DNA of 47,682 nt from Candidatus Kryptoniota bacterium (GTDB lineage Bacteria; Bacteroidota; Ignavibacteria; Kryptoniales; JAKASW01). The translations under genes and the position numbers were made by a program. This document shows, in pieces, positions 1 through 47,682 of this stretch (the stretch's first letter is position 1; each line of letters starts with the position of its first letter). Location of the stretch: positions 1 to 47,682 of the forward strand of contig JAHECO010000030.1 in NCBI GenBank assembly GCA_024641705.1, read 5' to 3'. A model generated the notes under the pieces. It did not search any database and was not told where the DNA came from. It saw only the letters and a list, made by a program, of their open reading frames with translations.

Positions 1-139
1 CCGGACTTCAGAAGTCCCAACAGATCTCAAATCCACAACGCCTGAACCAGTCTTCCATCTTAAAGAACTTGTCCACATGAAGATTTTTGTCTCATTAACA
101 TATTTTTCAACAGCCTGCTAGCAACACCTCAGGAACGAC

Positions 140-1204
140 TTGAGAATCCTCGTTATTGCATTATCGGGCATCGGCGACGCACTCCTTTTCACTCCAGCCG
201 CACGGATACTACGCACCCAATTCCCCGAATCCACCATCGACGCCCTCGTCATGTTCAGAGGCGCGCAGCAGATATATGAAAGAACGGGGCTCTTCAATAA
301 CGTCATCTACCACAATTTCCTGAACCATTCGAAGTATGGTTCTCTGAAACTTACCCTCCTCATGCGGGGGAAGTACGATTCGTCCGTAAATGTCTACCCT
401 TCAAACCGGAAAGAGTACAATCTTATCCAGTTCCTAATCGGCGCGAAGAACAGAGGAGCTGTGGAGTACCTGCGGAGAGACGCCAGGGAGTTCGGGTTCC
501 TGAACAACTGCACCGTCAAAGAGAACGACTCACTCCACTGCGTGGAGGAGAATGTATCGCTATGCGAGAAGGTATTCGATTTCAAGGCCGCCGGCATCCC
601 GGACCTTCACTTCCCGCTGATGCCGGAAGACCAGGCCTTCGCCGATTCGTTCACGCGGTCGAACGGCATCTCCGGCAGCGATCTGGTCGTGGGATTCCAC
701 CCCGGCACGGCCACGTTCAAGAACCAGATGAAGAGGAGATGGGAGCCTGAGAAATTCGCCGAGCTCGGCGCCAGATTGGTGAAAGAACTCGGCGCCAAGG
801 TATTCGTGTTTGGCGGCCCCGATGAGGCCGATCTCAAGAGAGAGATTTGTGAAAAGTCCGGCACGCCGGACGTCATTGCCGCCGATATCCCCGGCATACC
901 GGAGACTGCCGCCGTGATAAGGAGATGCAGCGTGTTCGTCACGAACGATTCGGGCCTGATGCACATCGCTTCCGCCATGAAGCGCAAAGTCGTCGCGATC
1001 ATCGGCCCGACGAATACTAATTACATCCACCCTTGGCACACCGAATACGAGATCGCTTCTCTGAATCTGGAATGCTCCCCGTGTTTCATCTATTCTCCGC
1101 GCCCATTGAAATGCTTCCGCAAAGGCGTAGAGTTCAAGTGCATCAGAGAACTGACTGTCGACCACGTCTACGAGAAAACGGTCTCGCTTCTGAAGCGCCA
1201 ATAA
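140..1204 (+). CDS. Glycosyltransferase family 9 (heptosyltransferase-like)
   Basis: Probable ADP-heptose:LPS heptosyltransferase-type enzyme that transfers a sugar to lipid A-core or a related surface glycan on the inner face of the cytoplasmic membrane. The 354 aa length is normal for GT9. The N-terminal Rossmann start (residues 1-20, with GIGDALLFTPA) is the usual acceptor-side motif. The C-terminal donor domain carries VGFHPGT (184-190), FVFGGPDE (222-229), TNDSGLMHIA (268-277) and IIGPTN (287-292), all classic GT9 positions. The start is a TTG at 140: an in-frame TAG lies at 119-121 and an AGGA motif sits just upstream, so no longer form is possible. The sugar and acceptor cannot be told from sequence. 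The 139 bases before it show no gene. Confidence 0.9.
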   Translation: MRILVIALSGIGDALLFTPAARILRTQFPESTIDALVMFRGAQQIYERTGLFNNVIYHNFLNHSKYGSLKLTLLMRGKYDSSVNVYPSNRKEYNLIQFLIGAKNRGAVEYLRRDAREFGFLNNCTVKENDSLHCVEENVSLCEKVFDFKAAGIPDLHFPLMPEDQAFADSFTRSNGISGSDLVVGFHPGTATFKNQMKRRWEPEKFAELGARLVKELGAKVFVFGGPDEADLKREICEKSGTPDVIAADIPGIPETAAVIRRCSVFVTNDSGLMHIASAMKRKVVAIIGPTNTNYIHPWHTEYEIASLNLECSPCFIYSPRPLKCFRKGVEFKCIRELTVDHVYEKTVSLLKRQ

Positions 1205-1309
1205 CCCAGGTTGACCGGGCTGCCCCCAGGTTGCGAGGGAGCTGTGCTCCTGAGTCCCCAGGCTCCCGCATGATTTGACTATCTCCCCTTCGCTTTTCAA
1301 ATTAAACAT

Positions 1310-2224
1310 ATGCTTCGCAAGAGCACGATAGAACGGCCGTTATTTTACTCGATAATTCTGAACGGCCTCATTGCAGTTACGGAACTCGTCGGTGGTTTAT
1401 TCTCAAACAGCCTCGCACTTATTTCGGACGCGCTGCACAACTTCAGCGACTTCATCGCGCTGACAATAAGTTTCGTAGCGGCAAGAATGATGCACTGGGG
1501 AAACAACGAAAAGAAATCGTACGGCTATTTCAGGGTGGAGATTCTTGCCGCATTCATCAACGCGGTGGCGCTTGTGCTTATCGGAGTCTATATAATGTAC
1601 GAGGCGCTTTCCCGGCTTTCGTCGCCAGAGACGATACACGTTGGCCTGATGGTGACGATCGCCGCCATCGGGTTCGGAGCCAATGTCCTTTCGGTCTTGC
1701 TCCTTCATCCGCACAGAAACGAGAGCCTGAATGCCAAGAGCGCTTTTCTCCACCTCATGACAGACGTCCTCGAGTCGGCGGCAGTAATAGTAACCGCCCT
1801 CCTCATCTCGATATTCGGATTTCATATCCTCGATGCGGTCATCTCTATCGCAATCGGTCTTCTCATCATAAAGAGCTCGTGGGACCTCCTCCTCGAATCT
1901 GTAAACATACTCACCGAGGGCTCGCCCAAAGGAATAAACCTCAAAGAGGTCGCGGATTTCATACGCGGCTTCCCGGGCGTGAAGGGAGTCCACCATCTTC
2001 ACATCTGGAGCCTCTCCACGAATTTCAAGGCGCTCTCCGCCCACATCGTCGTCGACGACATGCAGCTCAGCGGGACGGCCGAAATCACAAACGAACTGGA
2101 TGGCCAGCTCTCGGACAGGTTCGGCATCGACCACCCAACCTTTCAGCTCGAAGCGGACCCGTGTGAGGAAACTCTCATCTCCCAGTACCGCGACAGAAAC
2201 TCACCGGGCAAAAGAGAAAGATGA
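1310..2224 (+). CDS. Cation diffusion facilitator (CDF) family divalent metal exporter
   Basis: Proton-coupled efflux of Zn2+ (possibly Cd2+, Co2+ or Fe2+) across the inner membrane. At 304 aa it has the normal CDF plan: six hydrophobic segments followed by a cytoplasmic ferredoxin-like C-terminal domain (about 210-300, with GVKGVHHLHIWSLS). The tetrahedral metal site is visible as D40/H43/D47 in the second segment and H148/D152 in the fifth, the HD-HD pattern typical of zinc exporters of the CzcD/ZnT type. The gene overlaps the next one by four bases (ATGA at 2221-2224), so the two are probably translationally coupled, although no functional link is obvious. Substrate choice is inferred. Confidence 0.92.
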   Translation: MLRKSTIERPLFYSIILNGLIAVTELVGGLFSNSLALISDALHNFSDFIALTISFVAARMMHWGNNEKKSYGYFRVEILAAFINAVALVLIGVYIMYEALSRLSSPETIHVGLMVTIAAIGFGANVLSVLLLHPHRNESLNAKSAFLHLMTDVLESAAVIVTALLISIFGFHILDAVISIAIGLLIIKSSWDLLLESVNILTEGSPKGINLKEVADFIRGFPGVKGVHHLHIWSLSTNFKALSAHIVVDDMQLSGTAEITNELDGQLSDRFGIDHPTFQLEADPCEETLISQYRDRNSPGKRER

Positions 2225-5121
2225 GCCATGATCCGCGGAAAATCGGAAACGATTTAAGGCAAAGGGTCTCGGGGGAAGTACTCTTCGACGACATTTCCAG
2301 GTCTCTCTTCGGTACGGCGGCATGCATGTATAGGGTGAAGCCGCTCGGCGTCGTCGTACCGAGAAACACCGGCGACGTCGTCGAGACCGTACGTTACTGC
2401 GGCGAACGCGGAATTCCGATAACAGGCCGCGGGGCAGGTTCGAGCCTCGCCGGACAATCGCTCGGCAGCGGCGTCGTAATCGTCTTCAACAAGTACTTCA
2501 GGAAGATTCTTGCCGCCGACCGGGAATCGCGGACGGTGACAGCAGAGCCCGGAGTTGTCCTGAGCGACCTCAACAACACCCTTCTCCCGCAAGGGTTGAT
2601 GTTCGGGCCCGACCCGTCGAGCGGGAAGCAATGCGTGATAGGTGGAATGATCGGCACGAACGCCGCCGGCGCGCATACCGTAAAGTACGGCGCGACAAAA
2701 GACAACCTGGCCGGCCTGAAGGTGGTAACAGCCGACGGCAATTTGATCGACCTGTCCCACGGCTCGGCAAGGGACGCGGAAAACAAAATCGCGAACCTCC
2801 TCGGGCCTCATCGGGAAACAATATCGAAGCGATGGCCTCGCTCCTCCAAGAATTCCTGCGGCTATAATCTTGCCGGAACAATCGACGGGGAAAGTGTCGA
2901 CCTGACGAAACTCTTCTGCGGAAGCGAGGGAACGCTTGGCCTGACTGTCGAGGCGACGCTGAAACTTGTCCCCACGCCCAGAGAGCGGCGGAACCTTATA
3001 GCGTATTTCCCATCCTACGAATCTTGCGCCGCGGCTGCACAAGAGGCTCTGCAATTTCGACCGGCCGCAGTCGAGATGCTCGACAAGAGCTTCGCCTCCG
3101 CAGCCATTGGACTCGACCCGCAGATCGACCAGCTGCTTGGAGAGAATTTCGTTTCAATCTTGATATTCGAATTCGAAGAGGAAGAAGCGGGACTCGGCGA
3201 CGACAAGATCGCCAGGCTTGCGGACCATCTTCAGAGATTGCACCTCCCAAGCAAACAGATTCTTCCCCGCGATCAGGCCGAAGCGGCAAAGCTGTGGCAG
3301 GTCCGCAGAGAAGCGTCCGCGATTTTCTACAAAATAGAAAAGCCCGGCAAGAAGACATCGTTCGTGGAAGATGCGGCTGTCCCCGTCGACAGGTTGTCGG
3401 AGTATCTCGCGGGTGCACGGAAGATTTTTGACAACCACGGCGTCAGCTACGCCCTTTACGGGCACGCCGGGAGCGGGAATACTCACGCCATCGTGCTTCT
3501 CGATCTGAGAGGCAAGGACCACCTCAGAAAAATCGACCCGATCGCCGGCGAGATCTACGACCTGGCTATCTCACTGGGAGGCACGCTCAGTGGAGAACAC
3601 GGCGACGGCTTCCTGAGGACACCGTTCCTGTCCAGGCTTTATGGAGAAGAAATATATTCCCTGTTCAGGGAAGTCAAGAAAGTATTCGACCCTAACGGGA
3701 TACTGAACCCCGGCAAGATAGTCGGCGAACAGGGCATCTCGATCGCACACGATTTACGGTACGGTGAATCGTATCGACGAGTCGACACCGGGACTTCGCT
3801 CGATCAGGAAGCGATAGCGCACGAGATTGAGAAATGCCACGGATGCGGCACGTGTCTCAGCTATTGTCCGACCGCGATGGTTACCTTCGACGAACGGGCG
3901 ACCCCCCGCGCAAAAGGAAACATCCTTCGCTCTGTCATCAACGGCGACCTCGATGCCGGATACCTTGCCGACAAAGAGTTCAAGGAGGTCCTCGACTATT
4001 GCTTCAACTGCAAGCTCTGCCTCACCGAATGTCCGACTCAGATCGATATCCCCGGGATCGTGGTCGAGGCGAAAACGGTTTATCTTGAGAAGACCGAATC
4101 GACGCGACAGGATAGGTTCATCAACAGGCTCCCGGCACTCTCCGCGATTGGATCGATAACGCCGACAGTTGCCAACATTGCGGCAAACCTTTCGATTCTG
4201 CGGAAGCCGATGGAGAAGCTTTTCGGCATCGACAGCCGTCGGAAACTCCCGAAATTCCATAAGCCTCTTTACAAACGGGTGAGAGTCAACAGGAAAGTCC
4301 CGGATGCACAGAGAAAGGCGATCTACTTTTCAGGGTGTTTCGCAAATTTCAACGACCCGTCCGGCGAGGGACTCTCCACGATTGAAATTCTGCGGCGGAA
4401 CGATGTCGATGTGCGGGTGCTCGACAGCCTGAGATGCTGCGGCATCGCCAAGATAACGACGGGAAACAGGGATGCCGCTGCCGAAGATGCCGCTTGGAAC
4501 GTCGCCGAGCTGGCGAATTACGTCAGGCAGGGTTTCGACATAATTGCTTCCGCGCCGAGCTGCGGCCTGGCGCTCAAAGAAGATTATCCCGGAATCGTCG
4601 GGAGCGAGGACGCCCGCCTTGTCTCCGAACATATACTCGACCTTTCCGATTATCTCGGGAGGCTGGCGGATGAAGGAAAGCTCAACGTCAAATTCGGCGA
4701 GCTAAAGAAGCGCGTGACATATCACAACGCGTGTCATTCGATACCCATGAACGTGGTCAGACAGCCGGTAAGGCTTATGAGGCTCGTCCCGGGACTCGAC
4801 GTGGTTGAGCTCCCCGAAGACACGTGCTGCGGAATGGCAGGAACATTCGGTTTAAAAAAGCAGTTTTATGATCTGTCTATGATGACAGGGGCAAATCTGT
4901 TCGAACACATAAAGTCGCTGCATGTCGATTCGGTTGTCACCACTTGCGGCACATGCAACATGCAGATCTCCCAGGGAGCGGGACAGAAAGTCGAGCATCT
5001 CGCGAAAATACTGTGCGATTCGTACCGCGCGTACGACAAATTGGGGGCACCCCAGGTGCCACGGGAGATTAATAAGAGAGAAGAGGACCTTGCCACCGGA
5101 AGTGTAGAGATGATAGAGTGA
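2221..5121 (+). CDS. FAD-linked oxidase / Fe-S / CCG-domain fusion dehydrogenase (GlcD-GlcF type)
   Basis: Membrane-associated 2-hydroxyacid dehydrogenase of the D-lactate/D-2-hydroxyglutarate type, like YdiJ or GlcD fused to GlcF. Order of parts in 966 aa: FAD-binding type 4 domain (about 40-260, with GRGAGSSLAGQ near 69), FAD-oxidase C-terminal domain (about 260-510, with SGEHGDG), a two-cluster 4Fe-4S segment (CHGCGTCLSYC near 539 and CFNCKLCLTEC at 594-604, each followed by CP), then two cysteine-rich CCG domains (LRCCG near 738, CCGMAGTFG near 868). All expected cysteines are present. Electrons would flow from substrate through FAD and Fe-S to quinone or another carrier. The start at 2221 overlaps the CDF stop codon. 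The natural substrate is not decided by the sequence. Confidence 0.93.
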   Translation: MSHDPRKIGNDLRQRVSGEVLFDDISRSLFGTAACMYRVKPLGVVVPRNTGDVVETVRYCGERGIPITGRGAGSSLAGQSLGSGVVIVFNKYFRKILAADRESRTVTAEPGVVLSDLNNTLLPQGLMFGPDPSSGKQCVIGGMIGTNAAGAHTVKYGATKDNLAGLKVVTADGNLIDLSHGSARDAENKIANLLGPHRETISKRWPRSSKNSCGYNLAGTIDGESVDLTKLFCGSEGTLGLTVEATLKLVPTPRERRNLIAYFPSYESCAAAAQEALQFRPAAVEMLDKSFASAAIGLDPQIDQLLGENFVSILIFEFEEEEAGLGDDKIARLADHLQRLHLPSKQILPRDQAEAAKLWQVRREASAIFYKIEKPGKKTSFVEDAAVPVDRLSEYLAGARKIFDNHGVSYALYGHAGSGNTHAIVLLDLRGKDHLRKIDPIAGEIYDLAISLGGTLSGEHGDGFLRTPFLSRLYGEEIYSLFREVKKVFDPNGILNPGKIVGEQGISIAHDLRYGESYRRVDTGTSLDQEAIAHEIEKCHGCGTCLSYCPTAMVTFDERATPRAKGNILRSVINGDLDAGYLADKEFKEVLDYCFNCKLCLTECPTQIDIPGIVVEAKTVYLEKTESTRQDRFINRLPALSAIGSITPTVANIAANLSILRKPMEKLFGIDSRRKLPKFHKPLYKRVRVNRKVPDAQRKAIYFSGCFANFNDPSGEGLSTIEILRRNDVDVRVLDSLRCCGIAKITTGNRDAAAEDAAWNVAELANYVRQGFDIIASAPSCGLALKEDYPGIVGSEDARLVSEHILDLSDYLGRLADEGKLNVKFGELKKRVTYHNACHSIPMNVVRQPVRLMRLVPGLDVVELPEDTCCGMAGTFGLKKQFYDLSMMTGANLFEHIKSLHVDSVVTTCGTCNMQISQGAGQKVEHLAKILCDSYRAYDKLGAPQVPREINKREEDLATGSVEMIE

Positions 5122-5158
5122 GATTCCCTGACTCACTTCGCAAGGGGAAAAACATTTC

Positions 5159-5245
5159 ACAGAGATCCACAGAGAGGCACTGAGAGACACTGAGAAGTAT
5201 ATTCCTCTGTGTAACTCTGTAATCCTCAGCGGAACTCCGTGTAAC
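5159..5245. repeat. Dispersed near-palindromic repeat, copy 1 (CACAGAG type)
   Basis: Intergenic. The left half has purine-rich units (CACAGAGATC, CACAGAGAGG, CACTGAGAGA, CACTGAG) and the right half their pyrimidine-rich complements (CCTCTGTGTAA, CTCTGTAATCC, CTCCGTGTAAC), so the element can fold on itself imperfectly. The units recur about every 11-12 bases. Related elements are at 9491, 10731, 13106 and 31257. Confidence 0.8.
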
Positions 5246-5272
5246 TTTTTAATCCCGTTTTGAAAGGAAACC

Positions 5273-5533
5273 GTGAATACCGAAGATCATCCGGATAATC
5301 CACACCATACGCTTTATGTCACGAGACCCAACGGGACGACCGGCCCAAGCGGCAGGATTGTCTTCATTATAGGAGTGGCGTGCGGTTCGGCGACATCTGC
5401 GGCAACATATGCTTCCCACGGCCGGGTAGGTGTCTGCTCACTCGGGTTATTTGAGGCAGTAGCGGCAGTGGTCTTCTGGCTGCTTGAACAGGTGGGCTTC
5501 AGTTTCTCCTTACCCCGTCGGATTCGATCTTGA
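5273..5533 (+). CDS. Possible small membrane protein, unrecognised
   Basis: An 86-codon frame opening with GTG at 5273, preceded by AAAGGAAA at suitable spacing. The translation has two hydrophobic stretches (about 29-47 and 56-75) that could span the membrane, and no family that I recognise. It overlaps the 3' end of the convergent chemoreceptor gene by 35 bases and follows directly on a dispersed repeat. The ribosome-binding site and hydrophobicity favour a real gene; the overlap and lack of family favour chance. It is one of the few candidate genes in the 377-base gap between 5121 and 5499. Confidence 0.28.
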
Positions 5534-8042
5534 ACTGCGCTGTCGACGACTGGATTTCATCGGCAAGGTCGGCGAGCCCCGATGCGATCTGACCGACCTC
5601 CTCAGCCTCACGGGTAGCTTTGACCGTGTTCTCGGATATACCGTTTATCGTCTCGGCGTTGGCCTTGCTGATCGAGGCCACGTTGTTGATCATCTCCACC
5701 GTGTGCTTCACACTCGAGCTCAGTTCCTCCGTCGCGCTCATGTTCTGATCGACGACTGCTGAAATCTTTTCTATCGACTTTAGCAGCCCGGACATTATCT
5801 TAACGACCGCATTGTTGGCGGCAGCCATGACGTCGACCTGCTTGTTCATATTTTCCGAGGAGGAGAGGAGCTTGTTTATCGCGTCTCCGGACTCGGTGGC
5901 CAACTTGGTCCCTTCCCTGACCTTTTCGACGATTGCCCCGACCGACTTGCTCGCGCCTTCGATGTCTTCCTGAACTCTGTTGATCAGCGCGGAGGTCTCT
6001 TTCGTCGCGGCGGCAGATCGTTCGGCAAGACTTCTGACTTCGTCCGCGACCACCGCGAATCCCCGCCCGTGTTCGCCTGCTCTCGCCGCCTCGATCGCGG
6101 CATTCAGTGCCAGGAGGTTCGTTTGTTCGGCTATTTGTTCGATGTTCTCGATAATTCCTTCTATCTGCTCGGACTGTTTGGCCATCCCCTCTATCTTCGA
6201 GGCAAATGCCGCGACAGTTTCTTCGATCTTCTTCATCTGCTCGAGGTTCTGCATCACCGCCGCTGCCCCAAGCTTCGATATTCTTATCGCGTCTGCGGAA
6301 GCAGAGACGACATTGTGGGCACCGGCACTCGCCGAATCGATTGCCCTGGATATTTCGTCTGCGGAAGTGGATACATTTTCCACGGCAAGTTTCTGGTCAT
6401 GGGAATCCATGGCAATGGTATTGATTGCCGCGGAAATCTGCTCCATGTTGGCATTCGCGTTGCTTATGGACAGCGCCTCCTCGTTCAGGCTCTTCGCCAT
6501 TTGCTGTATGGTTTCCGAGTTATAGCTCGACGCCTCGACCGACTGCTGCGCCGTGCCGGCCAAATCGCGGCTGAGGCCTAGGAGCCTCTTCGATCTCCTT
6601 ACCAACGCCCCGAAAATTCCGCGGAGGCTCAACGGCTCGCTGTTGAAAGTCGAGACCACTATTCCGCGGTCCACAGCCTTGTTGATGTAAGGGACCAGGT
6701 TCTTGTCGAAAATGCCCACGCTTATCGCGTCGTACTTTTTCGCGATGCAGTCGTCTACCGCCGGACCGTAGATTTCCGCGCTGACGTTGATGATCCCGTT
6801 GACGAACTGTCCCTTCGGAACTACCCAGTCGACGCTTCCGTTGAAGCTCATCAGTTCCGATGCGGCCGCGTCGACTCCGGCTCTGAAGGCTGTCCAGAAC
6901 CGGTCGCCGTCCCTGCCGAGGACTGCGATCCGGATCGGCCTGTCGGACCCCTTCGCGGGTTTCAGCCGTCTTGACGCCATGGCCTCCGTTTCTATTACTC
7001 CCCTGCCGGGTTGCCAGAACTGCGCATAATTCTCCCCGGTGACGAGGTCCATGTTCGTCAGGAGCCTCGTCTGCTGCGGCTCCCACCCGGCGACTATGTG
7101 ATTGAACATTCCGATGACGGGGTCGTGCCCCTGCGCGAACACATCCTGCGACAGTGTCGCGGTGATCACACTATCCTTCACGTACTTCATCGTCTCGTCT
7201 GCAAGGTCATGGCAGACCACCTTCACCGTCCCGGTCTTGCCGGCGTCTACGACGGCCTTCGCGGCAGCAGCGCCGCCATAGGTCACATAAATGCCCGCGA
7301 GGTCGCGATGCTTTTCCATGAGCGACGTTGCCGCGTTGTACGTCAGCTCGAAGTTCAGGTTTGTCTCGACCATCTCGGCGACGGAGATAGACGGGTACTT
7401 CTCGCGCAGCACATTTTGAAATCCCTTCCGCCTCAGATCGTGGCCGATTATGTTGAACTTTTCCAGAAGGATAACGACCTTCCCTCTGCCGTTGAGCGCC
7501 TTACCCATCGCCTCCCCGCAGGCCTGTCCCTCGAGATACGAATCCGCGCCGACATAAATGAACCGCTGACACGGCTTGTCCGTCGCGGAGTTGAATTCCT
7601 TGCTTGCGTCGTTCAGGTGTTCGATTATCGAGTTTAGCCCGCGTACCATCTCTCCTACCTGCCCGTTGACAGATGTACTGATCGCACCGGCTTCCAGGCG
7701 TATCCGCGACGTGAGATTCCCCTGTGCCATCTCGGTCATCGCAGCGGACAACGACGTGAAATCCTTCTCCGCCATCTGCTTCACCCTTCCCGAGAGAAAT
7801 TTCACCGGCCTGTAGAGAGTCGCCATGATCAACGCCGTCATTGCCCCGATCACCGCGAGGGTTCCGAAAATGCCGGTGACGAGAAGCTGCCTCGTGCTCG
7901 CTAATGCACCCGGATCGGAAGCCGGGTTTATTCCTGCAAGCCGGAGGTAACCGTCGATCTCGAGCCCGATGAAGAAAAGGATTAAGATAACTCCCAGTTG
8001 GAGGGAGTATTTCCTGAGTAACTTCCCTGTTCCTTTGAGCAT
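5499..8042 (-). CDS. Methyl-accepting chemotaxis protein with lobe-swapped sugar-binding-protein-like domain
   Basis: Chemoreceptor of 847 aa. Order: membrane segments at about 15-33 and 54-76 with only some 20 residues between them, HAMP (about 77-130), a periplasmic-binding-protein-like region (about 159-470), then the coiled-coil MCP signalling domain (about 490-847) with hairpin tip [19 protein letters not shown] near 639. With the N-terminus inside, everything after residue 77 lies in the cytoplasm, so the binding-protein-like part faces the cytosol. Its two halves are in reverse order: residues 159-345 resemble the C-terminal lobe of RbsB-type proteins ([15 protein letters not shown], then GKVVIL, then TATLSQD) and 368-470 resemble the N-terminal lobe ([13 protein letters not shown], then [11 protein letters not shown], then [11 protein letters not shown]). 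It probably couples an internal ligand to CheA. No other chemotaxis gene is in the window. Confidence 0.92.
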
Positions 8043-8350
8043 AGCTTACTTTCGTTTGGTGGTCACGGAATTCGACCCGTGCACGACTTGGCCGGTTGAA
8101 ACGAAGAAACCGTTATGTATTGTCGGATGTACCATTATTCCCATGACTGAGTAAGACAGCCTAAGGTCTTCTATCTTCCTTATCGGAAATTCGACTTGCC
8201 ACTTTAATCCCCCGAAATTCGCGTGCGTTCGCACTTCCTGCGATGCCGGAAGCCCCGCATCAGCCACATTCGTATCTTCACAAACGGGAATTTGCATTTC
8301 GGACCGGGCTTGCCTATCGTTCGTAAGAAAAGCGGAAACAGGAGAATGGA
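8043..8350. other. Divergent intergenic region, no convincing gene
   Basis: 308 bases between the chemoreceptor and the acetyltransferase, which point away from each other, so both promoters should lie here. An 83-codon minus-strand frame (8297-8046) ends three bases before the chemoreceptor ATG but has no ribosome-binding site or recognisable domain, and I do not call it. No clear operator or terminator was seen. Confidence 0.5.
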
Positions 8351-8833
8351 ATGATCAGGGAGACACGACTCGACGATGCGGGGGCAATATGCGCCATCTA
8401 TAATGAGTATGTGAAGAACTCGACGGCCACTTTCGAAGAGAGTCCGGTGACCGCCGAAGAAATGGAGGACCGCATCAGGACCACCACCCGCGACTACCCA
8501 TGGTTGGTCTATGAAATCGACGGCATGGTCCTCGGCTACACGTACGCGAGACGTTGGAGAGACCGGGCGTCATACCGCAACACAGTTGAGACGGGCACAT
8601 ACATTGACGGCGATTACATCGGCAAAGGGATCGGCACGGAACTCAAGAGGGCGCTCCTTGACTCGCTCAAAACAAGGGGCTTTCATACCGTCATTTCGGG
8701 AATAGCTCTCCCCAACCCCGTCAGCATCGCACTGGTCGAGAAGTTCGGTTTTCGGAAAGTGGCCCATTTCCAGGAAGTCGGGAATAAATTCGGAAGATGG
8801 ATCGACGTCGGCTACTGGCAGCTAATGTTATAA
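8351..8833 (+). CDS. GNAT N-acetyltransferase, phosphinothricin acetyltransferase-like
   Basis: Cytoplasmic acetyl-CoA-dependent N-acetyltransferase of 160 aa. It follows the Pat/Bar/YncA subgroup closely: IRETRLDDAGAICAIYNEYV at the N-terminus, WLVYEIDGMVLGYTYA (strands 2-4), the acetyl-CoA pyrophosphate-binding motif GKGIGTELKRALL (about 97-109) and the C-terminal NPVSIALVEKFGFRKV block. Family members acetylate phosphinothricin, methionine sulfone or related small amines, and the real substrate here is unknown. An AGGAGA ribosome-binding site precedes the ATG. The next gene begins 23 bases downstream on the same strand, so they may share a transcript. Confidence 0.88.
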   Translation: MIRETRLDDAGAICAIYNEYVKNSTATFEESPVTAEEMEDRIRTTTRDYPWLVYEIDGMVLGYTYARRWRDRASYRNTVETGTYIDGDYIGKGIGTELKRALLDSLKTRGFHTVISGIALPNPVSIALVEKFGFRKVAHFQEVGNKFGRWIDVGYWQLML

Positions 8834-8856
8834 AGATATTGAAAGGGGGAACGGGC

Positions 8857-9402
8857 ATGCGTAGAATTATATTCCTAGTCATCCTCTTTGCGGCCGCGGG
8901 TCTTATCCGGGCTCAGGATATAAGGACGGAGCGAACAAGCGCTCCCACGGTTTATGATGCTAAGGCAAACAGCGACTCCGTCCCGGAAGTGTATGCCGTT
9001 GCCGCGCGTTTCGAGCGGGTTGCCGTGATCAGGCTTAAGTACAAGGCAGATCTCCTTGCCGGACTCGAGAAGGCAGTTAAAGAAAGTAACATCAGAAACG
9101 GGGTCATACTGGCCGGCACCGGTTCGGTCATCTCTTACCATTACCATGTCGTCAGCAATACTGGCTTCCCGACTAAGAACATCTTCGTCAAGAACGACGA
9201 TGCCCCGGCGGACCTCGTCAGCATGAACGGCTACATCGTCGGCGGGCGCGTTCACGCACACGCAACATTCACCAATACCGAAAAGGCGTTCGGCGGCCAC
9301 CTTGAACCGGGAACTACCGTCTTCACATTTGCGATCGTGACGGTGGGTGTCATGAGCGATAGCACCGGCCTGAGCAGGATAGACGATAAGAACTATAGGT
9401 GA
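8857..9402 (+). CDS. Secreted PPC/DUF296-domain protein
   Basis: A 181 aa protein with a signal peptide (about 1-20, cleaved after IRAQ) followed by one PPC (plants and prokaryotes conserved, DUF296) domain at about 55-165. The domain shows the expected GVILAGTGSV, FVKNDDAP, GGRVHAHATF and FGGHLEPGTTVFT blocks; the two His-containing motifs are those that line the trimer interface in the family. I start at ATG 8857 because an AAAGGGGG ribosome-binding site sits just upstream and the signal peptide begins there; an in-frame ATG at 8797 would add 20 residues from inside the acetyltransferase gene. Prokaryotic members are usually cytoplasmic, so the export signal is unusual. Molecular function is unknown. 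Confidence 0.82.
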   Translation: MRRIIFLVILFAAAGLIRAQDIRTERTSAPTVYDAKANSDSVPEVYAVAARFERVAVIRLKYKADLLAGLEKAVKESNIRNGVILAGTGSVISYHYHVVSNTGFPTKNIFVKNDDAPADLVSMNGYIVGGRVHAHATFTNTEKAFGGHLEPGTTVFTFAIVTVGVMSDSTGLSRIDDKNYR

Positions 9403-9490
9403 GCGGCTTCGACGGATCGCCTTGAGACAAGAATTGAACGAATGTGCATTGGCTCAATTTCAATTTCTTTGGGAATACCAAGAGCTATCT

Positions 9491-9583
9491 AACCGCAATG
9501 GACACAAAGAAGGGGCTAAGCACGCCGAGAATAAGACTATTTCCCTTTGCGTCCTCTGCGCCTTCTCAGCGTTCTCTGCGGTT
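9491..9583. repeat. Dispersed near-palindromic repeat, copy 2 (AACCGCA ends)
   Basis: A 93-base intergenic element bounded by AACCGCA at the left and TGCGGTT at the right. Inside, purine units (GGACACAAAGAAG, GCTAAGCACGCCGAGAA) on the left face pyrimidine units (TTTGCGTCCTCTGCGCC, TTCTCAGCGTTCTCTGCG) on the right. Read through, the right half gives the meaningless peptide LCVLCAFSAFSAV. Same length and ends as the copy at 13106. The remaining bases of the 9403-9657 gap show nothing else. Confidence 0.88.
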
Positions 9584-9657
9584 GAATCCAAAGTGAGCCA
9601 GTACCAGCAAATGCTTCCTTTTGAATTGCGCGTTGAAATAAGGTAAATTATCATATC

Positions 9658-10605
9658 ATGGAACAGGAACTTGGAAGACAACTGGTCCTCGACGAGCTGT
9701 TCGATCTGACGCTCTACAAGAGGATACGCGGGGTGGTTTCTGACGATCTGAAGCCGCTATTCGATGAACTCATTCCTACCGAGACGAGGCACCTGAAGTT
9801 CTGGCAGGACTTTTTCTCGGACAACACCAACAAACTCGATTTCAGAAGGCGCGTGAAGCTCGGCCTTCTCACTACCGCAGCGCGGCTCTTCGGAAATCTC
9901 GGAACGCATCTCGTCCTTGAGGCAATCGAAGTGTACGGCGTGAGGAAGTACGTGACGGTCTGGAACAGGTACAAAGGGACTCCGACCGGAGATGCGGTAC
10001 ACAGGATCCTCGAGGACGAGTTCCAGCACGAGGACGAGATCGTGTCGTCGGCAAGTCAGCGGCTGATCCACCCGGAGCGGGTACGCGATATTTTCCTGGG
10101 ACTGAACGACGGGCTGGTCGAAATACTCGGCGCAGTCTCCGGCTTCTTCGCGGCGCTCTCCAGCATACCCGCAGTCATCGCGGCGAGTGCTGCCGTTGCA
10201 GTGGCCGGTTCGATCTCCATGGCTGCGGGAGCCTACGGCGCGCTCAATTCGGAGAAGGAAGTGGAGAAAGTTGAGGCGGCCAAACGTGAGTTCATCGACG
10301 GCAAAGCGGAAGAGAAAAAGGAAGGATCGTCGAGCGCGGCTGAATCGGCCGTGGTCGTGGGACTTTCCTATTTCTTCGGCGCCCTCGTGCCCGTACTGCC
10401 TGTGCTGCTCGGAGCCGGCAACATTTTCTGGTCACTCGGCTTTGCGGCTGTGGTCATGCTGTTTATCTCCACGGTAATCGCGTTCCTCTCAGGAATGCGC
10501 ATGAGGAGAAGGATCGTCACAAATCTCGTGATTCTGCTCATCGCCGTCGGAGTGACCTACGCCGTAGGACTCCTGGCAAGATCCGTTTTCGGAATCAATA
10601 TATAG
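9658..10605 (+). CDS. Ferritin-like / VIT1 membrane iron transporter (MbfA-like)
   Basis: Fusion of an N-terminal ferritin-like (erythrin) four-helix domain (about 1-145) to a C-terminal VIT1/CCC1 membrane domain (about 146-315) in 315 aa. The cytoplasmic helices hold the candidate di-iron ligands in PTETRHLKFW (about 40-49), LVLEAIEVYG and LEDEFQHEDE (about 118-127). The membrane part opens with DIFLGLNDGLVEILGAVSG, the CCC1-type signature, and has about five hydrophobic segments; an acidic/basic loop (EKEVEKVEAAKRE) matches the cytosolic metal-binding helix of VIT1. MbfA in alphaproteobacteria exports iron and protects against peroxide, and I infer a similar role here. The ribosome-binding site is weak. 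Confidence 0.88.
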   Translation: MEQELGRQLVLDELFDLTLYKRIRGVVSDDLKPLFDELIPTETRHLKFWQDFFSDNTNKLDFRRRVKLGLLTTAARLFGNLGTHLVLEAIEVYGVRKYVTVWNRYKGTPTGDAVHRILEDEFQHEDEIVSSASQRLIHPERVRDIFLGLNDGLVEILGAVSGFFAALSSIPAVIAASAAVAVAGSISMAAGAYGALNSEKEVEKVEAAKREFIDGKAEEKKEGSSSAAESAVVVGLSYFFGALVPVLPVLLGAGNIFWSLGFAAVVMLFISTVIAFLSGMRMRRRIVTNLVILLIAVGVTYAVGLLARSVFGINI

Positions 10606-10633
10606 GATTCCCCCACGACCAAAGAATGATATC

Positions 10634-10696
10634 GCGCCCCTACGGGGCTAACCTTTTTTGTTCCTATTCTATAAACACGTCGTCCCTAACGGGACT
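10634..10696. repeat. Two short tandem hairpins with CCCTA(A)CGGG cores
   Basis: Hairpin 1 at 10636-10648 has stem GCCCC/GGGGC around TAC; hairpin 2 at 10682-10695 has stem GTCCC/GGGAC around TAAC. They are joined by a T6 run and TTCTATAAACAC. The shared CCCTA-CGGG core makes them look like two divergent copies of one unit. They lie between convergent genes and might act as a terminator for either, but the repeat structure is what is seen. Confidence 0.7.
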
Positions 10697-10730
10697 CGAC
10701 ACAGGCTTCCCCCGCCTTGTCGACAGAGAT

Positions 10731-10774
10731 GGCACAAAGGGAAGACCTTTCGCGGGCTTTGTGTCCTTCGTGGT
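10731..10774. repeat. Dispersed repeat, short copy (ACCACGAAGGACACAAAG type)
   Basis: Left arm GGCACAAAGGGAAGACC faces right arm GGCTTTGTGTCCTTCGTGGT across a few bases. The arms resemble the other dispersed copies (CACAAAG/CTTTGTG units), but the element is only about 44 bases and less regular. It lies in the convergent gap 10606-10810. Confidence 0.55.
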
Positions 10775-10810
10775 AAGTCTCTTACATTTGGGACATGGAT
10801 TGGCCTCGAC

Positions 10811-11932
10811 TCATCTTATCGATGTGTACCCGCCAAGCACACCCTTCCTGGACAGTACAACCTGCCAGAGCTGATTGCTTCTCGCCCTGAATGCCCCGGC
10901 GCTCGATAAGAGAAAGTACTTCCACATCCTGAAGAACGTGTCGCTATACTTGTCTTTCAGCAAATCCCAGCTGCGGACGAAATTGTTGTACCAGGCCATC
11001 AGGGTTTTATCGTAGTCGGCGCCGAAATTATGCCAGTCTTCGACAACGAAGATGCCCTCCACCGCTTTCGCCAGCTGGGCAATCGAAGGGAGCATCCCGT
11101 TTGGGAAAATGTACTTATGGGTCCAGGCATCGGTGCTCCTTACTGAACGCAGACTACCTATAGTGTGGAGAAGAAAAAGTCCTTCCTCCTTAAGACACCT
11201 CGCCGCCACCTCGAAATACTCCCGGTAATTCTTGTATCCCACATGCTCAATCATTCCGACTGAGACCACCCTGTCGAATTCCCCTTCGACTTCCCTGTAG
11301 TCCTGGAGTCTGAACTCCACAGGAAGGCCTTTGCAGAGCTCCCTGCCGAGCGCGACCTGCTCTTTCGATACGGTCAGACCGACGACTTCAGCGCCGTACT
11401 TTTCTGCCGCATACTTTCCGAACGCTCCCCAGCCGCAGCCGATATCGAGCACCCTCATGCCCGGTTTCATGTGAAGCTTCTTGCAGACGAGTCTTAGTTT
11501 GCCCTCCTGCGCTTCATCCAGTGTCTTTGCGTCCTTCCAGTAAGCGCAACTGTAGTTCATCCGCCTGTCGAGCATTTTCGTGAACAGCTCGTTGCCAAGG
11601 TCATAATGTCTTTCGCCAATAATGAATGCCCGGCTCTTCTTCTGCATGTTTGTCAGCCGGAAGGCCGCGAGTCGCAGGACGATTCCGAGATTGCGCTTCA
11701 CCTTATCCTGGAGATTCGCACGAAGGACTTTGAAGATAAGTTCGTCGACTCGCTCGGCATCCCACCATCCTGCCATATAAGACTCACCGAGCCCCAGTTC
11801 CGCTTCGGACGCCACGCGGCCGTACAACCTTTTGTCGTGCACCTGCAAGTCGCCGGGTCCTGTTCCGTTTAGCTCGACGCCTGCAAGCCTCAACAACTCC
11901 CTGATGAGAGCTTCGTCCCTGTCAACGCTCAT
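10811..11932 (-). CDS. cfa: Cyclopropane-fatty-acyl-phospholipid synthase
   Basis: SAM-dependent enzyme that adds a methylene bridge to cis-unsaturated acyl chains of membrane phospholipids, usually on entry to stationary phase or under stress. At 373 aa it is close to E. coli Cfa (382). The N-terminal lipid-binding part contains ESYMAGWWD (50-58) and HYDLGNELF (109-117); MNYSCAYW (125-132) is the family signature, and LDIGCGWGAFG (162-172) is the SAM-binding motif I. A strong GGAGGTGATG ribosome-binding site fixes the ATG at 11932. The O-methyltransferase gene lies 24 bases upstream on the same strand, so the two probably form an operon. Confidence 0.96.
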   Translation of the reverse strand: MSVDRDEALIRELLRLAGVELNGTGPGDLQVHDKRLYGRVASEAELGLGESYMAGWWDAERVDELIFKVLRANLQDKVKRNLGIVLRLAAFRLTNMQKKSRAFIIGERHYDLGNELFTKMLDRRMNYSCAYWKDAKTLDEAQEGKLRLVCKKLHMKPGMRVLDIGCGWGAFGKYAAEKYGAEVVGLTVSKEQVALGRELCKGLPVEFRLQDYREVEGEFDRVVSVGMIEHVGYKNYREYFEVAARCLKEEGLFLLHTIGSLRSVRSTDAWTHKYIFPNGMLPSIAQLAKAVEGIFVVEDWHNFGADYDKTLMAWYNNFVRSWDLLKDKYSDTFFRMWKYFLLSSAGAFRARSNQLWQVVLSRKGVLGGYTSIR

Positions 11933-11956
11933 TTCATCACCTCCATGCCTGAGTGT

Positions 11957-12997
11957 TCAGGCAATCACCTGCCCGGCATCTCGGGCTTTCTTTCGCCCCG
12001 TCATCAAATCTGTTCCGAACCGCGTCCTCGTTTTGCCTATGCTCCTGAAACCGGCACTCTCCATCCATGACCGCACCTCAGTCTCCGTGAAAGTGTCTCC
12101 CTCAGGTGTGCCGACGAGCATGTTCAACGAAAAATATGTCCCCGCTTCAGGAGCCGTGCGCTCGTCATTCATTATGTAATCCAATACGACCAGCCTTCCC
12201 CCCGCATTCAACGAGTCAAACGCATTACAGAATAATTGCCTGTTCGTTTCGGGTGAATTGCTGTGGATAACAGCGGACATGAACACAAGATCGTAGCCGC
12301 TCCCCAGAGGATCGACTGTGTAATCCCCCTGACTAACGGTAATCCTGTCGCCGAGCTTCTCGGCATCGATGTAGGTCTGCGTCAAGCTCGTCACATTAGG
12401 CAGATCGAAAACCACCGCACTGATTCCCTGCTTCGCCCGGACGAATGCCATAGAAAACGCGCCGGAGCCCCCGCCGACATCGAGGACGCGTTTAACTCCC
12501 TTGAGCTCGATCGACCCGATGATCGCAGGGGCTTGACGGACCGCCCGAGTGTGCATCGCCGCAATGAAAGCACGCAGCCACTCGTCGCCCCGCCTGTTCA
12601 CGGAATCGCGGACCATCACTGTCGAGCCGGTGCGCACCGCATCCGTCAGCGTGCTCCACGTATCCCATAAGCTTACCTGGTGCATCAGGCCTCCCAGGTA
12701 GTCCAGCTTCCCTTTTACCAGGAATCTCGACGCAAGGGAGGTATTGGAGAATTCCCCCTTTCTCTTGACGAGATACCCGGAAGCGCAGAGCGCGTTCAAA
12801 AGCCTGTCTGTCGCGCGTGGGTCTGTCCCGGCCTGGCGCGCCACTTCTTCCGAGGATCTTCGCCCGTCATCGATGATCGTGAAAAGATCGAGCTCGAAAG
12901 CAGTCAGGAGGACGCGGGCCTCCCGAAAGGCATATACCGAGTCTGTGATCTTGGACGGGGAGAGTTTCGTTTTACCAGCGGATGCGCGTTTTGCCAT
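11957..12997 (-). CDS. SAM-dependent O-methyltransferase, methyltransf_2 family with wHTH dimerisation domain
   Basis: A 346 aa class I methyltransferase of the plant-COMT/CrtF/BchU type. The N-terminal winged-helix dimerisation domain (about 20-95, with ELDLFTIIDDGRRSSEEVA) is followed by the Rossmann catalytic domain (about 120-335). SAM-binding motif I is VLDVGGGSGAFS (about 170-181); FDLPNV and GDYTVDPLGSGYDLVFMSAV complete the cofactor site. Such enzymes methylate hydroxyls on quinones, carotenoids, bacteriochlorophyll precursors or aromatics. The Tat-exported CrtI-like oxidoreductase is divergently encoded 525 bases away, which makes an isoprenoid or pigment substrate possible but unproven. 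It lies upstream of cfa in the same direction. Confidence 0.85.
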   Translation of the reverse strand: MAKRASAGKTKLSPSKITDSVYAFREARVLLTAFELDLFTIIDDGRRSSEEVARQAGTDPRATDRLLNALCASGYLVKRKGEFSNTSLASRFLVKGKLDYLGGLMHQVSLWDTWSTLTDAVRTGSTVMVRDSVNRRGDEWLRAFIAAMHTRAVRQAPAIIGSIELKGVKRVLDVGGGSGAFSMAFVRAKQGISAVVFDLPNVTSLTQTYIDAEKLGDRITVSQGDYTVDPLGSGYDLVFMSAVIHSNSPETNRQLFCNAFDSLNAGGRLVVLDYIMNDERTAPEAGTYFSLNMLVGTPEGDTFTETEVRSWMESAGFRSIGKTRTRFGTDLMTGRKKARDAGQVIA

Positions 12998-13105
12998 GTC
13001 TACCTCATGTCTTTCAGGTTCAAATCTTCTGCGCCTACCGGCTTATACGCCAACTTAAAGAATCACATGACCAAAAACAATTTGGTATCGTATCAGTCTG
13101 AACTT

Positions 13106-13197
13106 AACCGCAAAGAACGCTAAGAAGACGCAGAGAACGCAAAGAAATTGCATCCATTCTCTGCGCACTTGGCGCATCCTTTGCGTCCTTTGCGGTT
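13106..13197. repeat. Dispersed near-palindromic repeat, copy 3 (best preserved)
   Basis: A 92-base element bounded by AACCGCAAAG and CTTTGCGGTT. The left half reads as purine units (AACGCTAAGAAG, ACGCAGAG, AACGCAAAGAA), the right half as their complements (TTCTCTGCGCAC, TTGGCGCATCC, TTTGCGTCC). It fits almost exactly the length of copy 2 at 9491. It lies in the 525-base divergent gap 12998-13522. The rest of that gap, including 13200-13510, shows no gene; promoters for both flanking genes should be here. Confidence 0.9.
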
Positions 13198-13522
13198 AAA
13201 AGAACTCCGGGAATTTGCGGATCAATAAAACTGACACATTACCAACAATTTACAGGTTGCCGCGATCCCGGACCCTGCCTTCGGCTTGCAAAAGATACGG
13301 CCGAAACTTACAATGTGTCGGAAAGTGCTCCCGCTGCACACGATCGGCAACGAAAAGCCAAGCTCCATTTAACCTTCCGTTTTAGACTTCCGCAGTACCA
13401 CAACGTATGGCATCACAAATTCTCGACACGGGATTGTTCTCTTTCCGAAACCGCGTTTGGCGGAGAGCATTCGTCCACCAGGTTTCATTGGAAATTAAAC
13501 AGAGACAGTTTGGAGGTATGCA

Positions 13523-15160
13523 ATGGGCAGAAACGGCATTGAGAGGCGTGATTTTCTGAAGTACGTCCTCGGCAGCATGGGAATGCTCGCGTTGGATTGG
13601 AGCTCCCTGCCAAGGGGCGTCCAGGCATTTGCAAAAGACGACGAATACGACGCGGTCGTCATAGGCGCGGGGCTCGGCGGATTGAGCTGCGCCGCTGCCT
13701 TCGCCAGGCAGGGCTTTAAGGCACTTGTCCTCGAACAGCATGACAAGCCCGGTGGCTACGCGACGGTATTCGAACGGCCGGGGGGTTTCAAGTTCGACGT
13801 TTCCCTCCACTCGACCGTAATCGCGGAGAGAAACGGCCTGCATAATCTTATCCCCGGGTTCCCAGAGATTACAGACGTCGAATTCGTTCCGCACCCCACA
13901 CTCTACCGAGTCATCTATCCCGACTATGACATCACGGTCCCTCAGAAGGACCTCAAGGGCTACATCGCAAAAATCGTCTCTCTCTTCCCGGAAGAGAAGG
14001 CAGGAATCGAGGGATTGTTCGAGGACATGAGAGCGCTGGCGGCGGACATAGAGCGCCTTTCCCAAGCGAGGAGCCAGGTCGACATGCAGCGTTTCCCCGT
14101 GGACTATCCGGTCCTTGCCGGGCTTTACAACAGGACATGGAAGGATATGCTGGATGCGCGCCTGAAGAACGACAAACTCAGGGCGATCGTCTCGGCCCAA
14201 TGGGCCTATTACGGACTCCCTCCGTCGCGGCTCGTCAGCTTCTACTATGCAATGCCGGCATTGGGCTACCTCACGGGCGGCGGCTACTATCCCATAGGGC
14301 GGTCCCAGAAGATCAGCGACGCGATGGTGAAGTACATAGAGTCCAACGGCGGGAAGGTCTTGCTGAACTCGAGAGTGGACAAGATTATGACGAAGGACCA
14401 CGCCGCGTACGGCGTCAGAATAAGCAGCGGACAGGAGTTCAAATCAAGGGTCGTGGTTTCGAACGCCAATCCTTTCGACACGTTCCGGAAGATGACCGAC
14501 GAAGAGAGTTACCTATCGGCATACCTGGATCAGCTCGACCATTACAGCGTCAGCCTATCCTCGTTCCAGATATTCCTCGGATTGAAGGAAGACCTCGTCG
14601 GCAAGGTCGGGATAAAAGACTCCGAGATCTTCTATGACACCGGATACGACATGGAGAAGGGATATGCTCTCGCGAAGGAGGGTGCCTTTGAAGACGCAGG
14701 CTACGCGCTGACTCTGTACGACAACATCTATAATGGCTATTCCCCATCCGGCAAGAACACCGTAAACATTACAACTTTCACCGGTTACGAGCCGTGGAAG
14801 AAGTACGAGAAAGACTACTTCAACGGCAACAAGTCTGCGTACCGGCAGGAGAAGGAGCGCCTGGCCGACATCCTCATAGAAGAAGTTGAAAAGACTCTTT
14901 TGCCGGGGTTGGCTGCGGCAATAGAGGTAAAGGAGATCGGAACACCCCTCACCAACGTGAGATACACGAGCAACTATCGCGGCGCAATATACGGTCTGGA
15001 CCAGACCGTCGACAACTCCGGGTCGAGCAGGCTCGGGCACGAGACTCCGATCGCCAACCTCTATCTCTCCGGCGCGTGGACAAGACCCGGGCATGGATAT
15101 GGATCGGTCTTATCAAGCGGTGTGGAATGTTTCGGAGAGATAATGCGGAAATGGCAATAG
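13523..15160 (+). CDS. Tat-exported CrtI/carotenoid isomerase-like FAD oxidoreductase
   Basis: A 545 aa FAD-dependent desaturase/isomerase-type oxidoreductase (phytoene desaturase, CrtISO and retinol-saturase superfamily). The N-terminus is a twin-arginine signal: ERRDFLK (7-13) followed by a hydrophobic stretch and a cleavage region near 30-38, so the folded flavoprotein should go to the periplasm. The dinucleotide-binding motif VVIGAGLGGLSCAAAFARQG starts near 46, with LEQHDKPGGYA for ribose binding; the C-terminal FAD signature is NLYLSGAWTRPGHGYGSV (about 512-529). GGAGG at 13512-13516 selects the ATG at 13523; an ATG at 13518 is out of frame. Known carotenoid enzymes of this group are mostly cytoplasmic or thylakoid, so export is notable. 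Substrate unknown. Confidence 0.87.
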   Translation: MGRNGIERRDFLKYVLGSMGMLALDWSSLPRGVQAFAKDDEYDAVVIGAGLGGLSCAAAFARQGFKALVLEQHDKPGGYATVFERPGGFKFDVSLHSTVIAERNGLHNLIPGFPEITDVEFVPHPTLYRVIYPDYDITVPQKDLKGYIAKIVSLFPEEKAGIEGLFEDMRALAADIERLSQARSQVDMQRFPVDYPVLAGLYNRTWKDMLDARLKNDKLRAIVSAQWAYYGLPPSRLVSFYYAMPALGYLTGGGYYPIGRSQKISDAMVKYIESNGGKVLLNSRVDKIMTKDHAAYGVRISSGQEFKSRVVVSNANPFDTFRKMTDEESYLSAYLDQLDHYSVSLSSFQIFLGLKEDLVGKVGIKDSEIFYDTGYDMEKGYALAKEGAFEDAGYALTLYDNIYNGYSPSGKNTVNITTFTGYEPWKKYEKDYFNGNKSAYRQEKERLADILIEEVEKTLLPGLAAAIEVKEIGTPLTNVRYTSNYRGAIYGLDQTVDNSGSSRLGHETPIANLYLSGAWTRPGHGYGSVLSSGVECFGEIMRKWQ

Positions 15161-15187
15161 CCCTGCGGACGACTTCTTCTGCGATAA

Positions 15188-15223
15188 ACAAAAAGGCTGC
15201 GGCAGGTTACCGCAGCCTTTTTA
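15188..15223. terminator. Bidirectional intrinsic terminator
   Basis: A perfect 12-base stem, AAAAGGCTGCGG (15191-15202) with CCGCAGCCTTTT (15210-15221), around a 7-base loop, with A and T tracts on the outer sides. It lies between the convergent ends of the FAD oxidoreductase and the protease genes and can serve both. Confidence 0.93.
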
Positions 15224-15248
15224 ATTACACGAGAATCATGCCGGAAGT

Positions 15249-18200
15249 CTATCTCTTCTGATAAGGCGGCTGAGCCGGAGCAACGGGAGGATGCTCTTTG
15301 AGAAGCTGCATCACCACTTCGATACCCTTGTCAAGCTGCTGGTCGACTCCCTTCGCCAGCTCTGCCGGGTTCTCCACAACCTGGTAGTCGGGATCAACTC
15401 CGTGCCCCTCGGCGAACCATTTCCCGTCCGGAGTGTACATCCTGAAAGTCGGGACGGTAATGATGCCGCCGTCGATGAGCTGAGGCGCTCCTGAAATGCC
15501 GATCAGTCCGCCCCACGTACGTTCGCCGACAAGCGGTCCGACGCCGGCTTCGCGGAAGTAGTACGGGAATGCGTCGCCGCCCGAACCGCTCCAGCCGTTT
15601 ATAAGCATTACTTTCGGCCCGAAGTTCGCGACGGGGGGCCACTGCCAGTTCTTGCCGTCACGCACCGCCCAGAAAGCCAGCGGCTTGCGATTGAGCATTT
15701 CTATGAACCTGTCCGGGATCTGGCCGCCGCTGTTGAACCTCTCGTCGATTATCAGTCCCTCTTTGTCGATCTGAGCGGTGAACTGTCTCTCGAGATCGTT
15801 CTGACCGGGGATGCTCGTATCCTGGACGTAAACGTATCCTATCTTGCCGCCGGTCGCCTTATCAACCTTTTCTCTGTTGGATTCGATCCAGGCCAGAAGC
15901 CTCAGCCTCGCTTCATCGGTCATCGTCTCCACCATGACCTTTCTCGCTCCGTCCATCGTGGGCTTGTCGTTGACGGTGAGCTCGACGGTCTTCCCCGCCA
16001 GCCCTTCGAAGGCGGCGTACGGATCTTCGGTAACATCCATCGGCGTTCCGTTCACCGCAAGGACATAGTCTCCCTCCTTCACGTTCACGCCCGGTTCGTC
16101 AAGGGGTGACCTGTTCTCATTATCCCACGGCGCTCCCTTCAGGATTTTCTGAATCCTGTATTGGCCGTTGGAGAGTTCCCAATCCACGCCGAGGTAACCG
16201 ACGGCGCGTTCCTTCGGCGTCTCAAGGTCTCCGCCGAAGCGGTAGGTATGCGATGAGCTGATCTCGCCTATCAACTCGCCCAGGATGTAATTCACGTCCG
16301 ACCGCGTCATCGCGTAGTCAATCAGCTTACCGTACCGCGCGCGCATCTCCTTCCAGTCGACGCCGTGCATGTTGGGATCGTAGAAGTAATCCCTATCGAA
16401 CCGCCATACATCGTTGAATATTTGATGCCATTCTTCGCGCGGGTCGACGGTCATCGACATCTGGCCGACCGGCATAGGTTTGTCAAGTTTCTGCTCCGGT
16501 GCGATGTCCGTGATGAAGAAAGACTTCTCTTTCGCGATCATGATCTTCTTCCCGTCCGCAGAGACCATGTAATTGGAAATGCCGTCGGCGATTGTCTTGT
16601 CCTCTCTTTTCTCGAGGTCGTAGTACATAACGGCATTTTTCTTCTCACCCGAACCGCTGTTCGGGGCTTTGATAAATAAGACTTTGCCGGCGACCGCCTG
16701 CACATTGCGGTAGTTCCCTGCTTCCGGCGGGAGGATTACTGCTCTCCCGGCGATACCGTCGAAGTCGATCCTCGTCTCTTTGGTCTCGGCACCCTTCTTC
16801 TCGTCCTTCTTCTTCGGCTCCTCCTTCTTCGCCTTTTCATCAGACTTGATGGCGGTCGTATCGTTCTTCGGTGAAAGCGGGGAAACGAGCGTATCCTGCA
16901 GGGTGATCAGCGCTAACCTGGTTGAGTTAGGATAAATGAAGGTATTATCCATGTCACTGTAAACAGGAGCGAAAGTGTTGTTGGTCAGGAAATAGAGGTA
17001 CTTCCCTTCCGGGTCGAATGCCGGGTCGCTGTCGCTGTAGTAACCGCTCGTGACAGGGTGCATCTTCGCTTCCTTCGTATCGAACATGTATATGGCGCTG
17101 TGCCGGTTGTCCATATCTTTTTCGTACGCCAGCCAGCGGCTGTCGGGCGACCAGGCGACTTTGAAGCCGCGCAGGCCTCCTTCGTATGCGTATTTTTCCT
17201 TGTCGACTTTCGTGGTCTTGTCCTTGTCCAGATCATAGACATAGATATTCATTGATTTGTCTATGAACGCGAGTTTCTTGCTGTCCGGCGACCAGTAAAT
17301 CCTGTATCTGAATCCGGGCCCGTAGGATGTCAGTTTCTTCTCGGCGCCGGGATTCTCCATGTCTTTCAACGTCAGCTCGTATTCGCCCGATCGATCGCTC
17401 CAGTAGGCGATGTACCTCCCGTTCGGGGACCAGGCAGGATACCTTTCGGCGATGCCGGAGGTGTTCGTAAGGTCGACGACATTGCCGTTCTCAGCGGGAA
17501 CGGAGAACAGGTCGCCGCGCGCCTCGAAGATGGCTCTCTTTCCGTCCGGCGCGACGGAGTAGTTCGCTATCATCTTCTCCACGTTCACGGCCTTCGGCAT
17601 TATCGTTATCTCGTCGGTGACCACGTCTATTTTTACTTCATGGTATTTCTCCGTCGCCAGGTCGAGGAGATACAGCTTGCCTCCTGCTTCGAAGACTATG
17701 TCGCTCGGGCCGATCGACGGGAAGTGAATGTCGAAGTCCTTGAAGTCGGTCACCTGCCGTGTCTGCTTGGTGGTAACGTCGTAAGCCCAGATGTTAGCTC
17801 TCTCGTTCTTGCCGCGATCCGAGAGGAAGTAGATCGTGTTGTTGTGCCACATCGGGAATTCATCGTTGGCCGGATTGTCGGTGATGTTGACCGCGGTCTG
17901 TTTGCGGAAGTCGTAGACCCATATGTCCGCAGCCATTCCGCCGCGATACCGTTTCCAGGTCCTGTATGCCCTGGAGATCGGCGTGAACGCAATCTGGTTG
18001 CCGTCCGGGTACCAGCAAAGCATACGGTCCGGATAGCCGTGATGAGTCACCCGCAGAGGCATGCCGCCCTTCGAAGGAATAACGTAGACATCCGTGTTCC
18101 CCTCGTAATTCCCGCTGAAGGCGATCTTCGACCCGTCCGGCGAAAACCTCGGCAGTATCTCTTCCCCGGGCGGAGTTGTGAGCCGGTTGGCGACTCCTCC

Positions 18201-18359
18201 CTCTTTCGGGGCTACCCAGAGGTCCCCGGCGTAGTCGAACACGATCTGCGTGCTGGAGACCGCCGGATACTGGAGGAGCCTGGCGTCAATTTGCGCTGAA
18301 GCCTCCTGAGCTATTGCAAATGACAATAGCAAGGCAAAGAAAACAGCCAATTTTCTCAT
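15249..18359 (-). CDS. Secreted Tricorn-like S41 peptidase with beta-propellers and PDZ domain
   Basis: A 1036 aa periplasmic protease related to archaeal Tricorn. A signal peptide (1-22) is followed by two WD40-like/PD40 propeller regions (about 30-490 and 540-690, with repeated SPDG, SPDSKKLAF and SPDSRWLAY blades), a Lys/Glu-rich linker (about 500-530), a Tricorn C1 helical domain (about 700-770), a PDZ domain (about 775-860) and an S41/TSPc catalytic domain (about 870-1015). The nucleophile is the second serine of NGWSGSGGDAFPYYF, with IIDERFNSGG, RTWGGLIG and AEGHGVDPD completing the site. An AAAGGAGAG ribosome-binding site precedes the ATG. Family members degrade peptides; here the work is outside the cytoplasm. 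The gene stands alone. Confidence 0.94.
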   Translation of the reverse strand: MRKLAVFFALLLSFAIAQEASAQIDARLLQYPAVSSTQIVFDYAGDLWVAPKEGGVANRLTTPPGEEILPRFSPDGSKIAFSGNYEGNTDVYVIPSKGGMPLRVTHHGYPDRMLCWYPDGNQIAFTPISRAYRTWKRYRGGMAADIWVYDFRKQTAVNITDNPANDEFPMWHNNTIYFLSDRGKNERANIWAYDVTTKQTRQVTDFKDFDIHFPSIGPSDIVFEAGGKLYLLDLATEKYHEVKIDVVTDEITIMPKAVNVEKMIANYSVAPDGKRAIFEARGDLFSVPAENGNVVDLTNTSGIAERYPAWSPNGRYIAYWSDRSGEYELTLKDMENPGAEKKLTSYGPGFRYRIYWSPDSKKLAFIDKSMNIYVYDLDKDKTTKVDKEKYAYEGGLRGFKVAWSPDSRWLAYEKDMDNRHSAIYMFDTKEAKMHPVTSGYYSDSDPAFDPEGKYLYFLTNNTFAPVYSDMDNTFIYPNSTRLALITLQDTLVSPLSPKNDTTAIKSDEKAKKEEPKKKDEKKGAETKETRIDFDGIAGRAVILPPEAGNYRNVQAVAGKVLFIKAPNSGSGEKKNAVMYYDLEKREDKTIADGISNYMVSADGKKIMIAKEKSFFITDIAPEQKLDKPMPVGQMSMTVDPREEWHQIFNDVWRFDRDYFYDPNMHGVDWKEMRARYGKLIDYAMTRSDVNYILGELIGEISSSHTYRFGGDLETPKERAVGYLGVDWELSNGQYRIQKILKGAPWDNENRSPLDEPGVNVKEGDYVLAVNGTPMDVTEDPYAAFEGLAGKTVELTVNDKPTMDGARKVMVETMTDEARLRLLAWIESNREKVDKATGGKIGYVYVQDTSIPGQNDLERQFTAQIDKEGLIIDERFNSGGQIPDRFIEMLNRKPLAFWAVRDGKNWQWPPVANFGPKVMLINGWSGSGGDAFPYYFREAGVGPLVGERTWGGLIGISGAPQLIDGGIITVPTFRMYTPDGKWFAEGHGVDPDYQVVENPAELAKGVDQQLDKGIEVVMQLLKEHPPVAPAQPPYQKR

Positions 18360-18559
18360 ACCCTCTCCTTTTGTGGTTATGGATTCTTTTCGGAACTAAT
18401 TATTGAAGATTACTCGCGAATGCAGATAGCCTTGCGTAACGATTTTGCCGCAACCCTGACTACTCATAAAGCGGGCGAATGTTTCCTTTAGATTCGAAGT
18501 TCCCGCCTCCCTGACAGGTTTTCATGCCCCAATTTAACAAAGCCTCCGCTGAAACAACA

Positions 18560-18581
18560 GCCCGGATCCGCCGCTCCGGGC
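18560..18581 (-). terminator. Probable terminator of the crcB operon
   Basis: Stem GCCCGGA (18560-18566) with TCCGGGC (18575-18581) around an 8-base loop, two bases after the DUF190 stop codon. On the minus strand the following tract (TGTTGTTTC) is only moderately T-rich, so strength is uncertain. Confidence 0.5.
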
Positions 18582-18582
18582 C

Positions 18583-18936
18583 CTATTTTTCCTTCCCGTG
18601 GGTGTAATGTATCACGTTGACTTTTTCCTCCGTTATCATCCCGCCGCAGCCCGCCTTCTCGAAAATTCCCTCCACGATCGGCAGAAATGCATCCACCTTC
18701 TCCTCGGAATCGACGAGCTCGATGACGAGGGGAAGGTCTTCGCTGAGCTCGAGGAGTTTCGCCGTATGGATCATGCTCCCCGCGCCGAAACTTTCGACCC
18801 CGCGCAGAACGGTCGCTCCTGCCATCCCGAACTCACGCGCCCTCTCCACGAAGACATGGTACAGCGGCTTCTTGTCGAGATGGTCGTCCTCACCTATGAA
18901 TATCCTTAGGAGCTTGCCTTTGCCTTCCAGTTTCAT
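18583..18936 (-). CDS. DUF190 family protein (fluoride-operon partner of CrcB)
   Basis: A small cytoplasmic PII-like-fold protein of 117 aa. Family features are LRIFIGEDD near the N-terminus, PLYHVFVERAREFGMAGATV (about 24-43), RGVESFGAGS (45-54) and LPLVIELVDSEEKVDAFLP (68-86). DUF190 genes are commonly found next to crcB and are thought to assist or regulate fluoride export; the mechanism is not established. The gene begins 9 bases after the crcB stop codon, with TAGGAGG as its ribosome-binding site, so the two share a transcript under the fluoride riboswitch. Confidence 0.9.
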   Translation of the reverse strand: MKLEGKGKLLRIFIGEDDHLDKKPLYHVFVERAREFGMAGATVLRGVESFGAGSMIHTAKLLELSEDLPLVIELVDSEEKVDAFLPIVEGIFEKAGCGGMITEEKVNVIHYTHGKEK

Positions 18937-18945
18937 TACCGCCTC

Positions 18946-19320
18946 CTATATGAGTCTGCCTATTAAGTTACCCAACCACGCTGCAAAAAGCGCCACTGTA
19001 ATCGACGCGATTATGTTCGTGCCCCCCACGAAGAAAGAGCCGTCCTTGAAAAGGCCGAGCGTCTCGTACGTGAACGTGGAGAAAGTCGTGAAGCCACCAA
19101 GTATCCCGATGGCTACGAAAGCCCTCGTCTCCGGGCTCACAAGGAACCTCTCACCGGCAACGGTCAGGAAGAAGCCTATGACGAAACTCCCGATTACGTT
19201 GACAGCAAACGTCCCGTATGGAAAGTCTGTACCGAATATCGAATACATCAAAGCCGATGTCGCGTAACGAAGGACCGAACCGATCCCGCCGCCGGCAAAT
19301 ATCACGAACAGTTTTAGCAC
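18946..19320 (-). CDS. crcB: Fluoride exporter CrcB/Fluc
   Basis: Dual-topology fluoride channel of the inner membrane. Four hydrophobic segments and the family motifs GGGIGSVLRY, GTFAVNVIGSFVIGF (with the pore Asn) and GILGGFTTFSTF (the Phe box and central Na+ site) are all present. Two GTG starts compete, at 19326 and 19320. I choose 19320 because GGAG lies five bases upstream of it but directly abuts 19326; the longer form would add only Met-Lys. Length is 124-126 aa, normal for the family. A fluoride riboswitch precedes it, which strongly supports function. Confidence 0.95.
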   Translation of the reverse strand: MLKLFVIFAGGGIGSVLRYATSALMYSIFGTDFPYGTFAVNVIGSFVIGFFLTVAGERFLVSPETRAFVAIGILGGFTTFSTFTYETLGLFKDGSFFVGGTNIIASITVALFAAWLGNLIGRLI

Positions 19321-19359
19321 TTTCACTCCAGTCTATCTTTGGCAACTAAGCCGCAACAT

Positions 19360-19451
19360 AAAAAAACTCCTGCCGGGCAGTTCAATTCACCGACAGGAGT
19401 CATCATTCTTGCGTTCAAGAAACTTCTTTTAACTGGCGAACTCCATCGCCA
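19360..19451 (-). promoter_or_regulatory. Fluoride riboswitch (crcB motif) with overlapping terminator
   Basis: On the minus strand the aptamer opens with GGCGATGGAGTTCGCC (19450-19435), a hairpin whose loop GGAGT can pair with ACTCC at 19400-19396 to form the known pseudoknot; GATGACTCCT and an AACGC element match the motif. The same ACTCC bases form the 5' arm of a terminator, ACTCCTGTCGG (19400-19390) with CCGGCAGGAGT (19376-19366), followed by seven U. Fluoride binding to the aptamer would free the transcript from termination and turn on crcB and DUF190. The layout closely matches the Bacillus cereus element as I remember it. Confidence 0.93.
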
Positions 19452-19502
19452 GTACATATAAGTTAATAAATCACCGCGCGGCGGGCAAACCGGCGAGATA
19501 CG

Positions 19503-19934
19503 TCAGTTGTTCTTCGCTCCCTGGTCGATCCAGTGCTGTATGGTCTGTATATCTGACTGAGACAATGCTCCTCCATTGTATGGCATGCGGGCTCCGGATA
19601 TCAACGAGCTTCCTGTTATTTTGAGATAAAGGTAGCTGCTGTCTGACTTGGACGGCGCAATGCGCATGAACTGTGGTTTCTCGCGGCTCGCCACGTTCAC
19701 TATGGCGCCGTAAGCACTTCCGGCCGCCAGATCCATCCCCTGTTGCGCTCCCGAGCCGGCATGACAACCGGAACGCGCACAACTCGAAGTGAAGATCGGC
19801 TGCACCTGGCTCGCAAAACTAACCGTGGTGTCCGACGTGGTCGGACCCGTCGGGTTGCTGCTTGTGCTGCCGGTCGACGATTTTGAGCATGCGGCAAAGG
19901 CAAGCGCCATCAAAACGACTGCACCGATTTTTAT
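19503..19934 (-). CDS. CX4CH-motif lipoprotein, cytochrome c-like
   Basis: Small exported lipoprotein of about 143 aa. After the lipobox (LAFAAC) and a Ser/Thr-rich linker comes a domain with FASQVQPIFTSSCARSGCH, in which CARSGCH is a CX4CH motif, and RMPYNGG, which could provide a Met ligand. It ends with ALSQSDIQTIQHWIDQGA. This resembles mono-heme cytochrome c domains of the type annotated in Planctomycetes and FCB bacteria, with a widened heme motif. The start is unusual: TTG at 19913 and ATG at 19910 cut the signal peptide short. Reading from ATA at 19934 gives (M)KIGAVVLMALAFAAC with AAAAGGA upstream, a textbook lipoprotein leader. It stands between the fluoride operon and the glucosidase. 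Confidence 0.78.
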   Translation of the reverse strand: MKIGAVVLMALAFAACSKSSTGSTSSNPTGPTTSDTTVSFASQVQPIFTSSCARSGCHAGSGAQQGMDLAAGSAYGAIVNVASREKPQFMRIAPSKSDSSYLYLKITGSSLISGARMPYNGGALSQSDIQTIQHWIDQGAKNN

Positions 19935-19996
19935 GTGTCGTCCTTTTTGACAAACAACAGGGACGGCACGGGGAAAGTTTCATTCGAGAGACCCCG

Positions 19997-22963
19997 TCAC
20001 TTAAGCATCAGCTCATCGAAAACGTTCGGCTGACCGGCCTTTTTCTTCCCGCCTCCCTGCCATTCGGCCGCTTTGCCCCCCACGGTCCTGAACTCGCCTA
20101 CTCCTCCGCCGCCGTGATCGTCCTGCGCTCCCGCAAGTATTGAGACCCTCCAGTCCCGCGCCGGCCGCCCGATAAGACTGACGGGCAGCGAGAAACTTAT
20201 CTCCCTCTCCCCAACGCTGCCGAGCGGGTTCGATGTGTCTGCGGGCGCCGGGACATAGACGGCAAGTTTCTTCCCCGCCGCATTGAAGACCTCTATTCCG
20301 CCTCCGACGTAGATAATCCTTTGGAAGCCGCGGTCAGCTGGAAGTACATAGTCAGAGTTCCGACCGACATATTTCTCCCCTCCCTTTCCGTTGCCGATAG
20401 CGATGGCCACGAAGGTCAGTTGATAGCCGTACTCGGGATGCCACATCGGGTTGACGAGGTCTTTGAACTTCAGCGTGAAGTAGACATTCGTGCTGTCATA
20501 GCTGACGGCCGCGTGCGTAATGTCGAATATACCCGTGTGGAAATTCTGATTAAGAGAATACACATAAGTGCCGGTCGCACCTCTGTCGTCACCCGCGGGA
20601 TCGTCGGCACCGGCGAAAACCTGAGCGTTGCCGTCCTGCCTCTTAACATCTTTCAACTTAAGAATTTCGAAGTCGGACTCGTGCGCGAACTTCCAGTCGA
20701 GGTTTATTTTCGGTGTCTGGAAATGCAGGCTGTCCGACAGGACGAAGCGGTCGACAGATCTCGGTTCATACTCAGGAAGGAGTGCCCTGCCGTCCTGCTC
20801 CGCTACGAGTGAATCCGATGAAACTCTGACCACTACACTCCCGCTGCCGGCAATCCTGAATGCCGACTCGATGTCTTCTCTTTCGGAGATTGGAAGACAA
20901 ACCTTAAGTGTTGTGCCGGCGACGCTACCGAGGGGTGTTACCTCAACCTCTGCCGGCTTAGTACCGAATCTGTACGAGACCAGGTAATTGCCGCATTTGC
21001 CCCCATCCAGCCTGAACGTCACGTTCCTGAGCGCCGCCGGCAGCCGAGGACTCAGAGAAATCGTGCAGCTGTCTGCATCTATCCCCACTCCCAGATAGTC
21101 CTCGTAAAACGACTCGATAAACTCCGCAAGGCTCCATGCCTGGCTGAAGGCGCCGGACTCGTTCGGTATCGTTTGGTCCTCGCGCGGGAAGGCATCGAAA
21201 AGCTCGGGGAGAGTCCCGGCGGCCTTACCGCCCAATATCTCGCCAGCGAGAAAATGCGTGTTCCTGAATGCGAAATCCACCCGCCCCATCTTGGTCAGGG
21301 CGGACACCAGCAGGCCGGTCAGCCAAACCCACACCGTTCCGTTATGGTACGCGGCGTCGGGGACATAGTACGGCTCGTTATGATGAAACGGATGGAAGTT
21401 CGGATCTCCCTGGTAGAGCGACGCTGCGCCCCACGGATAATCCAGTTCCTCCGTGACCGCCTTCACTATCCTGGCCCTGACCGCCGGGTTGTTCACGAGG
21501 TCGAGTGCGAATAGCTGGTTAGGACGCATGCTCGTGTCAGGCGAGTTGTCCTCCTTTAGATGATCGTACAAAAGGCCCGACTTGGGGTCGATGAATTTGT
21601 CGTTGAAGTTTGTTCGAAGCTCGGCGGCGATACGGCCGGCCCGTGACGAGGTAGATGAGTCGCCGGCCGACATTGCGATTGCCTTCGTCGACAGGAGTTG
21701 TTCGTACCACAACGCCTGCAGATCAACTGCCCGGTTGCCTCTCGGCACATAGGGCCCGTTCGGGCCGGCGGCATCCATCCAGGTCTCCTGGTCACCGTGC
21801 GTCAGGAAATAGTCATCATCGGCATGGTGCGTCAATATTCCTTCGAACGCCCGCTTGATCACGGGATATATCCTACAGAGGAAATCGGAGTCTCCCGTCA
21901 TCGTGTAGTATATGTATGCGGCATTCACAAATCTCGGCGTCCCGTCCGCGGTGTTGTAGGTGGTTTCTTTCGGCGTGATGAGATTGGGTATCCTTCCGTA
22001 ATAAGTGCCTGCGGAATCGGTGTCCTGCTTCGCAGCGAAATCGAGGAGAATCCTTCTCGCCTCTTCGAAATTGCCGAGCCATAGTGTCGCGCCGGCGAGT
22101 GAGATGAAGCTGTCGCGCCCCCAGTAGTCATTGAACCATGGAAGCCCCGCCCATATGCCTTTCATTCCCTGGTTGGTCACGAGAGCATCCAGCGAAAGCT
22201 TCGCCCAGGAGAGTGCCTTGTCTAATTGCGCGTTCCCCGTCGAGACGCAGGATCGGTCCAGCAAGTCCTGCATTCTCCCTCGCCGGTGCGCCTGCAGTTC
22301 GGTCAGCTTCCGGAGGGCGTAGGAGGCCGTCCTACGGGCTTCCTCGCCCGATTTGCCGCAGGCTACGACAATCGATATGTCCCTCCCCTGCAACCGGAAC
22401 AACGCGGGAGACGCGAAGGGACCTTCCATGCGCGGATCCCTCACGGATTGCATCCCGGACGAGACGACTGCAACCCATTTCCCGAAATTGCCTGCCGGGG
22501 TGGTTTTGTTTTCCAGCAGCTTCACAGTCCTTCCGGTCACGCCGAAATCGCCGGGGCTTGAAGAGTTGAATAACAGGCGAAAGTCAAAGAGAGCCTCACT
22601 TTGTGATCGCACTTGAATCGAAAAAGCGTTTATGCTGTCGAGCAGAGTGAAGGTCTCGGTTATGCCGGAAGCGTACACCCGGACGAGCCTGTCGGGAAAG
22701 ACGGTTACCCTGGACCCGGACCTGTCGAGTCGTCTTCCATCCACCGACAGTGAGTAATCCTTCAGAATCAACTCGTTGTAGACCGTCCATCCCTGGAAAG
22801 GGGCGACATTACTCCCGTCGATCTCGCCGAAATAGAACCCCGCCTCCTTGTTCGTATAGCTGTACCAGTTCGTGGATGGGGTCGCGGATATGCCGAGACT
22901 ATCGAGAGGGAGGGCATGATCTTCCGGGGCGCCCAGAAGAAGCAGCGCAATCAAAGCAAACAT
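19997..22963 (-). CDS. Secreted amylo-alpha-1,6-glucosidase-like enzyme (GH133/GH15-type) with C-terminal glucodextranase-like module
   Basis: A 988 aa glycoside hydrolase. After a short hydrophobic leader (1-17) there is an N-terminal beta-sandwich (about 30-230), then an (alpha/alpha)6 barrel (about 240-670) with the debranching-enzyme landmarks WFNDYWGRDSF (276-286) and DQETWMDA (391-398), the latter holding candidate catalytic acids. The last 250 residues (from about 735) resemble the Glucodextran_C binding module seen on amylopullulanases and glucodextranases (DDPAGDDRGATGTYVY and NPMWHPEYGYQL). It probably hydrolyses alpha-1,6 or alpha-1,4 glucosidic bonds in starch or glycogen outside the cytoplasm. 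AGGGGTG precedes the ATG. A 55-codon frame lies 18 bases upstream on the same strand. Confidence 0.88.
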   Translation of the reverse strand: MFALIALLLLGAPEDHALPLDSLGISATPSTNWYSYTNKEAGFYFGEIDGSNVAPFQGWTVYNELILKDYSLSVDGRRLDRSGSRVTVFPDRLVRVYASGITETFTLLDSINAFSIQVRSQSEALFDFRLLFNSSSPGDFGVTGRTVKLLENKTTPAGNFGKWVAVVSSGMQSVRDPRMEGPFASPALFRLQGRDISIVVACGKSGEEARRTASYALRKLTELQAHRRGRMQDLLDRSCVSTGNAQLDKALSWAKLSLDALVTNQGMKGIWAGLPWFNDYWGRDSFISLAGATLWLGNFEEARRILLDFAAKQDTDSAGTYYGRIPNLITPKETTYNTADGTPRFVNAAYIYYTMTGDSDFLCRIYPVIKRAFEGILTHHADDDYFLTHGDQETWMDAAGPNGPYVPRGNRAVDLQALWYEQLLSTKAIAMSAGDSSTSSRAGRIAAELRTNFNDKFIDPKSGLLYDHLKEDNSPDTSMRPNQLFALDLVNNPAVRARIVKAVTEELDYPWGAASLYQGDPNFHPFHHNEPYYVPDAAYHNGTVWVWLTGLLVSALTKMGRVDFAFRNTHFLAGEILGGKAAGTLPELFDAFPREDQTIPNESGAFSQAWSLAEFIESFYEDYLGVGIDADSCTISLSPRLPAALRNVTFRLDGGKCGNYLVSYRFGTKPAEVEVTPLGSVAGTTLKVCLPISEREDIESAFRIAGSGSVVVRVSSDSLVAEQDGRALLPEYEPRSVDRFVLSDSLHFQTPKINLDWKFAHESDFEILKLKDVKRQDGNAQVFAGADDPAGDDRGATGTYVYSLNQNFHTGIFDITHAAVSYDSTNVYFTLKFKDLVNPMWHPEYGYQLTFVAIAIGNGKGGEKYVGRNSDYVLPADRGFQRIIYVGGGIEVFNAAGKKLAVYVPAPADTSNPLGSVGEREISFSLPVSLIGRPARDWRVSILAGAQDDHGGGGVGEFRTVGGKAAEWQGGGKKKAGQPNVFDELMLK

Positions 22964-22981
22964 TATTTCACCCCTGAGATT

Positions 22982-23149
22982 TTAGGCGGGTATGCCGATG
23001 TATGAGAAGTTCGGGCAGCGGCGCCTCGGGAGATCGAGACGCTTCCTCGGCATGACAAAAACTATCGGTGCCGGATCGACCGGTTTCGGATCGATGTTGG
23101 ATATAGCCATGTAAAAGCTGAAGGCGAAGAAGAAGACGAGTGCTCTCAT
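22982..23149 (-). CDS. Possible small exported peptide upstream of the glucosidase
   Basis: A 55-codon frame from ATG 23149 to TAA 22982, not resembling any family I know. The N-terminus is strongly hydrophobic (ALVFFFAFSFYMAIS), like a signal peptide or membrane anchor, followed by a Pro-rich stretch and a basic tail (PRKRLDLPRRR). It ends 18 bases before the glucosidase ATG, which is operon-like spacing. There is no clear ribosome-binding site. It is the only sign of a gene between 22964 and 23393; the rest of that gap shows nothing. Confidence 0.4.
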   Translation of the reverse strand: MRALVFFFAFSFYMAISNIDPKPVDPAPIVFVMPRKRLDLPRRRCPNFSYIGIPA

Positions 23150-23393
23150 CAAAAGAAGTTAAGTTAGCCGCATTTTATTTGAAAGGAGTCACCCCTTCCA
23201 GTTGCGGGCTACTTTGCCTGTGAAAAACAATCTCACCACGAATCGCGCGAATTGACTTCTCTTTCCAAGAGAACGGGTCGGGGGATGAGTTCCAGAAGCA
23301 GCCTGAGACACCACCGATTACCAGATCGATGATGTAACGAGCCGATGCAAACACATGTCATTGATTCCGAATTTCAGGATATTAAATTATGCC

Positions 23394-23798
23394 ATGAAAT
23401 ATTTCCGTATTGTACTCCTCGCATTTCTCGCTGCCACAGCTGTCATTCTTTCTTCTTGCAAGAACACTCTCGATTCGTCGACCGGACAGGCAGACATCGT
23501 CTTCCCGGATTCGAACGTAAGCTACAGCAGGCAAGTCCAGCCGCTCTTCAACCTGGAGTGCAATTACTCCGGATGTCACGACACCCAGACTGCGGCGGGC
23601 AACCTCGACCTGACGAACTACTTCAGTCTCATTACGGCAACAGGCGTAGTCATGAGCAAAGACACCGTCCACAGCATACTAATTCAAAGGATCGAAGGGA
23701 GGGGCCCGATCATGCCTCCGGCGCCAATCTCACCCCTTACTCCGAATCAGACAAAAGGACTGAAGACCTGGGTAATGGAAGGCCTTCAGTACAACTAG
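23394..23798 (+). CDS. CX4CH-motif lipoprotein, cytochrome c-like (second copy)
   Basis: A 134 aa exported lipoprotein. The signal peptide ends in the lipobox VILSSC (about 17-22). The body contains SRQVQPLFNLECNYSGCHD, whose CNYSGCH is again CX4CH, then LDLTNYFSLI, a PIMPPAP segment that could supply a Met ligand, and LTPNQTKGLKTWVMEGLQ. It is a distant paralog of the lipoprotein at 19503, sharing VQP(I/L)F, SGCH, MP and the C-terminal helix. I start at ATG 23394, where the signal peptide begins; an in-frame ATG at 23355 adds 13 poorly fitting residues. Function is probably electron transfer or heme binding at the cell surface or in the periplasm, an inference from the motif. Confidence 0.75.
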   Translation: MKYFRIVLLAFLAATAVILSSCKNTLDSSTGQADIVFPDSNVSYSRQVQPLFNLECNYSGCHDTQTAAGNLDLTNYFSLITATGVVMSKDTVHSILIQRIEGRGPIMPPAPISPLTPNQTKGLKTWVMEGLQYN

Positions 23799-23834
23799 CC
23801 CTTCCGGACATCCCGGCAAGCGTCTTCGGTGCCT

Positions 23835-25821
23835 TCACTTCCTGACAAGCACGACCGGGCTGTCGTCCTGCTTCTTCACTTTATTGAAGAACTCCTTTGC
23901 CGCTTCATAATCCCGCACCGGCAAAACGCGGCTCTTCAACGAAAATACTTCATTGAAAAGAATATGCGACGGCGTTTTGTCCGAGTAAGAGGAGGAGTAT
24001 TCGAAATCGGGAGTCTTCAGTTCGGCTTGCGACGGAAGATCTCTCACGGTAAAGCCTGAATCGAACGTAACATCCACCCTTTTCCGCATTATATACGGGA
24101 AATCAAACTGTACGGGGTATTTGCGATTGTCTTTGCCCAACCAGCTCAGATCGCTCATCGTCGGGAAGGGATCGACATGCAGGAAGTAGAGATCGGACTG
24201 CTGCTGAAGAAGGTTCGGGACCTCGAAATCGAAAGAGAGGTTGAAATAAGTGAGGAGTGAATCGACCGGGCAGACGTTATAGCCCGTTATCTTCGAGTCC
24301 ACGAAGGTATTGACGATCATTCTCCTGCAGTAATCCCGGATTTCCTTTGGAGTCGCATCAGCGAAGGCATTACGCATCTCCAGATCCTCTTCTCCCTGGA
24401 ACCTGACTGTCACATGGAACTTGCTCTCGGACTTCGAATGTATTTCCGCCTTGATATCCATGAACACCCCGTTGTCCCATACCTGGGATGCGGGAGTCCT
24501 GTCGAGGAGAGACGTTCCGTCGTCGTTCAGGACCAGCACGACGACATCCTCGTCGTCCGGCGGAATCTCTCCGAGCCTGCAGTACCTCACGGTCGGATCG
24601 AGCCAGACGACCAGGCCGTCCGGGGTGTCGGCTCTTACTATCATATGATTGAACTTCCAGGATGGGAAGGTCGGGTCGAGATGCCCTTCGGACTTCGTGA
24701 GCACGAGCACGGGCTTGGCGGGAATGCCTGCGGCTTTCAACAGGCTTATGAGAAGGATGGCCTTGTCCTTGCAGTCCCCGTACTGTCTCTCAAGCACGGT
24801 CTGCGGAAAATCGGGTTGGAGGCCCCCCGATTCCAAGTTCGACCGCCGTATAACGAATCCTCTGGACGTACCGGAAGACATCGTTCATTCTTGTGAGCTC
24901 CGACGTATCACTCGCCGTCAGCGCTTCTGATTCCTTTTTTATCGCATCCGTAATCTCGAGCCGCGGTTTGAAAAGCTCGTTGTAATACCATTTCGAGATG
25001 TCGTCCCAGGTCTTCCAGTCCGAAGGTGCAAACTTGACATATCCGCGGAACCAGTCGTCCGCCGGCATCCCGGGCTCGGGCTCGAAGGCCGGAATGCTGT
25101 CCAGCTTCCAGGTGAATGTCTCCTCCTCCGTTCGCTCCAATCCTTCGGTGTTGACGGGCCGGTCGAAGGCTGGTCGACCGACTCTGGGATAGTTATAAGT
25201 TCTGAAATTCCATTTCCAGCCGGCGCCTCCCAGCGCCCGGGCGTCCATGAGTATCGACGGAACGGTCAGTGTATAGATGTTGCGCATGACCGGTATGTAC
25301 CTCTGAATCTGCCACACGTCGGTTATGAAAGGAAGGTCGTTCTCTTCTTCGTAAGCATACTCCAATATCGATCCGCGTTCCGCCGCGGGGAAAGTGAACT
25401 TGACCGTCTTGACATCGGAGTAGAAGACCGAACCGCCTTCCGATCCGCCCGAGATCGTATAGAAGTCTCCCTTCTTCAGCGGGATTACTCTGCCGTCCGG
25501 CTCGATTGTTCGTGCCGTGATCTCAAGCAGCTTCTCTCCGTGATAAATCGTGATCTCCACGGACGACTCGTCCGAGACATCCTTGAAGACCTTCTTGACG
25601 CGGTGGTAATCGGTTATCGTGTGGAAATTGTAGTTGTGGTCGATGACCATCTTGACGTCGGTCTTGTCAAGGATCATTACCGCATCTGCATCGGGATAGT
25701 CGGCTTGCACGGGCAATTTCCGGATCCCGAGATCTTTTTCCAGAGAAGACATATCCTGAAGCGATAAGGTGGAACAGGAAGCAAGAATGAGTGCCGCAAA
25801 CAGAAAAGTAAGTCTCTTCAT
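23835..25821 (-). pseudogene. DUF3857/transglutaminase-like lipoprotein interrupted by a frameshift
   Basis: Paralog of the next gene upstream, split over two frames. The first part (25821-24790) starts at ATG 25821 with AGAGGA upstream and a lipoprotein leader (lipobox ILASC), runs through the DUF3857 domain, then stops after ELGIGGPPTRFSADRA. The second part continues in the other frame to 23835 (GGLQPDFPQTVLERQYGDC onward). Alignment with the paralog joins them exactly at a C6 run (24823-24828; G6 on the coding strand); five G would restore one frame of about 661 codons. The transglutaminase-type triad is complete: Cys in YGDCKD (codon 24771-24773), His in FNHMIVRA, Asp in LDPTVRY. It may be a true pseudogene, a phase-variable tract or a sequencing error. 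Confidence 0.82.
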
Positions 25822-26230
25822 AAGAGTCCATCCTCTACGGTTCTGTTGGTCGTTATTGATTTCGGAAATGAAATGTATAGTTGGCGGGATGCAGCCGCGC
25901 CGGCGGTGACTTCGTCGAAGGGAAAACGGCAGGACTCGGGCCTGATGGCCGATGGTAGACTTGCGGGCTTTGCATCCCTCATATGTGCTTCCGGCATTGT
26001 TCGTATGAAACTCGCCCCGGAGCGAATCGTCAACGCAGCTACCTGCGGCAATCCGCATGGGGTCGGATTTTCGGAGAAGATAAACGACGTGCTTGGATAA
26101 TGCAAACTGTCACGAAAGGTGCTTTTCGTACCTCATGAAGGGTCCCGGCGGTCAGTCGATCCAGTTCATTCGAGCCCGAATACCGTTGGAACAATCAGAT
26201 GTGCGTTTTCGCATTCCGCCCGCACTCGGC
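25822..26230. other. Intergenic gap between the two paralogs, nothing recognised
   Basis: 409 bases between the tandem lipoprotein genes. Short open frames occur on both strands but have no ribosome-binding site, domain or leader, and no repeat or hairpin stands out. It should hold the promoter of the downstream copy. Confidence 0.5.
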
Positions 26231-28222
26231 CTACTTTTTCTCCAGCACAACCGGCTCCCCTTCTGCCTTGCTTATGCCGTAGAAGAACTGTTCGGTTTCT
26301 TCGTAGCGCTTAACCGGAAGTTGTCTGGCTTCTGACGAAAAAACAGCATCAAAGAGAAGCCGGGACGGCTCCCCGGCCGAATATGAAGATGAGAATTGAA
26401 AATCGGGGGTCGCCAGCTGCACCTCCCGCGGAAGAGCCTTCACGACAAGGTTTGAGTCCGAGAATGTGTATTCCACCCTCTTCCGCAAGATGTACGGATA
26501 ATCGAACTCGACCGGATATTTCCGGTCGCGCGAGGAAAGCCACCCGAAATTTCCCATGACGGGCAATGGGTCACCGTATAGTACGTAGCGGTCTCCCTTG
26601 CTCTGCAGCACGTTCGGGACTTCGAAATCGAATGTCACGGTGAAGTAATACTGCAGCGAATCGACCGGGCTCATGGAGTAACTCGTCAGATGCGAATACT
26701 CAAAGTTGTTCCTTATCAGTGACTGGCAGTATTCACGCACGTTGTCCGAATCTGCATAGGCAAAGGCGTTCCGCATCACGAGGTCGTCTTCCCCTTCGAA
26801 CCGCATGATCACGTGGAACCTTCCCTCAGATCCGGGCCCGACTTCCGCTCGAATATCCATCACGATGCCGTTGCTCCAGGCTTGCGACGAGGGGATCATT
26901 TCAAGGACGGCTGTCCCGGAATCGCTGATTACCAGGGCGATCGCTCCTTCGTCATCTGGCGGGATCATCCCCAGCCTGCAATACAATACGGCAGGATCGA
27001 GCCAGAAGACGGTCCCGATCGAATCCGTTGCCCTGACAATTACATGGTTGAACTGCCAGCAGGGGAATTCGGGGTCGACAGTGCCCTGCGACCGTGTGAC
27101 GAGGAGAGCCGGTTCCGCCGTTACGCCGGCAGCTCTCAAGAGAGCGATCATCAGGATTGCGAGATCCTTGCCGTCGCCGTACTGACTGTATAGAACCGTC
27201 GACGGGTAATCAGGGACAAGGTTGCCGCTCCCGGCACTGTCGGGGCCGTACTGAATTCCCTCCATGTACCGGTAGATACTTGCGATCTTCCCGACCTCCG
27301 TTGAGTCACCTGCGGTAAGCGTATCGGATTCGCCCCTCGTTGAATCGTCTACGTAGAGGCTCGGTTTGAACAGACCGTTGTAATACCAGTCGGACACGTC
27401 GTCCCAGGTTTTCCAATCCGTGGGGGCAAACTGTACATACCCTTTATACATGTCTGCGGCAGGCATTTGCGGTTCCGGGCTAAACGCAAGTATGCTGTCC
27501 AGCTCCCACGTGAAAGTATCTTCGAAATTCAGGACCAGGCCTACCTGACTGAAATGACTGTTAAAGGAGGGCCTGCCGATATCGCGATGATTATAAGTCT
27601 TGAAATTCCATTCCCACTCCCCGGCACTGTCCGGCAGGTCGGAGAACATAGAGGCCGGAACCGTGATAGTGTATATACTCTTCATCACGGGAATGTCGCG
27701 CTGGAAATCCCACTCACCCGAAGGGAAAGGCCGGTCGTCTTCTTCCTCGCAAATGTATTCGACTATCGAACCTCTTTTTACCTCAGGAAATGTGAAATGG
27801 ATTCTCTGTCGGTCGGCGTAGAAGACCGCTCCTTTTCCCCATTCACCCGATCCCAAATAGAAATCATCGGGGTTCATTTCGATCACCAGACCGTTCGGTT
27901 CGATTGTCCGCGCTTTTATTCTAAGAAGCGACACCCCTTCGTTGAGCGGGATGTCGACGGATGCCTCGGCATCCATGTTCGCGAAGATCTTTTTCACACT
28001 GCGGATCGTCCTTATGATTCGGTAACCGTAATCCTTATCGGGCACCATCCTCACATCAGTCTTGTCGAGAATGATGACGGCACTCGCGCCCGGGTAATCC
28101 GACTGAGCGGGGGATTTCCTGACACCGAGTTCATTCCTGAGTGCAGAGAGGTCCTCGAAAGGCAGACTCGCACAGGATGCAAACAGAAATACGGACGAGA
28201 TGACGACTATTGCCTTGATCAT
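26231..28222 (-). CDS. DUF3857/transglutaminase-like lipoprotein lacking the catalytic Cys
   Basis: A 663 aa lipoprotein, starting at ATG 28222 where a lipoprotein leader (FLFASC lipobox) begins; an in-frame ATG at 28258 adds 12 residues with no clear purpose. Order: lipid anchor, DUF3857 beta-domain (about 40-255), transglutaminase-like core (about 310-415), C-terminal beta-rich domain similar to DUF2569-linked proteins of this group. In the core the His (FNHVIVRA) and Asp (LDPAVLY) are kept, but the usual Cys position reads YGDGKD, a Gly (codon 27172-27170). It is therefore probably not an active thiol enzyme and more likely binds peptide or glycan. It is a tandem paralog of the frameshifted gene at 23835-25821, which keeps the Cys. 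Confidence 0.87.
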   Translation of the reverse strand: MIKAIVVISSVFLFASCASLPFEDLSALRNELGVRKSPAQSDYPGASAVIILDKTDVRMVPDKDYGYRIIRTIRSVKKIFANMDAEASVDIPLNEGVSLLRIKARTIEPNGLVIEMNPDDFYLGSGEWGKGAVFYADRQRIHFTFPEVKRGSIVEYICEEEDDRPFPSGEWDFQRDIPVMKSIYTITVPASMFSDLPDSAGEWEWNFKTYNHRDIGRPSFNSHFSQVGLVLNFEDTFTWELDSILAFSPEPQMPAADMYKGYVQFAPTDWKTWDDVSDWYYNGLFKPSLYVDDSTRGESDTLTAGDSTEVGKIASIYRYMEGIQYGPDSAGSGNLVPDYPSTVLYSQYGDGKDLAILMIALLRAAGVTAEPALLVTRSQGTVDPEFPCWQFNHVIVRATDSIGTVFWLDPAVLYCRLGMIPPDDEGAIALVISDSGTAVLEMIPSSQAWSNGIVMDIRAEVGPGSEGRFHVIMRFEGEDDLVMRNAFAYADSDNVREYCQSLIRNNFEYSHLTSYSMSPVDSLQYYFTVTFDFEVPNVLQSKGDRYVLYGDPLPVMGNFGWLSSRDRKYPVEFDYPYILRKRVEYTFSDSNLVVKALPREVQLATPDFQFSSSYSAGEPSRLLFDAVFSSEARQLPVKRYEETEQFFYGISKAEGEPVVLEKK

Positions 28223-28449
28223 ATCCAGATAAATGCCGGAAACTCTGGCGCGAGCCATCCGGGGGCTCGCGGCGGATCAATCGGTGAAACAAAGTTAAAC
28301 CAGCGTGACAGCCCAAGCAAACCTTCTCCGTATGAAGTCGTGCGATGACAAGCCCCTGTTAGCCGGTCCACTTTCCCCTTCTCTTTCCGCCCTCCGTCAA
28401 ACACGTTACGGGAACCAGCGCATTTCCCCCCGGCCGCCCGGCTGCTCGG

Positions 28450-28698
28450 TCAGTAAAACATTTCGTTCATCTCGCCAACGACGGTCATCTGAGCCCTCAG
28501 TTCCTCCAGCTGGGCGGTCAATTGTTCCTTGTGATCCCGCTCCATTTTTGCCAACGAGAGGAAAAAATCTCTGACCCTCGTATCGCACGCAAGCCCGGCA
28601 GCGTGAAGATACTTTTCCTCCGATTCGATCTCACTCTCGATAGCCTCTTCGAGGATCGAGATCAGGGTCTGTCTGATTTCCGGTTCGCCTTTCACCAT
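28450..28698 (-). CDS. Small ferritin-like (rubrerythrin-type) protein
   Basis: An 82 aa two-helix protein with the ferritin-like pattern: helix 1 has EEAIESEIESEEKYLHAA, helix 2 has SLAKMERDHKEQLTAQLEEL. Glu in the first helix and the ExxH of MERDHKE could form half of a di-iron site, so it would act as a dimer. The start is ATG 28698, with AAGGAGGT at ideal spacing inside the end of the upstream korB gene; a longer in-frame ATG at 28728 has no such site. It is the last gene of the Kor operon. Members of this group occur in anaerobes and may bind iron or scavenge peroxide near oxygen-sensitive Fe-S enzymes; this role is inferred from context. Confidence 0.75.
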   Translation of the reverse strand: MVKGEPEIRQTLISILEEAIESEIESEEKYLHAAGLACDTRVRDFFLSLAKMERDHKEQLTAQLEELRAQMTVVGEMNEMFY

Positions 28699-28708
28699 AA
28701 CGACCTCC

Positions 28709-30055
28709 TTAAATTCCCCCGACAACATGTTCTATTATAGAGAGAAGTTCTTCCGGCTTCTTCTGCATTGCGGCGATATCCTGAAACGCAAGTATCGGAA
28801 GTATACTCGTCGATTTGACGGCAGTGAGTATTCCCGCGAAGGCCGCTCCGGCAGGCATGTATCTCTTCCTGAGCGGCAACTCCACCACCTTCCCTGAACA
28901 TTTGGGCAAAGACAGGGTGTTGTCGCAGATGATCAGGGTGTCGGCGTTCGCCTTCTCGAACATCCCCTTCGCAGCCAGTTCCCTGACACCGTCCTCGGAA
29001 ACCGCGACAATCACGTCGGGCATATCGATGCCCGTATAGTAGATCTCATCACGCGAGAGCACGATCTCGGACAGCGAGAAGCCGGTTCCCTGGGTGACCG
29101 GGTTATCGTTCTTCTGAGTGGCATTGGCGCCTGAAAGGACCGCTGCCTGCATAAGCATGTACGATGCGAACTGGACACGCTCTCCCGCGGTCCCGGCTAT
29201 GACAAAGCCGACTCTCTTTTCCAGGGTGTTCTGATACCTGGGTTCAATTCCGGACGACTTCACAACGGGCGCCGGCTGGACCGATTTTGTCTTGTAAGCC
29301 TCTCCGAACTCCATCCTGTCACGGCGGTTCACGAGTACACCCAATTCGGCTATCGAGCCGGGATCGACCTCTTCGAGCTTGTTGCCGCGGATCTTATTGC
29401 CGCGAACCGCGTACTCCGTACAGAGTTCGAGTACCTCGACGAGCGCGAAACCGGGATGAGCAATCGCCTCCGCAATCGTATCTGCGAGATCCGGATCCGT
29501 CGCCGTCTTTCTCGCGAGAAACCCGGCATTTGCCCCCTTTAGAACGGCAGGCATGTCTATCGGCGGTATTATGTTTCCGCCGGGGGTCGTTGCCGTGATA
29601 AAACGAAGCGGCGAAAAACTGGAGTTCTGTCCTCCCGTCATTCCGAAAAGAAAGTTGTTGTAGAGGATGACGGTCACGTCGACGTTCATCTGGGCAGCGT
29701 TGACGAGATGGAGGAGCCCTATCATGGCGCCGCCGTCTCCGATGACTACGAGGTTCTTCAGCTTCGAATCGGCGAGTATGGAATCGGCTATCTCGACACC
29801 TGTCGCGAATGCGGTGGACCTTCCGTGCGTCGTATGGAACGAATGCACGCCCTCGAACAGCGTGTCGACGAGCCCGACGCACCCGATGTCGCTCGTAATG
29901 TTGACGCGCCGGGGTTCGAGATCCAGTTTAACAAGCGCGGCGTTTATCGCGTTCGTTATGTGATGGTGGCCGCAGCCTTTGCAGAAGGGAAATTTGGCGT
30001 CAACCTTCAGGAACGTTCTGTTTATCTTCGAGCTGTGAGCCGCAATTTCGGACAT
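28709..30055 (-). CDS. 2-oxoacid:ferredoxin oxidoreductase, fused beta-gamma subunits
   Basis: A 448 aa fusion. Residues 1 to about 270 are the TPP-binding beta subunit: CKGCGHHH near the N-terminus, TSDIGCVGL, the TPP/Mg motif GDGGAMIGLLHLVNAA and ILYNNFLFGMTGGQ. From about 280 on is the gamma subunit (RVGFVIAGTAGERVQFASYM, then QAAVLSG and GFSLSEIVLSRDEIYYTGID). Beta and gamma are usually separate proteins in KorABC and PorABCD enzymes. With the alpha subunit just upstream (stop 8 bases before) it makes a complete two-polypeptide enzyme that interconverts a 2-oxoacid plus CoA with acyl-CoA, CO2 and reduced ferredoxin. 2-oxoglutarate is the likeliest substrate, but branched-chain 2-oxoacids cannot be excluded. 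Confidence 0.9.
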   Translation of the reverse strand: MSEIAAHSSKINRTFLKVDAKFPFCKGCGHHHITNAINAALVKLDLEPRRVNITSDIGCVGLVDTLFEGVHSFHTTHGRSTAFATGVEIADSILADSKLKNLVVIGDGGAMIGLLHLVNAAQMNVDVTVILYNNFLFGMTGGQNSSFSPLRFITATTPGGNIIPPIDMPAVLKGANAGFLARKTATDPDLADTIAEAIAHPGFALVEVLELCTEYAVRGNKIRGNKLEEVDPGSIAELGVLVNRRDRMEFGEAYKTKSVQPAPVVKSSGIEPRYQNTLEKRVGFVIAGTAGERVQFASYMLMQAAVLSGANATQKNDNPVTQGTGFSLSEIVLSRDEIYYTGIDMPDVIVAVSEDGVRELAAKGMFEKANADTLIICDNTLSLPKCSGKVVELPLRKRYMPAGAAFAGILTAVKSTSILPILAFQDIAAMQKKPEELLSIIEHVVGGI

Positions 30056-30063
30056 TGATCCCC

Positions 30064-31197
30064 CTAGTTCCTTGATAGAACAGCTTCTTCTATTTCACTC
30101 GGCGTAATCATCCTGCCGACGCCGTTGACACCCAGTATCTTCTTTCCCGGAAAGAGCCGCGCGATCTGGCTGCGATAGAGGCCCGTCATGTTCTCTTCAA
30201 CAACGACGATCTTCCCGGCCTTCCCGGCCGCGGCCGTGACCTCTTCTTCGGGTATCGGAAAGAGGGTCTTCAGGTTACAGAAAGCTACCCGTTCGCCTTT
30301 CTTCCGCAGCTCCGCCACTGCCTGCCGGGAAGTACGGGCACTGATACCGTAACTCAGTATCATCGTCTCCGGCTTTTCACCCGGATCGATTTCCAGCGTC
30401 GTGATATCATGCGCTCTTGCCGCAACTTTTTCCTGCAGATGCCTCAGGACCTCGAGCGTCTCGGGAGAATTCTTCTGCAGGCGCCCCGTCATATCGTGAG
30501 CGGAACCGGTCACGGTGACTTTCTCTTCACCACCTATCGGCGCGAACGCCGGCACGTCGTCCCGCTGCACGAAGGAGTATGTCCTGAAAGTCTCACCATC
30601 GCTTCGCGCAAACAGCTCCCGCTCGACATTTTCAGGAGTCGGGAGCGAGGAGTAGTCGATGTTCTCGGAGGTCATCGCAACTTCTTTGTCTGTAAGGAGA
30701 ATCACCGGGGTCCGGAGCTTCTCGGCGACGTTGAAGGAATGTATCGTCAGCTCATATGCCTCGGCGGGAGTTGAGGGGGAAAACACCGGGATGGTATAGC
30801 CCCCGGCAATGGAGTTCCCGACGAAGAGTACGTCGCCCTGGCCCCCCTGAGTGGCACCGCCGGTGCTCGGCCCGAGCCGCTGGACAAGAGCTATGACCAG
30901 AGGCGTCTCTGTCATGACGGCATATTGAACGGTCTCCACCATGAGCGAGAAGCCCGGCCCGGAGGTAGCCGTCATCGCCTTGTAGCCACGCTGCGAGGCG
31001 CCGACACAGAAAGCAAGCGCCGACATCTCGTCGGGCGAGCTGACGGCGACGTCGCCTCGTTTAGGGAGTTCGTTGATCATGAACTTGTAAATTCCCGACG
31101 CGGGCGTTATCGGATAGCCGGCAAAGAACCTGCACCCGGCCGCAACGGCCCCTTCGCCGATCATTTGATTACCGTTTCTTATCTTGAATAGAGACAT
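30064..31197 (-). CDS. 2-oxoacid:ferredoxin oxidoreductase alpha subunit
   Basis: A 377 aa KorA/VorB-type alpha subunit. The N-terminal pyrimidine-binding domain has NGNQMIGEGAVAAGCRFFAG followed by YPITPAS, and SSPDEMSALAFCVGAS; SGPGFSLMVE and QRLGPSTGGAT are family landmarks. The C-terminal transketolase-like domain ends with KIVVVEENMTGLYRSQ. GGAGGATGG precedes the ATG. It is cotranscribed with the beta-gamma fusion and the ferritin-like gene. It lies downstream of the separate Por operon, from which it is divided by a 315-base gap, so it may have its own promoter there. Confidence 0.91.
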   Translation of the reverse strand: MSLFKIRNGNQMIGEGAVAAGCRFFAGYPITPASGIYKFMINELPKRGDVAVSSPDEMSALAFCVGASQRGYKAMTATSGPGFSLMVETVQYAVMTETPLVIALVQRLGPSTGGATQGGQGDVLFVGNSIAGGYTIPVFSPSTPAEAYELTIHSFNVAEKLRTPVILLTDKEVAMTSENIDYSSLPTPENVERELFARSDGETFRTYSFVQRDDVPAFAPIGGEEKVTVTGSAHDMTGRLQKNSPETLEVLRHLQEKVAARAHDITTLEIDPGEKPETMILSYGISARTSRQAVAELRKKGERVAFCNLKTLFPIPEEEVTAAAGKAGKIVVVEENMTGLYRSQIARLFPGKKILGVNGVGRMITPSEIEEAVLSRN

Positions 31198-31512
31198 CCA
31201 TCCTCCGGCGGTTCAGGAATAACAGATACGCATCCCTCCCTCAAATGACCTGTTCTACGCAAAGAGAGACCGCGCAATCGTCTCTCGCAAAGACGCAAAG
31301 CTCGCAAAGAAAGATAAATCCTTTTCTCTCGGTCGCTTTGCGTAAGCAGGGTTCTCACGAGTAAAGGAGTCCCAATCGGAATATTCATAAACCATTCACA
31401 AATCTACGATAATTCGTGACAACTCGTTCTCAGTCATTACACCGCAGAAAACGTCCCATGTTATGCGAGACAATATTGCGAGGCTTCCACCGGTGCAGGC
31501 AAAATCGATGTC
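31198..31512. other. Gap between the two oxidoreductase operons, mostly repeat
   Basis: 315 bases holding one dispersed repeat (31257-31343) and, after it, about 170 bases without a recognisable gene. A TAGATTTG on the minus strand (31406-31399) resembles a Bacteroidota -7 element, but I see no matching upstream element at the right spacing and do not call it. Confidence 0.5.
31257..31343. repeat. Dispersed near-palindromic repeat, copy 4 (CGCAAAG type)
   Basis: An 87-base intergenic element with ends ACGCAAAGAGAGACCG and CGGTCGCTTTGCGT, an almost perfect inverted repeat. The interior has TCGCAAAG, ACGCAAAG, CTCGCAAAGAAAG units on the left-centre. Same family as the copies at 9491 and 13106. 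Confidence 0.87.
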
Positions 31513-32490
31513 TTAAGATGTGGCTCCTTTGCGACTTTGCGACTTTGCGAGAATAACTTTCGCTGCTTTTGAAGCTACTCTGCTCTCTGGTTGATGCAAG
31601 TGTTGTTCAGGAGCCAATTTCCTTACGAGCCTTTCCCACTCTTCGTCGACATAAGTCTGAATCTGTTCGATCTGCTTCTCCCCAAGGTGCCGGAACCTCC
31701 CCTGCATTTTGATGTAATCCGTGACGGGAGTTCCAGCCGGTTCTCTGGAGAGCCTGTAATCAACACCGTTGAATATCTCGAGAAGCGGAAAGACTTTGCT
31801 TTCTATAGCCATTCGCGAAATCTTTATAGAATCTTCCGGCTCGAACTTCCATCCCGGAGGACATGGAGAAAATACATGAATAAAACGGAAGCCGTGTATG
31901 TCGTGTGCCTTTTGAATTTTCGCGATCATATCGTCCGGGTAAGCGACGCTGGCAGTCGCAAGATAAGGTATACGATGAGCCGCAAGGATTTCCACCATGT
32001 TTTTCTTGTTCTCGGCCTTCGGCGACTCCGCAGGTGTGGTCGTGGTCCAGGCGCCGAAAGGCGTCGCGGAGCTCCTCTGTATGCCCGTGTTCATGTAAGC
32101 TTCATTATCGTAGCAGATGTACATGAAATCTTCATTCCGCTCGGCGGCTCCGGATAAGGCCTGGAAGCCGATATCGAAAGTCCCCCCGTCGCCCGCGAAG
32201 GCAACGACCGTGGTCTCATGGTCTCCCTGCGACTCGAGCCCCGCTTTGATACCGCACGCCGTCGAAGCGGCAGTTTCAAACGCGGTGTGGAACACCGGCA
32301 CGCCCGCCGCCGAATAAGGCACAGGCCCGTCTATAACGGACCAGCAGCAGGCCGGTATCACGACGACAGTCTTTCTTCCGAGCGCCTTCAGGAGATAACG
32401 CATCGTCAGAGTACCGCCGCATCCCGGGCACGCGAAATGGCCCGGTGCCAGGATCTCTTCGGGAGGCAATTGAAATTTTATCTGTCCCAT
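31513..32490 (-). CDS. porB: Pyruvate/2-oxoacid:ferredoxin oxidoreductase beta subunit
   Basis: A 325 aa TPP-binding beta subunit of the PorB/PadI type. It has FACPGCG (19-25) for the 4Fe-4S cluster, PACCWSV, the TPP/Mg motif AGDGGTFDIGFQALSGAAER, YDNEAYMNTGIQRSSATP and the C-terminal cluster cysteine in VFSPCPPGW. AAGGAG upstream of the ATG overlaps the end of porA, giving tight coupling. The last dozen residues (AKSQSRKGATS) are encoded by three tandem CGCAAAGT-like units that match the dispersed repeat family, so the original C-terminus appears to have been replaced or extended by repeat DNA. Confidence 0.92.
   Translation of the reverse strand: MGQIKFQLPPEEILAPGHFACPGCGGTLTMRYLLKALGRKTVVVIPACCWSVIDGPVPYSAAGVPVFHTAFETAASTACGIKAGLESQGDHETTVVAFAGDGGTFDIGFQALSGAAERNEDFMYICYDNEAYMNTGIQRSSATPFGAWTTTTPAESPKAENKKNMVEILAAHRIPYLATASVAYPDDMIAKIQKAHDIHGFRFIHVFSPCPPGWKFEPEDSIKISRMAIESKVFPLLEIFNGVDYRLSREPAGTPVTDYIKMQGRFRHLGEKQIEQIQTYVDEEWERLVRKLAPEQHLHQPESRVASKAAKVILAKSQSRKGATS
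31527..31550. repeat. Short tandem array of CTTTGCGA units at the porB 3' end
   Basis: Three 8-base units (CTTTGCGA) in tandem, inside the end of the porB reading frame. The unit matches the core of the dispersed repeat copies 180 bases downstream on the minus strand (31257-31343). Confidence 0.85.
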
Positions 32491-32493
32491 GGA

Positions 32494-33780
32494 TCATACT
32501 CCTTCCGATTTCTTCTGCCCGCCGGGATTTTGCGGCAGCGGGTGCTCAGGCTGTTTGGCAGATTTGCTCTTGAGACCTATCCAGATCGTCTCACTCTCGG
32601 GTTCGTCGTGATTGAGCAGGTATGAAAAGATCTCTTTGATAGTCTCCGGCGTAATATCGCGCCCGCCCAGCCCCGCGATAAACCCGAAGAGGGGCGGCCT
32701 GACAGGCGCGTTGTAAAGCACAGCCTTTGTTTCCTGATAGATAATTCCCGTCGCACCGAACGAAACGTTCCTGTCCATGATGCCGATCTTTTTCACCCTT
32801 CCGGCGATCGCACGGATCTCGTCCACGGGGAACGGTCTGAATGCTCTGACCTTCACAAGGCCTACGGGGAATCCCATGCTTCTAAGCTCGTCAACGGCAA
32901 TGCGTGCCGTGCTGACGGCAGTCGCGGAAGTCATCAGGACGATCTCCGCATCTTCGGTACAATACTCTTCGACCAGGCCGCCGTACGACCGCCCGAACTT
33001 CTCGGCAAATTCCGAATCGACATCCCGGATCACCGCCCGCGCGTCTTCCATCGCACTGTACAGTTTGTATCGCATTTCCATGTATGCGTCGGGTCCGATC
33101 AGAGCTCCGAACGCCTTCGGGTCTGCAGTGTCGATCCTGAACGACGGCTTGCGGGCCGGGAGGAACTCGTCAACGAGCTCCTGTTTGGGAATCGCGACGG
33201 GCTCGGACGTGTGGCTGAGCACGAACGCGTCGAGGTTGATCATAATGGGAAGAGATACAGTCTCGGCAATCTTGTAAGCCTGGAGCACCGTGTCCATTAC
33301 CTCCTGGTTACTCTCGGCATAGAATTGAAGCCAGCCTGTGTCGCGCTGAGAAAGGCTATCATTGTGATCGACATATATGGACCACGGAGGTGCCATTGCG
33401 CGGTTAACGTTCACCATGACGATCGGCAGCCTGCTCCCTGCGGCCCAGTGGAGAAGTTCATGCATGAGCGCCAGCCCCTGCGAGGACGTGGCGGTGAAAG
33501 CCCTCGCGCCGCTTATCGAGGAGCCGATGCAGCAAGCCATGGCGGAGTGTTCCGATTCCACCTTTATGAACTTGGCCGCGAGGTCGCCCTGGCTTACGAT
33601 CTCGGACAGCTTCTCGACCACACTCGTCTGTGGAGTGATAGGATATGCCGCGATCACCTGGACGCGTGCCAGCTTCACGGCGTATGACGCCGCATGTGTG
33701 CCTTCGATTACGAGGACTTTATCGACGGAGGGATGCAGCAAGCCGCCGTTCCCGCTGTTGTTGCCGTTCTTGCCGTTCAT
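32494..33780 (-). CDS. porA: Pyruvate/2-oxoacid:ferredoxin oxidoreductase alpha subunit
   Basis: A 428 aa alpha subunit of the PorA/PadG type. Landmarks: VIEGTHAASYAVKLARVQV, AYPITPQTSVVEKLSE, KVESEHSAMACCIGSSISGA, ATSSQGLALMHELLHWAAG, RAMAPPWSIYVDHNDSLSQR and GLVKVRAFRPFP. The DHNDSLSQRD motif is that of pyruvate and phenylglyoxylate enzymes rather than 2-oxoglutarate enzymes. Its ATG overlaps the stop of the GltD-like gene (ATGA at 33780-33777) and it ends three bases before porB. With porB, porC and the fused GltD/ferredoxin protein it forms one complete enzyme. Confidence 0.92.
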   Translation of the reverse strand: MNGKNGNNSGNGGLLHPSVDKVLVIEGTHAASYAVKLARVQVIAAYPITPQTSVVEKLSEIVSQGDLAAKFIKVESEHSAMACCIGSSISGARAFTATSSQGLALMHELLHWAAGSRLPIVMVNVNRAMAPPWSIYVDHNDSLSQRDTGWLQFYAESNQEVMDTVLQAYKIAETVSLPIMINLDAFVLSHTSEPVAIPKQELVDEFLPARKPSFRIDTADPKAFGALIGPDAYMEMRYKLYSAMEDARAVIRDVDSEFAEKFGRSYGGLVEEYCTEDAEIVLMTSATAVSTARIAVDELRSMGFPVGLVKVRAFRPFPVDEIRAIAGRVKKIGIMDRNVSFGATGIIYQETKAVLYNAPVRPPLFGFIAGLGGRDITPETIKEIFSYLLNHDEPESETIWIGLKSKSAKQPEHPLPQNPGGQKKSEGV

Positions 33781-35480
33781 ACCTGTTGAGCCTCCTCTAC
33801 CTCTTCACGCGATCCTTCCGGAACGAGCTCCATTGCTTCCCTCGGGCATTCGTTGACGCAAATCCCGCATCCTTTGCAATGGTCGTAGTCGATGACGTAC
33901 TCTCCGGATTCATCCTTGCTTATTGCGACGTCCGGACAGAACGTCATGCAGACGTCGCAGTGAAGACAGGTTCCGCATGTGAAGCACCTGTCGGCTTCGT
34001 CAAGTGCCTGTGCCTCACTCAGCGTCTTGTTGACTTCGTGGAATCCGGTCTTGCTCTTCGCTACGGGGATGCGAGGCACTTTCACGCGGCTCTCGTGGGG
34101 GAAGTAAAAAGTGTTTACGTCTTCCGGGCGGACGACTTCGTGCGGCGTCCCGTTGGACTTCGTGCGCCACCCGAGGAACTCATCTATAGAGGTTGCGGCC
34201 TCTTTTCCCGCACGGATCGCGTTAACTACAGTCCCGTTCGGATTTGTCGCCGCGTCTCCGCCGGCAAATATCCCGGGGACACCGGTCGAATAATCGTCGT
34301 CGACGAAAAGCCTTACTCCCTTTTTGAGGAAGGAATACGGAAGGAATGAGAGGTCAGGCTCTTCGCCTATCGCGGAGATGATCGTATCCGCTGCCACCTG
34401 GAAGTTCGACCCTTTGACGGGAACCGGTTTCCTTCTCCCGCTTGCGTCAGGCTCGCCGAGTTTCATCCTCATAAGTTCGATCCTGGAAACCTTCCCCTTG
34501 CTCCCGGTAACCTTGACCGGGGCAACGAGGAATTCGAAACGGACCCCCTCTTTCTCAGCTTCCTCAATTTCCTCGGGGACGGCCGGCATTTCGGTACGTG
34601 TCCGGCGGTAGAGAATCGTCGCTTTCTTCCCGAGCCGTACAGCGGTACGGGCCGCATCGATGGCGGTGTTTCCCCCGCCAACGACGAGGACATTGCGCCC
34701 TATCTTAGGGACATCTCCGTTATTTATTTCCCAGAGGAAATCGACGCCCGTAAAAACTCCCTTCATGTCCTCGCCGGGAACATCCATCTTCCTGCTCCGC
34801 ATGGCGCCCACGGCGACGAAGACGGCGTCATACTTCTCGAGCTCGCTCCAGGCCACGCTGCCGCCGATCCTGGAGTCAGGTCTGATCTCAACACCCGTGC
34901 TCTCGATGTCGGCGATTTCCTTGTCAAGAATCTTCTTCGGCAACCTGTAGTCGGGGATCCCGTACCTCAGCATCCCTCCCGGCTCATGATCCGCTTCATA
35001 TATGACTGCGTGGTATCCTTTCCTCGCGAGCTGATACGCGCAGGATAGCCCGGCAGGCCCCGAGCCGATGATGGCCACCTTCTCGCTTTTCGGCGACTCC
35101 GACACCCGCGGCAGCTTCTTGTTGCGCAGGTTCTGATCTGCGACGAACCGCTCGATGTTGTGAATTGCGACGCCCTCGTCGTAAGGCTTCCTGTTGCATT
35201 GCCCTTCGCAGGGATGGTAGCACACGCGCCCTGTCACTCCGGGGAGCGGATTGTCCTCGAGTATCTTGTACCACGCTTCCTCGTACCTCTTCTGCCTGAG
35301 GAGCTCGAAATACTCGGGAATCTTCTCGCCGGCAGGACAGCCGACTTCGCACGGAGAAGTTTTGTTCTTGTAAACGGGTCTCACATGCCGCCAGCTCCCC
35401 GTCGGGATCTTGCGTGTCGATTCGAGGGAGAATGCCAGCGGCGGCATCTCCTCGACGGTCGTGTATTTATACTTTGCCAT
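33777..35480 (-). CDS. GltD-like NAD(P)H:acceptor flavoprotein fused to PorD-type ferredoxin
   Basis: A 567 aa fusion. An N-terminal Fer4_20 domain (about 35-115, with SPCEVGCPAG and RVCYHPCEGQCNR) holds two Fe-S clusters; then come the FAD motif AIIGSGPAGLSCAYQLARKG (about 135-154), PGGMLRYGIPDYRLPK, the NADPH motif VLVVGGGNTAIDAARTA (about 265-281), GIFAGGDAATNPNGTV, and a C-terminal 2[4Fe-4S] ferredoxin (about 490-550, CGTCLHCDVCMTFCP and CKGCGICVNECP). The flavoprotein part corresponds to the epsilon subunit of phenylglyoxylate:NAD+ oxidoreductase (PadH) and the ferredoxin to the delta subunit. It should connect the oxidoreductase core to NAD(P)H. Located between porC and porA in the operon, overlapping porA. 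Confidence 0.92.
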   Translation of the reverse strand: MAKYKYTTVEEMPPLAFSLESTRKIPTGSWRHVRPVYKNKTSPCEVGCPAGEKIPEYFELLRQKRYEEAWYKILEDNPLPGVTGRVCYHPCEGQCNRKPYDEGVAIHNIERFVADQNLRNKKLPRVSESPKSEKVAIIGSGPAGLSCAYQLARKGYHAVIYEADHEPGGMLRYGIPDYRLPKKILDKEIADIESTGVEIRPDSRIGGSVAWSELEKYDAVFVAVGAMRSRKMDVPGEDMKGVFTGVDFLWEINNGDVPKIGRNVLVVGGGNTAIDAARTAVRLGKKATILYRRTRTEMPAVPEEIEEAEKEGVRFEFLVAPVKVTGSKGKVSRIELMRMKLGEPDASGRRKPVPVKGSNFQVAADTIISAIGEEPDLSFLPYSFLKKGVRLFVDDDYSTGVPGIFAGGDAATNPNGTVVNAIRAGKEAATSIDEFLGWRTKSNGTPHEVVRPEDVNTFYFPHESRVKVPRIPVAKSKTGFHEVNKTLSEAQALDEADRCFTCGTCLHCDVCMTFCPDVAISKDESGEYVIDYDHCKGCGICVNECPREAMELVPEGSREEVEEAQQV

Positions 35481-35491
35481 ATTAGCCGCCC

Positions 35492-36106
35492 TTACTTTAC
35501 GGTTATGTTTCCGTTCCCATGTGAAGAGTGATTATCGTGCGCTACGATTTCAGCCACGACAGTCTCCACAGCCTCGAATGCCTCGAGCGCCGCTGCGGCG
35601 TTCTCATCCTGTTTCAGCGGAACGCCTTCCCTTATCGCCTCTACGATCGCGTCTATTCCGACCACACCGGAGAATCTGGCGAACGCGCCGAGTATCGAAG
35701 AGTTCACGATCGGCATGCTCTTAGTACCGAGGCCGTGTCTCACCGCAATTCCGGCGGCATCGACCGCGGCAGCAGTGTAGTCCTCCGGAAAGTTGAACGT
35801 GCTCAAAGGGCTGAAGGTGTTGACGAGAATTGTTCCTCCCCTTTTGAGGCCTGAGAAAACGTTCGTGAATTTGATGAGCGTCGCGTCGAGTATAATGAGA
35901 TGGTCGGGTTCGTAGATGGCGGTCCTGAGTCTGATGGGTTTGTCGTCAACTCTCGTGAAGGCGAGCACCGGAGCTCCTCTTCTCTCGACCCCGAACGAAG
36001 GAAAGGACTGTGCAAATCTCCCTTCCTTGAAGATTGCCGATGCAAGAATTTTCGCGGCAATGACCCCGCCCTGACCACCTCTGCCGTGCATCCTGATTTC
36101 AATCAT
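35492..36106 (-). CDS. porC: Pyruvate/2-oxoacid:ferredoxin oxidoreductase gamma subunit
   Basis: A 204 aa gamma subunit, first gene of the Por operon. IEIRMHGRGGQGGVIAAKIL at the N-terminus is the family signature, followed by FAQSFPSFGVERRGAPVLAF and LIILDATLIKFTNVFSGL. GAGGAGAAC precedes the ATG at 36106. The last 15 or so residues (HDNHSSHGNGNITVK) are extra and His/Asn-rich. The gamma domain contributes to CoA binding and subunit contacts in this enzyme class. A 95-codon frame (36390-36103) overlaps its start by ATGA but has no recognisable content. Confidence 0.93.
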   Translation of the reverse strand: MIEIRMHGRGGQGGVIAAKILASAIFKEGRFAQSFPSFGVERRGAPVLAFTRVDDKPIRLRTAIYEPDHLIILDATLIKFTNVFSGLKRGGTILVNTFSPLSTFNFPEDYTAAAVDAAGIAVRHGLGTKSMPIVNSSILGAFARFSGVVGIDAIVEAIREGVPLKQDENAAAALEAFEAVETVVAEIVAHDNHSSHGNGNITVK

Positions 36107-36584
36107 CCTTGTTCTCCTCTCGCATTTTGTGCCAAGGGCAGTTTGTCCGCCGCGAAAGTCCGGAGGATCGCTTCGAAGTTCCGGCGGGCTTTTTTTGAAA
36201 CGAAGGATTCACTGAAAACTGCGTCAAATGCCGTGCCCACAATTCCCCCCATTTTCACGGCAAATGGGATACAAGGGACGGGTATTACCCCGGGCCGATG
36301 CGACAAGTTGCCACACAAGCCCCGTTCCGCCGACGTCCCATGCCCCATGCAACGCCGGGACCAAAGTGGGGAATTTTTTCCTGTAGGCACGGCGAGATGC
36401 GGTGAATCTTAATCCGCGTTTCACGAAATTAAAGTTAATTCGGCAAAGCAAAAGAAGCGCGAGACGCCAGAATCCAATTTCGATTGGCGCATGGAATTTG
36501 GAATGTCTCTGCCACGCTAAAGATTTTATTGCCTGAATGAACTTGCATTGACTACCGAAACCTGAATTTAATCACAAGAACAAG
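36107..36584. other. Divergent gap between porC and the TatD fusion gene
   Basis: 478 bases that should contain the promoters of the Por operon and of the TatD-radical SAM gene. A minus-strand frame (36390-36103) has somewhat protein-like codons in its last 45 residues and overlaps the porC ATG, but lacks a ribosome-binding site. No repeat, RNA motif or clear promoter was identified. Confidence 0.45.
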
Positions 36585-37994
36585 ATGACTTACCTGGTCG
36601 ACACACACTCACATCTCAACCACGATAAATTCCCCGACGTCAGCGAGACCCTGGAAAGAGCGGCGGCGGAAGGAGTTGAGTATGTTCTCGTGCCCGGATG
36701 GGACCTTCCCTCAAGCGAAAAGGCCGTCGAACTCGCGGAGAGATTCAGAGGCGTCTACGCCGCGGTCGGCTATCACCCCCACGACGCGTCGAAGGCCGAC
36801 GACAGTTCTCTCCGGCAAATAGCCGACATGTCTTCACATGAAAAAGTGGTGGCTATCGGAGAGATCGGCCTCGACTATCACTACAATCTCTCCCCACCCG
36901 AGACACAGAAAAGAATTTTCGAAGCGCAGATCGAAATAGCGAAGTCGGTAAAGCTTCCCGTCTCCATACATAACCGCGAATCCGACCAGGACTTGATGGA
37001 GATTTTGGACAGGCAGGTCAGGAACGAATGGGTACTTCCCCGCAGATTCGATTACCAGATCAGACTGCAGCCGAGAGGGGTGCTTCACAGTTTCAACTCC
37101 GGTTACGATATGGCACGCCGCGCGACCGGGCTCGGCTTTTATCTCGGCATCAGCGGGATGATCACTTTCGGAAAATCGGGCGAGTCGGATCTTCAGAAGG
37201 TCGTTGCGAGCATCGAACCAGAATTTTTTCTAGCGGAAACCGATGCGCCTTACCTCGCTCCCGTTCCACATAGGGGAAAAACAAACGAGCCGGCATTCGT
37301 GCCACACATTGTTGCGAAGATCGCGGAACTGCAGGGGCTGACGGCCGAAGACATCGGGAGAATTACATCATACAACGCCTACAAACTTTTCGGCATCGGC
37401 GAGAAGCCCGCGCCCAAGATTGCGTACCAGATTCGCGACTCCCTCTATCTTAATCTTACGCTGCGGTGCGACGCGGATTGCATATTCTGCGATCGGAAAG
37501 GCGAAGCGATGGTGAAGGGACACAATCTTCACATCGAAAAAGAACCGACCTCAGAAGAACTGATACGCGAGATCGGCGACCCGAAACAGTTCAAGGAGAT
37601 CGTCTTTTGCGGGTACGGCGAACCGACGATCAGACTGGAGATCGTCAAGAAGGTCGCGCGCTACGTCAAAGAGAACGGCGGCATGACCAGGCTCGACACC
37701 GACGGACACGGAAATATTATAAACCACCGCGACATACTCCCGGAAGTGAAGGGACTGATCGACGCAGTGTCGATAAGCCTGAACTCCACGGATCCGGCTG
37801 AATACGCCAAACTCATGGGCACACCGAACGGCAAACAATGGGAATCGATGATCGAGTTCGCGAGAGAGGCAAAGGACTATATCCCGAGGATCTACATGAG
37901 CGTCGTCGGTGTCGACGGGCTCGATGTGGAATCCACAAAGGAGTTTGTCGAAAAGAAGATAGGTACGGAGTTCAGATTCAGGCCGCTGTTCTAG
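36585..37994 (+). CDS. TatD family metal-dependent hydrolase fused to a radical SAM domain
   Basis: A 469 aa fusion. Residues 1-265 are a TatD-type TIM-barrel DNase/hydrolase with all metal ligands: THSHLNH (HxH at 8 and 10), the Glu of GEIGLDYHY, the His of VSIHNRE, the His of VLHSFNSG and the Asp of AETDAPYL. From about 280 on is a compact radical SAM domain with the CX3CX2C cluster motif LRCDADCIFCDRKG, then VFCGYGEPTIR (the GGE-like motif) and VSISLNS. TatD-linked radical SAM proteins are a named group, usually encoded as a separate neighbour. The radical SAM substrate is unknown. The C-terminus (EFRFRPLF) is normal for the group. Confidence 0.9.
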   Translation: MTYLVDTHSHLNHDKFPDVSETLERAAAEGVEYVLVPGWDLPSSEKAVELAERFRGVYAAVGYHPHDASKADDSSLRQIADMSSHEKVVAIGEIGLDYHYNLSPPETQKRIFEAQIEIAKSVKLPVSIHNRESDQDLMEILDRQVRNEWVLPRRFDYQIRLQPRGVLHSFNSGYDMARRATGLGFYLGISGMITFGKSGESDLQKVVASIEPEFFLAETDAPYLAPVPHRGKTNEPAFVPHIVAKIAELQGLTAEDIGRITSYNAYKLFGIGEKPAPKIAYQIRDSLYLNLTLRCDADCIFCDRKGEAMVKGHNLHIEKEPTSEELIREIGDPKQFKEIVFCGYGEPTIRLEIVKKVARYVKENGGMTRLDTDGHGNIINHRDILPEVKGLIDAVSISLNSTDPAEYAKLMGTPNGKQWESMIEFAREAKDYIPRIYMSVVGVDGLDVESTKEFVEKKIGTEFRFRPLF

Positions 37995-38139
37995 CGACCG
38001 CCGGCAACCCCACCCTCGAAGACCGCAGCTCGAACGTTCGGTTCAAACCGACGAGGTCCTCAATTCCCACGGCACGATACCGAAGACAAATTGAGAGTAA
38101 AGCTCCTCTGCTCTGACAGGGGTATTGTTGTATTTTAGC

Positions 38140-38182
38140 GGTTCCAGCGATAAATTCGATTAGACACGTGAGGCTGGAACCG
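38140..38182. promoter_or_regulatory. Inverted repeat just upstream of the histidine kinase
   Basis: Perfect 10-base arms, CGGTTCCAGC (38140-38149) and GCTGGAACCG (38173-38182), separated by about 23 AT-rich bases and ending five bases before the kinase ATG. It could be an operator or an RNA hairpin covering the ribosome-binding site. No T-tract follows, so it is not a terminator. Confidence 0.5.
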
Positions 38183-38187
38183 ACTTA

Positions 38188-41100
38188 ATGAAGAAGCAAC
38201 CGGTTAAGACCGAACCTTCGAAGACAAGCACCACAGATTCTCTCTTCCCTGCCTTCGCCGAGATTTGTGAGTCGACCCTTCAGGGCGCGGATCTTCGGAA
38301 GGTATCCGCACAGCTGGGCGACTATCTCAAGACGCTCACCGGGGCCTCATCCGTTTCACTCCTTGTCGCCGATGAAGACAAGGCCGAACTCCGCCTGCTG
38401 TCGAGCTCGGATGCGAGCAGGCTCAACTTTGATATAACCATCCCCGACGACCGAGAACCGGTCAGCTCATTCAAACGGGCAAAACATCCCCTTCACCTGG
38501 ACAAGTCTTCGAAACACTTTGCCGAACTCAGGGACATCGTTTTCACCGGCACGGTTGCCGATTCCATCAGAATATACCCTCTTAGATTCGGCCACAGCTT
38601 CGTTGGCCTGCTCGTGGCCGCCTTCTGGGGCTCGGAACAAATCGGTTCGGACGGAGGAACCTCCGACTCGGCCCTCCTGGCCGCGGCACGACAGCTATCC
38701 ATGATGATCCATTCCCTGAATCTCGACAACGAGTGCCTCATGCTGAAGGCCAAACACAAATCGGTCCTCAACCAGATCGACTCGGCTGTATTCACTTTCG
38801 ATCTTTCGACGGGGGCGGTACTCGAGGCCAACGATGCGTTTCTGAAATCCTTCGGATACGCCGAATCCGATCTCGGGCATCTGGCATTGTTCGATCTTGT
38901 GTTCGAGTCGAGGGACGAAGTCGAGGCAAACATCCGGCGTGCCGCAGAGACTGGAGGGATTCACTTCCCATCCAAGTTGTATAAGCACCGGGACGGCTCT
39001 TCCATCGAGATGGAGGTGAGAGGAACAGATATCTCCCACGGCGGGAGGAGGTATGGCATCGTGACGGCCATCGACCTGACTTCCAGGCGGAAAGCCGAAG
39101 AAGAGTCGGAGTTGCAGCGCGCCCGGTACCAGAACTTTATTCGAAACAGTGCCGAAGGAATCTGGAGAATGGAGTTTGCGGACCCAATCGACATAACGCT
39201 GGAAAGAGGTGAAATAGCCAGAGAAATCGTCGAAAAAGGAGTGATCTCCGAATGCAACCAGGCACTCGCACGGATGTACGGTTTCGAAAGGCCGGAAGAG
39301 CTGATCGGGAAGCGTGCCCTTGATTTCGTCGCCGACCTGGACATTTACACCGCTTCGAGGCTCAGGCTGACCGAACGGAATTTCTCGACCGCAAATATCG
39401 AGACGGTTGAGAAGGACAGGCAAGGGAACATACACTTTTTCGAGAATTCGTATATCGGAGAGACCGTCGGGAAGAAACTCGTCGGGATATGGGGTATTCA
39501 GCGAGACACAACCGAGAAGCGGAGACTCCAGGAACAGCTCCGGGCGTCGGAGAATCGCTATCGCAACCTGGTGGAACAGGCAAACGATATGGTCCTTCTC
39601 TTCAACGACCGTTGCGAGTTCATATTCGCAAACAAGAAATTCTTCGAGCAGACAAGCTACTCAGCCGACGAAATATGGGGTAAGTCCGTCTCCATCATCG
39701 CTCATCCCGAGGATGCGGGAGATTTCATGAAGAAGATCGAGGAACAGTTCAGTTCTCCCGATACTCACCTGCGGTACACGCTCAGACTCGTAACGAAGTT
39801 CCACGAGGAGCGGATCGTGGAACTCAGCATGACCACCTTGCGCGCGGCGGACAGGGTCAGCGGAATGCTGGCAATCGGCAGGGACGTAACCGTCGAACAA
39901 TCCGTGAAAACGGCGCTGCATGAATCGGAAGAAAAATACAGGAGCCTCGTCGAGCATTCTCTTCTCGCCGTGCTTGTGATCCAGGACGACGCCATCGTAT
40001 ATGCGAACCGAACATCCAGCGACCTGTTCGAAACGGAACTGTCTACTCTCCAGGGCAAGCCCCTCGACACCTTCATCCATCCGAACGATTATGTCCAGGT
40101 ATTCGAGAAATTTGCCAGGGCCTCCCTTGCTCCGAGCAAAGACATACAGTTCTCGGTCAGGGCCATAACCTCGACCGGTAAGATGAAGTCGATCGAGGGC
40201 TGGGCTGCCGGGATAACATACATGGGTAGACCGGCAATTCAGGCGGCGATGGTCGACGTGACGGAGACCAGAAGGCTCGAAGAGCAGCTGAGACAATCAC
40301 AGAAGATGGAAAGCGTGGGTCAGCTGGCCAGCGGCGTCGCACACGATTTCAATAATCTTCTCGGTTCGATTTATGGGGCGATCGCCGTACTGAGAAGACG
40401 TTATTCCCCCGCCGACCTCGATATCAAGAAATACATAGATATTCTGGACTCATCGGCCAAAAGAGCCGCGGAGCTCACATCGCAGCTCCTGACATTCTCA
40501 CGGCAGCGCGAAAGCGTCGTCAAACCGGTCAGGCTCAACGACATCGTTAACGACGCGATGAAGATACTCATAAGAAGCATCGGCAAGAACATAAAAGTCG
40601 AATACTCCCTGGAGCCCATGCTCAATGCCGTCGAAGCCGACCCCAGCCAGATCGAAGGAGCGATCATAAACCTGAGCATCAACTCCCGCGACGCGATGCC
40701 GACGGGTGGCGTCCTCCGCATCGAAACATCCAACGTGGAGTTCGACAAGGAAATAACCAGGCAGATTCCGGACGCCCGGCCGGGCCGCTACGCCTGCCTT
40801 TCAGTGTCCGACACCGGGGTCGGAATGGACGACGAGACGAAGAGAAAGATATTCGAGCCCTTCTTCACGACGAAACCGATCGGGAAAGGCACCGGCCTCG
40901 GCCTGTCGATAGTCTACGGAATCGTCAAGAGCCACAAAGGCTTCATAAACGTGTACAGCGAACCGGGGCGCGGCACGACTTTCAAAGCTTACTTCCCAGC
41001 CACCGACAAGACACCGCTTGACGAGCTTACCACGGCGCAGCATGAGATCCCCCGCGGCACGGAAACCATCCTCATCGTCGACGACGAGCTCACGCTACTC

Positions 41101-41430
41101 GACCTCACGAAAGAATTGCTTGAAGGATTGGGCTACACGGTGCTCACGGCCGCCGGTCCGCATCAGGGCATCAAGGTCTACAAAGAGAGACACGACGAGA
41201 TACAGCTCGTCATACTCGACATGCTTATGCCGGAGATGACCGGCAACCAGGTCTACCCCGTCCTGAAGGAAGTCAACCCCGGCGTCGTCGTTCTCCTGGC
41301 CACAGGACTGAATGTCGGCGAGAAAGTAGACGATATGATTTCATTGGGGGTGAATGGAGTCGTGGGGAAGCCTTATTCCGTCACGGACCTCGCCATACAC
41401 GTCCGAAACCTGCTTGATTCGAAGAAGTAG
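38188..41430 (+). CDS. Soluble multi-PAS hybrid histidine kinase with receiver domain
   Basis: A 1080 aa cytoplasmic hybrid sensor kinase with no membrane segment. Order: GAF-like domain (about 25-185), four PAS domains (about 190-305, 310-435, 450-575 and 580-695), HisKA with phospho-acceptor His719 in [12 protein letters not shown], HATPase (about 815-930, with SRDAMPTGG for the N box, DTGVGMD and GTGLGLS), and a C-terminal receiver (about 960-1078) with acidic pair D965/D966, phospho-acceptor D1011 in [10 protein letters not shown] and K1061 in GKPYS. The ATG lies five bases after a perfect inverted repeat. No partner regulator is adjacent, so output probably goes through a separate phosphotransfer protein. 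The signal is unknown; several PAS domains suggest redox or small-ligand sensing. Confidence 0.94.
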
Positions 41431-41520
41431 GTAAGCACCGCCGCCCCGACAGCCCAAACTCATCAGCTCCCCGATTTGAATCTAAAGGAATTGCAGGCGA
41501 TCGGCCTGCATGTTCCGGAG

Positions 41521-43488
41521 CTAGTTGAGGAATTCCCAGTTTATTCCGAGACAGAAGCTGTTGTCCAGCGCCGGGTAAACGGGGGTCATGACGTATTGCG
41601 AGCCGGTAATATTGAAGATCGTGAAGTATATGACGGCATCGCTCACTCTCCCGCGCACAAAGAAATCGGTGCTCCCGGATATTCCAAACTTGTTGATATC
41701 GGTGGGAAAATAAATCAGGGCTGGCGGATAGAAGTCGTTTCCGTTGAAGCTGCTCAACATCTTCCCTCTCAGACCGAGCTTCAGGTTCAGATGCCCCGTG
41801 AAGAGTATGTCATGGTAATACAACTCGCCCGTAGTGAAATACTCGGGGAGCGAGCAGACACGGTTCCCGTCAGTCTTTTCGGAGACGTAATTCACATTCC
41901 CCTCCGCCGTGAACTTCCAGAGCGTGAGGCTCAACGCGGCATCCACGCCGTATATGTTCCGCGTGCCGAGATTGACTACCGATACTTGCGGGTAGGTCGG
42001 CTCCCCTGTGGTGTCGGCCCTGTAGTAGATAGGGTTGTCGATCATCCGGATATAAGGTTTTACATACAACGACAACACTCCTCCGAAATTGGCGGATGCC
42101 TTTACCTGAACGATCCGGTCGGTTTCCGCGACGAGGTTAGGGTTCCCCTTGAAATTCGGCGTAACGAAATATTTCTGTGACAGGCTCGCCGTATGGCTGG
42201 AGATATTCCCGCCGGCTTCTACATTGAACATCTCGTTGCCGAGTCCGAACGACGCGCCCAGTGCCGGATAGAATTGGGAGCCGACGAGATCGCCGCGGCC
42301 AAACACGCCGGCCCTTACAAAATCGAAGAGGCCGAACTCATCGTCGGCGTAAGCGGAGATGCGGTTCTGCGAAGGGATCCCGGTTGATGAGTTATAATAA
42401 GTCTCGTCTCTCACCGCCTCCGCTCCGAAATTCAGTTTCGTCCCGACTATTGTTTCGCTCCCGCGAAGATTGGCCCCGAATCTCCTGCTGAGATTTGTGA
42501 GATAATAAGGAAGCGAACCGTCTCCGAATTGAAAGCTGTAGTAATCGAAAAACGCGGTGGCTGTCAGCACGCCAGTCGAGTCACTCGGGTCAGCCTGAGC
42601 ATATGCGACCTGAATGTGGTGCTGGAGGTAAGTCAGATCCGCGAACTGGCTCCGCACGAGTGCGAAATATGCCTGGTTGAAAATGTTCGAAGTTATGTCG
42701 TACGGGAGGTCGCCACCGGTCATGCCGCCTTTCGTACGGTAGTACACTTCCGTTGCTGTGATCTGTCTGGTCGAATCGATGCTGTAGCGGTACTTCCCTC
42801 TTATGTTCACGCCGTCGTAGGTTGAGTTCACGAACCTGCCGTCGGTCGTCTGACGCTCGAAACCGAGGTCGATGTTCGAATTGTATCCGATATTCTGGGA
42901 GAAGACCCCGTCGGTTATCAGATAATTGTACGGCTCTTCGAGATGCCTGACTTTCGAAAACGGCACCGACTCGCTGTAAAGCTGGGTCTGGATATTCACC
43001 AGCCCGCCGGTCGCGTTGAACTGGTAAATCGGTGCTCTGACGGCATCGATGTATTCGACATTCTTCGCGAACTCCATAGGCAAGTGATAGAGATTCAATG
43101 TCGATGTTGTCGGTTCGTTCAGTTCGACGCCGTCGAGAAGGTATTTCATGTAACCGCTCCCCAGTGCGTCGACGTACAACACGGAAGGATTGCCGGGCTG
43201 ATACATATTCGCCAGGTACGTCCCAGGAATTTTCTGAAGCAAATCACCGGCATAAGTGTAATCGCTCCATCTTATCACGGAGTCCGATATCGCGTAAGAC
43301 GGATTCCCCGTTACCGTCCCCGAGGCCGCGACCGGGCGAACGAGGTACTTCAGCGGGATTCCTGCCGTGTCGGCGTTGGCCGTCTTGAGCGAGTCTTCCT
43401 GGGAGTGCGCGACCGAGGCCGTCAGCGTGACGATCGCGAGTAGGAGGAGACAAATAGGCTGAAGTCTGGCAAGTATCCGGCCCGTCAT
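41521..43488 (-). CDS. TonB-dependent receptor-like outer-membrane protein
   Basis: A 655 aa outer-membrane protein. A signal peptide (about 1-29) is followed by a plug-like domain (about 60-175, with YAGDLLQKIPGTYL, YMKYLLDGVELNEP and NATGGLVNIQT) and a beta-barrel with alternating aromatic strands, ending in a C-terminal Phe-rich strand (FCLGINWEFLN). The size and plug match small TonB-dependent receptors, but no clear TonB box or carboxypeptidase-like N-terminal extension is seen, so energised transport is not certain. It is the last gene of the run that starts with gatA; 45 bases separate it from the muramidase gene. The ligand is unknown. Confidence 0.85.
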   Translation of the reverse strand: MTGRILARLQPICLLLLAIVTLTASVAHSQEDSLKTANADTAGIPLKYLVRPVAASGTVTGNPSYAISDSVIRWSDYTYAGDLLQKIPGTYLANMYQPGNPSVLYVDALGSGYMKYLLDGVELNEPTTSTLNLYHLPMEFAKNVEYIDAVRAPIYQFNATGGLVNIQTQLYSESVPFSKVRHLEEPYNYLITDGVFSQNIGYNSNIDLGFERQTTDGRFVNSTYDGVNIRGKYRYSIDSTRQITATEVYYRTKGGMTGGDLPYDITSNIFNQAYFALVRSQFADLTYLQHHIQVAYAQADPSDSTGVLTATAFFDYYSFQFGDGSLPYYLTNLSRRFGANLRGSETIVGTKLNFGAEAVRDETYYNSSTGIPSQNRISAYADDEFGLFDFVRAGVFGRGDLVGSQFYPALGASFGLGNEMFNVEAGGNISSHTASLSQKYFVTPNFKGNPNLVAETDRIVQVKASANFGGVLSLYVKPYIRMIDNPIYYRADTTGEPTYPQVSVVNLGTRNIYGVDAALSLTLWKFTAEGNVNYVSEKTDGNRVCSLPEYFTTGELYYHDILFTGHLNLKLGLRGKMLSSFNGNDFYPPALIYFPTDINKFGISGSTDFFVRGRVSDAVIYFTIFNITGSQYVMTPVYPALDNSFCLGINWEFLN

Positions 43489-43533
43489 TTAGCCCCGCTG
43501 GTCACGAAGATTTCCACCGGAAAGACATGCTTT

Positions 43534-44769
43534 TCATGGATAAAGCAAATACTTTTGCCTCAAAGTTTCAAACCTCTCAATCTCACCCTTCCACGAAGCG
43601 AATACCTCTGCGGGAGTCTTCCCCTCTTCAAGCATCGACCTTACAAAAGGAGTGCCAGCAAGCTTGTCAAAATAGGACGGGATGAACTTGAACTTCTCCG
43701 GGTAGAGCCTGCGGATTGCCCAGACTATCGTAACACCGGTTTCGACCGGCCTGAAATCGTCCCTTCTCGTGACAACTATCTTTATGCCGCGGCAAAGCTT
43801 GCCCTGGTATTTCGGTTTATCTGCCCATGGGAGCGAGCGCGGCGTGAACTCGACCGGCTCGAACGTCACGCCTGAAAGATGCTGGCTCTTCAATAACGAC
43901 AGAAGTTTGCCGGAATTTATGTAAGGCGCTCCGATCGTCTCGAAAGGATGTGCGGTGCCGCGCCCTTCTGAAACGTTTGTCGCCTCGAGCAACACGTTCC
44001 CGGGATAGACCTCGACGGCATTCATGTCGGGCAGGTTAGGCGACGGGGTTATCCATTTAAGCCCCGTCTCGTCGTACCACATGTCCCTTCTGTAGTTCTC
44101 CATCTTCACGACCGCGAGGGCCGCACGCACTCCGCCCTTCAACATGCCTGCGTTGTTGATCATGGTCGCAAGTTCACCCGGGGTCATTCCGTAGACGCTG
44201 GGAATAGGCTGTACCCCTATAAATGACTTCAGGGAATCGACCAGTACCGGGCCGTCGACGAGATCGGCGCGGAGCATATCCGGTTTATCCAGCACGATCA
44301 ACGGAATGTGATTCTCCGCAGCGGCTTCCAGACAATAATCGAGTGTGCTGATGAAAGTGTAGAACCTCGCACCGACATCCTGGATATCATAGATCAGTAC
44401 ATCGATACCCTTGAGCATCTGCGGCGTGGGCTTCCTTGTTTCGCCGTAAAGCGAGTAGACCGGCACTCCCGTTTCCTTGTCTATGCCGCCTGAAACGCTT
44501 TCCCCCGCCGAGGCCTTGCCTCTTATTCCGTGCTCCGGCGCGAAGAGGGCGGCGAGCTTGACGCCGGGAACGTGTGCCAGGACATCGACGATATGTCTTC
44601 CGCCCTGCAGTACTCCGCTTTGGTTCGTGATTATTCCGATCGACTTGCCCTGGATGAGATGAAGGTCTTTCTCGATAAAGACTTCATCTCCGGCTTTCAC
44701 CCTGTACTGCGCAACACCCAGAGAAGCAAAGAAAAGTAGGACAAGCATGACATAGAATGGCCGTTTCAT
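43534..44769 (-). CDS. Exo-beta-N-acetylmuramidase NamZ-like (DUF1343)
   Basis: A 411 aa secreted protein of the DUF1343/NamZ family, whose characterised member removes terminal MurNAc from peptidoglycan fragments. It has a signal peptide (about 1-20), then the family blocks GKSIGIITNQSGV, LAALFAPEHGIRG, VPVYSLYGETRKPTPQML, DVLIYDIQDVGARFYTFIST, GMTPGELATM, WITPSPNLP and LLEATNVSEGRGTAHPFE. I start at ATG 44769, with GGAGAA just upstream and the signal peptide directly after; it overlaps the NUDIX stop codon by ATGA. A longer in-frame start at 44820 would lie inside the NUDIX gene. The role is probably cell-wall recycling. Confidence 0.9.
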   Translation of the reverse strand: MKRPFYVMLVLLFFASLGVAQYRVKAGDEVFIEKDLHLIQGKSIGIITNQSGVLQGGRHIVDVLAHVPGVKLAALFAPEHGIRGKASAGESVSGGIDKETGVPVYSLYGETRKPTPQMLKGIDVLIYDIQDVGARFYTFISTLDYCLEAAAENHIPLIVLDKPDMLRADLVDGPVLVDSLKSFIGVQPIPSVYGMTPGELATMINNAGMLKGGVRAALAVVKMENYRRDMWYDETGLKWITPSPNLPDMNAVEVYPGNVLLEATNVSEGRGTAHPFETIGAPYINSGKLLSLLKSQHLSGVTFEPVEFTPRSLPWADKPKYQGKLCRGIKIVVTRRDDFRPVETGVTIVWAIRRLYPEKFKFIPSYFDKLAGTPFVRSMLEEGKTPAEVFASWKGEIERFETLRQKYLLYP

Positions 44770-45323
44770 TTCGACTTCTCCTTCAACAAGGCTAACACGC
44801 TGCGGCGGGAAAGCACCCACGTAGCAAGTGTCATCCCGTCCCAGATCGCGCCGTCTTCCATGAGCTTCTCCAGCTCAGGGATAGTCACGCGGATTTCTTC
44901 GAATTCTTCAGATGCGTCTCTTGGGCGCGTGGCCGCGCTCAGCCCTGTGGCAACGTATACCTTGCAGATCTCGTCCGTCGCGCCGTTGAAAGGATTAAAC
45001 TCCCCGACTTCTTTCCACTCTCGCGCGGCAAGCCCGGCCTCTTCCGCGAGCTCGTTCTTTGCCGTCAGCAGGAAATCGCCCCCCTTGACGCCTCCGCTCG
45101 CGAACTCGACGCTTTCCTTCTTCCATAAGTATCTGAACTGTTTGACCACTGTTATGGTCCCGTCGTCGTGGACCGGTATCACCATCACCGCGCCCGGGGA
45201 ATGCACATAATGATACTTCCCGGTTTCACCGCCGGGGAGCGTGTATTTGTCCAGTTTGTATTCCCAATAGGGATTCTTGAAAAGGAGTTTCGAGGCGAGT
45301 GTTTCTAATTTCTTGAGGGACAA
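44766..45323 (-). CDS. NUDIX hydrolase, ADP-ribose pyrophosphatase-like
   Basis: A 185 aa NUDIX hydrolase that probably cleaves ADP-ribose or a related nucleoside diphosphate derivative. The NUDIX box reads GGVKGGDFLLTAKNELAEEA, then GL: the NELAEEAGL helix is good, but the Glu five residues after the first Gly is Asp here. GAVMVIPVHDDGTITVVKQF and YVATGLS are family features. The start is uncertain. Upstream in-frame ATGs fall inside ndk in a different frame. The first plausible start outside ndk is TTG at 45323, two bases after the ndk stop. Operon with ndk and the muramidase gene. Confidence 0.85.
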   Translation of the reverse strand: MSLKKLETLASKLLFKNPYWEYKLDKYTLPGGETGKYHYVHSPGAVMVIPVHDDGTITVVKQFRYLWKKESVEFASGGVKGGDFLLTAKNELAEEAGLAAREWKEVGEFNPFNGATDEICKVYVATGLSAATRPRDASEEFEEIRVTIPELEKLMEDGAIWDGMTLATWVLSRRSVLALLKEKSK

Positions 45324-45325
45324 GT

Positions 45326-45748
45326 CTAACGCAAGTCTACAAGCTCTCGTTCGGAGAAGAAAAACCCGATTTCCCGTTCCGCATTCTCCGGGGAATCCGA
45401 ACCGTGGACTATGTTCTCCCCTTTGCTCTCGGCGAAATCGCGCCTTATCGTCCCGGGGGCAGCTTCCTTGGGATCGGTGGCCCCGATGAGCTTTCTGAAC
45501 TCGTCGAAAGCATTCTCTTTCTCGAGCACCATCGGTATACACGGGCCCGAGGTCATGAACTCGACAAGGCCGGCGTAGAACGGACGCTCTCTGTGCACGG
45601 CGTAGAACTCTCCGGCGGCTTCCTTCGTAAGATGGGCCATCTTCAGTCCGGTTATCTTAAAATTGGCTTTCTGGATCCTTGCGATGACTTCACCGGCAAG
45701 GTTTCTTCTCACGCAATCGGGTTTCAATATTGCAAGTGTGCGACTCAT
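45326..45748 (-). CDS. ndk: Nucleoside diphosphate kinase
   Basis: Transfers the gamma phosphate between nucleoside triphosphates and diphosphates in the cytoplasm. The 140 aa length is standard. [20 protein letters not shown] opens the protein, and the phospho-His is H115 in [16 protein letters not shown]. The metal and base-binding residues ([17 protein letters not shown]) are present. AAAGGAAA lies about ten bases before the ATG. It precedes the NUDIX gene by only two bases and follows sucD after an 83-base gap. Confidence 0.97.
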
Positions 45749-45783
45749 AACTCGGTATGTTTTCCTTTCAGGTCTCCGGGCGG

Positions 45784-45814
45784 TCAGCTTTCAGCAGTCA
45801 GCGATCGGCTGAAC
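45784..45814. repeat. Heptad TCAGC repeat between sucD and ndk
   Basis: TCAGC occurs at 45784, 45791 and 45798, exactly seven bases apart, followed by GGCTGA in the opposite sense. A short tandem array of the kind often scattered in bacterial intergenic DNA; on the minus strand it reads as GCTGA units. Confidence 0.6.
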
Positions 45815-45831
45815 GGCGGGAGCGCGGCCCT

Positions 45832-46794
45832 CTATTTTTTTCTTTTTGATTTTGAAACTATTTTCTTTGTCCCGGCTCTTGCAGGCTTTTTCCTGACCGG
45901 CACGCTGGTCTTCTTCTTCGACTTCGTGCCGAGGACTTTGGCCACGGCCTGACCGATCAGCGCCGGGCTTTCGACGACGACGATCCCGGCTCTCTTCATC
46001 GCCTTCATCTTCTCGTCGGCCGTCCCGTGTCCGCCGGAGATGATGGCGCCTGCATGTCCCATCCTTCTTCCCGGAGGAGCAGTGCGCCCGGCAATGAAAC
46101 CCACGACCGGTTTCTTGAAGTACTTCCTGATATACTCGGCGGCTTCTTCTTCTGCGGTCCCGCCTATCTCGCCTATCATCACGACAGCTTCGGTCTGGTC
46201 GTCGTCGTTGAAGAGTTTGAGAGCGTCGACGAACTTCGTTCCGATTACGGGGTCGCCGCCTATCCCGACGCACGTGGATTGGCCGTACCCCTGAGAGGTA
46301 ACCTGCGCAACCGCCTCGTATGTCAGCGTTCCGCTTCTGGAAATGAGTCCGACGGTCCCTTTCCTGTGGATGAAGCCCGGCATTATTCCGACCTTCGCCT
46401 TACCCGGTGAAATAACCCCGGGGCAGTTCGGACCGACCATCCTGACGTTTTTCTTCTTAAGGTAGTCGTAAACGCCTACCATGTCGCGGACCGGAATGCC
46501 TTCGGTTATGCACACGATCAGACGCACGCCCGCATCCGCCGCTTCGACGATGGCGTCGGGGGCAAACGCGGCAGGCACGAATATGACCGACGTGTTGGCG
46601 CCCTCCTTTTCGACAGCCTCGGCCACCGTGTTGAACACCGGTACGTTCAGGTGCTTGGTGCCTCCCTTGCCGGGAGTGACGCCTCCGGCTACTTTCGTCC
46701 CGTACTCTATCATCTGTTCCGTGTGGAATGAACCTTCGCCTCCCGTAATTCCCTGGACCACGAGGCGAGTCGACTTGTCAACCAGTATGCTCAT
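45832..46794 (-). CDS. sucD: Succinyl-CoA synthetase alpha subunit with basic C-terminal tail
   Basis: Catalyses succinyl-CoA + NDP + Pi to succinate + NTP with the beta subunit, which is not in this window. The CoA-binding N-terminal domain ([20 protein letters not shown], then GGVTPGKGG) and the ligase domain with phospho-His H247 in [20 protein letters not shown] are complete. The usual protein ends near residue 290 (GQAVAKVLG). Here 30 more residues follow, 15 of them Lys or Arg, encoded at 45835-45924. The function of this tail is unknown. The enzyme fits the ferredoxin oxidoreductases of the window in a TCA-type pathway. gatA lies 13 bases upstream on the same strand. Confidence 0.95.
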
Positions 46795-46807
46795 TAGCAG
46801 CTCTCTT

Positions 46808-47682
46808 TCAACTCTTCAAAGATTGTTCGATATGGTTTGCCAGTGTCAGTATGGTCTCCTCTTCGAACTGCCTTCCGAGAAGTTGCATGCCGATCGGAAG
46901 AGAGTTGGAATCGCGTCCCACCGGGAGCGAAACGCCGGGGATGCCGGCAAGGTTTGCCGAGACCGTGAATATATCTGAAAGATACATCTGAATTGGATCC
47001 GAAGTTTTCTCGCCTATTTTGAAGGCGGTAGTCGGTGCCGTCGGCGTAATAATCGCGTCGACTTTCCTGAAAGCGTCATCGAAATCCTGCTTGATGAGCC
47101 TGCGGACCCGCTGGGCCTTCCTGTAGTAGGCGTCGTAGTATCCGGCGGATAACACGAAAGTGCCGAGCATTATCCTGCGCTTCACTTCCGGGCCGAAGCC
47201 TTCGGTCCGCGACTGCACGTACATTTCTTCGAGATCTTCCGTGGCTTGCGACCTGTGCCCGTAGCGCGCGCCGTCGTACCTCTCAAGGTTCGAAGACGCT
47301 TCCGCGGTAGCGAGGACATAGTATGTAGGTATCGTATAGTCGAGATGCGGCATCGACACTTCGCTTATTTCGACGCCCGATGTACGGAGCATGTCGATCT
47401 CTCGTTCGATTGCCTGCCGGACTTCATCGGCCACCCCCCCACTGAGCGCCTCTTTCGCTATACCTACCCTTAACTTATTGACTTCCCTGTCCAGAAGCGA
47501 AGTGTAGGAAGGCACCGGTTTCTCGGCTGAGGTCGAATCGCGCTCATCATGTCCCGCGAGCACTTCCATCAGCGTGGCTACGTCGTACACCGAATTGGCA
47601 AACGGTCCGATGACGTCGAACGACGACGCAAATGCGACGAGCCCGTACCTCGAAACACGGCCGTAGGTCGACGTCATCGGAC
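46808..47682 (-). CDS. gatA: Aspartyl/glutamyl-tRNA amidotransferase subunit A (partial, 5' end outside the window)
   Basis: C-terminal 291 or so residues of an amidase-signature protein, open to the window edge. GatA generates ammonia from glutamine to convert Glu-tRNA(Gln) or Asp-tRNA(Asn) within the GatCAB complex. The visible part starts at [23 protein letters not shown], the conserved stretch just after the catalytic Ser-cisSer-Lys region, and continues with [38 protein letters not shown] and [12 protein letters not shown], all typical of GatA rather than other amidases. The apparent ATG near the edge is internal. It is first in the run with sucD. Confidence 0.93.

Follow-up and report, generated by a model that had tools for sequence, protein, structure and literature searches.

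Type I periplasmic binding protein (PBP) domains work in the cytosol as part of the LacI/GalR regulators, and chemoreceptors are dimers. How a helical stalk receives the lobe closure of a binding domain is difficult to examine wherever both chain ends leave a single lobe, or where docking of a separate binding protein is involved. A natural circularly permuted PBP is TpMglB-2 (Tp0684) of Treponema pallidum, for which the designation "Type Ic / Cluster Bc" was proposed (PMC4990184). This protein is cut between strands 3 and 4 of the N-lobe, with N19 near the N-terminus as the equivalent of N91, and, in its permuted form, remains able to bind glucose and to undergo a change in shape (PMC4990184). 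Besides, the split halves of the RBP of Thermotoga maritima reassemble and bind ribose with a K_D of 6.8 uM (PMC10601554), and permuted halves of this RBP tend towards dimers with swapped elements (PMC9815098). Here, a gene from a Candidatus Kryptoniota bacterium is compared with these systems. The window denotes the whole analyzed stretch of 47,682 nucleotides.

Domain Architecture and Membrane Topology

The features of the gene are compiled in Table 1. A preliminary description, made from the letters of the window, had placed the sensor domain of an 847-aa chemoreceptor at 6633-7568, which was confirmed by residues 159-470 mapping to 7568-6633 on the minus strand. In the Pfam scan, the signalling domain matched MCPsignal (PF00015) with an E-value of 7.7e-39 and 133.7 bits (cut-off 34.6), and the tip of the MCP hairpin was found to be conserved in the orthologue alignment ([34 protein letters not shown]). 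A strict ten-residue methylation-site pattern occurred three times in the Leptolinea protein introduced below and not at all in the window protein. No DNA-binding domain was detected in the 847-aa receptor by the Pfam scan.

Table 1. Parts of the receptor gene and their positions in the window.
Feature	Position	Strand	Basis
Entire gene, encoding a transmembrane chemoreceptor (MCP) of 847 aa whose type I PBP domain is circularly permuted	5499-8042	minus	ORF call and translation; MCPsignal and Peripla_BP_4 matches; same-genus and Leptolinea orthologues
Residues 1-77: membrane anchor, two helices and outer loop of ~20 aa	7812-8042	minus	Kyte-Doolittle segments ~8-36 and 54-80; basic N-terminus; 34% mean orthologue identity
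Residues 78-154: HAMP-like segment, last helix running into the PBP domain	7581-7811	minus	Pfam HAMP, residues 97-144; helix 128-152 in a low-confidence part of the model
Residues 159-345: PBP C-lobe with natural C-terminal part of the PBP, in first place	7008-7568	minus	PF13407 profile 95-244; 2h3h residues 91-294
Residues 346-369: new linker from natural C-terminus to natural N-terminus	6936-7007	minus	Between the two Pfam matches; low model confidence
Residues 370-470: PBP N-lobe (natural N-terminal part), in second place, FNSEP end at the hinge	6633-6935	minus	PF13407 profile 6-89; 2h3h residues 2-90
Residues 471-847: coiled-coil stalk and signalling hairpin, immediately after the hinge	5502-6632	minus	PF00015, residues 602-763; modelled helix from ~473

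In each of the ten homologues, hydropathy analysis placed two hydrophobic segments ahead of residue 80, and the stretch from residue 91 to 480 contained none, in agreement with the earlier proposal of two membrane segments, both preceding HAMP, and a domain facing the cytosol. The HAMP assignment itself was retained in a weakened form, as a HAMP-like segment is present and its match of 15.5 bits lies under the Pfam cut-off of 25. Since no membrane helix follows this segment and the MCP hairpin must be cytosolic, the PBP domain is assigned to the cytosol. A periplasmic location was rejected, as no third membrane helix was found by hydropathy. The N-terminal membrane region contains no cysteine that could serve as a lipobox, unlike what would be expected of a lipid-anchored export protein.

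Lobe Order and Position of the Cut

When scanned separately, residues 159-345 (E 3.4e-26) and residues 368-470 (E 5.8e-9) matched PF13407 (Peripla_BP_4) at profile positions 95-244 and 6-89, respectively. A chance match was therefore dropped as an explanation, each half matching the family alone. The C-terminal part of the profile thus stands before the N-terminal one, which is the reversed lobe order suggested earlier, and this order is kept in the orthologues. Likewise, half-domain profiles built from ten homologues and searched against solved structures aligned independently to the glucose-binding protein of T. maritima (2h3h), the first half over residues 91-294 and the second over residues 2-90. 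Together, both halves cover 2h3h exactly once, with neither gap nor overlap, which corresponds to a whole PBP with a single opening where the chain first crosses the hinge. The junctions proposed at the hinge accordingly correspond to the crossover from N-lobe to C-lobe at the boundary of 2h3h residues 90/91. Moreover, a profile re-ordered into the natural sequence of lobes outscored the native-order profile in each of the 34 ordinary PBP frames available, compared by the best single-domain score per frame (e.g., 99.6 vs. 48.2 bits). Judged from these profiles, the putative sensor is a PBP domain of the CUT2 glucose-binding type, with the first crossover of the hinge as the site of its circular permutation. 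The initial classification as RbsB-type was refined with regard to the nearest relative: in the solved-structure searches of both halves, RbsB was displaced by the T. maritima glucose-binding protein, and AraP of Geobacillus stearothermophilus is closer as well.

Structure prediction was applied to single chains. The domain model (residues 146-495) reached a mean pLDDT of 72.8 and a pTM of 0.61, and a longer model (residues 80-545) a mean pLDDT of 62.0 and a pTM of 0.52. Both feature two well-predicted alpha/beta lobes, with low confidence for their packing, for the linkers, and for the junctions to the stalk, and in the longer model a helix begins at ~residue 473 as the start of the stalk. 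Hence, the structural check suggested in the preliminary description supported the two lobes and only in part their assembly into one domain; neither the absence of a bilobed fold nor a position outside the membrane, both of which would speak against the description, was observed. In Foldseek searches, the first model aligned to most of the listed PBPs over 133-153 columns and to a few over ~200-260, and matched the permuted TpMglB-2 (5jx2, 6bgc, 6bgd) end to end over 358-391 columns, with a query TM of 0.47-0.54 and an rmsd of 7.6-8.2. For the first half, VIA-align gave Z-scores up to 23.4 (rmsd 3.5, 173 aligned; 3g1w).

Predicted Binding Site

In Escherichia coli MglB, glucose is contacted by ten positions, namely D14, F16, N91, H152, D154, R158, W183, N211, D236, and N256 (PMC4990184). 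According to the alignment, D14, F16, N91, R158, and D236 are identical to D380, F382, N467, R204, and D279 of the receptor, and N256 corresponds to Q299, with Gln occurring here as in TpMglB-2. Six of the ten positions are thus kept as predicted contacts, one of them with Gln for Asn, and they fit a fold with one cleft, since they stem from both pieces of the domain. All six are present in the nine sequences of the genus and five of them also in the Leptolinea protein, in which D380 is replaced; R204, D279, Q299, F382, and N467 are invariant in all ten homologues. The contacts H152, D154, W183, and N211 are changed in all homologues, and several invariant residues lie outside the mapped MglB contacts. 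Because these four contacts are missing, sugar binding may be lost or altered. The ligand would be a small polar molecule, with a sugar or sugar-like metabolite as the probable class.

Distribution, Conservation, and Genome Context

Seven further genomes sampled from the same genus encode the protein. Scanning named genomes yielded four loci, all in MAGs labeled "Bacteroidetes bacterium", three of which were sequences already found. The same-genus set comprises eight distinct sequences besides the window, which are 63-79% identical to the window protein and keep the lobe order. Across 395 genomes of the phylum, this genus was the only one in which the permuted domain was found in full length, the remaining matches being frames of 319-384 aa that cover only the first part of the model, like ordinary PBPs. 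A search of 72,556 plasmid records revealed one further protein of the same order, hrd7_33420 of Leptolinea sp. HRD-7 (Chloroflexota; 840 aa), which matches 99% of the permuted domain as one piece with ~35-36% identity and features its own MCP hairpin. It is located on a 212-kb plasmid (AP024711.1, L066:7566-10088) and annotated as hypothetical despite a clear MCP signalling domain. No match was obtained in the scan of viral contigs. The homologues of identical order that the preliminary description called for hence exist within and outside the genus. With a copy in Chloroflexota, the architecture is either old or was transferred between phyla.

Mean pairwise identity among the nine genus sequences amounts to 34% in the membrane part, 68% in the HAMP-like part, 68% and 67% in the two PBP pieces, 66-70% in the stalk, and 86% in the hairpin region. 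The PBP halves are thus as conserved as the stalk, which does not apply to the membrane part, and a pN/pS of 0.14-0.16 in both lobes indicates strong purifying selection. Accordingly, the membrane part seems to be no more than an anchor, with the cytosolic PBP as the putative sensor. In the genome, the CheA domain H-kinase_dim and the flagellin N-terminal domain were each matched twice above the cut-off.

Neither a transporter nor a sugar operon was found among the genes beside the receptor gene. A functional link to the neighbors was rejected, as the neighborhood is common only to close relatives and not conserved around distant orthologues. Immediately upstream of one orthologue, L012:437-2974 (plus strand) encodes a protein of 846 aa that features a SpoIIE phosphatase domain and is absent beside the other orthologues examined. 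Additionally, the window encodes a 966-aa protein (2221-5121, plus strand) in which FAD-linked oxidase, 4Fe-4S, and cysteine-rich CCG domains are fused.

Proposed Mechanism and Alternative Explanations

The data are best explained by a membrane-anchored chemoreceptor whose internal sensor for a small polar ligand is a hinge-permuted CUT2 PBP and in which lobe closure switches the CheA-controlling hairpin, a reading to which a probability of roughly 0.7 is assigned. It accounts jointly for the permuted order, the cut site, the topology obtained by hydropathy, the conservation, and the CheA and flagellin genes, and would comprise one bilobed fold per chain, ligand binding by a molecule of the class named above, and hinge-driven signalling. 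The linker of ~24 residues connects the natural ends of the PBP, and the hinge carries the new ones; the HAMP-like helix enters the C-lobe and the N-lobe exits into the signalling stalk. As the lobes would be arranged in series within the signalling path, closure of the cleft on a cytosolic ligand would be expected to displace the entering helix relative to the leaving one and to switch the CheA-controlling hairpin. This closure step is plausible, since reassembling RBP halves (PMC10601554) and glucose binding by TpMglB-2 (PMC4990184) are known; the former likewise suggests that a chain break between the lobes is tolerable (PMC10601554). That an internal metabolite is sensed by the receptor is what we infer from this arrangement, which suggests a direct conversion of its binding into a swimming signal. 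Points against this reading are the moderate confidence of the models, the four MglB contacts that are missing, and a gene neighborhood free of transporters and sugar operons.

Several other explanations have to be weighed against this reading. The window's genome is fragmented (95 contigs), which could have caused ordinary PBP fragments to be joined in the wrong order by assembly or annotation; such an error is excluded for practical purposes, because an open frame runs through the domain in the same order in seven other genomes of the genus as well as in the complete Leptolinea plasmid record. The halves could further be derived from two different PBPs, and their scores across ordinary PBPs are indeed uncorrelated (Spearman 0.18, p 0.61), but the top solved relatives common to both halves speak against such a chimera.

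The main rival is a domain-swapped sensor, in which the clefts of a homodimer are formed by the C-lobe of one chain and the N-lobe of the other, and the ligand alters the geometry of the dimer. The dimeric nature of chemoreceptors, the connection of the halves by only the short linker, and a lobe packing that is not fixed by the models are all compatible with it, as are the reassembly of separate RBP halves (PMC10601554) and the proneness of permuted ones to dimerize and swap elements (PMC9815098). The sequence gives no call for such an exchange, however, and it is considered unlikely. Slightly less probable still is a PBP domain that has lost small-ligand binding and acts within the stalk as a structural element or as a docking site for proteins. 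The four MglB contacts changed throughout, including the N211 position, and the invariant residues outside the mapped contacts would agree with this, but the six contacts kept in the genus, five of them also in Leptolinea, and the strong purifying selection on both lobes speak against it.

Returning to the hinge-permuted sensor, the chances appear even that it represents a distinct receptor class of at least two phyla, in which a hinge-opened PBP with its lobes in series in the stalk reads a cytosolic metabolite and ligand closure acts as the mechanical switch. With new chain ends at the hinge and a domain in line with the stalk, a natural arrangement of this kind would be the counterpart of the permuted binding proteins made by sensor designers and would offer a simple test of hinge-to-stalk coupling. 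It would also mean that chemoreceptors use sugar-type binding proteins for sensing within the cell.

Comparison with Known Systems

The T. maritima glucose-binding protein (2h3h, 2qvc, 3c6q) and other CUT2 proteins are among the best relatives of both halves, but are of natural order and exported as free binding proteins. With LacI/GalR regulators, the receptor shares a type I PBP domain in the cytosol; it differs in being permuted, in the absence of a DNA-binding domain by Pfam, and in an output through a chemotaxis hairpin. Canonical MCPs such as Tar and Tsr likewise feature two membrane helices, a HAMP-like segment, and the MCP signalling hairpin, whereas the receptor has only the short loop instead of an outer ligand domain and carries its cytosolic sensor between the HAMP-like segment and the hairpin. 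No earlier report of a permuted PBP inside a chemoreceptor was found in the open-licence literature. Permuted type I PBPs as such are known from TpMglB-2, with another cut and a location outside the cytoplasm.

Besides, PDB 5er3 (Rhodopirellula baltica) looks like another natural permutant, with a cut inside the C-lobe: in its 341-residue chain, residues 276-331 correspond to the beginning of the C-lobe, while profile positions further on (76-266) match residues 32-221.

TpMglB-2 and the receptor domain are both permuted type I sugar-binding proteins with joined natural termini and have several sugar-contact residues in common. Nevertheless, TpMglB-2 is located outside the cytoplasm, where it belongs to an ABC transporter as its lipoprotein, and is no MCP, whereas the receptor domain follows two membrane helices and precedes the signalling hairpin. 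Unlike in TpMglB-2, the N-terminal part of the N-lobe is placed wholly at the end of the domain in the receptor, including N467 as the equivalent of N91.
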